Assembly: GCA_029012085.1 (NCBI GenBank)
Contig: JAQXLK010000023.1
Location: forward strand, 1 to 47,565
Direction: 5' to 3'
Source: Clostridiales bacterium
Lineage (GTDB): Bacteria; Bacillota; Clostridia; Lachnospirales; Lachnospiraceae
DNA: 47,565 bases
A program made the translations under genes and the position numbers. The notes below the pieces were generated by a model. That model did no database searches. It had not been told where the DNA came from and was given only the letters and a program-made list of their open reading frames with translations. This document shows, in pieces, positions 1-47,565 of this stretch; within the stretch, counting starts at the first letter, position 1, and every line of letters starts with the position of its first letter.

Positions 1-16
1 CACTTTCTGTATTCAT
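1..16 (-). CDS. Start of a downstream gene, cut by the window edge
   Basis: Reading the minus strand, an ATG at position 16 is preceded by GAGAGGAGAACAGT, a good ribosome site, and opens a frame starting M-N-T-E-S before the window ends. It starts 12 bases after the stop of the GntR-family regulator, so the two are surely one operon. In YtrA-type operons the next gene is usually an ABC transporter ATPase; that identity is an inference from context only, as five codons say nothing about function. Confidence 0.6.
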
Positions 17-28
17 ACTGTTCTCCTC

Positions 29-400
29 TCATTCCTTCTCTGCGGCCAACACCTTCAATGTCTCTATCAGTTCCTCCTCTGAAACACCGGCAATTCTCGC
101 TGCCGCAATAGCATTTTGCAGGTGCTCCTCCATCGTGCGCATATGCTGTTCCCGCAGCATCTCACTGTCCTGGGCATTCACATAATAGCCCTTGCCCTGC
201 ACTGCTGTAATCAGTCCCTGCCTCTCCAATTCTTCGTACGCCTTCATCGTAGTGATTACACTGATTCGCAAATCCTTTGCAAGCCCCCTGATGGATGGCA
301 GATACTCTCCCTGCTTCATCTTCCCGGCTAATATATCCTCCTTAAACTGTTCCGCAATCTGCTGATAAATCGGAACACCGGAGTTTTGTAATATCTTCAT
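29..400 (-). CDS. GntR-family transcriptional regulator, YtrA subfamily
   Basis: A 123-residue DNA-binding repressor. Residues about 8-75 form a winged helix-turn-helix of the GntR type: the segment IYQQIAEQFKEDILAG, then a LPSIRGLAKDL recognition region and the wing ending GKGYYV. The remaining 45 or so residues are a short helical tail instead of a full FadR or UTRA effector domain, which is the hallmark of the YtrA subfamily. Members are normally autorepressors of an operon encoding an ABC transporter. The start has the ribosome site GAGGTGATAAGGA just before ATG. Upstream lies a canonical promoter with an inverted repeat placed to be its operator, and downstream is the start of a cotranscribed gene. 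The ligand cannot be told from sequence. Confidence 0.9.
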   Translation of the reverse strand: MKILQNSGVPIYQQIAEQFKEDILAGKMKQGEYLPSIRGLAKDLRISVITTMKAYEELERQGLITAVQGKGYYVNAQDSEMLREQHMRTMEEHLQNAIAAARIAGVSEEELIETLKVLAAEKE

Positions 401-495
401 TCCTTATCACCTCGCTTTCGAGATTACTCATTCTATTCAACTTACACTTTAATAAAATGTTTTTTACAGTCGCCCGTAAACACTTATTCGTTTTT

Positions 496-540
496 AACTG
501 TTTATATGTTATATATACACCATTAACAGTTATATGTCAA
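496..540 (-). promoter_or_regulatory. Promoter and likely GntR operator for the regulator operon
   Basis: On the minus strand TTGACA (535-540) is followed by exactly 17 bases and TATATA (512-517). An inverted repeat, AACTGTT at 496-502 and TAACAGTT at 524-531, places one arm in the spacer and the other just past the -10 box, where a bound GntR dimer would block polymerase. This is visible in sequence; that the adjacent regulator binds it is inferred. Confidence 0.7.
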
Positions 541-677
541 CAAGATTTTTCTCCTTTGTTGTAACCTTTCCGAATTTTAATACTCAAAACTACAATTTCA
601 CTAGTATAGCGGTTTCTTAATAATCGGACTTTCGCACCGAATATTTTTGAGTAATACACATTGTTTTCCACAACGAC
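541..677. other. Intergenic stretch with no gene found
   Basis: The 401-802 interval between the GntR gene and the ABC exporter contains the promoter/operator at 496-540 and the hairpin at 678-709. In the rest I see only AT-rich sequence with stops in all frames, no ribosome site followed by an open frame, and no repeat. Confidence 0.5.
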
Positions 678-709
678 AAACAGACAGCTACAACTGTAAC
701 TGTCTGTTT
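678..709 (-). terminator. Hairpin after the ABC exporter operon, probable terminator
   Basis: A 10-bp perfect stem (AAACAGACAG with CTGTCTGTTT) carries three further inner pairs and an AACT loop. It lies about 95 bases after the stop of the last gene of the minus-strand exporter operon. The trailing sequence on that strand is TTTGTCGTTGT, only a moderate U-tract, so termination efficiency is uncertain. Confidence 0.5.
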
Positions 710-802
710 CTCCTAATCTTATAATATGCCTGCAAACTACCCCATATTCTGTAAATACAGTGGGCTTGTAGCCGCCTTACTTCAAAACATACCATCCGCT
801 AA

Positions 803-2731
803 CTATGCCGTTTTCCCAGTATAGAGCTGATAATACTTGCCTTTCTGTTCAATCAACTCATCATGAGTACCCTTTTCAATGATACGTCCATGCTCTAATA
901 CTACGATACAATCACTATTGCGTACCGTAGACAATCTATGGGCAATCACAAAAGTGGTACGTCCTGCCATCAGCTTATCCATACCATCCTGAACCAGACG
1001 TTCGGTACGGGTATCGATGGAAGAGGTTGCCTCATCCAGAATCAGTGCCGGTGGATTGGCAACTGCTGCTCTGGCAATGGCAAGAAGCTGACGCTGACCC
1101 TGACTTAAGTTTGCACCATCTCCCGTAAGCACCGTATTATAGCCCTGAGGCAGATGCCTGATAAAATGGTCTGCATTTGCAAGCTTTGCTGCAGCAATAA
1201 CCTCTTCATCTGTCGCATCTAAGTTACCGTATCGGATATTTTCCATAACGGTATTTGTGAATAAATGGGTATCCTGCAATACAATGCCCAGAGAATGACG
1301 AAGGTCTGCCTTTTTTATCTTATTCACATTGATTCCATCATAACGGATCTTACCATCCTGAATATCATAAAAACGGTTAATCAAATTCGTAATCGTAGTC
1401 TTACCGGCACCGGTAGAACCTACAAAAGCAATCTTTTGTCCCGGCTTTGCATAAAGTTTCACATCATGTAATACCATCTTGTCATCTGTGTAGCCAAAAT
1501 CCACACCATCTAATACCACATCTCCCTGCTGCGGAACGTAATCAATACTGCCATCTGCCTGATGCACATGCTTCCAAGCCCATTTACCGGTGTAAGTCTT
1601 ATCACTTTCTACCAGCTTACCGTCTTTTTCCTCTGCAGTAACCAGAGTAACATATCCGTCATCCACCTCCGGCTCCTCATCTAAAAGCTTAAAGATTCGG
1701 TCTGCACCTGCAAGCGCCATAACAATCGCATTTAACTGCATACTAACCTGGTTAATCGGCATGTTAAAGCTCTTATTAAGGCTTAAGAAGCTGGCAAGGG
1801 TTCCAAGTGTTACGCCTCCAAAATTACCTGCAATTGCCAATGCTCCACCAACAATCGTACATAGTACATAACTGACATTACCAATCTGTGCATTGACAGG
1901 CATTAGAATATTTGCAAATTTATTCGCATTATAAGCACTGTCAAAAAGTTCATCATTTAATTTGTTAAATTCATCAATACACTGCTGTTCATGGCAGAAT
2001 ACCTTAACCACTTTCTGACCGGACATCATTTCTTCGATGTAACCATTTACCTGACCAATATTCTTTTGCTGTTTCATGAAATAGCTTCCGGATTTTCCTG
2101 CCAGATTCTTCGTTACAAGCAGCATGACACCCACCATCAGCAAGGTTACAATTGTAAGCGGAACATTCAGTTTAAACATACAAAACAGCACACCCACAAT
2201 CATGATTCCACTATTTAAAAACTGTGGCATACTCTGGGATATCATCTGACGCAGCGTATCAATATCATTGGTATAAACGGACATGATATCACCATGGGAA
2301 TGGGTGTCAAAATACTTAATCGGTAAAGATTCCATATGGTTAAACATCTCCACCCGAAGGTTTCTTAATGTTCCCTGTGTAACCAATACCATCAACCGTT
2401 GGTAAATCAACGTTGCAATAACACCAACAGCATAGAATCCTGCCACTCTTGCAATCGCTGCACCTAAAGCTGAAAAATCAGCCTGCTCCTGTCCTAACAT
2501 CGGTGTAATATAATCATCAATCAAGGTCTGCATGAACATGGTTCCCTGCAAATTACAGATCACACTTAAGAAAATGCATACTACAACCACAATAATATGC
2601 GGTCTGTAGAACTTCATCACATAATCAGCAAGCCGCTTTAAAATTTTCCCTGGGTTTTCTACCTTTGGACCTTTTGCTCCACGAGGTGGTTTTCCCCCAT
2701 GCCCTTTCATCATTCCATTCTGCCTACTCAT
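803..2731 (-). CDS. ABC exporter, fused membrane and ATPase domains, catalytically complete half
   Basis: One half of a heterodimeric multidrug-type ABC exporter (BmrC/BmrD-like). An N-terminal six-helix type IV exporter domain spans roughly residues 40-345, followed by an insertion, then the nucleotide-binding domain: Walker A GSTGAGKTT near residue 438, signature LSQGQRQ near 545, Walker B LILDEA near 565 with its catalytic glutamate, and the switch histidine in IAHRLST near 597. The frame opens with GTG at 2740, but that codon lies inside the AGGAGG ribosome site, so I start at ATG 2731, eight bases after it (642 residues). The ribosome site overlaps the stop of the preceding partner gene, implying translational coupling. 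The insertion before the ATPase (HADGSIDYVPQQGD region) lengthens it beyond the usual 580-600 residues. Substrate is unknown. Confidence 0.93.
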   Translation of the reverse strand: MSRQNGMMKGHGGKPPRGAKGPKVENPGKILKRLADYVMKFYRPHIIVVVVCIFLSVICNLQGTMFMQTLIDDYITPMLGQEQADFSALGAAIARVAGFYAVGVIATLIYQRLMVLVTQGTLRNLRVEMFNHMESLPIKYFDTHSHGDIMSVYTNDIDTLRQMISQSMPQFLNSGIMIVGVLFCMFKLNVPLTIVTLLMVGVMLLVTKNLAGKSGSYFMKQQKNIGQVNGYIEEMMSGQKVVKVFCHEQQCIDEFNKLNDELFDSAYNANKFANILMPVNAQIGNVSYVLCTIVGGALAIAGNFGGVTLGTLASFLSLNKSFNMPINQVSMQLNAIVMALAGADRIFKLLDEEPEVDDGYVTLVTAEEKDGKLVESDKTYTGKWAWKHVHQADGSIDYVPQQGDVVLDGVDFGYTDDKMVLHDVKLYAKPGQKIAFVGSTGAGKTTITNLINRFYDIQDGKIRYDGINVNKIKKADLRHSLGIVLQDTHLFTNTVMENIRYGNLDATDEEVIAAAKLANADHFIRHLPQGYNTVLTGDGANLSQGQRQLLAIARAAVANPPALILDEATSSIDTRTERLVQDGMDKLMAGRTTFVIAHRLSTVRNSDCIVVLEHGRIIEKGTHDELIEQKGKYYQLYTGKTA

Positions 2732-2743
2732 ACAGCACACCTC

Positions 2744-4492
2744 CTATTTATCAAAATCACCGCCGCCCTGAGTCTGTGACTCGTAGATATCGCGGTAAAT
2801 CTCATTGCCTGCAAGTAATTCTTCATGGGTTCCAAAGCCATCAATTTTACCATCTTCCATAACAATAATGCGGTCTGCATCCTGAACACTGGAAATACGC
2901 TGTGCAATAATCAGCTTTGTAGTTCCCGGAATCTCTTCTCTAAATGCCTTACGGATTCTTGCATCCGTCGCAGTATCCACAGCACTGGTAGAATCATCCA
3001 AAATCAAAATCTTTGGTTTTTTAAGCAATGCCCTTGCTATACAAAGTCTCTGTTTCTGTCCACCGGATACATTGGTACCTCCCTGCTCAATATAGGTATC
3101 ATACCCATCCGGAAAACTTTCGATAAAATCATCGGCACATGCCAACTTACATGCATGAATACATTCCTCTCTGGTGGCATTTTCATTTCCCCAGCGCAGA
3201 TTATCCAAAATCGTTCCGGAAAACAGTACATTCTTCTGCAGAACAACTGCAACCTGATTACGCAAAACATCCATGTCATACTCTTTGACATCTCTTCCGC
3301 CAACTTTCACGGAACCTTCTGACACGTCATAGAGCCGGCTGATTAAATTCACAAGGGATGTCTTAGAACTTCCGGTTCCTCCAATAATACCAATGGTTTC
3401 ACCGGACTTAATATCTAAATTAATATCAGACAGTACCCATTCCTCCGCAGTCTTGTGATAGCCAAAATTCACATGTTCAAAGCTAATACTTCCATCTGCC
3501 ACCTCCATAACCGGTTCTGCCGGGTTTGTCAAATCACTTTTTTCCTCTAACACTTCTGCAATACGCTCTGCACTTGCCACACTCATGGAAATCATAACAA
3601 ATGCCATGGAAAGCATCATCAAACTCATCAAAATATTCATGCAGTACGTAAGCAGACTCATCAGATTACCCGTTGTCAGAGTATCCGATACAATCATCTT
3701 GGCTCCCATCCAGGAAATCAACAAAATACAGGTATACACTGCAAACTGCATAATCGGCATATTGATTACAACCGTGTTTTCTGCCTTTACAAACATTTTA
3801 TATAGGTTCTCACTGGCAGTTCCAAAACGCTTCTTTTCATAATCTTCTCTTACAAATGCCTTTACCACACGGATGGCGGACACATTTTCCTGAACACTTT
3901 CATTTAAATCATCATACTTCTTAAATACCTGATTAAAATACTTCATAACAAGCCGTATCATTATACTCAGCACGATACCAAGAAGAATCACTACCACCAG
4001 ATAAATACTTGCCAGCTTTGGAATGATGGTAAATGACATAATCATGGCAACAATCAAACTAAATGGTGCCCGGATACACATCCGAAGAAGCATCTGGTAC
4101 GCATTCTGAACGTTCGAAACATCTGTAGTCATTCGTGTCACCAGTCCGGCAGACGAGAACTTATCAATATTAGAAAAAGAAAAAGTCTGAATGTTTTCAA
4201 ACATTCCCTTTCTTAGATTTCTCGCAAAACCGGCAGAAGCACGGGCACCATATTTACCTCCCATGATACCTGCAAAAAGTCCCAAACCTGCTACTACAAT
4301 CATTAACGCACCCATTTTGAATATAAAATTCATGTCTCCTGTGCCGCCATTTCCATTTACACCATTATCAATGATAGATGCCATCATTAGCGGAATGATC
4401 ATTTCCATGACAACCTCAAAAATCATAAACACAGGAGTAATAATAGAATCCTTACGGAATCCATTTAAATGTTTTCCTAATGTCTTTAACAT
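2744..4492 (-). CDS. ABC exporter half with a degenerate ATP site
   Basis: The 582-residue partner of the following exporter gene. It has six predicted transmembrane helices in the first 320 residues, then an ATPase domain with Walker A GGTGSSKTS and signature VSGGQKQRL. Walker B reads ILILDDSTSAVD, with aspartate where the catalytic glutamate should be, and the H-loop reads IIAQRISS, with glutamine instead of histidine. This is the pattern of the non-consensus site in heterodimeric exporters such as BmrC/BmrD and TM287/288, so the pair should work as a heterodimer with one active ATP site. The ribosome site AAGGAGAT precedes ATG. The gene starts 17 bases after the MarR gene, which very likely controls it. 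Confidence 0.93.
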   Translation of the reverse strand: MLKTLGKHLNGFRKDSIITPVFMIFEVVMEMIIPLMMASIIDNGVNGNGGTGDMNFIFKMGALMIVVAGLGLFAGIMGGKYGARASAGFARNLRKGMFENIQTFSFSNIDKFSSAGLVTRMTTDVSNVQNAYQMLLRMCIRAPFSLIVAMIMSFTIIPKLASIYLVVVILLGIVLSIMIRLVMKYFNQVFKKYDDLNESVQENVSAIRVVKAFVREDYEKKRFGTASENLYKMFVKAENTVVINMPIMQFAVYTCILLISWMGAKMIVSDTLTTGNLMSLLTYCMNILMSLMMLSMAFVMISMSVASAERIAEVLEEKSDLTNPAEPVMEVADGSISFEHVNFGYHKTAEEWVLSDINLDIKSGETIGIIGGTGSSKTSLVNLISRLYDVSEGSVKVGGRDVKEYDMDVLRNQVAVVLQKNVLFSGTILDNLRWGNENATREECIHACKLACADDFIESFPDGYDTYIEQGGTNVSGGQKQRLCIARALLKKPKILILDDSTSAVDTATDARIRKAFREEIPGTTKLIIAQRISSVQDADRIIVMEDGKIDGFGTHEELLAGNEIYRDIYESQTQGGGDFDK

Positions 4493-4509
4493 ATGTTCTA
4501 TCTCCTTCC

Positions 4510-4998
4510 TTAATCTGCAAGATTTGCCTGCATTTTTTTAACTATATTGAGAAAGTCTGTAATTTCCTGCTGGGACAGACCCTTCGTCACCCGTTGCTCC
4601 ATCTGACTCTTTCTCCGTTTTATTCTCTGGATATATGCTTCTCCTGCATCTGTCAGACACACCTGTTTTAATCTGGCATCTCCTTTTACTGCATTTCTCG
4701 CAATAAATCCATTTTTCTCCAAAGATTTTATTGCACCTGCAATCGTTGATTTTCCAGTGTGGAATGACTTTTCGATATCCTTTTGATAGGTAACTTCATT
4801 TTCCCTAAATGCAAGGTATTCCATAATCCAGCCACTTAACATGGTAATTCCCTCATATTCCTCTTCCCGGATTAATTTCATCATCTGTTTACAAAACATC
4901 CGGTCTAACATCTTTAACTGATAACCCACATGGTTTTCGTCTAACGGATTTTCCCATGGCTTTTCAAAGTCAACTTCCAAAGCTTCTTTTTCAATCAT
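4510..4998 (-). CDS. MarR-family transcriptional regulator
   Basis: A 162-residue winged-helix regulator. The helix-turn-helix lies around residues 65-105 (VTYQKDIEKSFHTGKSTIAG then IKSLEKNGFI), followed by the wing with the MarR-typical DAR (GDARLKQVCLT) and a C-terminal dimerisation helix. MarR proteins usually repress their own operon and release DNA on binding a small toxic ligand. Its start codon overlaps the end of the preceding membrane-protein gene by eight bases, and the exporter genes follow within 17 bases, so all four form one operon. The likely operators are the palindromes at 6167-6186 and 6223-6272. Confidence 0.92.
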   Translation of the reverse strand: MIEKEALEVDFEKPWENPLDENHVGYQLKMLDRMFCKQMMKLIREEEYEGITMLSGWIMEYLAFRENEVTYQKDIEKSFHTGKSTIAGAIKSLEKNGFIARNAVKGDARLKQVCLTDAGEAYIQRIKRRKSQMEQRVTKGLSQQEITDFLNIVKKMQANLAD

Positions 4999-6145
4999 CC
5001 TTCGTCTTTCTCCTTTCCATCAGATGAATACGCATTTTTTTCGACTCCTCTTCAAATCCTTTAATGCTGGAGCCCGGATTATGCAGCAGCAATTGCTTCG
5101 CTTTCTCCTCCATCTTTACCCTAAGCTGGGCTTTTGCCTCTTCAAGGGCAGCAATCCGGTTCTGCGTATTTTGCGCTTTCTCTAATTTGTTAAGCTCATA
5201 TATCTCCTGGTAGTCCTCCATAGCCTTTTCAAACCGGATTCGTTTTTCCTCTGTATATTGTTCTAGTTGCTCTTTCTTTTCATTTACTACACTTTCCAGC
5301 TGTTCTTTCTTCACTTTCACGGAGTCTTCAAGCTGCTCCTTCTTTTCTTTTACAGAACTCTCAAGTTGTTCTCTCTTTTCCTTTGCAGAATTTTCAAGCT
5401 GTTCCTTTTTCTCTTTCACAGAGTTTTCGAGCTGTTCCTTTTTCTCCTTCACAGAACTTTCAAGCTGTTCTTTTTTCTCCTTCACAGAATCTTCCAGCTG
5501 TTCTTTCTTCTCCTTTACTGCGATTTCGATTTCATTCCTTCTCTCAGCAGCCTTTCTTTCAAGTTCTTCTTTTTCTTCCTCAAGGGCAGCATTCAACTGT
5601 TTTGCCAATTCCTCCGCCTTGATTACAAGTGCACGCAAATCCATTGCATCCCGGAACGCATTTGCAAAATCATAAACCATGCAGATTGTCACTACAAAAG
5701 TAAACACACTTAAAAATTCCGGATTCCATGTAGCAATAAATGCTGCCACCGGCTTATGTACCACATATACCATCAAAATGCTCAAAAATCCCCATGCAAT
5801 AGTAGACCTAAGACAAATGTGTCCTTGAAACTGAAACTTTAAGTATCTGTAATCCCAATACCGCACCTTAAAAAGCTTCAGCATTACTACTCCTGTAACA
5901 TACTCCAAAATGGTAGCAGCCACTGCACCCGCAAAATATACTGCAACGGGATGCTGTGCAAAGGGCATGGTTACAAACAAAACCATCACTGCACCACTTC
6001 CATAAAGGGGCAACCAGGGACCTTTCATAAACCCTCTGTTTGTCAATTTCTTTGTCCGAATGGATACATAGGTCGATTCAAAGATCCATCCACAAATACA
6101 GTAGAAATAAAAATAAATCAGCCACGTATTAAAATGTAATTGCAA
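4991..6145 (-). CDS. CmpB-type (putative ABC-transporter type IV) membrane protein with a hendecad-repeat coiled coil
   Basis: A 384-residue protein with two parts. Residues 1-165 hold about five hydrophobic helices and the conserved opening of the ABC_trans_CmpB family (GWIFES, then KGPWLPLYG); the biochemical role of that family is not established. Residues 175-350 are a highly charged helix, presumably cytoplasmic, containing eight consecutive 11-residue units of the pattern SVKEKKEQLEx (residues 209-296). Eleven-residue periodicity favours a nearly straight or slightly right-handed coiled coil rather than a heptad one. Translation must begin at TTG 6145: AAGGTGAGAG precedes it by a few bases and the next ATG would delete the first helix. 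It is the first gene of the MarR/ABC-exporter operon and overlaps the MarR start by eight bases, suggesting it acts with the exporter. Confidence 0.82.
   Translation of the reverse strand: MQLHFNTWLIYFYFYCICGWIFESTYVSIRTKKLTNRGFMKGPWLPLYGSGAVMVLFVTMPFAQHPVAVYFAGAVAATILEYVTGVVMLKLFKVRYWDYRYLKFQFQGHICLRSTIAWGFLSILMVYVVHKPVAAFIATWNPEFLSVFTFVVTICMVYDFANAFRDAMDLRALVIKAEELAKQLNAALEEEKEELERKAAERRNEIEIAVKEKKEQLEDSVKEKKEQLESSVKEKKEQLENSVKEKKEQLENSAKEKREQLESSVKEKKEQLEDSVKVKKEQLESVVNEKKEQLEQYTEEKRIRFEKAMEDYQEIYELNKLEKAQNTQNRIAALEEAKAQLRVKMEEKAKQLLLHNPGSSIKGFEEESKKMRIHLMERRKTKDD
5258..5521 (-). repeat. Eight tandem 33-bp coding repeats
   Basis: Inside the CmpB-type gene, eight successive 33-bp units encode SVKEKKEQLE plus one variable residue (D, S, N or Q). 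Central copies are nearly identical in DNA, so gain or loss of in-frame units by slippage or recombination is possible. Confidence 0.9.
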
Positions 6146-6166
6146 ACTCTCACCTTCCTACTTTCA

Positions 6167-6186
6167 TATACCGGAATTCCGGTATA
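6167..6186. promoter_or_regulatory. Perfect 20-bp palindrome in the exporter operon leader
   Basis: TATACCGGAA is followed directly by its exact reverse complement. The palindrome sits 21 bases upstream of the TTG start of the CmpB-type gene and downstream of the promoter. It could be a MarR operator acting as a roadblock, or a hairpin in the mRNA leader. Its perfection and position argue against chance. Confidence 0.65.
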
Positions 6187-6222
6187 CTCTACTGGCAATT
6201 AACAACCTGTTTCACTAGCAAA

Positions 6223-6298
6223 AATGTTCACTGTCGAACAGTTCATTCTTAAACAGTTCAGCAGTGGACATTCTAGCACTATATTTTTTTGAATGCAA
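6223..6298 (-). promoter_or_regulatory. Promoter with overlapping inverted repeat for the exporter operon
   Basis: Minus strand: -35 TTGCAT (6293-6298), 17-base spacer, -10 TAGAAT (6270-6275) preceded by TGC, an extended -10. An inverted repeat with 10 of 11 matching bases (AATGTTCACTG at 6223-6233, CAGTGGACATT at 6262-6272) overlaps the -10 box, and AACAGTTCA occurs twice between the arms. This is the expected place for a repressor, with the operon's own MarR protein the obvious candidate. Confidence 0.7.
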
Positions 6299-6357
6299 GA
6301 GGCATTTGAATTTTTCACAATATAGTCACAATTCTGTCATAAGACACAGAAAGAAAT

Positions 6358-9135
6358 CTAGTCGGTCACAAGCGATATCCCGCTTCCATTTGCCATATCT
6401 TTTGTAACAACAATCTGCTTATCAATCCGCTGTTTTAATTCTGTAACATGGGAAATGATACCTACCAGGCGATTTCCCTCCGTAAGTCCCGCCAGCACTT
6501 CAATGGCTTTGGAAAGTGTCTCATCATCCAACGAGCCAAATCCTTCATCCACAAACATGGTATCAAGGCGAATTCCACCTGCACCCATCTGAATCTCATC
6601 GGAAAGTCCCAGTGCCAATGCAAGCGATGCCATAAAGGATTCACCGCCGGATAACGTATGCACACTGCGCAGAGTCCCATTATAGTAATCCTTTACATCC
6701 AACTCTAATCCCGACTGGCTTCTCTGGTTACTTGCTTCTTTTTTCCGGCGCAATTCATACTGCCCGTCCGTCATCTTTAGCAACCGTATATTTGCACGAT
6801 TCAAAATGCGGTCAAAATACGTCATCTGGATATAGGTCTCTAACATCACCTTATCTTTACCTTTCAAATTGCCATTCATAGTGTCAGACAAATTCTGGAT
6901 ACTTTTATACTTTTCTTCTGTCTCGGATAACTGTCCCCATTCTTTAAGAACCTGTCTACCGGATTCCACATTATTCTGATATCTTCTATATATATCATCC
7001 CGTCGATTCTGTAACTGCTGTATTCTGCCTCTCAATTGTGTTCTCTCTGCCTGAAGTTCACTCAAAGGCTTTCCTTTTCCCTCTGCCAGTTGTTTTTCCA
7101 GCGTCTGTTTTGCCACTTCCTGTCCAGCTATCTCTTTCTCATAATCCAAAACTGCCTTTTTTGCTTCCTCCATTGCTTTTTGCAGTTTCGCTTTTTGTTT
7201 TTTCAGTTTATCAATCTCTCCTCTTGCAGTTTTCTCATCCTCATAAGCCAGTTCCTTTTGTAAGTTCTCCAATTCCGCGGTCCAGTGCTCCATATCCTTT
7301 TTCTTTTCTGTCTGACTTTCTTTGACAGATGCCATCATTTCTTCCTGCCCCTGCCGTTTCTTCACTAATACAGGAAACTGTTGATTGGCTTCTTCCCATT
7401 CCTGTTCACCCTTTTTCAAACATTCCAATTCCCTCTTGCTCTCAGCAATCTCTGACTCGTTCTCCGAAATCTTCTGAAGTACCAGTTCCTTCACTTTATC
7501 TATATCTGTCTCTCCCACCAGAGAACCACTCTTTACAGTAATCTGTTCCTTTGTGGCTTCACAGGCTGAAAGAAGCCTTTCCACCTTCAGACCTTCCTTC
7601 TTTGCCTCAGCATCCTTCCTGGTCACTTCTTCTTTCTTACTCTCCAGTTCTTCTTTTGTACACACTTCTTCGGAAAGCTGTGCCGGATGCGGATGGGAGA
7701 TAGAACCACACACCGGACAAGGCTGTTTTTCTTTCAGTCCCTGTGCCAGTATTCCTGCCTGCGCCAGAATAAAGCCCTGTTGTAAATGGTTGTATTCCTC
7801 CGAAACACTCTGATACTCCGCAAGCTTTTTCTCACAAGCTTTCTGTGCTTTCTGAACATCTTTTTTCTGCTTTTCAAATTGAGAAAAAAGAGTCTGTAAA
7901 TTTGAAAGTTCCTCCTTCCGTCTCAAACCCTGTTCTACCTTATTCTCTGTCTGAACCCGATTTCTTCCACAATCCTTTTTCTCCTCTAAAACCTGCTGCT
8001 TATCATCAATCTCTTTTTTTATAGTGTCCAGCTTCTTTCTGCCATCTTCAAGTTGTTTTTCTCCCTGTTCATAATCTTTCTTTTTGGCTGTAAGCTTTTC
8101 AAAAAGCTCCGTCTGCCTACCATATTCTCCTAGTTTTTGCTCAATCTGCGCAGCTTTCGCTGTCAATTCGTCACATACCTTCCCCTCCGATACAGCTTCT
8201 CTCTCTGTTGTCTTTCGTTTTTCCAATTCTTCTCCTGCCGTCTTCAAAAATTGCTGCACTAAGGCAAGTTCTTCCTCTGCCTTTTGCAAGCTCTCTGCCA
8301 CACCAATCTTTTCATTCAATGTTGCAAGCCTGCTTTCCTCCTGTATCTTCTCTTTGTCAATCTGTTCTATCAAAGTTTTCTGCTCGTCCACAATGTCTTG
8401 CTGAAGTTCTTCAAATTCCTTGCAATCCACCAGCTCTTTTACTTCCTTCATCTGCAAAAGCCGTTGTTCATGGACACTGTCCGGCTCACAAGTGATTCCT
8501 TCCATAATCTGCAAGGTTCGCTGTTTTAATTTATCATATTCCCTATAGCACTTTCTTGCCTCTTCACCCAGCTTATTTTGCAAAAGCTGGTAATTTCCCG
8601 TATGAAATATGTTTCGGAAAATAACTTCTTTATCCTTCGTTGGTGCCATCAAAAACTTACGGAATTCTCCCTGCGCCAGCATTGCAATCTGGGTAAACTG
8701 ATTCCGGTCTAACCCTATAATATCCGTAACCGCTTTTGTCACCTCCGATGCCTTGGTAACCGGCTGCCGGTCATCCGGAAAATACAGTTCTGCCTCTGCC
8801 TTTTGAACCGTCATTCCCTCTCCCCGTTCCTTCGGACGCTCATACTCCGGATTCCTTCGCACCGTATATTCCATATTATTATAAGAAAATACCAGCTCTA
8901 CAAATGTTTTTCTCTCCGGCTTCGCATACTTACTACGAAACATCGTACTTTCGCGATATCCTCCACTGGCTTCCCCATACAGAGCAAAAATAATGGCATC
9001 AAAGATGGTGGTTTTTCCCGCTCCCGTATCTCCTGTAATCAGATAAAGTCCCTGATTCCCCAGTTTTTCAAAATCAATCTGTACCTCTTCCGCAAAAGGA
9101 CCAAATGCGGATACTGTCATTCGAATCGGTCTCAT
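6358..9135 (-). CDS. sbcC: Exonuclease subunit SbcC (Rad50-like ATPase)
   Basis: A 925-residue SMC/Rad50-type ATPase, the large subunit of the SbcCD nuclease that opens hairpins and trims blocked or palindromic DNA ends. The N-terminal half of the ATPase carries Walker A GDTGAGKTTIFDA near residue 34. A long coiled coil from about 200 to 700 is interrupted near residue 472 by the zinc hook CPVCGSISHPHP. The C-terminal half carries signature LSGGESFMASL near 825 and Walker B TMFVDEGFGSLDD near 860. The ATG lies two bases beyond the stop of sbcD, with GGGGGTG as ribosome site, so the genes are translationally coupled. Length and layout are normal for Firmicutes. Confidence 0.96.
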   Translation of the reverse strand: MRPIRMTVSAFGPFAEEVQIDFEKLGNQGLYLITGDTGAGKTTIFDAIIFALYGEASGGYRESTMFRSKYAKPERKTFVELVFSYNNMEYTVRRNPEYERPKERGEGMTVQKAEAELYFPDDRQPVTKASEVTKAVTDIIGLDRNQFTQIAMLAQGEFRKFLMAPTKDKEVIFRNIFHTGNYQLLQNKLGEEARKCYREYDKLKQRTLQIMEGITCEPDSVHEQRLLQMKEVKELVDCKEFEELQQDIVDEQKTLIEQIDKEKIQEESRLATLNEKIGVAESLQKAEEELALVQQFLKTAGEELEKRKTTEREAVSEGKVCDELTAKAAQIEQKLGEYGRQTELFEKLTAKKKDYEQGEKQLEDGRKKLDTIKKEIDDKQQVLEEKKDCGRNRVQTENKVEQGLRRKEELSNLQTLFSQFEKQKKDVQKAQKACEKKLAEYQSVSEEYNHLQQGFILAQAGILAQGLKEKQPCPVCGSISHPHPAQLSEEVCTKEELESKKEEVTRKDAEAKKEGLKVERLLSACEATKEQITVKSGSLVGETDIDKVKELVLQKISENESEIAESKRELECLKKGEQEWEEANQQFPVLVKKRQGQEEMMASVKESQTEKKKDMEHWTAELENLQKELAYEDEKTARGEIDKLKKQKAKLQKAMEEAKKAVLDYEKEIAGQEVAKQTLEKQLAEGKGKPLSELQAERTQLRGRIQQLQNRRDDIYRRYQNNVESGRQVLKEWGQLSETEEKYKSIQNLSDTMNGNLKGKDKVMLETYIQMTYFDRILNRANIRLLKMTDGQYELRRKKEASNQRSQSGLELDVKDYYNGTLRSVHTLSGGESFMASLALALGLSDEIQMGAGGIRLDTMFVDEGFGSLDDETLSKAIEVLAGLTEGNRLVGIISHVTELKQRIDKQIVVTKDMANGSGISLVTD

Positions 9136-9139
9136 CTAT

Positions 9140-10282
9140 TCACCCCCAAATCTTCTCAATCAAATCACTTACAATCATCTGCTGGTCAGCTGACATCTTT
9201 TGATTATTCTGCACTTCATAAAATTCTTCTAAATAATCCACCGGCTGCTTATTCTCTGTAATCTCTGCCTGTTCGATACTCTTAGAACTTCTTGTTCTTG
9301 TATTGTTATATTCTAACTTCATAATATTCGGATATACTGTCCGCAGTCTGCCAAGCACATCCGGTATCTCCTCTTCATCCGTCAGCACAACCTTCAAATA
9401 ATCCTCTTTATTACTATCTTTGTAAAACTCTTTTGACATGACTTCCTCATATCGTCCCTCTATCTGGCGCATATCCCGCAAAGGCACTAACGGAATTGTC
9501 TCAATCGTAACATTCCCTTTCTCGCAAAACTCTACAATCGTAACAGACTTCTTATGACTACACTCAGAAAAGGAATATTTAAGTAAGGTTCCGGCATACC
9601 GTACCTCATCTCTTCCTACTTTCTGTGGTCCGTGCAAATGTCCTAATGCCACATAATCAAAGCAATCAAAAACATCGGCATCTATATTATCCAGACCACC
9701 AATGGATATCTCTTCCGAATCACACCGCTGTGCTCCCGTTACCATCTGGTGGGCTATCAGTAAATTTCTCTCTTCCTGTTTGATTGAAACATGTTCTAAT
9801 ACAGCACATACCGCATCCTGATATGTTATGATGGTATCATCATCTAATGCTTTTCTCACATGAGCCGGTTTCACAAAAGGAAGCATATACAGATTGAACT
9901 TCCCATAGGAATCCTCTAGTTCAATGGGCTCCAAACATCCATCATAGACCGATCTTAGAAACACTCCTCTCTTTTCCAATAAATGTGCTCCAAAGGATAG
10001 TCTCTCCCCGCTGTCATGATTCCCACTCACCATATAGACAGGTAAATTCCTTGTCACCAATTCCGTCAAAAAACAGTCTAACAGCTGTACTGCCTCTGCA
10101 GCGGGAACTGCTTTGTCATACACATCTCCCGCAATCAGTACACCGTCAACTGCCTTCCCGTTCTCCTTCTGCTCATCAACCAGTTCCAGTACACGACCTA
10201 ATATATACCGCTGGTCTTCCATCATCGAAAACTCATTCACCCTTTTTCCAATATGTAAATCCGCCAAATGAATAAAACGCAT
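9140..10282 (-). CDS. sbcD: Exonuclease subunit SbcD (Mre11-like nuclease)
   Basis: A 380-residue metallophosphoesterase, the nuclease subunit of SbcCD. All phosphodiesterase motifs are present: LADLHIGK with D8 and H10, AGDVYD, SGNHDSGERL, and later GHLHGPQ. The C-terminal 130 residues match the SbcD capping domain that contacts SbcC coiled coils. The start ATG follows AGGAGGAAACGT. About 50 bases upstream on the same strand is a TATAAT box (10330-10335) without a good -35. sbcC follows immediately. Confidence 0.96.
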   Translation of the reverse strand: MRFIHLADLHIGKRVNEFSMMEDQRYILGRVLELVDEQKENGKAVDGVLIAGDVYDKAVPAAEAVQLLDCFLTELVTRNLPVYMVSGNHDSGERLSFGAHLLEKRGVFLRSVYDGCLEPIELEDSYGKFNLYMLPFVKPAHVRKALDDDTIITYQDAVCAVLEHVSIKQEERNLLIAHQMVTGAQRCDSEEISIGGLDNIDADVFDCFDYVALGHLHGPQKVGRDEVRYAGTLLKYSFSECSHKKSVTIVEFCEKGNVTIETIPLVPLRDMRQIEGRYEEVMSKEFYKDSNKEDYLKVVLTDEEEIPDVLGRLRTVYPNIMKLEYNNTRTRSSKSIEQAEITENKQPVDYLEEFYEVQNNQKMSADQQMIVSDLIEKIWG

Positions 10283-10426
10283 ACGTTTCCTCCTAAACTA
10301 TTTCAAAGTGTCCTGTATCAACTTAAACCATTATACAACATTAGCTTGCCATAATAGTGCAATCTTCTTAAATTTTCATCTATACTACCTCTGCATTGAC
10401 ATCAATATGCTATAGGATAAAATGTA

Positions 10427-10468
10427 TAAAAAACAGACAGCGCACTTTTTATCTGCACACTGCCTGTT
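10427..10468 (-). terminator. Rho-independent terminator of the AbrB/PIN operon
   Basis: On the minus strand AACAGGCAGTGTGC pairs with the later GTGCGCTGTCTGTT around an A-rich loop, followed by a run of six T. It begins about ten bases after the PIN gene stop and separates the toxin-antitoxin pair from sbcDC. Confidence 0.85.
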
Positions 10469-10477
10469 CTCTTTTTC

Positions 10478-10876
10478 TTAATAGCGTTCCAAAAATTCCG
10501 CCATTGTTACAATTTCCGGCATATCCACATCCAAAACCAGAAAATCTTTATCGCCAGTCACAAATACATCAATACCTTCCATGATTGCTGTTGCAAGTAT
10601 CGGTGGATCCTTTGCATCTCGCATTTCCGGGAACTCGTTAAAGTCTAGTGTTTTCGGTGTATATACTAACTCGAAAGGAAGTTCTAAAAAGAAGCGGTCA
10701 AGATATTTCCTCTTTCCCGGGAACTTTCGGTTAGTTACCAACCGTAATTCCTCAATCACATAATCACACGTTATAATCTGATGGCTGTCGGTCAGCCTTC
10801 TGGCAAGCTCCCTTGTCTGTGCGGATGGAAAGAAAATCATGGAAATAAAAATATTGGTATCAAGCATCACCCGCAA
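10478..10876 (-). CDS. PIN-domain toxin, COG1569-type RNase
   Basis: A 132-residue PIN-domain protein of the putative toxin-antitoxin PIN family. The acidic residues that bind the catalytic metal are visible: D6 in MLDTN, the E42/E43 pair in VIEEL, D90 in AKDPP and D109 in TGDKDF. Such proteins are ribonucleases neutralised by the partner encoded just upstream. The start is TTG at 10876, one base after the antitoxin stop; AGGGGG lies seven bases before it, and beginning M-R-V-M-L-D-T-N agrees with the family. GTG 10870 and ATG 10867 are alternatives but fit the ribosome site less well. RNA target unknown. Confidence 0.88.
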   Translation of the reverse strand: MRVMLDTNIFISMIFFPSAQTRELARRLTDSHQIITCDYVIEELRLVTNRKFPGKRKYLDRFFLELPFELVYTPKTLDFNEFPEMRDAKDPPILATAIMEGIDVFVTGDKDFLVLDVDMPEIVTMAEFLERY

Positions 10877-10877
10877 A

Positions 10878-11135
10878 CTAATACCCCCTTACTTCCTTCC
10901 GTATCTCCTTCATGTATTCTTGCATTTCTTCCTCGGTTGTAAAACCTGCCTTCTCTGCTTCTCCAGCGAACGCTTCTTCCGCCCGTTTGAATGCCAACAT
11001 TGCGGAGTTTTCAAAGTAGAATCTACCATTTTCCTCTAAAATAACAATCTTATCCCCTGCCTTCAGTTTCAATGCATTTCTCACAGACACCGGAATAGTA
11101 ATCTGTCCTTTGCTAGATATCTTTGCAACTTCCAT
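10878..11135 (-). CDS. AbrB/MazE-type antitoxin
   Basis: An 85-residue swapped-hairpin DNA-binding protein: residues 1-45 match the AbrB fold (KISSKGQITIPVSVRNALKL, then GDKIVILEENGRFYF), and the acidic, helical C-terminal half (EEAFAGEAEKAGFTTEEEMQ) is suited to wrap the PIN toxin. As with most antitoxins it should bind its own promoter, and an inverted repeat lies in the promoter spacer. Ribosome site GAAAGGATG precedes ATG. The stop is one base from the toxin start. Confidence 0.9.
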   Translation of the reverse strand: MEVAKISSKGQITIPVSVRNALKLKAGDKIVILEENGRFYFENSAMLAFKRAEEAFAGEAEKAGFTTEEEMQEYMKEIRKEVRGY

Positions 11136-11191
11136 ATTTCATCATCCTTTCAAAAAAACCTCTTGGTTTTCTTTACTTTCTTTACATCTCT

Positions 11192-11220
11192 ATTATACGC
11201 AATAAAACGTGTAATATCAA
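11192..11220 (-). promoter_or_regulatory. Promoter and operator of the toxin-antitoxin operon
   Basis: Minus strand: TTGATA (11215-11220), 17-base spacer, TATAAT (11192-11197). The spacer and -10 contain ATTACACG, eight bases, then CGTATAAT, an inverted repeat matching at seven of eight positions, placed for autorepression by the AbrB-type antitoxin. Confidence 0.75.
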
Positions 11221-11244
11221 TCTTTTTCATCGTATTTCTATCCG

Positions 11245-12174
11245 TCACTGGCACAAATACACAAAATATACAGCATAAGCCACCAGCATTGCCACTCCTC
11301 CACCGCGTCTAAGCTCTCTTTTTCGTATACTGAAAAGCCACAATAAAACTCCCGCCAGAATTCCTATTACTGCATCCAGCCTGAAAGAAACCGCATATGG
11401 TATATCACAGATGAAAGCCGAAACTCCCAGTACGAATAAAATGTTAAAAATATTACTTCCCACAATATTTCCGATTGCAATATCCGCATTTCCTTTGCGC
11501 GCAGCAGTCACCGAAGTCACAAGTTCCGGGAGACTGGTTCCAAGTGCCACAATGGTAAGTCCGATAAATCTTTCACTGACACCAAACATCCTTGCAATCT
11601 CCGAGGCACCCTTTACAGCAAAATCACTGCCAAGCACAATCAGCACACCGCCTATCACAATGAGCAGCAGACATTTCCACACCGGCATTTCTATCTTGCC
11701 TTCCGGCTCCTCATCTTTCGACTGTTTTGACAGAAAATAAAGATATACCAGATACACAATAAACAGGAGCAACAGAATAATTCCTTCTACACGGGTAACT
11801 ACCTGCCCCGTCACACCCATTACAAGAAGCACAGCTGTAATAACCAGCATAAATGGTATCTCATAAAAAAGGGTAGATCTCTGTACCGCAACCGAAACCA
11901 TTACAGCAGTAATTCCTAAAATAATCAATATGTTCAAAATATTACTGCCCACTACATTGCCAATGGAAATACCTGCATTTCCCTTAATTGCAGCCGTTAT
12001 ACTCACTGCCGCCTCCGGCAGACTGGTTCCCATGGCTACTATGGTAAGACCGATTACAAGCTGCGGAATTCCAAGACGGGACGCCAGACTGGCGGCTCCA
12101 TCTACAAACCAGTCCGCCCCCTTTACCAGCATAACAAAGCCGGCAATCAGTAAAATTATAGATAAAATAATCAT
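11245..12174 (-). CDS. Calcium/sodium antiporter, CaxA/YrbG family
   Basis: A 309-residue inner-membrane cation exchanger with about ten helices. The two inverted alpha-repeats that form the ion pathway are clear: GLTIVAMGTSLPEAAVS with GNVVGSNILNILI near residues 43-85, and GLTIVALGTSLPELVTS with GNIVGSNIFNILF near 205-245. The acidic residue of each GTSLPE motif coordinates the ion. Family members exchange Ca2+ for Na+ or H+. The start ATG overlaps the stop of a 46-residue membrane protein (ATGA arrangement), which is itself preceded by a second micro-gene, so three genes form one operon. Confidence 0.93.
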   Translation of the reverse strand: MIILSIILLIAGFVMLVKGADWFVDGAASLASRLGIPQLVIGLTIVAMGTSLPEAAVSITAAIKGNAGISIGNVVGSNILNILIILGITAVMVSVAVQRSTLFYEIPFMLVITAVLLVMGVTGQVVTRVEGIILLLLFIVYLVYLYFLSKQSKDEEPEGKIEMPVWKCLLLIVIGGVLIVLGSDFAVKGASEIARMFGVSERFIGLTIVALGTSLPELVTSVTAARKGNADIAIGNIVGSNIFNILFVLGVSAFICDIPYAVSFRLDAVIGILAGVLLWLFSIRKRELRRGGGVAMLVAYAVYFVYLCQ

Positions 12175-12311
12175 TTTCCCTCTCCTTCCCTTCTTTCTTT
12201 CTGCACTGTTTCTTCCTTATCTGCACCAAGATGCTCTGTTACATAACAGAAAATTCCAACACCTCCAGCAATGACACCCATTACAATTACTAAAATATCC
12301 AATCCTGACAT
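12171..12311 (-). CDS. Micro-protein of 46 residues, one membrane helix, coupled to the exchanger
   Basis: An open frame with a strong ribosome site (AGGGAGG seven bases before ATG) whose TGA stop overlaps the exchanger's ATG. The protein starts MSGLDILVIVMGVIAG, continues with a hydrophobic segment up to about residue 24 (VGIFCYV), and ends in a charged tail with EHLGADKEE and KERREGEGK. One helix with a short exterior N-terminus and a cytoplasmic charged tail is predicted. I recognise no family. Close coupling suggests a small regulatory or assembly subunit of the exchanger, by analogy with KdpF-like micro-subunits; this is inference. Confidence 0.72.
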   Translation of the reverse strand: MSGLDILVIVMGVIAGGVGIFCYVTEHLGADKEETVQKERREGEGK

Positions 12312-12323
12312 GCTGCCACCTCC

Positions 12324-12467
12324 CTATTCATATAAAGACATACCATATCTTATCTTGCGGTAAATCTTAAATCCAATCATCGTAAACAAAGACACAATAA
12401 TATAAAGAGTTGACAACAGTCCAATTCCCCCACCAAAAATCACAACAATCCACAATAAAAAATTCAT
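12324..12467 (-). CDS. Micro-protein of 47 residues, one long membrane helix, first gene of the exchanger operon
   Basis: A 47-codon frame with AAGGAG ten bases before ATG. It starts MNFLLWIVVIFGGGIGLLS, stays hydrophobic to about residue 33, and ends in a basic tail KIYRKIRYGMSLYE. The stop is 12 bases before the next micro-gene, whose ribosome site fills the gap. Membrane topology looks like N-out, C-in. No family recognised. Together with the 46-residue neighbour it makes a pair of single-helix proteins directly upstream of a Na+/Ca2+ exchanger. Confidence 0.68.
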   Translation of the reverse strand: MNFLLWIVVIFGGGIGLLSTLYIIVSLFTMIGFKIYRKIRYGMSLYE

Positions 12468-12610
12468 AAACTCATAACTCCTTTTCTAAATAAATCTAAT
12501 AAAAAATCGTACAAAAAACTAAGGTTATGGCTTATTATTTTAAAAACCATCTCCCATTTTTGCGCATATGTCGGAACAAAAATACTTTGCTCCCTTAAAT
12601 TGTAAAAAAG

Positions 12611-13024
12611 TTATGAGATTCTTTTCCGACCGTCCTGATCCTCTATATAGTCAACCTGATAGCTAATCTTTGACACATATCGGTTGCCATAAAGGATACA
12701 ACGTTCCCGAATGGAAAACAGAAACAGCCCTGACAAAAATGCCAGAGCACATAGAAAATAAAGAGCTGCCCGATAAGAAAAATTACTACGGACTGCCCGC
12801 ATCTGCCAGGTACTAACCAAAACTCTTCCCGGCTCCACAACCTTGATATTCGTTACGTTATCTTCCGGAAGCAGTTCTGATTCTACAAAACATTGCATAG
12901 CATCTGTATCATATAAATGATTATTTGCAAAGTGCGAATTTTCCAAACCTGCACCTGCTACAGATACCATGGTCACTAACAGAAATATGTAAATTATGAA
13001 ATTGTGCATTTTACCATTTTTCAT
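12611..13024 (-). CDS. Unknown small membrane protein
   Basis: A 137-residue protein I cannot assign. Starting at ATG 13024 (ribosome site GGAGAGGTGG) it opens MKNGKMHNFIIYIFLLVTMV, a signal anchor or uncleaved helix, followed by about 65 polar residues probably outside the membrane, a second helix (AALYFLCALAFLSGLFLFS, about residues 85-103) and a 30-residue charged tail. The frame is open further upstream, to a codon overlapping the cupin gene, but no ribosome site supports that start. It follows the cupin gene after about 65 bases on the same strand. Confidence 0.6.
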   Translation of the reverse strand: MKNGKMHNFIIYIFLLVTMVSVAGAGLENSHFANNHLYDTDAMQCFVESELLPEDNVTNIKVVEPGRVLVSTWQMRAVRSNFSYRAALYFLCALAFLSGLFLFSIRERCILYGNRYVSKISYQVDYIEDQDGRKRIS

Positions 13025-13089
13025 AATTTGCCACCTCTCCTGCATTTTAACAAAAAATGGTAAAAAGCACAAACAAAAAATTTTCACTT

Positions 13090-13530
13090 CTAATATTCTT
13101 CTTTGTGCATACATTCTTTCTTCTCATCTTTATCCTGCTGCACTGTTCCCCATGGATGATGCGGCGGTGCATAGATGGATGACACTTTCAGACAACAATT
13201 TCCTACATTTATTATATTATGCCATGTCCCCGCCGGTACGAATACTGCGTCCCCCTGCATCAAGCCCTGTCTCATATCCATCCGGCTTTCGCATTTTCCA
13301 AGCATAACCATTGCCTGCCCCTGTTCTACCCGGATAAACTGGTCTGTATCCTCATGTATCTCCACCCCAATCTCACCGCGTCTTGGAATACTCATCAGTG
13401 TCATCTGAAGATTACATCCCGTCCATAAAGCATTACGAAAATTTGTATTCTGCCGTGCCATTCTGCCAATGTTCGTCGCATATGGACATGCTCCATAATC
13501 GGTTGGCTCATTATAACAATCTTCTCCCAT
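13090..13530 (-). CDS. Cupin-domain protein
   Basis: A 146-residue single-domain cupin. Motif 1 is GVEIHEDTDQFIRVEQG and motif 2 is GDAVFVPAGTWHNIIN, giving two histidines plus acidic/glutamine ligands for a metal; the family-typical ending IYAPPHHPWG follows. Small cupins of this type occur widely in Firmicutes as metal-binding enzymes or sugar-isomerase-like proteins, but the substrate is not known. An N-terminal segment with PYATNIGRMARQN is also typical of the group. Ribosome site AGGAGG lies seven bases before ATG. Upstream, TGTAAG-C-CTTACA at 13587-13599 is an inverted repeat that could be an operator. Confidence 0.8.
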   Translation of the reverse strand: MGEDCYNEPTDYGACPYATNIGRMARQNTNFRNALWTGCNLQMTLMSIPRRGEIGVEIHEDTDQFIRVEQGQAMVMLGKCESRMDMRQGLMQGDAVFVPAGTWHNIINVGNCCLKVSSIYAPPHHPWGTVQQDKDEKKECMHKEEY

Positions 13531-13586
13531 AAAAAAACCTCCTGCATATTATCACTGCTAAGATACTGCATGCTAAGACCTACTTT

Positions 13587-13599
13587 TGTAAGCCTTACA
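13587..13599. promoter_or_regulatory. Inverted repeat upstream of the cupin gene
   Basis: TGTAAG, one base, CTTACA: a perfect 6-1-6 palindrome about 57 bases before the cupin start codon. No convincing -35/-10 pair can be placed nearby. Possible operator, protein unknown. Confidence 0.3.
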
Positions 13600-13690
13600 T
13601 TACGTTTTGCACTTCTTTTAACAGTGTATGCAGAAGGTTTTTAAATGTTCCTATTCTTTTAACAATCATATGAGGATATCTTTTCAAATA

Positions 13691-13715
13691 GTCAAAAGCT
13701 TTTTGGACTTTTGAC
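13691..13715 (-). terminator. Hairpin after the sugar-importer operon
   Basis: GTCAAAAG and CTTTTGAC form a perfect eight-base stem around nine bases, 15 bases past the permease stop. The following minus-strand sequence TATTTGAAAAG is a poor U-tract, so this may be a weak terminator or an RNA-protecting stem. Confidence 0.45.
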
Positions 13716-13730
13716 ACTAACGTCATCCCA

Positions 13731-14927
13731 TCATTTCTTACGAGTTCTTACATCAAATGCAACGGCAATAACAAAAATCAGACCTTTTACCACATACTGA
13801 TATGAAATATCAATACCCATCAGGTTCATACCATTTGTCAATGACATAATAACTAATGCTCCGATAATCGTATTGGTAACACGTCCAACACCACCGCTTA
13901 CTGCTACACCTCCAATATAGGAAGATGCAATGGCATCCAACTCAAAACCAACACCTGCAGTTGGTGTTGCTGACTGAAGTCTTGAAGTATATAACACGCC
14001 ACCTAAGGCAGCCATCAAACTTACAGAACAGAATGCAAATAATGTTACACGCTGTACATTAATACCGGATAACTCAGCTGCCTGTGCATTACCACCGATA
14101 CCATAGATTGCACGTCCAAGCTTTGTCTTATTCAGCATATAGTTATAAATCATCAGTACCACACCCACAATAACGGCTGTCCAAGGAAGTCCCTGATAGC
14201 TTGCAAGTGTCCACATAATTACCATAATTACTGCTGATAATGCTACCAGCTTGAATGTAAATACCGGTGTAGATGGAACATCAAAGTTATACTTCATCTT
14301 GTTCTTTCTGCTCTTAACCTGTGTATAAATCATAGCTATAACCAGAACCACACCAATAATCATTGTTACAACATGGAAACCTGCACCTTCTACAATGTCA
14401 GGAATAAATCCGTTGGACAATGCATTGAATCCCTCGTTCGGAATAATAATCGTACCTGTCTCCTGTAAAGAAAGGTTTAACAACCCTCGGAATATAAACA
14501 TTCCCGCCAAAGTCGTAACAAACGCGGGCACACCAACCTTCGTTACTAAAAGACCCTGATACAATCCAATCAAAAGACCAAGCAGCAGTACAATCAGAAT
14601 GGCAAGCCACTCATTCACATTGTACTTTGTCATTAATATTGCTGCAACCGCTCCACAAAAACCTGCTACATATCCTACTGACAAATCGATATGCAAAATG
14701 ATCAAAATCAATGTCATACCAATCGCCATAACTGCCACATAACCTGCCTGATTAATCAGGTTGGCAATATTTCTTGCCTGAAGAAATCCACCATTTGTCT
14801 GTATTGCAAAAAATGCCATAATACAAACTAATGCAATATACATCATATAATCACGTATATTCGTCTTGGCCATGGAAACAATTTCCTGGCCCAATCCGAC
14901 TTTTTGTTTATTTTCGCCCATATCCAT
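13731..14927 (-). CDS. mmsB: Multiple-monosaccharide ABC importer, permease subunit
   Basis: A 398-residue permease of the BPD_transp_2 (ribose/xylose/ChvE-GguB) family with about ten helices. Conserved signs are the NLINQAGYVAVMAIGMTLIL entry, the GxxxG-rich VGYVAGFCGAVAA stretch, and the coupling segment with GGNAQAAELSGINV and SSYIGGVAVSGGVG. Length near 400 and the middle insertion place it with MmsB rather than RbsC, which is about 320. It forms the membrane channel with MmsA and receives sugars from the ChvE-like lipoprotein. It starts just after the mmsA stop and is the last gene of the operon. Confidence 0.92.
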   Translation of the reverse strand: MDMGENKQKVGLGQEIVSMAKTNIRDYMMYIALVCIMAFFAIQTNGGFLQARNIANLINQAGYVAVMAIGMTLILIILHIDLSVGYVAGFCGAVAAILMTKYNVNEWLAILIVLLLGLLIGLYQGLLVTKVGVPAFVTTLAGMFIFRGLLNLSLQETGTIIIPNEGFNALSNGFIPDIVEGAGFHVVTMIIGVVLVIAMIYTQVKSRKNKMKYNFDVPSTPVFTFKLVALSAVIMVIMWTLASYQGLPWTAVIVGVVLMIYNYMLNKTKLGRAIYGIGGNAQAAELSGINVQRVTLFAFCSVSLMAALGGVLYTSRLQSATPTAGVGFELDAIASSYIGGVAVSGGVGRVTNTIIGALVIMSLTNGMNLMGIDISYQYVVKGLIFVIAVAFDVRTRKK

Positions 14928-14933
14928 TACCTC

Positions 14934-16460
14934 CTATGATTTAATAGCCATTGCCATGACTTTTTCTTCACTTGCATCTTCTGCAAGCAACTCGCCTGTA
15001 ATCGTACCCTCTGACATAACATAAAGACGGTCGCTCATACCTAAAACCTCTGGAAGTTCTGAAGAAATCATAATAATACTCATGCCTTCATCAACCAGCT
15101 TATTCATCAAAGAATATATTTCATATTTGGCGCCAACATCAATTCCTCTCGTTGGCTCATCCAAAATCAGCACATGCGGCTTCGCAAACATCCATTTTGC
15201 AATCTGAACCTTCTGCTGATTACCACCACTCAAATTGCCAACTTTTTGTTCTATGGAAGGCGCTTTAATATTAATTGACTGTTTGTAACTGTTTGCTACA
15301 TTTATTTCTTCATTCTCATTAATTGCAATTCCCTCTACCAGTGCTTCCAGATTCGCAATGGTTGTATTATAACGGATATCCTGCATCAGAATCAGTCCAT
15401 TTCCCTTTCGGTCTTCTGATACATATGCAAGTCCTGACTTAATTGCTTCTTTCGGATGCTTGAAATTCACTTTCTTGCCATCCATGTACAATTCTCCACC
15501 GGTCAGTTTGTATTTGGTTGGATTTCCAAACATACTGAGTGCAAGTTCCGTTCGTCCTGCTCCCATCAGTCCCTGAATTCCAACAATCTCGCCTCTTCTT
15601 ACATTAATATTCACTTTATGTAGAATCTCACGATTCTTAACAGGATCAAATACGGTCCAATCCTTTAATTCCAATGCCACTTTGCCAAATTCATGTTTTT
15701 CACGTTTTGGATAAATATTATCCATCTCACGTCCTACCATATGCTTGATAATCTCAGCCTCTTCGATGGTGCGTTCATTTGCATCTAACGAACAGATTGT
15801 TGCTCCATCTCTAAGAACAGTGATTGTATCTGCTATCGCTGTAATCTCACGTAACTTGTGGGATATCATGATACAGGTTACCCCCTGCGCTTTCAACTCC
15901 CGAATCAGGTTTAGAAGATTCTGGCTGTCATCCTCATTCAAAGATGCAGTCGGTTCATCTAATATTAATAACTTAACATTCTTACTTAGTGCTTTTGCAA
16001 TCTCTACCAACTGCTGATTGCCTACACCAAGATTCTTTACCTTCATAGACGGATCCGCTTTCAATCCTACCTTTCCCAGCATCTCTGCAGCCCGTACTAT
16101 TGTCTCATTCCAATCAATACTTTTTCCCTTGAGAATCTCATGCCCAAAGAAGATGTTCTCATATATGCTAAGTTCAGGAATCAGTGCAAGCTCCTGATAA
16201 ATAATAACAATTCCCTTCTCCTCGCTATCTGAAATCTTCTTAAAGTTCTGAACTTCTCCATTATATACGATATCTCCTGAATATGTACCATGAGGATAAA
16301 CTCCGGATAATACTTTCATCAGTGTGGATTTTCCCGCACCATTCTCTCCTACAAGACAATGAATTTCACCACGCTTTACTTTGAAATTTACGTTATCCAG
16401 TGCTTTTACTCCCGGAAATTCTTTTGTGATTTGTTTCATTTCCAGTATATAATCACTCAT
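14934..16460 (-). CDS. mmsA: Multiple-monosaccharide ABC importer, tandem ATPase subunit
   Basis: A 508-residue double ATPase of the MglA/XylG/GguA type. The first domain has Walker A GENGAGKST near residue 39 and Walker B LLILDEPTAS near 163. The second has the degenerate Walker A GLMGAGRTEL near 297, signature LSGGNQQKVQIAKW near 407 and Walker B VLILDEPTRGIDVG near 430, as usual for sugar importers where the second site is altered. The inserted GNPTKYKLTGGELYMDG segment resembles the MmsA group. It follows the binding-protein gene across a hairpin-containing spacer. Confidence 0.94.
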   Translation of the reverse strand: MSDYILEMKQITKEFPGVKALDNVNFKVKRGEIHCLVGENGAGKSTLMKVLSGVYPHGTYSGDIVYNGEVQNFKKISDSEEKGIVIIYQELALIPELSIYENIFFGHEILKGKSIDWNETIVRAAEMLGKVGLKADPSMKVKNLGVGNQQLVEIAKALSKNVKLLILDEPTASLNEDDSQNLLNLIRELKAQGVTCIMISHKLREITAIADTITVLRDGATICSLDANERTIEEAEIIKHMVGREMDNIYPKREKHEFGKVALELKDWTVFDPVKNREILHKVNINVRRGEIVGIQGLMGAGRTELALSMFGNPTKYKLTGGELYMDGKKVNFKHPKEAIKSGLAYVSEDRKGNGLILMQDIRYNTTIANLEALVEGIAINENEEINVANSYKQSINIKAPSIEQKVGNLSGGNQQKVQIAKWMFAKPHVLILDEPTRGIDVGAKYEIYSLMNKLVDEGMSIIMISSELPEVLGMSDRLYVMSEGTITGELLAEDASEEKVMAMAIKS

Positions 16461-16482
16461 AGGAAACCTCCCTTCATAGAAA

Positions 16483-16506
16483 CACCGGCTTTTTTCAAAG
16501 CCGGTG
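16483..16506 (-). terminator. Intercistronic hairpin between chvE and mmsA
   Basis: CACCGGCTTT and AAAGCCGGTG form a perfect ten-base stem with a four-base loop, 20 bases after the binding-protein stop and just before the mmsA ribosome site, followed by a short TTT. In ABC importers such stems usually let most transcripts stop or be stabilised after the binding-protein gene, giving excess binding protein. Confidence 0.7.
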
Positions 16507-16526
16507 CATCTAAAATTATTTCTTCA

Positions 16527-17702
16527 TTACTCTAAGCCTGTGAAATCAGATGCTTCATAGTATCCAGAATCAATCAATGCTGATTTTACATTGTCTTTGG
16601 TTACTACAACGATTGCTGTCTGTTTTGCAGGAACATCAATCTTCTCATTATTGTATGAAGAATCTGTTGCCGGCTCTTTTCCATCTAAGATGTCTACTGC
16701 CATTGCTACGGAGTCTGCTGCCAATGTTCTTGTATCCTTGAATACTGTCATAGACTGCTTACCATCAATGATGTACTGAACAGATGCTTTCTCTGAATCC
16801 TGTCCGGAAATTACATAGCTTGAGATATCTTTATCTGTTGCAAATACATCAGCGATAGAACGAGCGGTTCCATCATTCGGAGCTAATACTAATACATCGC
16901 CCTTTGCATCAGCACCAGCAGCTGTTAAGTGTGCTTCTGCTTTTGATTTTGCTTCATTGAAATCCCAGTTTGTTGTAACCTGTCCGATAATCTTACTAAT
17001 CTCTTCTCTGCTTAACTCTGCTTTATCCTTTAAAGCTTCTGCTTCAGAAGAGTTTGCAATCTTAAATGTGCCATCAGCAATCTTTGGCTGAAGAACACTC
17101 CATGCACCTTCGAAGAAAATGAATGCATTATTATCTGTTGCAGCACCAGCATATAAGTAAAGTGGAACATCGCTTCCTTCCGGTGCATTGTCAATCAGGT
17201 ACTGACCCTGTGCCTCACCTACTGCAAAACTATCAAATGTTACATAATAATCAACTGCATCGGTTCCTGTAATCAAACGGTCATATGCGATTACCTTAAC
17301 ACCTGCATCTCTTGCTTCTTCTACTGCTGCAGATGCTGCTGCACCATCCTGTGCACAAATAATAAGTACTTTGATTCCTTTTGAAATTAATGTCTCTACA
17401 TTTGTTTTCTCTGTTGCGGAAGAGCCCTGGCTGAATAATACCTGATTGGTAAATCCTGCATCACCAAGAATCTGCTCAAACTGTTTCTGATCCTGTAACC
17501 ATCTTGGCTCATCCTTTGTCGGTAATACAATACCTACCTGAATATCTCCGCCATCTCCACTGGTATCTTCTACTTTTGCGCTGCTACTATCATCCGCTCC
17601 TCCAGCGCTTTCAGTAGATGTGGTACTTCCACCGCCACAACCAGTTACCATACCTACAACCATTACGGCTGCCATTAAAAAACCTAATAACTTTTTCTTC
17701 AT
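16527..17702 (-). CDS. chvE: Sugar-binding lipoprotein of the multiple-monosaccharide importer
   Basis: A 391-residue periplasmic-binding-protein-fold lipoprotein. It starts MKKKLLGFLMAAVMVVGM and has the lipobox VTGC with the lipidated cysteine near residue 22, then a Gly/Ser/Thr linker and a type I two-lobe sugar-binding domain (VGIVLPTKDEPRWLQDQ, YDRLITGTDAVDYYVTFDS, VLAPNDGTARSIAD, SGQDSEKASVQYI). These segments match ChvE/xylose-binding proteins that take several aldoses. ATG 17702 is preferred over 17717, whose codon lies within the GGAGG ribosome site. Its promoter has a good -10 and poor -35, fitting activation by the adjacent YesN-type regulator. Confidence 0.9.
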   Translation of the reverse strand: MKKKLLGFLMAAVMVVGMVTGCGGGSTTSTESAGGADDSSSAKVEDTSGDGGDIQVGIVLPTKDEPRWLQDQKQFEQILGDAGFTNQVLFSQGSSATEKTNVETLISKGIKVLIICAQDGAAASAAVEEARDAGVKVIAYDRLITGTDAVDYYVTFDSFAVGEAQGQYLIDNAPEGSDVPLYLYAGAATDNNAFIFFEGAWSVLQPKIADGTFKIANSSEAEALKDKAELSREEISKIIGQVTTNWDFNEAKSKAEAHLTAAGADAKGDVLVLAPNDGTARSIADVFATDKDISSYVISGQDSEKASVQYIIDGKQSMTVFKDTRTLAADSVAMAVDILDGKEPATDSSYNNEKIDVPAKQTAIVVVTKDNVKSALIDSGYYEASDFTGLE

Positions 17703-17752
17703 ACGCCCTACCTCCATAAAAAAATTTTATAGTGATTTTTTTCATCAAGGTC

Positions 17753-17781
17753 ATTATATCATCTAACTGTCTGTATTAACT
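17753..17781 (-). promoter_or_regulatory. Probable activator-dependent promoter of the sugar importer
   Basis: A TATAAT box on the minus strand (17753-17758) has no recognisable -35 at 16-18 bases. It is 51 bases upstream of the binding-protein start. A weak -35 is what one expects for a gene activated by the AraC-type response regulator encoded just upstream. Confidence 0.45.
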
Positions 17782-17894
17782 TGTCACTTACTGTGAATTT
17801 TTGTATTTCACTCCGGTCTTTTATCAGGTATTAGCACATATTTGTTTTCATGTTGTCCTAGCCAAAAAAATGCTATCTGTGCAGATTCTTTTTG

Positions 17895-19496
17895 CTATTT
17901 TTCTTCTTTATATTCCGTTGGTGACACTCCAACATTTTTCTTAAAGGTACGGCTGAAATAATTGGCATCTGAATACCCTACCTCCATACAGATTTCTTTC
18001 ATACTTTTAGAAGAATTGCGCAATAATTCTTTTGCTCTTTCAATTCTCACACTTGTAAGATACTCAATAAATGTATTTCCGGTTTTCTTTTTAAAAAGCT
18101 TACTCAAATAATATGGACTAATTTGCAGTTCCTTTGAAACTTCATCCAACACAATATCTTTTGAATAATTCTGTTCAATATAAAGCTGTGCTTTCTTTAC
18201 AATGTCCACCGTACTTTCTTCTTTTTTCGTTAAAATATTGCGGCATACCTGGCTGATTTTTGCCTCAAACCATTCATATAACTGCTGGTAGCTTTGCATC
18301 TCCATAATGGTCTGCAGATATTCACTTCTCATATTAAAGCGATATACCATTCCCCCACTTTCAAATCCAATATTTTCTGCCTTTAAAACAAATTCCAATA
18401 CCTTTAATTTGATATCCATAACATTTTGGCCATGACTTTCCACCATCCAGTCAAAAAAACTTTTAGCGTAATAAATGGATTTACTAAGATTACCGGTCTC
18501 AATATTTTTGAATAACAGGGTCTCTGTTTCAATCGGATAATCTTCTTCATAATTGCAAAGAATTGGAAGGTCATTTACATGAACGACGGAATCGGAACTG
18601 TTATATGCCAAGGAACGCATTGCTTCATTATAGGATTCTGACAGACCGTAAATCTCATGAATACCACCAATTCCCAACCGAAACTTCGCATCAAAGGTCT
18701 GACGAAGCTCCCGTACCATCTTTCTTCCATTCTCGATGGTAGCGATACGCATCTCATATTCCTCATCCTGAGTTGGAATATCACATGGTACAAAGGCAAG
18801 AATCATATTTCCCATCATCGCCCCTACACAGCAGTGAAAAAAGGACTTCATGACATCTTTCATTCTGGTATACTCTTTTTGAAGACGAACACTGGTTCCA
18901 ATCACATTCTCCATCTGTTCTTTATCTGACAGTTCTCCAAACTGTAACGACATTAGATATCCAGCCTCTTCCTCGATGCTAAGAAGTGTCCGGAAATTAT
19001 CCACTTCTTCTTTTCCGTTGTTCTGATAAAGCAGAGAATAGATAAATCCATTTTCAATAATCGGCGTTACAATCTCTAATTTTTCTTTATTTGCCAAATC
19101 CACACTGCGTCGCTGCTTTGCTTCATCAACCTGCTTCATTGCAGTCTGCAGTGTTTTCACAATCACATCCTTCTCTATCGGTTTGTTGATATAATCTAAT
19201 ACTCCAATTCCAATTGCATCCTTTGCATAATCAAATTTTACATAAGCACTTACTACAATAAAAATGATATGAGGATTATTCTTACGAATTTCCCGCATTG
19301 CTTCTATACCATTAATTCCCGGCATCTGAATATCCATAAAAACGATATCCGGACGAAAATACTCCGCCAATTCAATTACTTTTCTACCGGTTTTTGCAGA
19401 TTCGATGATACATTCATCTTGAAAATTCCGTTCGATAATAAATTTTAATGCATCAATCACAATACTTTCGTCATCTGCTATCATAATCTTATACAT
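17895..19496 (-). CDS. YesN-like response regulator with AraC-type DNA-binding domain
   Basis: A 533-residue regulator. Residues 1-125 are a receiver domain: acidic pair D8/D9, phosphoacceptor D55 in VFMDIQMPG, and K in the YINKPIE motif. A long middle section (130-420) of the type seen in Firmicute YesN proteins has no named enzymatic motif. The last 110 residues are an AraC-family double helix-turn-helix (YIEQNYSKDIVLDEVSKEL, then ICMEVGYSDANYFSRTFKK). I start at ATG 19496, eight bases inside the end of the kinase gene, with GGAGAA as ribosome site. It should be phosphorylated by the overlapping kinase and activate the sugar importer next door. Confidence 0.93.
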   Translation of the reverse strand: MYKIMIADDESIVIDALKFIIERNFQDECIIESAKTGRKVIELAEYFRPDIVFMDIQMPGINGIEAMREIRKNNPHIIFIVVSAYVKFDYAKDAIGIGVLDYINKPIEKDVIVKTLQTAMKQVDEAKQRRSVDLANKEKLEIVTPIIENGFIYSLLYQNNGKEEVDNFRTLLSIEEEAGYLMSLQFGELSDKEQMENVIGTSVRLQKEYTRMKDVMKSFFHCCVGAMMGNMILAFVPCDIPTQDEEYEMRIATIENGRKMVRELRQTFDAKFRLGIGGIHEIYGLSESYNEAMRSLAYNSSDSVVHVNDLPILCNYEEDYPIETETLLFKNIETGNLSKSIYYAKSFFDWMVESHGQNVMDIKLKVLEFVLKAENIGFESGGMVYRFNMRSEYLQTIMEMQSYQQLYEWFEAKISQVCRNILTKKEESTVDIVKKAQLYIEQNYSKDIVLDEVSKELQISPYYLSKLFKKKTGNTFIEYLTSVRIERAKELLRNSSKSMKEICMEVGYSDANYFSRTFKKNVGVSPTEYKEEK

Positions 19497-20976
19497 TGTC
19501 GTTCTCCTTCTGTGCTGCCGGAATATAGATTGCAACTTCTGTTCCCATATCCTTACCTACACTTGTAATTTCTACTACATTTTCGCAATTATAAAATGTA
19601 CGAAGCCTCGTAATCACATTATCCAATCCAATTCCCCTTGCTGCCTCGCCATCCGGCTTTTCCAATTCTGTATTATTTAGAATGGTTTCAATCTGTTTTT
19701 TCGTCATGCCGATTCCATTGTCTATAACAGATACAACCACATAATCTGATTCCTTTACTACTGATAATTTAATTCTTTTTTCCCATCCAATATCATGCAA
19801 TCCGTGTTTGATACAGTTTTCAACAATAGGCTGTAAAATCATACTTGGAACACTGATATTTAACAATTCTTTTTCCACCTGTTTATCATAGTGAATCTCT
19901 CCTGCATAACGTACATTTAAGATATAGATATAATTGTCCACCAGCTCAATTTCCTCCTGAATAGTGGATAATGCATCATTTTTCTTTACCATAAAGCGAA
20001 AAAAATCCGCCACCTTATGTATATAGCGGTAAGTCTTGTCTGCATCCTCCAACATCGCCAGCTGCGCACCTGCATTTAATGTATTAAACAAAAAATGAGG
20101 ATTAATCTGTGCCTGCAGATATTTTAACTGGGCATCCTTTAAATAGGCTTCCATTCGAATCGCATTTTCCCTCAGGGCACTTTCTGCCTCAACACTCTGC
20201 CGCAGTTTCTCAATATATTCTTTCAGACTGCGGACCATCTGGTTAAAAGCCCGGATTACAATTCCTATCTCTGTTTGATTATTACTTTCAATCAACTGCA
20301 CCTCAAGATTCCCTTTACCAACCTCTTTTGCAGTTTCCGCCAGCTCTTTCAATGGCTTTGTCATTCTTCTAATCAATACAATAATCAGGCAGACATTCAA
20401 AAAACCGGTCACCATAAGAATGATGCTGTACATCATCTCCGTAAAATGAACAGAATCCAGCAGTTGAGCATACGTATCGGAATTATTTCGAAACAATGTA
20501 CTATTCAGATTATTAATGCATGTAACCAGATAATCAAACAATTCACTTGCTTGCTCATTATACGTCATATACCCTTCAATATCTCTTCCAGGTTTTGCAA
20601 TCAATGCCCTGTTAACAATGATCAGATAGCTCTCCGACATATTTCGAATATTCTTCTCCATAATCAGATTCTCCGAATCCACAACATCTGAATTCAACGT
20701 TTTTAGAAGTTCTTTATATTCTTCTTCCCTTTTATAAAACTGGTTCAAGGCATCTTCACTCCTGGTATTGAGGTATTCCGTTACACAGGATTGAATCTCA
20801 TCCAGATTCTCCCGAAGTTCCATTAAATTTTTGTTACCTACATAAGTCTTATCCACATTTTCAATGATAGTATTCATATTGCTGTAAATATATAGATTAA
20901 CAAGAAACAACACAGAAAAAGTGAATAAAAAGATACACAATGCCTGATTTTGAAATGTCCACCTTCTTTTATTCAT
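19489..20976 (-). CDS. LytS/YesM-like sensor histidine kinase
   Basis: A 495-residue membrane kinase. One helix at about residues 12-31 and a second at about 183-203 enclose an extracellular helical sensor region, followed by a HAMP linker (RRMTKPLKELAETAKEVG), the His_kinase dimerisation domain with the acceptor in QINPHFLFNTL near residue 296, and an ATPase domain with NCIKHGL, DNGIGM and GIGLDNV. The start overlaps the upstream sensor gene by eight bases; AGAGAGG is the ribosome site. The extracellular part probably interacts with the membrane-anchored binding protein encoded just upstream, as in the XylFII-LytS-YesN system of clostridia. Confidence 0.93.
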   Translation of the reverse strand: MNKRRWTFQNQALCIFLFTFSVLFLVNLYIYSNMNTIIENVDKTYVGNKNLMELRENLDEIQSCVTEYLNTRSEDALNQFYKREEEYKELLKTLNSDVVDSENLIMEKNIRNMSESYLIIVNRALIAKPGRDIEGYMTYNEQASELFDYLVTCINNLNSTLFRNNSDTYAQLLDSVHFTEMMYSIILMVTGFLNVCLIIVLIRRMTKPLKELAETAKEVGKGNLEVQLIESNNQTEIGIVIRAFNQMVRSLKEYIEKLRQSVEAESALRENAIRMEAYLKDAQLKYLQAQINPHFLFNTLNAGAQLAMLEDADKTYRYIHKVADFFRFMVKKNDALSTIQEEIELVDNYIYILNVRYAGEIHYDKQVEKELLNISVPSMILQPIVENCIKHGLHDIGWEKRIKLSVVKESDYVVVSVIDNGIGMTKKQIETILNNTELEKPDGEAARGIGLDNVITRLRTFYNCENVVEITSVGKDMGTEVAIYIPAAQKENDNV

Positions 20977-22009
20977 CTTCTATATACCTCTCTACATTTT
21001 CTTTTGTAATGACCATATCATCTACTATAATGTAATCATTTACACTTTCATTCTCAATGTAGTAATTCAGGGCATCTACGCAAAGCATGCCTGCCTGCTT
21101 CGTATCCACATCAATCAGTGCGGCAATTCCTCCATCACGAACAGCTTTAATCAAAGATTCAGACACACAGGAACCAATAATCTGTACCTTTCCTTCCAAA
21201 TCATAATCAATCAAAAACTGATATACAGTTTTCGTATCCTGTTCATCCATGCAAAGCAAAATATCAGGTCGCTCCCCCTCATCCAGCAGAATTTCTTTGA
21301 TTTTATCAGAGATTTCAGATTGCGCTCCGTCGCCTAAGCGTTCCGTCCGAAAACTCACCTGTAAATGATTGCCCTCATTTTCCAAAGTCTCCTGAATTCC
21401 CGACCTTATCTCACCTACATTCCCTTTCGCAGTCTCATTTATCAAAAGAACAACTTTAGGATTTCTCTTCTCCGTTATATTGATAATCTGACGACCATAC
21501 TCCCTTCCCAGATCATAATCCCCTAATTCAATGAAACTCTTCCGTCTGCTGCCGGTACAATCAGACAAAATGGTAACAACCGGAATCCCCTGTTCTGAAG
21601 CCTGGTTAACGGCCATTCTGACATCATCTTCGTCTGCTCCCTCTAAAATGATACCATCCACCTTCATTGCCATCGCCATCTTCAGGTAATCTACAAGCCC
21701 ATAATCCGCTTGTGCATAATTACCCAGTTGTTCTACGTAAACTCCTTTTTGCTTTCCATATGTTCTCGCCTCTTCATATATCCTGTCTGATATAAAAGAA
21801 TTCCCCGTCTGATTCACAAACATATAATGTCTTTTGTACTGTATTTCGCTACCCTCGTTCTCTCTTGTCTGAATCTGGGTAAACACAATTAATCCTATAA
21901 TGGTTGCCACAAAGAAACCTGACAGAAGAATAATAACCGCCCAATATTGGTCCAAAACCTTTTTCAGTTTTACAATATGCAGCTTTTTTTTATTATTCTT
22001 TGAGTTCAT
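20969..22009 (-). CDS. Membrane-anchored sugar-binding sensor protein, XylFII-like
   Basis: A 346-residue protein with an N-terminal cytoplasmic basic segment, one helix (WAVIILLSGFFVATIIGLIV, about residues 24-43) and an extracellular type I periplasmic-binding-protein domain (DYLKMAMAMKVDGIILEGAD, VNQASEQGIPVVTI, VVLLINETAKGNVGEIRSGI, IIGSCVSESLIKAV). No lipobox: it is anchored, so it is a sensor rather than a delivery protein. The frame also offers ATG 22024, but a transcript from the -10 at 22034 would leave almost no leader, while ATG 22009 has GGGAAG seven bases before it; the choice is uncertain. It overlaps the kinase gene and likely presents bound sugar to that kinase. Confidence 0.85.
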   Translation of the reverse strand: MNSKNNKKKLHIVKLKKVLDQYWAVIILLSGFFVATIIGLIVFTQIQTRENEGSEIQYKRHYMFVNQTGNSFISDRIYEEARTYGKQKGVYVEQLGNYAQADYGLVDYLKMAMAMKVDGIILEGADEDDVRMAVNQASEQGIPVVTILSDCTGSRRKSFIELGDYDLGREYGRQIINITEKRNPKVVLLINETAKGNVGEIRSGIQETLENEGNHLQVSFRTERLGDGAQSEISDKIKEILLDEGERPDILLCMDEQDTKTVYQFLIDYDLEGKVQIIGSCVSESLIKAVRDGGIAALIDVDTKQAGMLCVDALNYYIENESVNDYIIVDDMVITKENVERYIEDE

Positions 22010-22033
22010 TTGTACACTTCCCATGTTAGATAT

Positions 22034-22068
22034 ATTATAACACGAGGGTCAAATACCTTTGACCCTCA
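22034..22068 (-). promoter_or_regulatory. Extended -10 promoter next to a terminator-like hairpin
   Basis: Minus strand TGTTATAAT (TATAAT at 22034-22039) is an extended -10 box. Directly upstream, GAGGGTCAAA and TTTGACCCTC form a perfect ten-base stem with a four-base loop (22045-22068), located ten bases past the chemoreceptor stop. The stem may end the chemoreceptor transcript while covering the -35 region of the sensor operon promoter. Confidence 0.55.
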
Positions 22069-22077
22069 CTGATATCA

Positions 22078-23757
22078 TCAGATTACAAACTGATCTACTA
22101 CCTGACTAAGATCATCTGAGCTTGCCTTTGTCTGGTCAGCAAGTTTATATACCTTGGTAACCATTTCCAGCAAATGTCTTGACTGATCCTCAACATCCGA
22201 AATACCTCTTGTACTATCATTAATACTTTCGGATATCTCATCAATTCCTCCCTTAATCTCTTCTGTCATGGAATGAAGTAAATCTACGGAGGCACTGATT
22301 TTTGTCATATTGTTTTCTATTTCTTTTGAATCCTCTAAATAAACTCTACTGGTTTCCAGAAAATTCTCATAGTCCTTTATAATGGTACCCTGCAAAAACT
22401 CCACAGTCTTCTCCATACACAGAAGCGCATCTTTGGTAACACTACGAATATGCTCGGTTGTATCCATGATACTGGATGCCAGTCCATTGGACTGCTGAGC
22501 CAGGTTGCTGATTTCTCCTGCAACTACTGCAAAACCCTTTCCCTGCTCTCCTGCACGGGCTGCTTCAATCGAAGCATTCAAAGCTAATAACTCTGTCTGG
22601 TCTGTTATCGCCACGATACCTGTAGTCAGCTCATTGATTCGGTCAATCTCTTTTGAACGCTCCATAATAGCCTGAGATTCTTCTTTCAAAGTCTGATACA
22701 TCTGCGTTGTCTTTCGACTGGCTACCTCGGTACTTGCCTTCATCGCTTCTGCGTTATGTATAACCTTGCAGACAGCTTCTACACCTTTTTGAGTCTGACC
22801 ATTAATTTCCTGTACGTTCTCATTAATTCCACCTACATTGTTGTCAATTTGCCGCGCGCTCTCCTGATTGCACCTCATTAAATCAGAAAGTGCGGAAGCC
22901 GTCTGACTGTTCTTCTCAGAATGATTCTCTAATACTTCTACCATCTCACCCAAATGATCTGCATCTGTCACCAAGTCACCTGACACCGATGACATCTTCT
23001 CCACCATGCCAATTAATACCTGACGCATCTGTTCCATTGCACGACTCATGTCCCCAATCTCATCCTTTTGATTCATACTCTTTTTCAATTCATTCTGGCT
23101 TGTAAAATCCAATGATGCACATTGTCCAATCACCTTATTCACACGCTTCAATGGTTTTGAAATCAAACCGGCAAAAACAAGAGATACTACTAATGCTACA
23201 ACAATCGCAATCAACGCAGCCGCCATATTTGTCTTTACCAGTGCGGATGCCATACTGGCAGCATCCTGCTTCTCTGCGATAATCATTACAATACTTCCTA
23301 TACTGTCAAGTACGTAATAACCCATCATCATCTCTTTTCCATTGTCATTGTATTCTACCACTTTCGGCTCAATATCCGGATTCAGACCACTATTTACCTC
23401 ATTTACAATCTGAACTGCAGTCTCATTCGCATTATCCGTTCCAATCATACTTTCATCCGGATGATATAACACTTTATTACTTGAGCTTACAAAATATGGA
23501 TAACAGGAATCCACGCCATCCACCTTTACACCTTGAAATAATTCCTGTAATTCTTCCTGTAAAATCATGGAATTACCATTCTGCTGGATACGAATCTCCA
23601 CCATCTTTCCATATGCTTTTGCCAGATTCAACATATTATTCGATACACTGTCCGTAATCAACACCTGTGCCCTTGGCAAAGAAATGATGAGATTCATCAC
23701 AATTGCAACTGCCGCACACATAATTCCCATAAATGTAACCTTTGCTCTCAGTTTCAT
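22078..23757 (-). CDS. Methyl-accepting chemotaxis protein with extracellular Cache-type sensor
   Basis: A 559-residue chemoreceptor. A signal-anchor helix (residues 8-28) is followed by an extracellular sensor with the Cache-like stretch SNKVLYHPDESMIGTDN, a second helix near 175-196 (AALIAIVVALVVSLVFAGLI), a HAMP domain (SKPLKRVNKVIG) and a long cytoplasmic coiled coil whose tip carries the conserved LLALNASIEAARAGEQGKGF and VVAGEISNLA. It reports ligand binding to CheA/CheW, not encoded here. ATG 23757 is chosen over GTG/ATG codons upstream because GGAGGGG lies six bases before it. Placed next to the sugar sensor and importer, it probably steers cells toward the same sugars. Confidence 0.93.
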   Translation of the reverse strand: MKLRAKVTFMGIMCAAVAIVMNLIISLPRAQVLITDSVSNNMLNLAKAYGKMVEIRIQQNGNSMILQEELQELFQGVKVDGVDSCYPYFVSSSNKVLYHPDESMIGTDNANETAVQIVNEVNSGLNPDIEPKVVEYNDNGKEMMMGYYVLDSIGSIVMIIAEKQDAASMASALVKTNMAAALIAIVVALVVSLVFAGLISKPLKRVNKVIGQCASLDFTSQNELKKSMNQKDEIGDMSRAMEQMRQVLIGMVEKMSSVSGDLVTDADHLGEMVEVLENHSEKNSQTASALSDLMRCNQESARQIDNNVGGINENVQEINGQTQKGVEAVCKVIHNAEAMKASTEVASRKTTQMYQTLKEESQAIMERSKEIDRINELTTGIVAITDQTELLALNASIEAARAGEQGKGFAVVAGEISNLAQQSNGLASSIMDTTEHIRSVTKDALLCMEKTVEFLQGTIIKDYENFLETSRVYLEDSKEIENNMTKISASVDLLHSMTEEIKGGIDEISESINDSTRGISDVEDQSRHLLEMVTKVYKLADQTKASSDDLSQVVDQFVI

Positions 23758-23810
23758 GGTCACCCCTCCAATCCACATTTTTGATTCACGTTCTCTTTAT
23801 TAATGGTAAT

Positions 23811-23839
23811 ATTATACTATAGAATTACTTTTTTCACAA
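23811..23839 (-). promoter_or_regulatory. Promoter of the chemoreceptor gene
   Basis: TTGTGA (23834-23839), 17-base spacer and TATAAT (23811-23816) on the minus strand, 54 bases before the start codon. It looks like a housekeeping sigma-A promoter; no TAAA/GCCGATAA flagellar sigma motif is visible. Confidence 0.75.
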
Positions 23840-23936
23840 GATTTTACTTTTTGCCGTTCCACATTGTTTGGCATCTGTTCGTCCAATATTCTGTTTATCT
23901 AGTTATTTCACCCATTATAGCATGCAAATGACATGC
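23840..23936. other. Intergenic sequence with a GCATG inverted repeat
   Basis: GCATG (23920-23924), seven bases, CATGC (23932-23936), also readable as a direct repeat of ATGCAAA. A second TATAAT (23914-23919) overlaps it on the minus strand without a proper -35. Otherwise the 23758-24075 interval holds the chemoreceptor promoter, the terminator at 23937-23974 and about 100 bases in which I see nothing. Confidence 0.35.
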
Positions 23937-23974
23937 AAAAAAAGGCCGTCACCCTATCTAAGGTGACAGCCTTT
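23937..23974 (-). terminator. Rho-independent terminator of the 1160-residue surface-protein gene
   Basis: Minus strand AAAGGC-t-GTCACC pairs with GGTGAC-g-GCCTTT (one mismatch), followed by seven T. Lies about 100 bases past the stop codon at 24076. Confidence 0.85.
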
Positions 23975-24075
23975 ACTCTGTATTACCATATTAATCCAGC
24001 CATACCTCACAACACCATTCTTTTATGAGATATACATTACTTAATCTTCAACGTAATACTTAAGACACTTTAATA

Positions 24076-27000
24076 CTATTTAATCATTTTACAAGGAACA
24101 TATATATCTTCATTTTCTGAAGATTGTGCTGTTACATTATACTCAGCAACTAAAGTGTCATTTGAATATACATAGATAGTATATACTTTGTTTCGAGGAA
24201 CATAGAAATAACCCTCATCATTGCTCTTGGTACTTCTTATAAATACTCCTTCGTTCTTTACAGTTCCATCTGTGCTGGAAGCCACGATATAATCAACCTG
24301 ACCATCTTCGTAATTATTATTATAATTAGTTAAATGTAATCTAATCTTGATTAAATCATCAAAATTTTTCAACTGAACAATCATTTTCGTGCTATATGTT
24401 CCATCTACTGTGATCTGCTTTATTTCTGGTACAGTAGTATCAGAAACAATCTCTACATTATACTTGCCAGATGAAATATTCTGCACTCCCCACTCAGTTT
24501 CTGTAGTCTGATCAAAGGTTAATGCATATGCTCCATCATAGTTCGAATTATAAAGTAATGTACGAGCAGCAAAGTCATCTACTGCATCATCTAACGGATT
24601 AATATAATATTCATCATAAGCAACTACTGATGCATTCTCGCCTAAACCAGAAGTCTTATCCGTCTGCACAGAAGACTTAATATTGGAATTTCCACCCACT
24701 GCAAGCTGGTCAAAATTCTGGTTCTGTACTATGATATTTGAAGCAGAAATATTGACATTTTTGACTTGTGTATCAATGCCTTTACCTCGAATAACCAGTA
24801 CATAATCTCCTGCACCAAATGTACCATCTTTACCATCTTCTAAAGAGTATGTAATCTGACCATTTACCTTTTTCCACTTTGATGCAGCTACAATTCTTGT
24901 CTTCTCTGCATTATATAATATAGCAACACCATCAGCTGTTAATGTTGCAACATTATCTGCCATTGTTTTATATGCAATAACACCCTTTACTGTAGTAGGA
25001 TATACTTTCTCATATTTTGCTTCAGAAATTAATGCTGCATCCTCTAAATCAATAACAACCTCTTGTTCATCCTGCTCTTCACTCTTTGTTGAAAGTTTAT
25101 ATCCTTCAATATCCAAAGTAACTGTATACTCTCCTGGTGTCAATCCACAAAAGGCAGTGTTATCAATGCCGTCAGCAATAAAAGAAATTCCTCTTGTATA
25201 TAAATCAGACAACCTATACTTTTTATTTACTTGTACGGTTGCTGTTTGACTTGCAGATTTTACCATAACTGCATTTACTTTTACAACTTCATCTTTTGCA
25301 ATTTTGTTTGTCGTATATTCATCTTTGAAACAAGCTTCATTTTTAACTTTCACATTAATAACATTAGCTGCACCCTTAAGATTAATATTCCAACCATCTT
25401 CGTTATTCTTTGTTGTATTGGAAGTCTTACCACTTACTAAATTTGACTTAATCGTTTCAACAACATAATCTTTATTTACTGCAAGATTATTTTTTTCCTT
25501 AGTAGCGCTATAAGCAGGATATTGCTTATCTCCTTTTCCCTCTGTACTTAGTGTTGTGTTATCAATGGTATCAATCAATACATCTACATTAGAAACTTTC
25601 TGATAAACCTTTGTTTTAACGTTAATTGTCTCACCAACAGTACCCTTATTATCAGTAACTGTCTTTAAGTCACCCGCCTCATTCTGCATTGTATAAGATT
25701 TATCCTTATATGCATCAGAAAGTGCAACATTATAACTAATGGTTCTGGAAACTGCCTTTTCAATCTCGGTAGCAGCTATAGTGCTTCCTCCTTCAGCAAG
25801 GTTAACAGCAATTACTTCAGTTGCATTTTGCTGTTTACCATTCGCCCCCAAATCCTTAATAACAAGATAGTATGTACCTGCCGGAAGCGTTGGATGAAGA
25901 TTATTAGAACCTGTACCAAAATAATCATTATCAGCTAACTTATATCCGTTATTCATTTCAGTATTGTTATCTTTAATATACCCTGTTAAATCAATGATTC
26001 CCTCTTTAAGTACTGTAGAACCATCCGTATTCATAAATGTTACAGATACTTTCTTAGATTTTGCCTTGTTTACAGCATTTTCTTCCCAATTTAAATTTAG
26101 GGTAATCTCACCCATAGCCTTTACTTTAGCCAAAGAGACATTCACATTTACATTCTTTACAGAACCAAGTTCAATCTTTTCTGTCGTCTTAGATTCATAA
26201 ACATCTGTCAAATTACTTGGAGTCAAATCCTTTTCGACTTTAATTGTATAATCTTTATCCTTTACAATGTATTCACCTAATGGGAATTCAACTATTGAGT
26301 TTGAATCCACACTGAAATTAGAAATGTCTGCATATTCATTTTTAAATGCATAACAACCATTTCTATCCGTCTTTGTCTGAGCTTTTACTTCTTGACCCTC
26401 ATACAATGTAACTGTTGCACCACTTACCACTTTTTCATTCTCACCTGCATTGGTAACAGTTCCGTATATGTATATTTGAGAAATATCATATGGCTCCATC
26501 TCAAAATTATATGCAGATGCTTTATTATCAACGATATCAATGTTTTCTTTAATTGCATCAAAGAATCCATCCGCTTTTACACTAACCTGACCATTCTGTT
26601 GAGCATTAGCTTTTATCTCATAAAAACCATCTTCATTCGTCTTAACAGTCTTACCACCAACTGTTACCTTAGCATTTGACACAGCAATGATTCCATTTTC
26701 ACGATAGTACACCAAGCCTTTTACTGAACTTCCAGTAATCTGAATCTTAGCAGATGTGCTTCCGATTTCTTTTGTAATAACAATTATATCAGTATTATCA
26801 GAAGCAACCTTGTACTCACCAGTTTCAACCTTACTTAAATCAACTGTATATGTTGCAGTATTACCTTCTTCACTTACTTCCTTAAATGCAGCTTTAATTT
26901 CTGTTCCATCCTCTGCAGTTACAGTAAGAGTAGTAGACTTTAATTCGCTCTCTGTCACGTTACCATCAAAAGTAAGTACAATCTCTCCTGTTTTGTCATT

Positions 27001-27558
27001 AATACTACTAATCTTTGTTACTTTCTTAGGTTCAACTTTTGGCACCTCTGTTGTTGTCGCTGTTGTTGCCTCGGTTGTTGCCTCAGTTGTAGTTGCCTGG
27101 GTTGTAGTTGCCTCAGTTGTAGTTGGTACTGTTGGTTTAACAACTGTAACCTTAGTTTTCTTTGAAATCTTCTTATTCTTCTTATTAGTTGCCCTAGTTG
27201 TTACAGTAATTGTCGCTGTACCAGCCTTCTTACCTGTTACAACAATCTGGTTGGTACCAGTTTTAGCTTTCTTAGTAGGCTTCTTGGAAACCCTTACAGT
27301 TGCAATAGCTTTATTGCTTGATTTTACAGATACCTGCAAATCACCCTTTGCAACACTCTTAGTTGCAGTAACCTTTGCCTTAATTGTTGTCGATTTGCCT
27401 TCTGTAAGTGTCTTTTTAGATGGCACACCAGAAAGTGTCTTAACAACCTTCTTAGACGCCGCCTCTGCTGTGATTCCATTTGTAAATACAGTTGTTAATG
27501 ATACTGCAAATACAAGAACCCATGCAAGAATACGCTTTGCTTTTGATACATAGTTCAT
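24076..27558 (-). CDS. Large secreted multi-domain surface protein
   Basis: A 1160-residue exported protein I cannot assign functionally. A signal peptide (hydrophobic ILAWVLVFAVSLTTVFT, cleavage after AEA near residue 34) is followed by a very lysine-rich Ig-like region (about 36-140), a threonine/glutamate linker made of TTTEATTTQA-type repeats (145-173), then a series of beta domains. Two resemble carboxypeptidase-regulatory-like/CnaB folds, with AKVTVGGKTVKTNEDGFYEI near 295 and ATVTLYEGQEVKAQTKTDRN near 380. No LPxTG anchor, dockerin or S-layer motif is evident, so attachment may be through the basic N-terminus. Ribosome site AAAGGAGG is strong and the gene stands alone. Plausibly an adhesin or a polysaccharide-associated protein. 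Confidence 0.8.
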   Translation of the reverse strand: MNYVSKAKRILAWVLVFAVSLTTVFTNGITAEAASKKVVKTLSGVPSKKTLTEGKSTTIKAKVTATKSVAKGDLQVSVKSSNKAIATVRVSKKPTKKAKTGTNQIVVTGKKAGTATITVTTRATNKKNKKISKKTKVTVVKPTVPTTTEATTTQATTTEATTEATTATTTEVPKVEPKKVTKISSINDKTGEIVLTFDGNVTESELKSTTLTVTAEDGTEIKAAFKEVSEEGNTATYTVDLSKVETGEYKVASDNTDIIVITKEIGSTSAKIQITGSSVKGLVYYRENGIIAVSNAKVTVGGKTVKTNEDGFYEIKANAQQNGQVSVKADGFFDAIKENIDIVDNKASAYNFEMEPYDISQIYIYGTVTNAGENEKVVSGATVTLYEGQEVKAQTKTDRNGCYAFKNEYADISNFSVDSNSIVEFPLGEYIVKDKDYTIKVEKDLTPSNLTDVYESKTTEKIELGSVKNVNVNVSLAKVKAMGEITLNLNWEENAVNKAKSKKVSVTFMNTDGSTVLKEGIIDLTGYIKDNNTEMNNGYKLADNDYFGTGSNNLHPTLPAGTYYLVIKDLGANGKQQNATEVIAVNLAEGGSTIAATEIEKAVSRTISYNVALSDAYKDKSYTMQNEAGDLKTVTDNKGTVGETINVKTKVYQKVSNVDVLIDTIDNTTLSTEGKGDKQYPAYSATKEKNNLAVNKDYVVETIKSNLVSGKTSNTTKNNEDGWNINLKGAANVINVKVKNEACFKDEYTTNKIAKDEVVKVNAVMVKSASQTATVQVNKKYRLSDLYTRGISFIADGIDNTAFCGLTPGEYTVTLDIEGYKLSTKSEEQDEQEVVIDLEDAALISEAKYEKVYPTTVKGVIAYKTMADNVATLTADGVAILYNAEKTRIVAASKWKKVNGQITYSLEDGKDGTFGAGDYVLVIRGKGIDTQVKNVNISASNIIVQNQNFDQLAVGGNSNIKSSVQTDKTSGLGENASVVAYDEYYINPLDDAVDDFAARTLLYNSNYDGAYALTFDQTTETEWGVQNISSGKYNVEIVSDTTVPEIKQITVDGTYSTKMIVQLKNFDDLIKIRLHLTNYNNNYEDGQVDYIVASSTDGTVKNEGVFIRSTKSNDEGYFYVPRNKVYTIYVYSNDTLVAEYNVTAQSSENEDIYVPCKMIK

Positions 27559-27870
27559 TCTTTTTCCTCCTTTATACTAATGTATTCCCCTGATTGTATC
27601 CCCGCTCTTAAAATATAGTATGAAATATAAAATTTATTCCTCATATTTAAGGGCATTTCCTAACAATCTTTAGACACTATAGCACATTACTTTCTAAAAT
27701 ACTATATCTATAGATTTGCAAATCAAATTTTTGGCAGTTCCACCAACCGGTATTGTCTATTTTACAGTATTTTGTCGCATTTAGTCATTTTCAAGAAGGC
27801 ATTTTGTATATTTTTTACATAAACATTACCATTTTATACCTATAAAATGGACTTTTTTTCCATAAACAAA
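27559..27870. other. AT-rich intergenic region with hairpin
   Basis: Nothing coding is seen between the surface-protein start and the phosphoesterase stop. A minus-strand extended -10 candidate, TGCTATAGT, lies around 27672-27680 with no clear -35. At 27829-27850 CCATTTTATA is followed by two bases and its reverse complement; only the plus strand has a T-run after it, and no plus-strand gene leads there, so it may be an RNA 3'-end stem for the phosphoesterase transcript. Confidence 0.4.
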
Positions 27871-28497
27871 TCAAAAACTGCTTCTGATCTTTCGCCTTTC
27901 TGCATCCTTTTGTATCCACTCATCCAACGTTAATGGTTCGTAATCAGAATACATGCAAAAACAATTAATCAGGTTACACGGGATTTTCCGCTGTCCGCCA
28001 TCTATCCCCTCAATCACATAGTTTTCTGCAATGTCACGAAACTGTTCTAACAGCCTCTGGTCATGAGTATCATGTACATGGCCATGCAGCATATAAACAT
28101 CCGGATTCCCCTTTTTATTCATATGATACTGCCCGTTATAGCACATAATGGGATAATGGCTTAAAATAACCTTCCTACGATTATCATGAATCTCCGCATA
28201 GGGTCTAATCCATACAAACCTGTCACGGTTAAATCTCTTATCACTAAGATAATAATCATGATTCCCCTGGATCAGAAAAAGTTGTCCATTCAATTGTTCC
28301 AGCAACTCATTTGTCTGCGCCGCTTTCCCCCATGACAAATCACCAAGAATCACCACTTCGTCATTCTTCCTTACTTTTTCATTCCATTTGCGAATCATAT
28401 ATTCATTCATCGCTTCCACATTTTCAAAGCCCCGCTTATCCATCGCTGTATTCAAGGCAGCATGGTAAAAATGAGGGTCTGCAATATAATATCTCAT
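27871..28497 (-). CDS. Metallophosphoesterase, small calcineurin-like family
   Basis: A 208-residue cytosolic phosphoesterase. All metal-binding motifs are present: IADPHFYH (D7, H9), VILGDLSWG, IQGNHDYY, LSHYPIM and LHGHVHD. Family members of this size hydrolyse phosphodiesters or phosphomonoesters, often with unknown substrate. I prefer ATG 28497, with GAGGATAATC before it and the motif start MRYYIADPHF typical of the family, over ATG 28521 (MKALKRII), which has no ribosome site. It lies just after the pullulanase stop on the same strand and may be cotranscribed, though a metabolic link is not obvious. Confidence 0.88.
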   Translation of the reverse strand: MRYYIADPHFYHAALNTAMDKRGFENVEAMNEYMIRKWNEKVRKNDEVVILGDLSWGKAAQTNELLEQLNGQLFLIQGNHDYYLSDKRFNRDRFVWIRPYAEIHDNRRKVILSHYPIMCYNGQYHMNKKGNPDVYMLHGHVHDTHDQRLLEQFRDIAENYVIEGIDGGQRKIPCNLINCFCMYSDYEPLTLDEWIQKDAERRKIRSSF

Positions 28498-28525
28498 GAT
28501 TATCCTCTTCAAAGCCTTCATTATA

Positions 28526-31500
28526 TTATTTTTTTATCTTTACCTTTGGGCTGATTCCCTTTGACTGTAAAAGTTTCTTATAGGCTGCTGCTTTATTCTT
28601 CGGGACTTTGATAACCGCCTTAGAAGAAATTCCTTTAAATGCCTTTTTTCCAACATTTTTATTTGTCAGCTTCGTTGTCTTGATTGTTATCTTTTTCAAA
28701 TTTTTAGAGCCATAAAATGCATCTTCACCAATTGCCTTCACCTTGGAAGGTATTGTAACGCCAGATAATTTCGTACATCTATAAAATGCCTTATCATCAA
28801 TAACTATCAAATTTTTGTTTAAAGACACTTTATTGAGATTTTTACATCCGCTAAATGCGCTCTCTCCAATTACGTTAACATCATTTCCAAGAGATACATT
28901 TTTCAAGTTTGAACATCCATAGAATGCCTTTTCTTCAATATCCGTTACATTTTTTCCAATTATAACTTTCTCAATTTTCTTATTGTTCTTAAATGCATTT
29001 TCTGCAACAACGGTTACCTTATATGTAGCACCGTCCATTGTCATTGTTGCCGGAACCGTAATATTTTTCTCCTCAGCATCCACTGGTTTTAAATAGGTCA
29101 CAGTCCTTTCTGCCTGATTTGCCATCGTCACTTCATACACTGCACCGGATGTCCCGTCTGTCAGTTTTGTCCCTGTAGATGGCAATTTCGCAGACTGTTG
29201 GGAATCTGCAGGTTTATCGTCCCCAGTTGCCGGTGAGGAATCCCCTGGCTTTTTATCCCCGGTTGTAGTTGATGAGGAATCCTTAGGTATTTTTTCACCC
29301 TTTGTCAGAAGCGTATCACAATCCTGGCAATATGTATCTCCTGTATATCCCTCTTTTTCAACAGTTGCTTCTTCCTTATTCCGAAGTTCTGTATGTATAT
29401 GCCTGGTTTTATCATAATTGCCGTATTCTTTCCGGCATCTGCCGCATATTGCTTTCTCACTGCATGTTGCAGCCCCACCAGTGTGTCCTAGTGCAATAAT
29501 GATTTCTGTACTTCCCTCTTTTATTGCATCACATTTGCTGCAGTGAATGGATTTCCTTCCACTTTCCGTACAGGTTGCCACCTGGTCCGTCGTATACTCT
29601 TCTTTCCACTGATGTCCAGCAGCATTTACGATTTCACCGTGGCGAGCATAGGTCTGACAGTTTATACAGAAAGTGTCTCCCGTATATCCATCGTCTGTAC
29701 AGGTTGCTTCTACTTTATTTCGGATTTCCAATTTCGATTTGTCCTCATGTGTACAAGCAATCCCTGTTACCTTAATTTCCACAGACAGTGTTTTATAATT
29801 AGCTTTATCTGCACCTTCGTAAACAGCAGTTACTGTAATCGTTGACTCTTTTTCAATCGCTTTATCCTTATCCGCATCTGACCATTTCCAATCTGGTGGA
29901 AGCTCCACATCAGAAAGTGTTTCATTCTCGGCTGATACATTCATATCCACCGGTTGATTCAACGGAACTTCCGCCTTTTCAATTGTAAAATTCTCCTTAT
30001 GCGTTCCCTTATAATTTCCTTTTCCTGTAACAATTACAGTTGCAGTTCCTGCATTGGTGTTATTCTGATAGATTACCGTATAATCTGTATTCTCATTTAA
30101 AACAGTATCCCCATCTGTCGCAATCACTTCCGGTTTCTTTTCTTTTCCATCATATACATATTGTTTTGCTTTTATCTCCACGTCAAAAGAACCATCTTCA
30201 CGTGTTACCTGCGTTTCGGGACATACCTTACATGTATATTTTACGTAGCCATTCCCCTGATCTACTCCATCATCCCATTGATGGCCTTTTGCCGGTATGG
30301 TTTCCCCATTCTGCACCGGCTTATTACAATCTGAGCAATAAACATCTCCCGTATATCCCGGTTCTGTACAAGTTGCTTCTTTCTCGCCATGTACCACAGT
30401 ATTGGTATGCTGACATACGATTACGTTTCCAACCGCTTTTATCTTTTCCTTCAAATCTCTGACTGTCTGATTTACCTCTACCTGAGTTGCAGCTGCCTTT
30501 TCATAAACAGCTTTTGCTGAATTATAAGAAGCAGTAAGTACTGTAACTCCTGTACTATCTGGATTTCCTTTTATTACGTTCTCTGCCTTATTCATCACAG
30601 TGGATAATCTGGTCTTATCAACCATAACTTCACCGCTTCCTGCTGCATACTCCTGCTTTGTGGCAGCACAGGTCTTTCCGGTAAATGAAGTCACCGTAAC
30701 ATCTACACTGGCTGTGATTCCTGTTATATCTGCTGTCTGTGTTGCCGTGTTTGCTGCACCGTCATTTACAATCAGGGAATAACCGGTAGTTCCTTCCGGC
30801 AGCTCATACACATACCAGCCTTCTGCATCCTTTTTGCTCAGCTTTGTTCCCGGCCACTTTCCTGCCAGTTCTTCTGCAGCAGTTCCTGTTCCCTTCCATA
30901 CATAGACAGCAGGGCTGCTCCAGCCATCCGCTTTCACACGAATGACAGGATTCTTTTTCAACGATACACATGCTTTCATGGCATCTTCTAAGTCTTCTGT
31001 TTCACTTACGTAATCCTCTGCTACGCAAGGTGTCTCCATAACCTCTGATGCTTTTGTAATCACAGTCTGTAAATCTTCAATTGCAGCCGCATCATAATTT
31101 GCCGAATCCTTTTTTGCGGCAGCCATTCTCGTCTTAGCCGCACTCAGAGTATTTTCTAACTCTTCTCTTGCCAAAGCCTCTTTTTTTACATTCTCATAAG
31201 CACTCTTTAACTGGCTAAGAGCATTTGCTATCTTTGTATCTTCCGTTTCCCCACTGTTAATTATCTGCTGTGCTGCCGTAAGTGCAGTATCAAATGGTTT
31301 CCAGACGTCCTCTGTAAAATCCGCCTTTTGATAACCCTTTTGATTAATCTCTGTTACCAGACTCTTAAGAGCTGCTGTCTTCTCGGTTACAGTAATGGTA
31401 ACGGTCTTTGGTGTCGACTTCTTTCCATCACTGGCTGTCAAAGTAACCGAATACGTGCCTGCCACTGTCTTAGTCCACTGGAATACTCCAGTGGCGGTGT

Positions 31501-33799
31501 TAAAGCTGGCTCCTGTTGGTACTCCACTGGCAGTCAGTGTCACAGCATCGCCATCTGGGTCTGAAACCTCAGCAGTGAACGATAAGCTTTCTCCCGCTAC
31601 CACCTCAAATGAACTATTCACATTAATAACCGGTGCTTTGTTTTCTGAAACCTCACAAGCTTCAAAAGTTTCCTTCGGTACTGCCACCACTACTGATTTT
31701 CCAGGTACAGTTACATTAGTACCTGTTTCTTTCAGCTTTTCCAAACCTGCTGTATTACCATCTGCTATGATAACCCAGTTATTTGAGCCAGATAAATTAA
31801 CGGTTTTGTCCGATGTCGCATTATTAATTAACACGGCAATCCGGCTCCATTCCCCTGCCACATTGTTGGTTTCATAAAATCCGGTTAATCCATTTTCATC
31901 CTTGTTAATCCATGTCAGATTGTTATTGTTTGGATTCCAGTTATCCCCACTTCTTGTTGTTATGGAACGGAAACCGGAAAATGCCTTACGAATACGAATC
32001 ATACCCTGATAATACTTCTGGATACTTGAATAGGTATTCACTCTGTTCCAGTCAATCTTATTCACAGAGTCCGGAGACGAATAACTATTCTCATCTCCAT
32101 TTTTTGTTCTGGCAAATTCTTCTCCCGCCTGCATGAATACGCCGCCTTTGGAGGAAAGCACCACACTTCCTGCCATCTTGTTCATCTTAATCATCCGCTC
32201 ATCTGTTGAAGAATAATTATTTCCCAGCCCCTCCGTCAGCTTATCCCAAAGGGTCAGGTTATCGTGGGCAGAGACATAACTTAAACTACAGTTAGAAGAT
32301 TTGGACCAGAATGGACGCCACATTCCCCATTCACCTTCTGTTTTTCCAACAGAGCCCATAATTCCACCAAACACGTTGTTTGGCCACTTTTGTCCCGGTT
32401 CCAGATAGCTTCCACTAAAGTAATTGGTCTGCACTAAACCGATGGTTTTATTAAACTTGTGGTCACCTTTGAGTGCGTCCCGAATCTGGTCATTAAAATA
32501 ACCGATTCCGTCATCTAACTTTGCTTCATTTGCTTTATGTGCACTGTTCGAATCATATTTACCATCTCCGGTCCAGCCTTCTCCATAAAGAACAATGGTG
32601 TCTTCTCCAAATTTATCATCCAGTGTCTTCCGAATCTGATTCATGGTGGTTACATCATGAATTCCCATCAGGTCAAAGCGAAAACCATCCAGATTATATT
32701 CTTCTGCCCAATAAGAAACCGAATCTATCATAAATTTGCGGTACATGGCACTTTCGCTTCTGGTAGCATTTCCGCAACCGGACTGATTATTATAGGATAA
32801 ATCGCTGTTCAGCTTATAATAGTAATCCGGCATAATTTTATTAAAATTCGAATCTGCCGTATCATATGTATGATTGTAAACCACATCCATGATAACTTTG
32901 ATTCCCGCATCATGTAATGCCTGAATCATCTCTTTCTTCTCAGTGATACGCACATTACCATCATATGGATTGCTGGAATATGAGCCCTCCGGCACATTAT
33001 AATTTTCCGGGTCATATCCCCAGTTATAGTTGCTTGAAAGACTTGTGCTGACATTTGTCTCATCCACAGAGGCATAGTCATACATCGGAAGAATCTGGAC
33101 ATGTGTTACTCCAAGTTCCTTTAAATAATCCACACAGGATGCTACTTTTCCTGCCCCATTCACAGTGGTATGTTCTGTAAAGGCTTTATATTTACCACGA
33201 TTCTGCTCGGAAACACCGGAACTTACATCAATGGAAAAATCCCGGACATGCACTTCCCAGACAATAATATCGCTTAAATTTGTCTTCTCTCTTTGATAGT
33301 TAGTATCCCAGTTTTCCGGGTCGGTACTGTCCAAATCCACTACCATTGCCCTGTCACCATTTACACCAGCGGCTTTGGCATAAATATCCACAGCTTCTTT
33401 TGGCTTCCCATTCACAGTTACTTTATAAGTATAATATGTATTAACAATATCCTTATTGATTGTAACACTCCATACCCCTTTATCACCTTTTGTCATAGGT
33501 ACTTCTTCTATCACACTGCCGCCATTTCCCTTTTCATATCTGCATAAAACGACAGATGTAGCTTCCGGTGTCCATACCTTAAATGTTGTCTTTTGTGGTG
33601 TATAGGTACATCCTAAGTCATCTCCGGTATAAGCGTATTGCGCATCATAGTTGCTGTCAAAAGAACGTTTTGCATAAACTGTTCCTTCTCCCTTTTCCGC
33701 ATATGCTTCCATTGGTGGAACCATATAAAATGATGCTGCCGCCAATGTGCCGGCAAGAAACGCACTAAAAATTCTCTGTTTCAACCCTTTTTTCTTCAT
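28526..33799 (-). CDS. pulA: Secreted type I pullulanase with starch-binding, zinc-ribbon-like and LRR modules
   Basis: A 1757-residue exported enzyme cleaving alpha-1,6 links in pullulan and branched starch. Order: signal peptide (cleaved after AYA near 34); CBM48-like domain (about 60-150); GH13 catalytic domain with the pullulanase signature YNWGYDP, DVVYNHTY, FRFDLMGIHD (nucleophile D near 373), YGEGWTGD (acid/base E near 405) and YVSAHDN (D near 510); a C-terminal beta domain; an Ig/cadherin-like domain (about 720-805, SDPDGDAVTLTASGVPTG); a helical linker; a CBM26-like starch-binding module (near 946-1010, VYVWKGTGTA); repeated CxxC/HxW units (1126-1190 and 1346-1503) around an MBG-like domain; and BspA-type LRRs (1563-1746). 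It is about twice the usual length because of the C-terminal modules. Ribosome site AGGAGG; a strong promoter lies upstream. Confidence 0.92.
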   Translation of the reverse strand: MKKKGLKQRIFSAFLAGTLAAASFYMVPPMEAYAEKGEGTVYAKRSFDSNYDAQYAYTGDDLGCTYTPQKTTFKVWTPEATSVVLCRYEKGNGGSVIEEVPMTKGDKGVWSVTINKDIVNTYYTYKVTVNGKPKEAVDIYAKAAGVNGDRAMVVDLDSTDPENWDTNYQREKTNLSDIIVWEVHVRDFSIDVSSGVSEQNRGKYKAFTEHTTVNGAGKVASCVDYLKELGVTHVQILPMYDYASVDETNVSTSLSSNYNWGYDPENYNVPEGSYSSNPYDGNVRITEKKEMIQALHDAGIKVIMDVVYNHTYDTADSNFNKIMPDYYYKLNSDLSYNNQSGCGNATRSESAMYRKFMIDSVSYWAEEYNLDGFRFDLMGIHDVTTMNQIRKTLDDKFGEDTIVLYGEGWTGDGKYDSNSAHKANEAKLDDGIGYFNDQIRDALKGDHKFNKTIGLVQTNYFSGSYLEPGQKWPNNVFGGIMGSVGKTEGEWGMWRPFWSKSSNCSLSYVSAHDNLTLWDKLTEGLGNNYSSTDERMIKMNKMAGSVVLSSKGGVFMQAGEEFARTKNGDENSYSSPDSVNKIDWNRVNTYSSIQKYYQGMIRIRKAFSGFRSITTRSGDNWNPNNNNLTWINKDENGLTGFYETNNVAGEWSRIAVLINNATSDKTVNLSGSNNWVIIADGNTAGLEKLKETGTNVTVPGKSVVVAVPKETFEACEVSENKAPVINVNSSFEVVAGESLSFTAEVSDPDGDAVTLTASGVPTGASFNTATGVFQWTKTVAGTYSVTLTASDGKKSTPKTVTITVTEKTAALKSLVTEINQKGYQKADFTEDVWKPFDTALTAAQQIINSGETEDTKIANALSQLKSAYENVKKEALAREELENTLSAAKTRMAAAKKDSANYDAAAIEDLQTVITKASEVMETPCVAEDYVSETEDLEDAMKACVSLKKNPVIRVKADGWSSPAVYVWKGTGTAAEELAGKWPGTKLSKKDAEGWYVYELPEGTTGYSLIVNDGAANTATQTADITGITASVDVTVTSFTGKTCAATKQEYAAGSGEVMVDKTRLSTVMNKAENVIKGNPDSTGVTVLTASYNSAKAVYEKAAATQVEVNQTVRDLKEKIKAVGNVIVCQHTNTVVHGEKEATCTEPGYTGDVYCSDCNKPVQNGETIPAKGHQWDDGVDQGNGYVKYTCKVCPETQVTREDGSFDVEIKAKQYVYDGKEKKPEVIATDGDTVLNENTDYTVIYQNNTNAGTATVIVTGKGNYKGTHKENFTIEKAEVPLNQPVDMNVSAENETLSDVELPPDWKWSDADKDKAIEKESTITVTAVYEGADKANYKTLSVEIKVTGIACTHEDKSKLEIRNKVEATCTDDGYTGDTFCINCQTYARHGEIVNAAGHQWKEEYTTDQVATCTESGRKSIHCSKCDAIKEGSTEIIIALGHTGGAATCSEKAICGRCRKEYGNYDKTRHIHTELRNKEEATVEKEGYTGDTYCQDCDTLLTKGEKIPKDSSSTTTGDKKPGDSSPATGDDKPADSQQSAKLPSTGTKLTDGTSGAVYEVTMANQAERTVTYLKPVDAEEKNITVPATMTMDGATYKVTVVAENAFKNNKKIEKVIIGKNVTDIEEKAFYGCSNLKNVSLGNDVNVIGESAFSGCKNLNKVSLNKNLIVIDDKAFYRCTKLSGVTIPSKVKAIGEDAFYGSKNLKKITIKTTKLTNKNVGKKAFKGISSKAVIKVPKNKAAAYKKLLQSKGISPKVKIKK

Positions 33800-33848
33800 T
33801 ATACCCTCCTAATACGTTACAAGTTGATACACCTACATACTGCATTCT

Positions 33849-33877
33849 ACTATATAATAATTGTATAAGGATTGCAA
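33849..33877 (-). promoter_or_regulatory. Promoter of the pullulanase gene
   Basis: Minus strand TTGCAA (33872-33877), 17-base spacer, TATAGT (33849-33854), 50 bases before the start codon. Confidence 0.75.
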
Positions 33878-33902
33878 AGATTTTTTACGTTTTGTCAGCA
33901 TA

Positions 33903-33919
33903 TTGTACAAAGTGTACAA
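33903..33919. promoter_or_regulatory. Palindromic candidate operator upstream of the pullulanase promoter
   Basis: TTGTACA-AAG-TGTACAA is a perfect seven-base inverted repeat with a three-base centre, 26 bases upstream of the -35 box, a position suited to an activator. It lacks the central CG of LacI/CcpA-type sites. It could also be an RNA stem ending the EamA transcript (stop at 33959), but no U-run follows. Confidence 0.5.
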
Positions 33920-33958
33920 TTGAGTTTTACATTTTCACCAATTCTGGTTTGGGAATCA

Positions 33959-34855
33959 TCATTTTCCCTTACCCTCCACATTACATACCACAATTGCCCC
34001 TATCACCAGCACAATTCCAATTAGATTGCTAATCGTCATATTTTCATGGAATACTAAAATCCCCAATACCGTCGCCGCCACAGGCTCCACCGAAGCGATA
34101 ATGGATGCCTTGCTGTTTTCCATGGCAGTAAGACCAAGGGTATATGTAATGTACGGAATAACGGTACTCACCAATCCAAAGATCAGATAGAATCCAAGCA
34201 TTCCAAAGTCCTGTTCACAGGCTTTATATATGATGGATACATCCGCCAATGGAAGCGCACCCACCGATGCAAATAAAAATGTATAAAAGGAAATAGTAAG
34301 ACTGTGGTATCCCCGCTCCAATGCATAGCGGCTAAAGATAGAATACAACGCATAACCAAGTCCTGCTCCAAGCCCCGCCAGCACTCCATTGACGCTTAAG
34401 CTTCCCGCATCACCCACTAACCCGGTTACAAAGACACAGCCGGCAAAGGTGGCAATCAAAGAAATCACTTTTACCAAAGTTATCTTTTCATGAAAAAGAA
34501 ATGCGGACAGCACCATAACAATGGCTGGTGCAGTGTAGAGCAAAACCGCCGCCACCGATAAAGAAGTCATGGTTATTGCCTTAAAATAACAATAATTAAA
34601 GAATACAATGCTGAAAATTCCCGTTCCCACAAAACACCAGATGTCTTTGATACGGATTTTTAACAGTTCCCGGTTATAGAAAAATAAAACCACCAGCAGC
34701 AATACTGCAGTAACAACCGAACGTACTGCCACAATCTCTATGGTCGTAAAACCAAGGTTGTTCAGTCTTCTTACATAAATCCCCATGGTCCCCCACAGGA
34801 TTCCTGCTATCAATACGAGAAATGGTGCTGCTTTCTTCATGATGTCCTTATTCAT
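33959..34855 (-). CDS. EamA-family (DMT superfamily) transporter
   Basis: A 298-residue membrane protein with ten helices in two five-helix EamA repeats: the first opens VLIAGILWGTMGIYVRRL and includes AVRSVVTAVLLLVVLFFY; the second begins with GVLAGLGAGLGYALYSIFSR and ends ATVLGILVFHENMT. Members export or import small metabolites such as amino acids or nucleosides, and substrate cannot be predicted. The ribosome site GGAGG is ten bases before ATG. It has its own promoter and appears monocistronic. Confidence 0.92.
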   Translation of the reverse strand: MNKDIMKKAAPFLVLIAGILWGTMGIYVRRLNNLGFTTIEIVAVRSVVTAVLLLVVLFFYNRELLKIRIKDIWCFVGTGIFSIVFFNYCYFKAITMTSLSVAAVLLYTAPAIVMVLSAFLFHEKITLVKVISLIATFAGCVFVTGLVGDAGSLSVNGVLAGLGAGLGYALYSIFSRYALERGYHSLTISFYTFLFASVGALPLADVSIIYKACEQDFGMLGFYLIFGLVSTVIPYITYTLGLTAMENSKASIIASVEPVAATVLGILVFHENMTISNLIGIVLVIGAIVVCNVEGKGK

Positions 34856-34901
34856 AATCCTATATCCTCCGTAATTTTACACCTGATGTAACGTTTTTAA
34901 T

Positions 34902-34930
34902 AGTATACTCCATTTGGGGGTGTTTACCAA
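34902..34930 (-). promoter_or_regulatory. Promoter of the EamA transporter gene
   Basis: Minus strand TTGGTA (34925-34930), 17 bases, TATACT (34902-34907), 47 bases before the start codon. Confidence 0.7.
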
Positions 34931-34976
34931 CAAAATTATTCCGCTCTTTGAATGTGTTTTAGTAATTTGAAACCTT

Positions 34977-35017
34977 AAAAGGGAAATGAAAATCAAATTG
35001 ACTTTCATTTCCCTTTT
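34977..35017 (-). terminator. Terminator hairpin after the CAP-domain gene
   Basis: AAAAGGGAAATGAAA and TTTCATTTCCCTTTT make a 15-base perfect stem with an 11-base loop, beginning nine bases past the CAP gene stop. The stem ends in TTTT, so the U-tract is part of the stem. Confidence 0.75.
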
Positions 35018-35025
35018 CTTTCATA

Positions 35026-35781
35026 TTAGTTTCTCACAAACAACTGCACCCAGTAATTTCTTCCTGACGCATCTTGATAGTGTCCAACTCCGATTTTGTT
35101 GAAATTGGCATCCAAAATGTTTGCTCTATGTCCATCACTATTCATCCATGCTTCCATCACCTGCTCCGGTGATTTCTGACCCCATGCAATATTTTCACCT
35201 GCTCCGGTAAAACGAATCCCGTTATCGGTCAGAACGGTGCTGAATTTTCTGCCGTCCGGTCTGGTATGAGAAAAAGAAGCTGTAATCTCATTGGCACGTA
35301 CCAGTGCTACAGATGCAATCTCGGTATCATACTCCAACGCAGGAAGACCTGCCTTCGCACGTTCCTCATTCACCAGCTTTGCGACCTGCTTCGCAAAGGA
35401 TAATTCCACATCCTGTGTATCCTCTCCCGAGTTATCAGTACCCGGCACCTCCGGTTCAGAAACGTCTACATCCGGCTGATTTACCTCAGGTACATCCGGC
35501 TGCTGTGCATCTTCCGGCTGTTCAATATCCCCTGGCAGATTGCAATCTGGCAAAGTAATCGTTGGACAGTTCGTCAGTCCTCCATTTTGCAGCTTATCAC
35601 ACAAATCCTTTAAAATGTCTTTTGTTCCCGACAAATCACAAATCTGTCCATTTACAATGACACAGCCTTTGGTCTGTCCACTACCATTAATCGGGTATAT
35701 CTGCGCTGCCTCTGTCTGCAGTGCAGTACTACCTGCAAGACCAAGCACCATCGCCATTGTCAAAATTGTCTGTTTCTTCAT
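35026..35781 (-). CDS. Secreted CAP-domain (SCP/YkwD-like) protein
   Basis: A 251-residue exported protein. The signal peptide is cleaved near TEAA (about residue 26). A short Cys-containing N-terminal part (KGCVIVNGQICDLS) and a Pro/Asp/Glu-rich linker (95-125) lead to a CAP domain in the last 125 residues: VNEERAKAGLPALEYDTEI, SFSHTRPDGRKF, GENIAWGQKSPEQVMEAW and MNSDGHRANIL. The histidine and glutamate residues of the CAP cavity are present. Bacterial CAP proteins are extracellular; the activity is mostly unknown, and YkwD signals spore germination. Ribosome site AGGAGGC. The upstream region has phased TGTAACA repeats that match a WalR box, fitting a cell-envelope role. Confidence 0.9.
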   Translation of the reverse strand: MKKQTILTMAMVLGLAGSTALQTEAAQIYPINGSGQTKGCVIVNGQICDLSGTKDILKDLCDKLQNGGLTNCPTITLPDCNLPGDIEQPEDAQQPDVPEVNQPDVDVSEPEVPGTDNSGEDTQDVELSFAKQVAKLVNEERAKAGLPALEYDTEIASVALVRANEITASFSHTRPDGRKFSTVLTDNGIRFTGAGENIAWGQKSPEQVMEAWMNSDGHRANILDANFNKIGVGHYQDASGRNYWVQLFVRN

Positions 35782-35799
35782 TTCTTATAGCCTCCTATT

Positions 35800-35839
35800 T
35801 GTTACATTTTAATTTAGAAATTGTTACAGCTTTGTTACA
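35800..35839 (-). promoter_or_regulatory. Phased TGTAACA repeats, WalR (YycF)-like box
   Basis: On the minus strand TGTAACA occurs three times (35833-35839, 35822-35828, 35800-35806), with start-to-start spacing of 11 and 22 bases, one and two helical turns. The first two form TGTAAC-N5-TGTAAC, an exact match to the published WalR consensus TGTWAH-N5-TGTWAH. WalR controls cell-wall hydrolase and surface-protein genes in other Firmicutes. No unambiguous -35/-10 pair can be placed here, so whether the site activates or represses is open. Confidence 0.6.
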
Positions 35840-35894
35840 AATATACTTTATCATAGGTTATAAGAAAATAATACCGGTAATGATTGACAACTAC

Positions 35895-36302
35895 TTACTC
35901 ATCACCAATATACCGCATCTTGTTATCTTCCCGCTTTTTCTTCTTTTCTGGTTTTGTCACAGAGTACACATCTGTCAAATCCCGAATCACCTCAACTCTG
36001 CATCGTTCACAGTATCTGCCGGATTTAATCATAGTTCCACATCTCTCACATGGAAGACCCACTTGCGATTCCGAAGAGAATGACAATCGTTCCTCACGAA
36101 TCCACCGTTCAATCTGTGGAACAGATACATCACAAAACGCTGATACCTCTGCTGTATTACATCCTGGATTCTCCCGGATATAATCCTTCACCTGTTTAAA
36201 CTTCTCCTCCATTTTCCGAGAACATGCAGGGCACAAATATTTATACAGACCTCCTTCATATGTATAAAGGGCTCTGCACATTTTACAACTTCGTACATCC
36301 AT
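35895..36302 (-). CDS. YvyF-like flagellar-operon protein with zinc finger, HTH and zinc finger
   Basis: A 135-residue cytosolic protein. Cysteine pairs CKMC and CPAC near the N-terminus make one zinc site, an HTH-like segment follows (CNTAEVSAFCDVSVPQIERW, about residues 47-70), then a second zinc site from CERC and CERC (near 85-105), and a basic tail. The same layout is found in the flagellar-operon protein YvyF (TIGR03826), a post-translational partner in flagellar gene control. No flagellar gene adjoins it here. ATG 36302 is chosen because AAGGGG is about ten bases before it; the frame also allows TTG 36311. Assignment rests on domain layout and is moderate. Confidence 0.7.
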   Translation of the reverse strand: MDVRSCKMCRALYTYEGGLYKYLCPACSRKMEEKFKQVKDYIRENPGCNTAEVSAFCDVSVPQIERWIREERLSFSSESQVGLPCERCGTMIKSGRYCERCRVEVIRDLTDVYSVTKPEKKKKREDNKMRYIGDE

Positions 36303-36437
36303 TACCACCAACCCCTTTACAAATATCCCCTTACTTGTTTATTAATTATAACAATTTTCTCAAATATATACAACTTGAAAAAGGTATAATAATTGTACCC
36401 CTCTATGCAAAATTTTTCATTTTATTTTGTTTTTCGC

Positions 36438-36466
36438 TTGCAATTTTTGTGTATTCGGTATATACT
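36438..36466 (+). promoter_or_regulatory. Promoter of the tRNA-Pro gene
   Basis: TTGCAA (36438-36443), 17-base spacer, TATACT (36461-36466), 13 bases before the mature tRNA start. Confidence 0.8.
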
Positions 36467-36479
36467 CATAGAGTTGTAT

Positions 36480-36553
36480 CGGGGCGTGGCTCAGCTTGGT
36501 AGAGCGCTTGGTTCGGGACTAAGAGGTCGCAGGTTCAAATCCTGTCGCCCCGA
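36480..36553 (+). tRNA. tRNA-Pro, anticodon CGG
   Basis: A 74-base cloverleaf. The acceptor stem CGGGGCG (36480-36486) pairs perfectly with CGCCCCG (36546-36552), with discriminator A. The D arm GCTC-AGCTTGGTA-GAGC, anticodon stem CTTGG/CTAAG with loop TTCGGGA giving anticodon CGG, and T arm GCAGG-TTCAAAT-CCTGT are all intact. The 3' CCA is not encoded. A promoter precedes it and a strong terminator follows, so it is transcribed alone on the plus strand. Confidence 0.96.
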
Positions 36554-36560
36554 TTAAGGA

Positions 36561-36596
36561 AAATCAAGGATTTGCGAATCCTTGATTTATTTTTTT
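36561..36596 (+). terminator. Terminator of the tRNA-Pro gene
   Basis: AAATCAAGGATT and AATCCTTGATTT form a 12-base perfect stem with a TGCG loop, followed by a seven-T run, eight bases after the tRNA end. Confidence 0.92.
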
Positions 36597-36953
36597 GAAA
36601 AATTTACCATAATTTTTACCACATCGACAATCCTCATTAGCTCTTGAATTGTCAACAATATCAATCATTCCATTTCTCAGTGCAAATGTGTTTTTTAATT
36701 TCTTATAATGCATATTTTTTTCAAGCCCCTGCCAAACCTGATTCCAATATATTTCAAAAGTTCGTTTGCCATTTTTATCTTTCTTCATAATCGAGTATGG
36801 TAGCACTCTTTTCTGGTAATAAATATAATCATCATCCAGGCGAAAGAAAAATGTATTAGGATAATTAATATCACTTACTTTACCAGAAGCCATAAAACCA
36901 ATTCCAAAATAACCATAATTGTTGTCGTTATGTTTATATCGTTTCCAAAACAT
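36564..36953 (-). pseudogene. Probable gene remnant beside tRNA-Pro
   Basis: A 129-codon frame, MFWKRYKHNDNNYGYFGIGF to a stop inside the tRNA terminator. No ribosome site precedes the ATG. The frame continues upstream without a start codon for 24 codons (through KFDAAKIKNFSTKLDK) to a stop; immediately before that, another frame reads IIQGKDSVILRVLVFSKNRK and on to IQI, so the two look like one protein broken by a frameshift near 37015. I recognise no family. Base composition is more AT-rich than neighbours. A functional gene with an unusual start is possible but less likely. Confidence 0.5.
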
Positions 36954-37157
36954 ATATTCAATTTTATCTAATTTCGTAGAGAAATTTTTAATCTTAGCAG
37001 CATCAAATTTGAATATTTGTCTTTATTAACTTTTCATAATCGGCAATAATATTCTTTATTATATTCAAATGTTTTCTATTCTTAGAAAACACCAATACTC
37101 TCAAAATGACACTATCTTTTCCTTGAATGATTTAGTATAAAATTCTGTACAGTTTAC

Positions 37158-38849
37158 CTAATCAAATAACTGAATATACTCTCTATACTCCTCCGGCAGT
37201 TTTAGATCCGGTTTTTCATCCAATCTATACGCTAACGGATTCGTATTTTGTTCCACTGCCTTTAGCATCCCTTCAACTTGCAATAAATTGTTCACACATT
37301 CCTGACTCTGTTCAAAATCCCCTTGTTGTTCATACGCTTCTAGAGCAATCTTCAACATAACAACATAATCTTTATATTCCTCTAACGTATATCGGGTAAT
37401 TTCCAATGCTCTTCTCTTGTATTTCAACATTTCAGCATATTCTTCTCTATCCATTGCTGCAACTGCCTTAACGTTGTATGCTGCATAACTATATTCATTT
37501 TCTGTCAGAATATGGTCAGCATAATCTTCCGCCTCTGCTGATGTTTTACTTTGTAACATAACCTTTGTTTCTACTTCCGAATTCCAGGGATATATTTTTA
37601 AGGAAAGTTCTTCTTTTCCTATATAATCAAATCCTGTTGCCAATAAAAGCCAACCATACACTGCCAAAATACATACACCTGGAACATAATACCATTTGCA
37701 ATAAGTTATTTTCCTTTCTCTACCATACCAATCCATACAAGTAAAAAGTACTACCAGTATCGCACCAAATTCAAGATCAAAATCCATAAGCATATGCATG
37801 GACACCAAAACAATTACAAAAACATTTCGTTCATTCTTCTTCCATTGTAAAATGATATTCCCTATTACAAGTATAAAGAATAAAATAATAGCTAATATAC
37901 CACCATCCAATCCTATTTGAATCCAGTCATTATGTACATATCTGGTTGTATAAACACCGTGTTGTATTTGAGGCTGCAAAAAATAGTATCCCATATATCC
38001 TAACCCCAAAGGATGTTTCCAAATTAGAGGAAGCGCATCCATACAATACAAAATCCTTCCAAGAAATGTGCTTGAATCTATTGAAATCGTTGTAAAACGG
38101 CTAAAGGCGTCTGTATTACCAGTGAGATATACATACAATAATGCTACCATTATTATACATAATAAAATAACAATTAATGGAATTCTCTTGTTTTTGTTAC
38201 GATATGCAAGAAACAACATTGCAATAAAAGTAAAAATAAAAACACTTCTGCTTCCGCTCCATAAAATACCAAACAACAGAACTCCTATCATCAAATAGTA
38301 TCTTTTCAAATTTTGATTTTTATAGGATATGATAATAATGCCTATTAAAAGATATAGTGCAAATGTATTGGAATATTGAAACAAACCTCCCATTCTTCCT
38401 GCATGAAATACCCACTCTCTTGTGCTTTGCAACGGATAGCACAAAATACATAACAAAACCATTACTACACCAGCATAAGGAACTGCTAACAGTATTTCAT
38501 TTTTCTCTTCCGAAGAATACTGCATCAGCACCAATATCCACAATAATACCAACAACACTCGAAAAAATCCTATTATCCCAATCCCTCTCTCCACTCCAAC
38601 AAATGCTGCCAATAGATTGCATCCACAAAAAAGAAATACCATTATCAACGGTTTACCAATAACAATTTTTATACCTCTATTTTTCTTAAAAAGAATAAAC
38701 AGAAAAATGAGTAATCCAACTGCAAACAGAAATACTGAAAAATCGTAGGAAAGTCCAAAAAGAAATACACTGATTGCCATGAATATTTGTCCGGCTAATA
38801 CTGTGTGTTCCCTTTTAATTTTCTGTTTATCTATTTCCTGATTTGACAT
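37158..38849 (-). CDS. O-antigen-ligase-like (Wzy_C) membrane protein with C-terminal helical repeats
   Basis: A 563-residue integral membrane protein with about 12 helices, then a soluble C-terminal part (about 410-563) with TPR-like helices (AEAEDYADHILTENEYSYAA, AYEQQGDFEQSQECVNNLL). The Wzy_C domain shows the SGSRSVF motif near residue 201, GRILYCMDALPLIWKHP with LGLGYMGY near 265, and an exterior loop with YVHNDWIQIGLDGG carrying a family-typical histidine. This architecture is shared by O-antigen ligases, polysaccharide polymerases and bacterial O-oligosaccharyltransferases with C-terminal TPRs. ATG 38849 has AGGAG eight bases before it and is preferred over 38882. It is 44 bases downstream of a large surface protein gene in the same operon. 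Confidence 0.85.
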   Translation of the reverse strand: MSNQEIDKQKIKREHTVLAGQIFMAISVFLFGLSYDFSVFLFAVGLLIFLFILFKKNRGIKIVIGKPLIMVFLFCGCNLLAAFVGVERGIGIIGFFRVLLVLLWILVLMQYSSEEKNEILLAVPYAGVVMVLLCILCYPLQSTREWVFHAGRMGGLFQYSNTFALYLLIGIIIISYKNQNLKRYYLMIGVLLFGILWSGSRSVFIFTFIAMLFLAYRNKNKRIPLIVILLCIIMVALLYVYLTGNTDAFSRFTTISIDSSTFLGRILYCMDALPLIWKHPLGLGYMGYYFLQPQIQHGVYTTRYVHNDWIQIGLDGGILAIILFFILVIGNIILQWKKNERNVFVIVLVSMHMLMDFDLEFGAILVVLFTCMDWYGRERKITYCKWYYVPGVCILAVYGWLLLATGFDYIGKEELSLKIYPWNSEVETKVMLQSKTSAEAEDYADHILTENEYSYAAYNVKAVAAMDREEYAEMLKYKRRALEITRYTLEEYKDYVVMLKIALEAYEQQGDFEQSQECVNNLLQVEGMLKAVEQNTNPLAYRLDEKPDLKLPEEYREYIQLFD

Positions 38850-38893
38850 TCCATTTTCTCCTGTTGTATTACTCATTTTCATAATTTCATCTG

Positions 38894-41755
38894 TTATTTC
38901 ACTTTGACTGATTTTTCCTTGGAATAACTGCTGTATATCTTCTTGTTTCCAACCTTTTTATACGTTCTGATTTTATAATAATATTTCTGCTTACTTTTTC
39001 CTTTCTTATCCGTGTAACTGGTCTTCTTAGAAGATATTGTTGCAACCTTGGTAAATTTACCATTCTTTTTACTTGCCCGGTACAGTTCATAACCACTGAT
39101 TCCTGTTACTTTTTTCCACGTAATAGTTATCTGTTTTTTCTTGGTAGATTTAACCTTTGAAACAGCAGTTCCTTTTACCATTGTATTTGCCAATAAGCTC
39201 TCGGAATCTTCACTATAATACACTTTTCCATCAACATTCTTATAAGCTCTTATCTTATACTCATACAAAGAAGCCTCTTTTAAATTCTTATCCGTATATG
39301 TACTTGTAACCGCCCTGTCAATTGTTGCAACTTTTTTATAATCTCCTGAATTATAGTTCCGACGATATATCTCGTATCCCATTACATCCGCCAGAGTATC
39401 CCATGTAAGTGTTACACGTGTCTTCTGTATTTTTTTCTGGCTCAAATTTAGAACTTTATTAACGACAATATCCTTTGGTGAATTCTGCTCGTTACCATTA
39501 TTCTCTACTAAAGGCTCATTTTTATCCTGGGTATTATTATCACCTTTTGTGTCAGCGGAAGTATCTATTTTCCCATCCAATAATTTATACACTCCCGTTG
39601 GCGAATAACTCCATACCGAACCATCTGTGCGAGTAATCAATGCAAAATCCTTCTGTACCTGTATCGCTTTTACATCACCCATTATTTTTAATGAATTTGC
39701 AAATGTATCCTCTGTAACTGTACCTCGTATATCTCTTTCCTCATCATAATTACAATTTGCAATATACAAATCATTTTCTTTCGTAATATACATAATTTCA
39801 TTACCATCATAGCAGTTTATATATCGTATATTTTTCGCTACCACGCGGTCTAAGTCAATATTATATACCTCATAATTGGTATTAATATATACTGGATCTA
39901 CTGACCAGCCATCGCATGTATTTTCTATCAAATCCAGAGCATCATTCTTGAAATATACAATGTTTTCTAAATCAAAAATTCCATCATTCCACTTTACATA
40001 CATCAACTCATGATTTTCATTCAATCCATAAAAGACTGTCTCTCCATCTCTATATGCATATTTTGTACTAAGTACATTCCATGTTGACGCTTGTGAAACA
40101 CTTTTTATTTTGCAGTATCCTGCTAAATCCCATATAGTTCCGTCTTTGCATTTTGCATATTGGGATGCTCCCGAAATAATTTCACCTGTATTTTCATCAA
40201 TCATCCCTACTACATCCGGAAGTGTTACAATAGTATGTGAATCATAATAACCATTTTCATACTGACGGCACAAAATATACGAAATGGAACAATCTGTCCC
40301 CCATACAAAGAGGCACCTTTCACTATAACTACAACCTCCATCCTCATCTAGTTCAGAATCCGGTATCTGCCACTCCTTTTCATCCATTTCTTCTACATCA
40401 CGAGATACCCATCCATACCATGCATACTGCACATTATCCTGAATAATCTGACCTGTAGAAAGATTAAAGAGTTTTTGATCTGTTGTAATACATAATCCAT
40501 CCGCTAAAAGCTTTGCACCATTCTCACATACTACTTTTCCCGATAAAGAATCTACAATCTTTCCCGCTTGCAATAAAATATAGCTATGACCATCCCAACA
40601 ATAAGAACTTCCTTGTGTATAATCCACTACATCATCAAATGACCATGCCTGTTTATATGCCCCTGCAATAGAATCCTTTTTATAATAACTTAATGTGCCT
40701 TTTTCGTTTAAAACCAAATAGTTAGCCCAATACGTTTTTTGTTCATCATCTCCATATACAAAATCAGAAAAATATTTACCGACAGAATCAGAAACTTTTT
40801 CGGTCTTCCCCTGATTAAAAGACCACAATGTCTTCTTTGAATCCAGTGTATTGCCAAGTTCACCACCAGCAACCATATTTGTTTGATAATCATTATCAAC
40901 CTTCCCTGTTACCGCAGGAATCTCTTGAGATTGCACCGGATTTAATTTCCATCGCTCTACCAAAACAATATCTTCAGTTATTGCCTGACTAAAATCATAT
41001 AAACTGCCCTTTTTATAAAATCCTAAAAATGTATATCCTTTTCTTATTTCTGATTGCGACGGCTCTTTTATAGTTGTGCCAGGATTAACAAAAATTTTAT
41101 TTACCACATGACCATAGTGATTCTTAATTGTTACCTGCAATTGATTTTCATACCTATATAAAAAGCCATTTTCCTTAGCATATTCTTCTGCATAACTTCC
41201 TGGTTCAACAACCATAACATCTTCACTACTTTCAGGAAAAGCCTCCTGTCCGATTGCCGTTACACTTTGAGGTAAATACAATTGAGTCAAACCATAGCTA
41301 TTACAGAAGGCACCCTCTCCGATTGTTGTTAACCCTTCAGGAAATTTCATTTCACCTTCGAATTCACAAGAAAAAAATGCACAATCGCCTATCGACTCTA
41401 ACCCCGATGGCAATAATAATTTACCATCGAATATACAATCTGAAAAGGCATGAGAACCTATACTTTTCAATGCATCTGGCAAAATCAATTCACCCGAAAA
41501 ACAACACCCCGAAAAAGCTCTAGCACCTATGCTGGTCACTGCTTTTCCATCAATTTCATTCGGAATCACAATCTCAGTATCCGAGCCGCTATATCCTGTA
41601 ATTTTTACCTCTGTTCCTCCATTAATGAGCGAATACTCATAGTCTCCATATGTATTCGCTTTTACCTCACTCATTTCTATATTTACCAAGCCTAACATAC
41701 ACCAAACCAGCATGGTAAATACAATTTTCCATTTTTTAATACTTTTTTCTCCCAT
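38894..41755 (-). CDS. Secreted LRR / InlB-repeat / fibronectin type III surface protein
   Basis: A 953-residue exported protein. Start ATG 41755 follows AAAGGGG; the open frame extends upstream but without a ribosome site. Signal peptide WKIVFTMLVWCMLGLVNI; then BspA-type LRRs at about 50-175 (units such as AFSGCCFSGELILPDALKSI), an InlB-B/Flg_new-type domain at about 200-270 (GYTFLGFYKKGSLYDF), a long aromatic-rich middle region (290-730) with beta-propeller-like recurrences of WDG and YIL segments, and two FnIII domains at 768-861 and 861-953 (VMGYEIYRRNYNSGDYKKV; ISGYELYRASKKNGKFTKV). No LPxTG. Likely cell-surface binding protein. Its divergent neighbour is an XRE regulator that shares the intergenic operators. 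Confidence 0.85.
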   Translation of the reverse strand: MGEKSIKKWKIVFTMLVWCMLGLVNIEMSEVKANTYGDYEYSLINGGTEVKITGYSGSDTEIVIPNEIDGKAVTSIGARAFSGCCFSGELILPDALKSIGSHAFSDCIFDGKLLLPSGLESIGDCAFFSCEFEGEMKFPEGLTTIGEGAFCNSYGLTQLYLPQSVTAIGQEAFPESSEDVMVVEPGSYAEEYAKENGFLYRYENQLQVTIKNHYGHVVNKIFVNPGTTIKEPSQSEIRKGYTFLGFYKKGSLYDFSQAITEDIVLVERWKLNPVQSQEIPAVTGKVDNDYQTNMVAGGELGNTLDSKKTLWSFNQGKTEKVSDSVGKYFSDFVYGDDEQKTYWANYLVLNEKGTLSYYKKDSIAGAYKQAWSFDDVVDYTQGSSYCWDGHSYILLQAGKIVDSLSGKVVCENGAKLLADGLCITTDQKLFNLSTGQIIQDNVQYAWYGWVSRDVEEMDEKEWQIPDSELDEDGGCSYSERCLFVWGTDCSISYILCRQYENGYYDSHTIVTLPDVVGMIDENTGEIISGASQYAKCKDGTIWDLAGYCKIKSVSQASTWNVLSTKYAYRDGETVFYGLNENHELMYVKWNDGIFDLENIVYFKNDALDLIENTCDGWSVDPVYINTNYEVYNIDLDRVVAKNIRYINCYDGNEIMYITKENDLYIANCNYDEERDIRGTVTEDTFANSLKIMGDVKAIQVQKDFALITRTDGSVWSYSPTGVYKLLDGKIDTSADTKGDNNTQDKNEPLVENNGNEQNSPKDIVVNKVLNLSQKKIQKTRVTLTWDTLADVMGYEIYRRNYNSGDYKKVATIDRAVTSTYTDKNLKEASLYEYKIRAYKNVDGKVYYSEDSESLLANTMVKGTAVSKVKSTKKKQITITWKKVTGISGYELYRASKKNGKFTKVATISSKKTSYTDKKGKSKQKYYYKIRTYKKVGNKKIYSSYSKEKSVKVK

Positions 41756-41846
41756 CAAAAACACCCCTTTCGTTCTTTTGTTCATAAAATAATTAAATCC
41801 TTCTACCAAATAAACAGCTTATATTTTGCTACATTTCATCACTTGA

Positions 41847-41852
41847 ATTATA
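41847..41852 (-). promoter_or_regulatory. Second promoter element of the LRR/ligase operon
   Basis: TATAAT on the minus strand preceded by TTTGC, making an extended -10 (TGC-TATAAT). Spacing to a -35 is poor; lies 92 bases before the LRR protein start. Confidence 0.5.
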
Positions 41853-41915
41853 GCAAATTTACATAAATCAATTCTGTCATTCTATATTAGTCTCATCCTC
41901 AATAACTACATTATA

Positions 41916-41945
41916 ATTATCTCATAATGTTTACATTCATGTCAA
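41916..41945 (-). promoter_or_regulatory. Main promoter of the LRR/ligase operon
   Basis: Consensus TTGACA (41940-41945), 18-base spacer, GATAAT (41916-41921). The -35 touches the operator arm at 41945-41955, so a protein bound there would affect initiation. Confidence 0.75.
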
Positions 41946-42004
41946 CTCAAAAGAGGTAATCTTTTCTCTTCTTTTACCATATCATATAATTAACTCTTTT
42001 GAGT
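41945..42004. promoter_or_regulatory. Paired operator between the LRR operon and the XRE gene
   Basis: ACTCAAAAGAG (41945-41955) and its exact reverse complement CTCTTTTGAGT (41994-42004) are 49 bases apart centre to centre. Each arm is itself a CTC-N4-GAG half-palindrome, so these read as two copies of one operator. One copy abuts the -35 of the LRR operon and the other lies between the -10 (TATAAT, 41985-41990, plus strand) and the ribosome site of the XRE gene. The XRE protein is the likely binder. Confidence 0.65.
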
Positions 42005-42262
42005 AAGGATGTGATTTTTATAACAATCGGAGATGCAGTAAATAAAAGAATACAAGAATTATGTCTATCTAATAATATTACAATTAATAGACTTGCAACT
42101 ATTTCAGGTGTTACCCAATCCACCTTGCACAATATTACTAGCGGCAGGAATAACAGCACCACCATTTCAACCATTAAAAAGATATGTGACGGACTAAACA
42201 TAACCATTCAGGAATTTTTTGACTCCGATTATTTTCGGAATCTCGAACAAGAGATACAATAA
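41999..42262 (+). CDS. XRE-family helix-turn-helix regulator, probably with a non-AUG start
   Basis: A small Cro/CI-type DNA-binding protein of about 80-87 residues, essentially one HTH_3 domain: AVNKRIQELCLSNNITINRL, ATISGVTQSTLHNITSG and TIKKICDGLNITIQEFF. The frame contains no ATG. TTG 41999 lies at the predicted transcription start and has no ribosome site. AAGGA at 42005-42009 would instead serve GTG 42011 (very close), ATT 42014 or ATA 42020; homologous proteins usually begin near the I-G-D-A-V segment, which favours a start after the AAGGA. I give the outer limit. It diverges from the LRR/ligase operon and probably regulates it and itself. Confidence 0.8.
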   Translation: MSKDVIFITIGDAVNKRIQELCLSNNITINRLATISGVTQSTLHNITSGRNNSTTISTIKKICDGLNITIQEFFDSDYFRNLEQEIQ

Positions 42263-42374
42263 TAGGGGGCGTCTAAGTGATGATGATATGTCTCCTATTT
42301 TTTCGAAAAGGTATGCCAATAATTACCACAATAGAATATGATATCTGCCTTTTTACCCAAACATAATAACAAGA

Positions 42375-42404
42375 CAAAAAAACCGGTTCTAATCGAACCG
42401 GTTT
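42375..42404 (-). terminator. Rho-independent terminator of the HPr gene
   Basis: AAACCGGTTC and GAACCGGTTT form a perfect ten-base stem with a five-base loop; on the minus strand a seven-T run follows. It lies eight bases past the HPr stop. Confidence 0.93.
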
Positions 42405-42412
42405 AATATGTC

Positions 42413-42670
42413 TTACAAATTTTCTTTCATGAACGTTTCCAACGCCTTTTTTGCTTCCTCTTCATCCTCGCCTTCTATTGCAAACTGCACCGTATCCCCT
42501 TTCTTCACACCAAGTCCCATCACGGAAAAGATTTTACCGCAATCCGCTTCCTTTCCGTCCTTTTTCATTGTCACTGTACTTGTGAATGTCTTAACAAGCT
42601 TAATCAACTCTCCTGCCGGTCTTGCATGGATTCCCTGTTCATCTGTAATTGTGTACTCAAAATTCGTCAT
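42413..42670 (-). CDS. HPr-family phosphocarrier protein without the regulatory Ser46
   Basis: An 85-residue protein with the HPr fold. From ATG 42670 (AGGAGG upstream) it reads MTNFEYTITDEQGIHARPAG, placing the phosphorylatable His at 15 as in all HPr proteins that pass phosphate from PTS enzyme I to sugar permeases. The loop that normally carries Ser46 (KSIMGVMSLG) reads GKIFSVMGLG, so residue 46 is lysine and the nearest serine is at 49. HPr kinase could not modify it in the usual way. It follows 1-phosphofructokinase on the same strand with about 140 bases between. It may be one of several HPr paralogues in the genome. Confidence 0.9.
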   Translation of the reverse strand: MTNFEYTITDEQGIHARPAGELIKLVKTFTSTVTMKKDGKEADCGKIFSVMGLGVKKGDTVQFAIEGEDEEEAKKALETFMKENL

Positions 42671-42708
42671 AACAAAATGCCTCCTCAATCATCTTCATTC
42701 TTTCATAC

Positions 42709-42731
42709 TGGTTTGACATACTTCCAAACCA
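42709..42731. promoter_or_regulatory. Inverted repeat in the HPr leader
   Basis: TGGTTTG, nine bases, CAAACCA: a perfect seven-base inverted repeat about 40 bases before the HPr start codon. A minus-strand TATATT box sits beside it (around 42732-42737). Either an operator or a leader hairpin. Confidence 0.4.
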
Positions 42732-42809
42732 ATATAGCGCTTTTAATTCACTCAACTTAATTATAGAATACACAATTTTTCCAATAATTATACTTCACAA
42801 TCTTATTAT

Positions 42810-43715
42810 TTACGCAATCGTCTCAAACACTGCCTCGATTTCGGCTCTTGTGGCAAGATTTTTTGAAAATGCACTGGCACTTCCCGCTGCAAGCCCCATT
42901 TTGAAAGCCTTCTCTGCCCTGCCTTCTCCTAACAACCCGGCAAGAAATCCTGCCACCATGGAATCGCCCGCTCCTACACCATTTACCAAAGTCCCTTTTG
43001 GTGCCTCGCTCATATATACCTTTCCATCTTCCGCCACAAGCACTGCACCCTCTCCAGCCATGGACACCAGCACGTTGGCTGCTCCCTGTCCCCTAAGTTT
43101 TTTTGCATACGGCAAAACACTTTCCTTCGTCTTAAGCTCTACGCCAAAAATTTCTCCAAGCTCATGATGATTTGGCTTAATCAAAAACGGATGCAGCGGC
43201 AGCACATTAAGCAGCGTATCCTTCGTTGCGTCCACTACAACACGAATACCCTTTCCGGCTAGCATCTGCATAATATCTGCATATATGGAATCCGGAACAG
43301 AAGCCGGTATGCTCCCCGCAAGCACTAAGATATCGTCTTGCTGGAGCTTATTAAGCTTTGCCAGTAGCTCCTCCACTTTTTCCTTTGATATCTCCGGACC
43401 CATTCCATTAATCTCCGTTCCATCCACCGATGTCAGCTTCATATTAATACGGGAAATACCCTCTGGAATTTGAATAAATTCTGTCCGGATTCCAAATTCC
43501 TCTACTCTTCGCTTAATCTCTTCCCCTGTAAAGCCAGCAACATAGGCAAATGCTGTACTCTCATAACCGAGGTTATGAAGCACCATGGAAACGTTAATCC
43601 CTTTTCCACCCGGTAGTATCTTTTCCTCACAGGTTCGATTGGTCATGCCTAATTCAAAGTCCTTCACAGATACAATATAATCCAATGAAGGGTTAAATGT
43701 TACTGTATATATCAC
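42810..43715 (-). CDS. pfkB: 1-phosphofructokinase / PfkB-type hexose-phosphate kinase
   Basis: A 301-residue ribokinase-family enzyme that phosphorylates fructose 1-phosphate (or tagatose 6-phosphate in relatives) with ATP to give a bisphosphate for aldolase. The start is GTG 43715: AAGGAGG lies nine bases before it and the resulting M-I-Y-T-V-T-F-N-P-S-L-D is the standard opening. Motifs: GGKGINVS near residue 36, and GVGAGDSMVAGF near 245 with the catalytic aspartate. No fruA permease or DeoR regulator adjoins it, so fructose itself may enter elsewhere. Aldolase is the next gene upstream, and HPr follows, making a small glycolytic/PTS cluster. Confidence 0.9.
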   Translation of the reverse strand: MIYTVTFNPSLDYIVSVKDFELGMTNRTCEEKILPGGKGINVSMVLHNLGYESTAFAYVAGFTGEEIKRRVEEFGIRTEFIQIPEGISRINMKLTSVDGTEINGMGPEISKEKVEELLAKLNKLQQDDILVLAGSIPASVPDSIYADIMQMLAGKGIRVVVDATKDTLLNVLPLHPFLIKPNHHELGEIFGVELKTKESVLPYAKKLRGQGAANVLVSMAGEGAVLVAEDGKVYMSEAPKGTLVNGVGAGDSMVAGFLAGLLGEGRAEKAFKMGLAAGSASAFSKNLATRAEIEAVFETIA

Positions 43716-43738
43716 TGTCTCTTGCCTCCTTATATATC

Positions 43739-43758
43739 GAATCATAAATTTCTGATTC
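43739..43758. promoter_or_regulatory. Near-perfect 20-bp palindrome upstream of pfkB
   Basis: GAATCA-t-AAATTT-c-TGATTC, symmetric at 18 of 20 positions, lying about 24 bases before the GTG start and next to the ribosome site. A repressor bound here, or a stem in the mRNA, would affect expression. No convincing promoter is seen between it and the terminator at 43861-43907, though TAGAAT occurs nearby. Confidence 0.5.
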
Positions 43759-43860
43759 AATGTACCAGCCACCGAATCATTTTTGAAGTCATCTATTTCT
43801 TATCTAAATATTAACCAATTTCATCTTATTCTATCATAATCAAATCATCAAAAAAAGCAA

Positions 43861-43907
43861 CAAAAAAGCTGCTATCGTAACAACTCATCTGTCACGATAG
43901 CAGCCTT
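43861..43907 (-). terminator. Rho-independent terminator, presumably of the fba transcript
   Basis: GCTGCTATCGT and ACGATAGCAGC form an 11-base stem around a 15-base loop; on the minus strand a TTTTTT run follows. It lies 363 bases beyond the fba stop, with repeat copy A between, and protects pfkB from read-through. Confidence 0.9.
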
Positions 43908-43933
43908 TCTTATCTTATTTCAAAATATCTTTG

Positions 43934-44245
43934 CCAATTCACAGCTTCGGATTCTAAAAAATTGTTTTCCATAAGGGCTATTTGCGCGAAATAATGAGCT
44001 GAGCGGAAGAGCTTGCACTTCCATTCGGCGAATATCGCGTTCATCGAAGATGCGTCCGTTGGTACTTAGGCTGCGTTTTTTGCGCGTACAATGAGCCAAG
44101 CGGAAGGGCTTGCACTTCCATTTGGCGAATGTCGCGTCATCGAGTAGCTTGCTACGAGATGCAGCCTTACGTACCACTACGCACGCAACTAAGCGCAAGC
44201 GAGCCCGGTTGGAAACAATTTTATCGAAGCCAAAGCGTCCGCTTT
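43934..44245 (-). repeat. About 300-bp repeat element, copy A
   Basis: Nearly identical (well over 90 percent by eye) to 47195-47505, same orientation. Ends: left arm around 43947-43970 (GATTCTAAAAAATTGTTTTCC) and right arm 44211-44230 (GGAAACAATTTTATCGAAGC) are inverted repeats, more diverged here than in copy B. Inside, a unit beginning GCGGAAG and running through TTGCACTTCCATT is present twice about 97 bases apart. TGGTACTTAGGCTGC has an inverted partner near 44160-44176, here with one extra base. Frames through it on both strands look accidental. It begins about 25 bases after the fba stop and separates fba from its terminator. Confidence 0.9.
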
Positions 44246-44269
44246 GTCAATCCATGAAAAATTTTATTC

Positions 44270-45133
44270 TCAAGCCTTACCTACAGAACCGAATAATTCC
44301 ATCTTTTCCTTAACAGTAGCCTTGATTGCTTCAGCACCTGGAGCTAATAACTTACGTGGGTCAAATCCCTTACCCTCTAAGTCCTTACCAGCCTCAATGT
44401 ACTTACGTGTTGCATCAGCAAATGATAACTGACACTCTGTATTTACGTTAATCTTAGCAACACCTAAAGAGATTGCCTTCTTAATCATATCCTCAGGAAT
44501 ACCTGTACCACCGTGTAATACTAATGGCATATCACCTGTCTTAGCCTGGATTGCATCCAATGTCTCGAAGCTTAATCCTTCCCAGTTCTCTGGATACTTT
44601 CCGTGAATATTACCGATACCTGCTGCAAGCATTGTTACACCAAGATCTGCAACTGCCTTACACTCATCAGGATCTGCACACTCACCCTTACCGATGACAC
44701 CATCTTCTTCACCACCGATAGAACCAACCTCTGCTTCAAGAGAAAGACCCTTCTCATTACAGATTGCAACTAATTCCTTAGTCTTCTCAATATTCTCCTC
44801 GATTGGATAATGAGAACCATCAAACATGATAGAAGAGAAACCAGCCTCGATACAAGCCTTAGCTCCTTCATATGAACCATGGTCTAAGTGAAGTGCTACA
44901 GGAACAGTAATTCCTAAATCTTCAATCATAGCCTTAACCATAGCTGCAACTGTCTTATAACCTGTCATATACTTACCGGCACCTTCAGATACACCTAAGA
45001 TAACCGGACTCTTTAACTCCTCTGCAGTTAAAAGAATTGACTTTGTCCACTCAAGATTGTTGATGTTGAACTGACCTACTGCATACTTACCAGCTTTTGC
45101 CTTTGTTAACATTTCTTTTGCTGAAACTAACAT
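44270..45133 (-). CDS. fba: Class II fructose-bisphosphate aldolase
   Basis: A 287-residue zinc aldolase that splits fructose 1,6-bisphosphate (or tagatose 1,6-bisphosphate) into dihydroxyacetone phosphate and glyceraldehyde 3-phosphate. Motifs: ALHLDHGS with catalytic D84 and zinc ligand H85, GIGNIHGKYP with H177, VLHGGTGIP with H207, and KINVNTE in the phosphate-binding region. The start ATG has GGAGG eight bases before it. The codon use is strongly biased toward a small set (many CTTA/AACC, TAAG patterns), as in a highly expressed gene. A structured leader of about 110 bases precedes it. Downstream is repeat copy A, then a terminator, then pfkB. Confidence 0.96.
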   Translation of the reverse strand: MLVSAKEMLTKAKAGKYAVGQFNINNLEWTKSILLTAEELKSPVILGVSEGAGKYMTGYKTVAAMVKAMIEDLGITVPVALHLDHGSYEGAKACIEAGFSSIMFDGSHYPIEENIEKTKELVAICNEKGLSLEAEVGSIGGEEDGVIGKGECADPDECKAVADLGVTMLAAGIGNIHGKYPENWEGLSFETLDAIQAKTGDMPLVLHGGTGIPEDMIKKAISLGVAKINVNTECQLSFADATRKYIEAGKDLEGKGFDPRKLLAPGAEAIKATVKEKMELFGSVGKA

Positions 45134-45160
45134 GTAAAAATCCTCCGTATTCTAAAAATT

Positions 45161-45247
45161 ATTGCTCCGCCGTATGATTTTTCATACAGTCAGAAGCCAT
45201 CGAGGTTCCGACACCTCCGGCAAATGGAGTTCTCCAATCTGCACACT
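45161..45247 (-). promoter_or_regulatory. Structured 5' leader of fba
   Basis: Between the predicted transcription start and the ribosome site the minus strand folds into clear stems: CCAT...GAGGT-gtcgga-ACCTC-g-ATGG (45197-45227), then GCTTC-tga-CTGTATG-aaaaat-CATACGG-c-GGAGC (45164-45197), and a small GGAG/CTCC stem at 45226-45235. No U-run follows, so it is not a simple terminator, and it lacks T-box AGGGTGGNACCGCG. It is a candidate cis-acting RNA regulating aldolase or stabilising its message. Confidence 0.55.
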
Positions 45248-45254
45248 TGTCCTT

Positions 45255-45260
45255 ATTATA
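45255..45260 (-). promoter_or_regulatory. -10 box of the fba promoter
   Basis: TATAAT on the minus strand in the context GGGGTATAATAAGG, 122 bases before the start codon. The -35 at 17 bases is TTTATT, weak. Confidence 0.6.
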
Positions 45261-45324
45261 CCCCAAGCCCAGTTAAAAATAAAGGAAAATTTTACAGTAA
45301 GTATGCATTTTAAGAAAATTATGG

Positions 45325-45330
45325 TATAAT
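45325..45330 (+). promoter_or_regulatory. Extended -10 promoter of the Ig-like protein gene
   Basis: TGG-TATAAT on the plus strand, 35 bases before the start codon; the -35 at 17 bases is TATGCA, poor. Divergent from the fba promoter 65 bases away. Confidence 0.6.
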
Positions 45331-45364
45331 AAGCTTAAATCAGGTTACACAAAGGAGGTTTTTC

Positions 45365-45706
45365 ATGAGCAGACAGTTTATCGAGATTGAAGACATTCCG
45401 AAGGGATACGAAAACAGAGTAAAACAGAATCTTAGTTTTAAAACAGGCAAATTTGTGTGGCGCTGCCGCTTTACTACAGCTTTAGATCCTAGTACTATTA
45501 ACTCAGACAATCTATATGTAGTAAGTGAAACCGGGCAGCGAATTGAAACCACATTTACCTATAATGATGCCAATATGGAGATCGAGGTGGAACCTCTTGA
45601 TGCTTACGCCAAAGATACAGATTACTTCCTGCATATTACGACCAGGGTAAAATCCAGAGGTGGACAGAATTTAAAAGAACCGGTGGAGATAAAATTCCGC
45701 CTATAA
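45365..45706 (+). CDS. Small SbsA-type Ig-like (Big_5) protein, no export signal
   Basis: A 113-residue protein. Residues 30-113 match the Big_5/SbsA Ig-like pattern: FTTALDPSTINSDNLYVVSE, then TFTYNDANMEIEVEPL and TDYFLHITTRVKSRGGQNL, ending in VEIKFRL. That domain normally sits in secreted proteins, as an Ig-fold spacer with DPSTI-NxxN hallmark, but here there is no signal peptide, helix or anchor, so the protein should stay in the cytosol. Ribosome site AAAGGAGG is strong. Function unknown. It is one of the few plus-strand genes and is followed by its own terminator. Confidence 0.75.
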   Translation: MSRQFIEIEDIPKGYENRVKQNLSFKTGKFVWRCRFTTALDPSTINSDNLYVVSETGQRIETTFTYNDANMEIEVEPLDAYAKDTDYFLHITTRVKSRGGQNLKEPVEIKFRL

Positions 45707-45735
45707 CGAATGCAGCATATTAATCATAAACAAAC

Positions 45736-45799
45736 AGCTGCTACGCGAAAGACTCTTCCAGACAAACATTATCCTTCGTGTAGCAGCTATTTTATTTTT
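45736..45799 (+). terminator. Terminator shared by the Ig-like gene and the convergent amidase gene
   Basis: AGCTGCTACGCGAA pairs with TTCGTGTAGCAGCT (one mismatch) around a 25-base loop, followed on the plus strand by ATTTTATTTTT. It lies 30 bases after the plus-strand stop and just before the end of the minus-strand amidase gene. Confidence 0.85.
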
Positions 45800-46568
45800 C
45801 CCCTGTTCTATATTTTTCCCGATATTCCTCCACATATCCCTTAAAGACTTCCCAACGGTCTTCATGCTCCACAAAATATTTCGGACAGTTCTTTCCGGTT
45901 ACATCATAATGCCGAATTAACTGACTCATATCCATATGATAATAATTCATAAGCTGCGCCACTAAATACACGCAATTATTATAAGTAGCATCATTAAAAT
46001 TCCCGCCTTCATCCGGATGACACATCTCAATGGAAATACAAAATTCATTATAACTGTTTGAACAGTATGCCATCTCATTACAAGGCACACATTGGATAAT
46101 CTCGCCATCTAAGCCAATCACAAACTGTGCACTGGCATAGGTCTCTCCTGTATCCTTCAGATTTTCAAAATAATTACGATTCTGCTCTGCTGTAGAGCCG
46201 GGATTTGCTGTATAGTGAATAACAATATACTGCGGTGTTGTGGTAAGAGCAAGTCCCGGTCTGGAATAGGAATTCACAGTCAAAAATTCTTCTGAAATCG
46301 GCAAATCCGGGAAAAGTGCCGCTGCCCCAATAATCGGGTCCGGCTCCGGATAGGACTCCTGCAACGTCTCTTTCTCTTTCATTTGCGAGTAAAAATGAAT
46401 AACCGAAAATATCACTGCTCCAAATACCAGTAGGCAGGATATTCCAAACAAACCGACCGTTATAAGCCTTTTTTCCCGCTTTTTTGTATTATTTGTACCA
46501 GAATTTTCCCGTCTGGTCTTTCGCTTTTCATTTGTATCGGTATAAAATTGCTTGTACTGTTTCTTCAT
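45792..46568 (-). CDS. Membrane-anchored N-acetylmuramoyl-L-alanine amidase (Amidase_2)
   Basis: A 258-residue peptidoglycan hydrolase. A very basic cytoplasmic tail (1-34), a single helix (ITVGLFGISCLLVFGAVIFS, about 36-55), a short stalk, then an Amidase_2/PGRP-type domain from about 112. Zinc ligands are H118 in IVIHYTANPG, H220 in LIRHYDVTG and C228 in KNCPK; EMCHPDEGGNF is also typical. It cleaves the bond between MurNAc and L-Ala outside the membrane and remains anchored. The start overlaps the stop of the GIY-YIG gene (ATGA), with AAGGATG upstream, so the two are cotranslated. Confidence 0.9.
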   Translation of the reverse strand: MKKQYKQFYTDTNEKRKTRRENSGTNNTKKREKRLITVGLFGISCLLVFGAVIFSVIHFYSQMKEKETLQESYPEPDPIIGAAALFPDLPISEEFLTVNSYSRPGLALTTTPQYIVIHYTANPGSTAEQNRNYFENLKDTGETYASAQFVIGLDGEIIQCVPCNEMAYCSNSYNEFCISIEMCHPDEGGNFNDATYNNCVYLVAQLMNYYHMDMSQLIRHYDVTGKNCPKYFVEHEDRWEVFKGYVEEYREKYRTGEK

Positions 46569-46888
46569 GTTGTTTCATCCTTCGTATCCAGCCGGACAGA
46601 CTCCATAATCCGGGAACATTCCCGTCTTACTTCCTCCGGCATATGTTCAAACAGCTTAAGCTTGTCCTTCCTTTTAAGCTGTTTTACTGCGTATTCCCGT
46701 TTCATAGCCTCCTGTCTGGTAGCAAAAACCTCATAATACACCAGTCTGACCGGAAGTCTTGCTCTCGTATATTTTGCTCCTTTTCCCTGGTTATGACACC
46801 GCATCCGTTCCTCTAACTGATTCGTCCACCCGGTATAAAAGGTCCCATCCCCGCACTCCACGATATACGTATATGCTGTATCTTCCAT
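46565..46888 (-). CDS. GIY-YIG nuclease-domain protein, UPF0213/YazA family
   Basis: A 107-residue single-domain protein: YTYIVECGDGTFYTGWT carries the GIY-YIG pair, followed by LEERMRCHNQGKGAKYTR with the catalytic arginine region and later EAMKREYAVKQLKR. Members are small predicted endonucleases or DNA-repair accessory proteins of uncertain role. ATG 46888 with AGGTGAGG before it is chosen over GTG 46897. It overlaps the amidase gene by four bases. Confidence 0.9.
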   Translation of the reverse strand: MEDTAYTYIVECGDGTFYTGWTNQLEERMRCHNQGKGAKYTRARLPVRLVYYEVFATRQEAMKREYAVKQLKRKDKLKLFEHMPEEVRRECSRIMESVRLDTKDETT

Positions 46889-47029
46889 TTTCCTCACCTG
46901 TCTTCTCTTATATAAAGCCTTTGAGCAATCCTATTGTATCCTAACAAAAGCACAGACACACCGCATCCGTCCCTGACAAAAATCTGTTAAAACCTTCAAA
47001 GGCGAATTCTCTATATACCTTACTATATG
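46889..47029. other. Intergenic sequence upstream of the GIY-YIG gene
   Basis: No gene seen. A minus-strand TACAAT in the context GGATACAATAGG (around 46935-46947) could be a -10 box, with no good -35. The rest of the 46889-47514 gap is the 45-bp tandem array and repeat copy B. Confidence 0.35.
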
Positions 47030-47172
47030 CCAATTATCAATATGTGTGATACTTTTTATAGCAATTTCGCTCTACCAAATACCAATATGTGTAATACCTT
47101 TTATAGCAATTCCTCTCTGCCGAATACCAATATATGTGATACCTTTTATAGCCATTTCGCTCTGCCAAATAC
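47030..47172. repeat. Three tandem 45-bp units plus a partial fourth
   Basis: Units at 47030-47074, 47075-47119 and 47120-47164 share the pattern CCAAATACCAATATGTG, then GATACCTTTTATAGCAATTTC and GCTCTG, differing by a few bases each; 47165-47172 starts a fourth. Exact 45-base period without spacers, directly beside repeat copy B. No protein role is suggested by the frames on either strand. Confidence 0.9.
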
Positions 47173-47194
47173 AAAACGGTATTTTTTAGCTTTA

Positions 47195-47505
47195 CCAGTT
47201 CACAGCTCTGGATTCGATAAAATTGTTTTCCATAAGGGCTATTTGCGCGAAATAATGAGCCGAGCGGAAGGGCTTGCACTTCCATTCGGCGAATATCGCG
47301 TTCATCGAAGATGCGTCCGTTGGTACTTAGGCTGCGTCCTTTGCGCGTACAATGAGCCAAGCGGAAGGGCTTGCACTTCCATTTGGCGAATGTCGCGTCA
47401 TCGAGTAGCTTGCTACGAGATGCAGCCTTAGTACCATTACGCACGCAACTAAGCGCAAGCGGGCCCGGTTGGAAACAATTTTATCGAATCCAGAGCGTCC
47501 GCTTA
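47195..47505 (-). repeat. About 300-bp repeat element, copy B
   Basis: The better-preserved copy. Terminal inverted repeats of about 25 bases: left CTCTGGATTCGATAAAATTG then TTTTCC (47206-47231), right GGAAACAATTTTATCGAATC then CAGAG (47471-47495), matching apart from one extra T. An internal duplication (GCGGAAG to GGCGAAT, at 47264 and 47361, 97 bases apart) and an internal inverted pair, TGGTACTTAGGCTGC (47321-47335) with GCAGCCTTAGTACCA (47422-47436), give a large fold-back potential. It is richer in GC than its surroundings. It starts ten bases past a minus-strand stop codon. Confidence 0.9.
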
Positions 47506-47514
47506 GCCAAAACC

Positions 47515-47565
47515 CTAAATAAAATCAAATGTAGCCTGACTATACTCCAAATTCTGATACTCCAT
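47515..47565 (-). CDS. Possible 3' end of a gene entering from beyond the window
   Basis: On the minus strand 16 codons (MEYQNLEYSQATFDFI) lead to a TAG at 47515-47517, with the frame open to the window edge. It may be the tail of a longer gene, or chance; too short to judge. Confidence 0.4.
   Translation of the reverse strand: MEYQNLEYSQATFDFI

Follow-up and report, generated by a model that had tools for sequence, protein, structure and literature searches.

A contig of 47,565 nucleotides from a Clostridiales bacterium of the Lachnospiraceae, referred to here in its full length as the window, carries two copies of a repeated element that probably belongs to a family of REP- or BOX-like hairpins, spread by transposition in this species and with a core kept by selection. 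The two copies, designated A and B, are 95% identical over 310 bases (43934-44245 and 47195-47505), in agreement with the near-identical pair described in the original prediction, and are but two of dozens of copies, at least 35 core matches being present in the window genome. The features referred to below are the following.

42810-43772, minus strand: pfkB-family kinase gene, 5′ end towards copy A (Pfam PF00294)
43934-44245, plus strand: copy A, with stem, core and modules; outer transposon termini eroded (95% identity to copy B)
43944-43970, plus strand: left arm of the outer stem in copy A, with the foot ACA before it at 43941-43943
43974-44206, plus strand: copy A conserved core and inserted modules, with GNRA hairpin GC[GCAA]GC at 44193-44200 (core model)
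44207-44236, plus strand: right arm of the outer stem in copy A, with the foot GTCC after it at 44237-44240
44270-45133, minus strand: class II fructose-bisphosphate aldolase gene, 3′ end adjoining copy A (Pfam PF01116)
47195-47505, plus strand: copy B, likewise with eroded outer termini (95% identity to copy A; folding)
47205-47231, plus strand: left arm of the outer stem in copy B, with the foot ACA before it at 47202-47204
47235-47466, plus strand: copy B conserved core and inserted modules, with GNRA hairpin GC[GCAA]GC at 47453-47460 (core model)
47248-47315, plus strand, limits approximate: copy B first hairpin module M1, missing from the short form of ~160 bp
47340-47399, plus strand, limits approximate: copy B second M1, within the P3 hairpin, origin of the 97-bp-spaced duplication
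47400-47421, plus strand: copy B additional small hairpin ATCGAGTAGCTTGCTACGAGAT; copy A equivalent at 44139-44160
47467-47496, plus strand: right arm of the outer stem in copy B, with the foot GTCC after it at 47497-47500
47515-47565, minus strand: probable gene 3′ end (...EYSQATFDFI stop) adjoining copy B and running off the contig end (translation)

Folding of positions 47205-47496 yielded z-scores of -11.2 on the plus strand and -10.4 on the minus strand, none of 200 shuffled sequences doing as well in either case. The stem of copy B contains an exact inverted pair of 24 nt (47205-47228 and 47473-47496) that reaches 44 nt at 80% when extended. This pair had been taken for 25-bp terminal inverted repeats; the repeat itself is real and represents the top of the stem rather than a transposon terminus. 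The 97-bp-spaced internal duplication also predicted turned out to be one hairpin module occurring twice (47255 and 47352). As to the predicted 15-bp internal inverted pair, the best candidate tested (47322-47336 against 47421-47435) matches imperfectly, at 13 of 15 positions, and the exact 15-nt inverted pairs of copy B are confined to its two arms. None of four element open reading frames matched a Pfam family at E≤0.01, as expected from the predicted absence of a credible gene, and a protein-coding element was ruled out on this basis. A known Rfam family was likewise ruled out, a scan of the window returning a tRNA as its sole match and a scan of four loci at E≤10 returning nothing that overlapped an element. 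Pattern scans with a window-specific motif found no match in genome contigs, a broader motif retrieved 31 stretches from four MAGs, and the scan of viral contigs was negative. No published description of the element was found in the open-licence PMC papers searched.

The younger copies in the window genome are MITEs bounded by inverted termini of the GTTACTGTTCAC type. In the two intact copies measured (L025 and L007), the true ends lie 28-30 bp outside the inverted pair of 24-25 nt and ~18-21 bp outside the ends originally proposed. An 8-bp target duplication was exact in 8 of 32 candidate end pairs, and 11 of the 32 matched at seven or more of the eight bases, compared to 4 of 992 swapped pairs; some of the 32 pairings are spurious, including one of the 11 (L008). 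The inverted termini and target duplications thus show MITE-type movement in this genome, and the mobile-element half of the original prediction stands in part, with many copies and with element ends situated further out than supposed. At copies A and B themselves, neither intact termini nor target duplications were recognizable, and the flanks of copy A bear only a vague likeness to the GTTACTTTTCACA-type ends seen where copies are intact. A coreless form of 54-59 bp has likewise transposed in the window genome, indicating that the core is not required for transposition. In genome G151, the terminus tested gave no target duplication in 25 cases (11 of 600 when swapped), and the real ends may be further out.

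IS-like ends with the same termini as the MITE copies were found on four other contigs of the window genome (C317, C102, C369 and C133), and an IS of this kind would be the source of the transposase. Those on C317 and C369 have an 8-bp flank in common, as read by eye; C102 and C133 have no clean common flank. No transposase was reached through the shared terminus in the window genome, where the IS ends run to contig ends and the interior is missing from the assembly. Querying 26 genomes of the genus with the IS ends produced, besides the window genome, only one match of 40 bases, and among the 100 matches listed of the 157 obtained in a terminus scan of G151 there was no pair spaced by 1-3 kb. 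Several contigs of the window genome start within the interior of the element, which may consequently explain some of the assembly breaks.

What unites the family is a conserved core of ~85 nt that may be enlarged by additional hairpin modules and retains its shape across many genera. The core was present in all 26 genomes of the genus (1 to 109 matches per genome), within the family in 152 of 397 genomes and in 135 of the 334 genera sampled, and in 10 of 391 genomes class-wide, all ten being family members. Two of four named carriers are labelled Lachnospiraceae, the remainder being assigned to Clostridiaceae and Clostridium; the carrier group is probably this one bacterial family. In a first alignment set, 94.8% of cells were paired and 21 of 23 core pairs were doubly changed (0 of 500 shuffles); in a second set, which has six rows in common with the first, the values were 91.7% and 22 of 23. 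One loop is a GNRA tetraloop in 154 of 157 distinct cores, counting ungapped loops only and excluding three gapped-loop rows.

The arms behave differently. In most sampled genomes, outer stems often differ between copies and are yet self-complementary. When arms were swapped among the copies of four genomes (G247, G611, G301 and G221), an element's own arms paired better than all swaps in 40 of 42 cases, and left-arm similarity among copies was near chance in the same four genomes, a point against a plain MITE. In G127, median identity between copies was 98% in the core and 68% in the arms (57% when shuffled), and own arms paired at 84%. At orthologous sites of two species, 36 of 765 bases had changed in the core, 70 of 610 in the arms and 149 of 1397 in the outer flank. 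The core was less changed than the arms overall and in seven of nine orthologous elements; in the other two (L310/L338 and L311/L342) it was slightly more changed.

Position relative to genes was examined in a pool of 185 elements, left once matches shorter than 75 nt and repeated hits to a single locus had been removed; 180 of them had both arms, 179 both 75-nt arms, 169 flanks of 400 bp and 155 both neighbors called. Since genomes were picked by strong matches, sampling in these pools is not random, and copies sharing a genome are not independent of each other; the p values are accordingly approximate. Among the 169 elements, gene 3′ ends up to 130 bp away were only antisense to the core strand in 82, only sense in 24, of both kinds in nine and lacking in 54. 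Copies A and B are both antisense to the adjacent gene 3′ end. All 16 opposite pairs lying within 500 bp of each other were divergent. The 3′-end bias could arise from insertion preference.

The most serious rival, possible though on balance unlikely, is a purely selfish MITE or palindrome in which template-switch mutation keeps the pairing and purifying selection sets the position by removing insertions at other places. Terminal inverted repeats and target duplications suit it, as do pair changes that are strand-symmetric, and template switching is able to create hairpins and to maintain them (PMC8794818). Against it, the core mismatches, the bulge and the GNRA loop have survived in places where correction would remove them, the core is less changed than the arms as seen above, and the orientation bias is left unexplained.

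A functional non-coding RNA, acting in cis or in trans, that is made from the core strand and hitch-hikes on MITEs is an unlikely alternative reading, close to the second half of the original prediction, a conserved structured RNA. Covariation over many genera and the near-universal GNRA loop were found, bear out the structural half of that prediction in part and speak for this reading; that loop, and the G.A mismatches retained within the stems, occur on one strand only, and the smaller overall change of cores than of arms at orthologous sites fits as well. However, G.T is no commoner than A.C in the core (55 and 67, equally rare), so that the pairing, strand-symmetric in its covariation, is no pointer to a one-strand RNA and leaves the RNA itself unproved. 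A tRNA control gave 3 G.U against 1 A.C, too small a count, and a lean towards the core strand was seen only in the arms of the window genome (28 versus 5). The Rfam searches add no match. The prevailing antisense orientation near gene 3′ ends is a further objection, as an RNA would usually need a promoter of its own.

Doubtful, but with distinct consequences, is the proposal that the core is itself a mobile hairpin tip that lands at the apex of a palindrome, the arms being new at each site. The core would either enter pre-existing inverted repeats or have its flank copied as an inverted arm by a template switch. The swap results and near-chance left arms of the four genomes suggest such a process, as does the disparity between core and arms in G127; G127 arms that are more alike than chance argue that arms partly travel with the core. 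If true, the element would spread unlike TIR-based transposition, with the TIR-bearing MITEs of the window genome as one of several vehicles.

It is very improbable that these are REP elements proper, moved as single-stranded hairpins by an IS200-like (RAYT) transposase: elements often sit behind stop codons, opposite pairs are inverted as described and the feet ACAG..CGTC occur in 66 of 179 elements, but a Y1 transposase is present in only 8 of 21 element-rich genomes and missing from 13, some nearly complete, it is present in 13 of 15 genomes in which no core was matched, GTAG in the arms (19 left, 29 right of 179) is no commoner than scrambled motifs, and the window-genome copies have DDE-type target duplications. 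RAYT/IS200 mobility is thus unsupported by the distribution of Y1 transposases.

The probable explanation is a transposition-spread hairpin family with a selected core. After insertion, the element would act in a REP- or BOX-like manner as a very stable stem-loop behind a gene, where it may affect transcript ends or read-through; alternatively, the DNA hairpin may serve as a site for a host protein. Selection would retain the core, and stem pairing is probably upheld in part via template switching during replication.

Correia, RUP and Nezha elements have inverted termini, target duplication, no gene and high base pairing, all of which the present element shares; unlike them, it combines one core with termini that differ between species, and in several genera copies have no termini in common. 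The three are introduced as bacterial MITEs in PMC3049150. The same paper describes BOX elements of Streptococcus pneumoniae as end modules flanking a variable number of inner modules; in architecture, the only aspect compared, ours resembles them as a composite modular repeat with a predicted stable stem-loop and many copies (PMC3049150). It differs from BOX in host, in its strongly conserved GNRA-bearing core and family-wide spread, in the copy-specific outer stems of most sampled genomes and in its strand bias behind gene 3′ ends. With REP/BIME and RAYT systems, as portrayed in PMC2817692 and PMC12306157, it shares palindromes that lie outside genes, in some cases shortly after a stop codon, as well as frequent inverted pairs and complementary stem changes. 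It is, in contrast, much longer than REP/BIME, with a branched core of 85 nt and no GTAG enrichment, and 13 of 21 carriers do without the Y1 transposase.

Comparing core with arms inside single elements makes the family a natural test of whether the pairing of long hairpins is kept up by selection or by template switching. Should the element influence the 3′ ends of transcripts, ordinary housekeeping genes would be affected in many of the bacteria that carry it.

The original prediction had described two near-identical elements in the window, and copy A (43934-44245) and copy B (47195-47505) indeed share 95% identity at those coordinates. A genome search revealed many further copies in the window genome (G000), either short (~160 bp), long (up to ~420 bp) or partial. 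All complete copies have in common a hairpin flanked by a left and a right arm, to which the long forms add extra hairpin modules. The 97-bp-spaced duplication noted in copy B was likewise confirmed and consists of the optional hairpin module M1 present twice, at 47255 and 47352. The 15-bp internal inverted pair exists imperfectly, the best tested candidate pairing at only 13 of 15 positions. As to the terminal inverted repeats, the inverted pair is real but forms the top of the stem, the real ends of the element lying 28-30 bp outside of it in the two intact copies measured. The M1 module (ATGAGCCAAGYGGA..TCCRYTTGGCGA) was also observed outside the element, as a separate hairpin in related species (loci L036, L039 and L041; genomes G017, G008 and G022), with weaker matches at L033 and L048. 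Copy B is adjoined by a 45-bp tandem repeat (3.2 copies, 47028-47172) that is open in-frame on both strands; two ORFs covering this repeat yielded no match in Pfam. Another tandem repeat, with a period of 33/66/99 bp, occupies positions 5265-5518.

Mobility of the element was demonstrated by termini and target duplications found in the same genome, that of the window. Examples of termini are GTTACTGTTCACTCGTTATC, GTTACAGTACAGACGTTATC and GTTACTTTTCACA, and 8-bp duplications outside of the termini include CATTCTTA, TTTCCTAA, ATCATATC, CAATGGTG and AGCAACGC. When target duplications were scored systematically, 11 of 32 candidate end pairs (spurious pairings included, one of which, L008, is counted among the 11) matched at 7 or 8 of 8 positions, 8 of them exactly, compared to 4 of 992 swapped pairs. 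Dispersed in addition were core-less palindromes of 54-59 bp made up of two termini only (L104, L106, L109, L111, L113, L116 and L133). Three of these seven displayed exact target duplications, two matched at 7/8, and two had no match in the register tested. These palindromes are core-less derivatives that still moved, and the termini thus suffice for movement. IS-like ends carrying the same termini as the MITEs were located on four contigs of the window genome:

IS ends with MITE termini in G000
C317, 1-217: IS end with MITE termini (L134)
C102, 1-171: IS end with MITE termini (L130)
C369, 1-141: IS end with MITE termini (L143)
C133, 4369-4507: IS end with MITE termini (L137)

Comparison by eye showed the flank GTGAAAAG to be common to the contig ends C369 and C317, as would be expected for two ends of one insertion. 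No clean 8-bp flank was common to C133 and C102, and the IS interior was not found in the window-genome assembly.

The hairpin core (~85 nt) is demonstrably conserved, and related species were found to carry the same core, flanked by termini that differ markedly. A core model, A1, was built from 22 cores and then used for wide searches; 12 of its 23 pairs were doubly changed, and its covariation score was reached by none of 500 shuffles. Within the genus, all 26 genomes carried the core, with 1 to 109 matches per genome and 35 in that of the window (scoring a maximum of 150 candidates in each). Within the family, where 11 candidates were scored per genome, it was present in at least 152 of 397 genomes and at least 135 of 334 genera. 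Across the class, 10 of 391 genomes carried it, all 10 from the same family, and no match was found in the ~375 genomes outside of the family (16 of the 391 being members, as judged from listing order). Named core-carrying MAGs are RGIG5049 and RGIG5081 (titled Lachnospiraceae), CAMHJT (titled Clostridiaceae) and CAMWYM (titled Clostridium); with titles so mixed, we infer the family name of the carriers. In two sets of aligned core matches, which overlap by 6 rows and, being fitted to the model, lean towards its structure, 94.8% and 91.7% of cells were paired and 21/23 and 22/23 pairs were doubly changed. None of 500 shuffles was as good on any of five measures in either set. Of the 157 distinct cores whose loop is ungapped, 154 had GNRA at the end of a small hairpin. 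Genome G151 harbors three cores in direct tandem at L236 (176-bp spacing) and at L230 (211-bp spacing), as well as 157 matches to GTCAATTTGCACA at ≤1 mismatch (control, 0).

In most sampled genomes, the outer stem is individual to each copy. An element's own arms beat every swap in 10/10 cases in G247 and G411, 8/8 in G301, 12/13 in G221, 10/11 in G611, 10/13 in G101, 6/6 in G127 and 4/4 in G370, and only in 12/31 in the window genome and 2/5 in G151, where arms are shared between copies. Median identity in G127 was 98% for the core and 68% for the arms (shuffled arms, 57%). At nine orthologous elements from two species of one genus, differences amounted to 36/765 bases in the core (20 of the 36 coming from one decayed element), 70/610 in the arms and 149/1397 in the outer flanks, the core having changed less than the arms in seven of the nine. 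The feet ACAG..CGTC were found in 66 of 179 elements (scrambled motifs: mean 1.3, maximum 12), with 31/31 in the window genome, 7/8 in G411 and none in G127, G247, G611, G101 and G301.

Elements often lie behind genes. Among the 169 elements with enough flank, and counting simple open frames rather than curated genes, a 3′ end was present within 130 bp only opposite to the core strand (that on which the GNRA loop is read) in 82, only on the same strand in 24, on both in 9 and on neither in 54; by case, 91 were opposite vs 33 on the same strand (p ~2e-7). Within 80 bp, the window genome had 20 of the former to 1 of the latter. Copy A lies ~25 bp behind the stop of an aldolase gene, and copy B ~10 bp from that of a probable gene truncated by the contig end. 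All 16 neighboring pairs in opposite orientation within 500 bp were divergent and 4 more shared one orientation, some pairs being copies of one composite within the same genome. The neighbors at 11 element loci are what we take to be ordinary genes (e.g., rplL, htpG, ABC transporter and nadE-like ones), none of which we recognized as a transposase.

Only one strand carries the GNRA loop and recurring G.A mismatch pairs, an indication that this core strand is the one that folds. Selection at the RNA level alone should tolerate G.U. In the core helices, G.T was no commoner than A.C (55 vs 67; 26 vs 32 and 32 vs 37 per set), and counts in the arms were 89 vs 83 outside the genus and 18 vs 18 in the genus without the window genome; only in the window genome did the arms favor the core strand, at 28 vs 5. 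A tRNA control gave 3 vs 1, a very small count. Maintenance of the pairing may thus operate on DNA, for example through template switching (excerpt of PMC8794818).

A REP system was rejected: Y1 transposases were absent from 13 of 21 element-rich genomes, nearly complete ones included, and 13 of the 15 genomes that lacked a core match did have one; in the arms, GTAG did not exceed scrambled motifs in frequency. Literature on Lachnospiraceae with MITE or REP yielded nothing relevant, and no description of the element was seen among the open-licence papers listed. The closest analogues described, going by excerpts of the sources, are the pneumococcal BOX (PMC3049150) and REP elements (PMC12306157, PMC2817692). 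In the window genome, an ordinary MITE is the vehicle and a widely conserved hairpin core its unusual passenger, the outer stem of which is free to vary provided that pairing stays.
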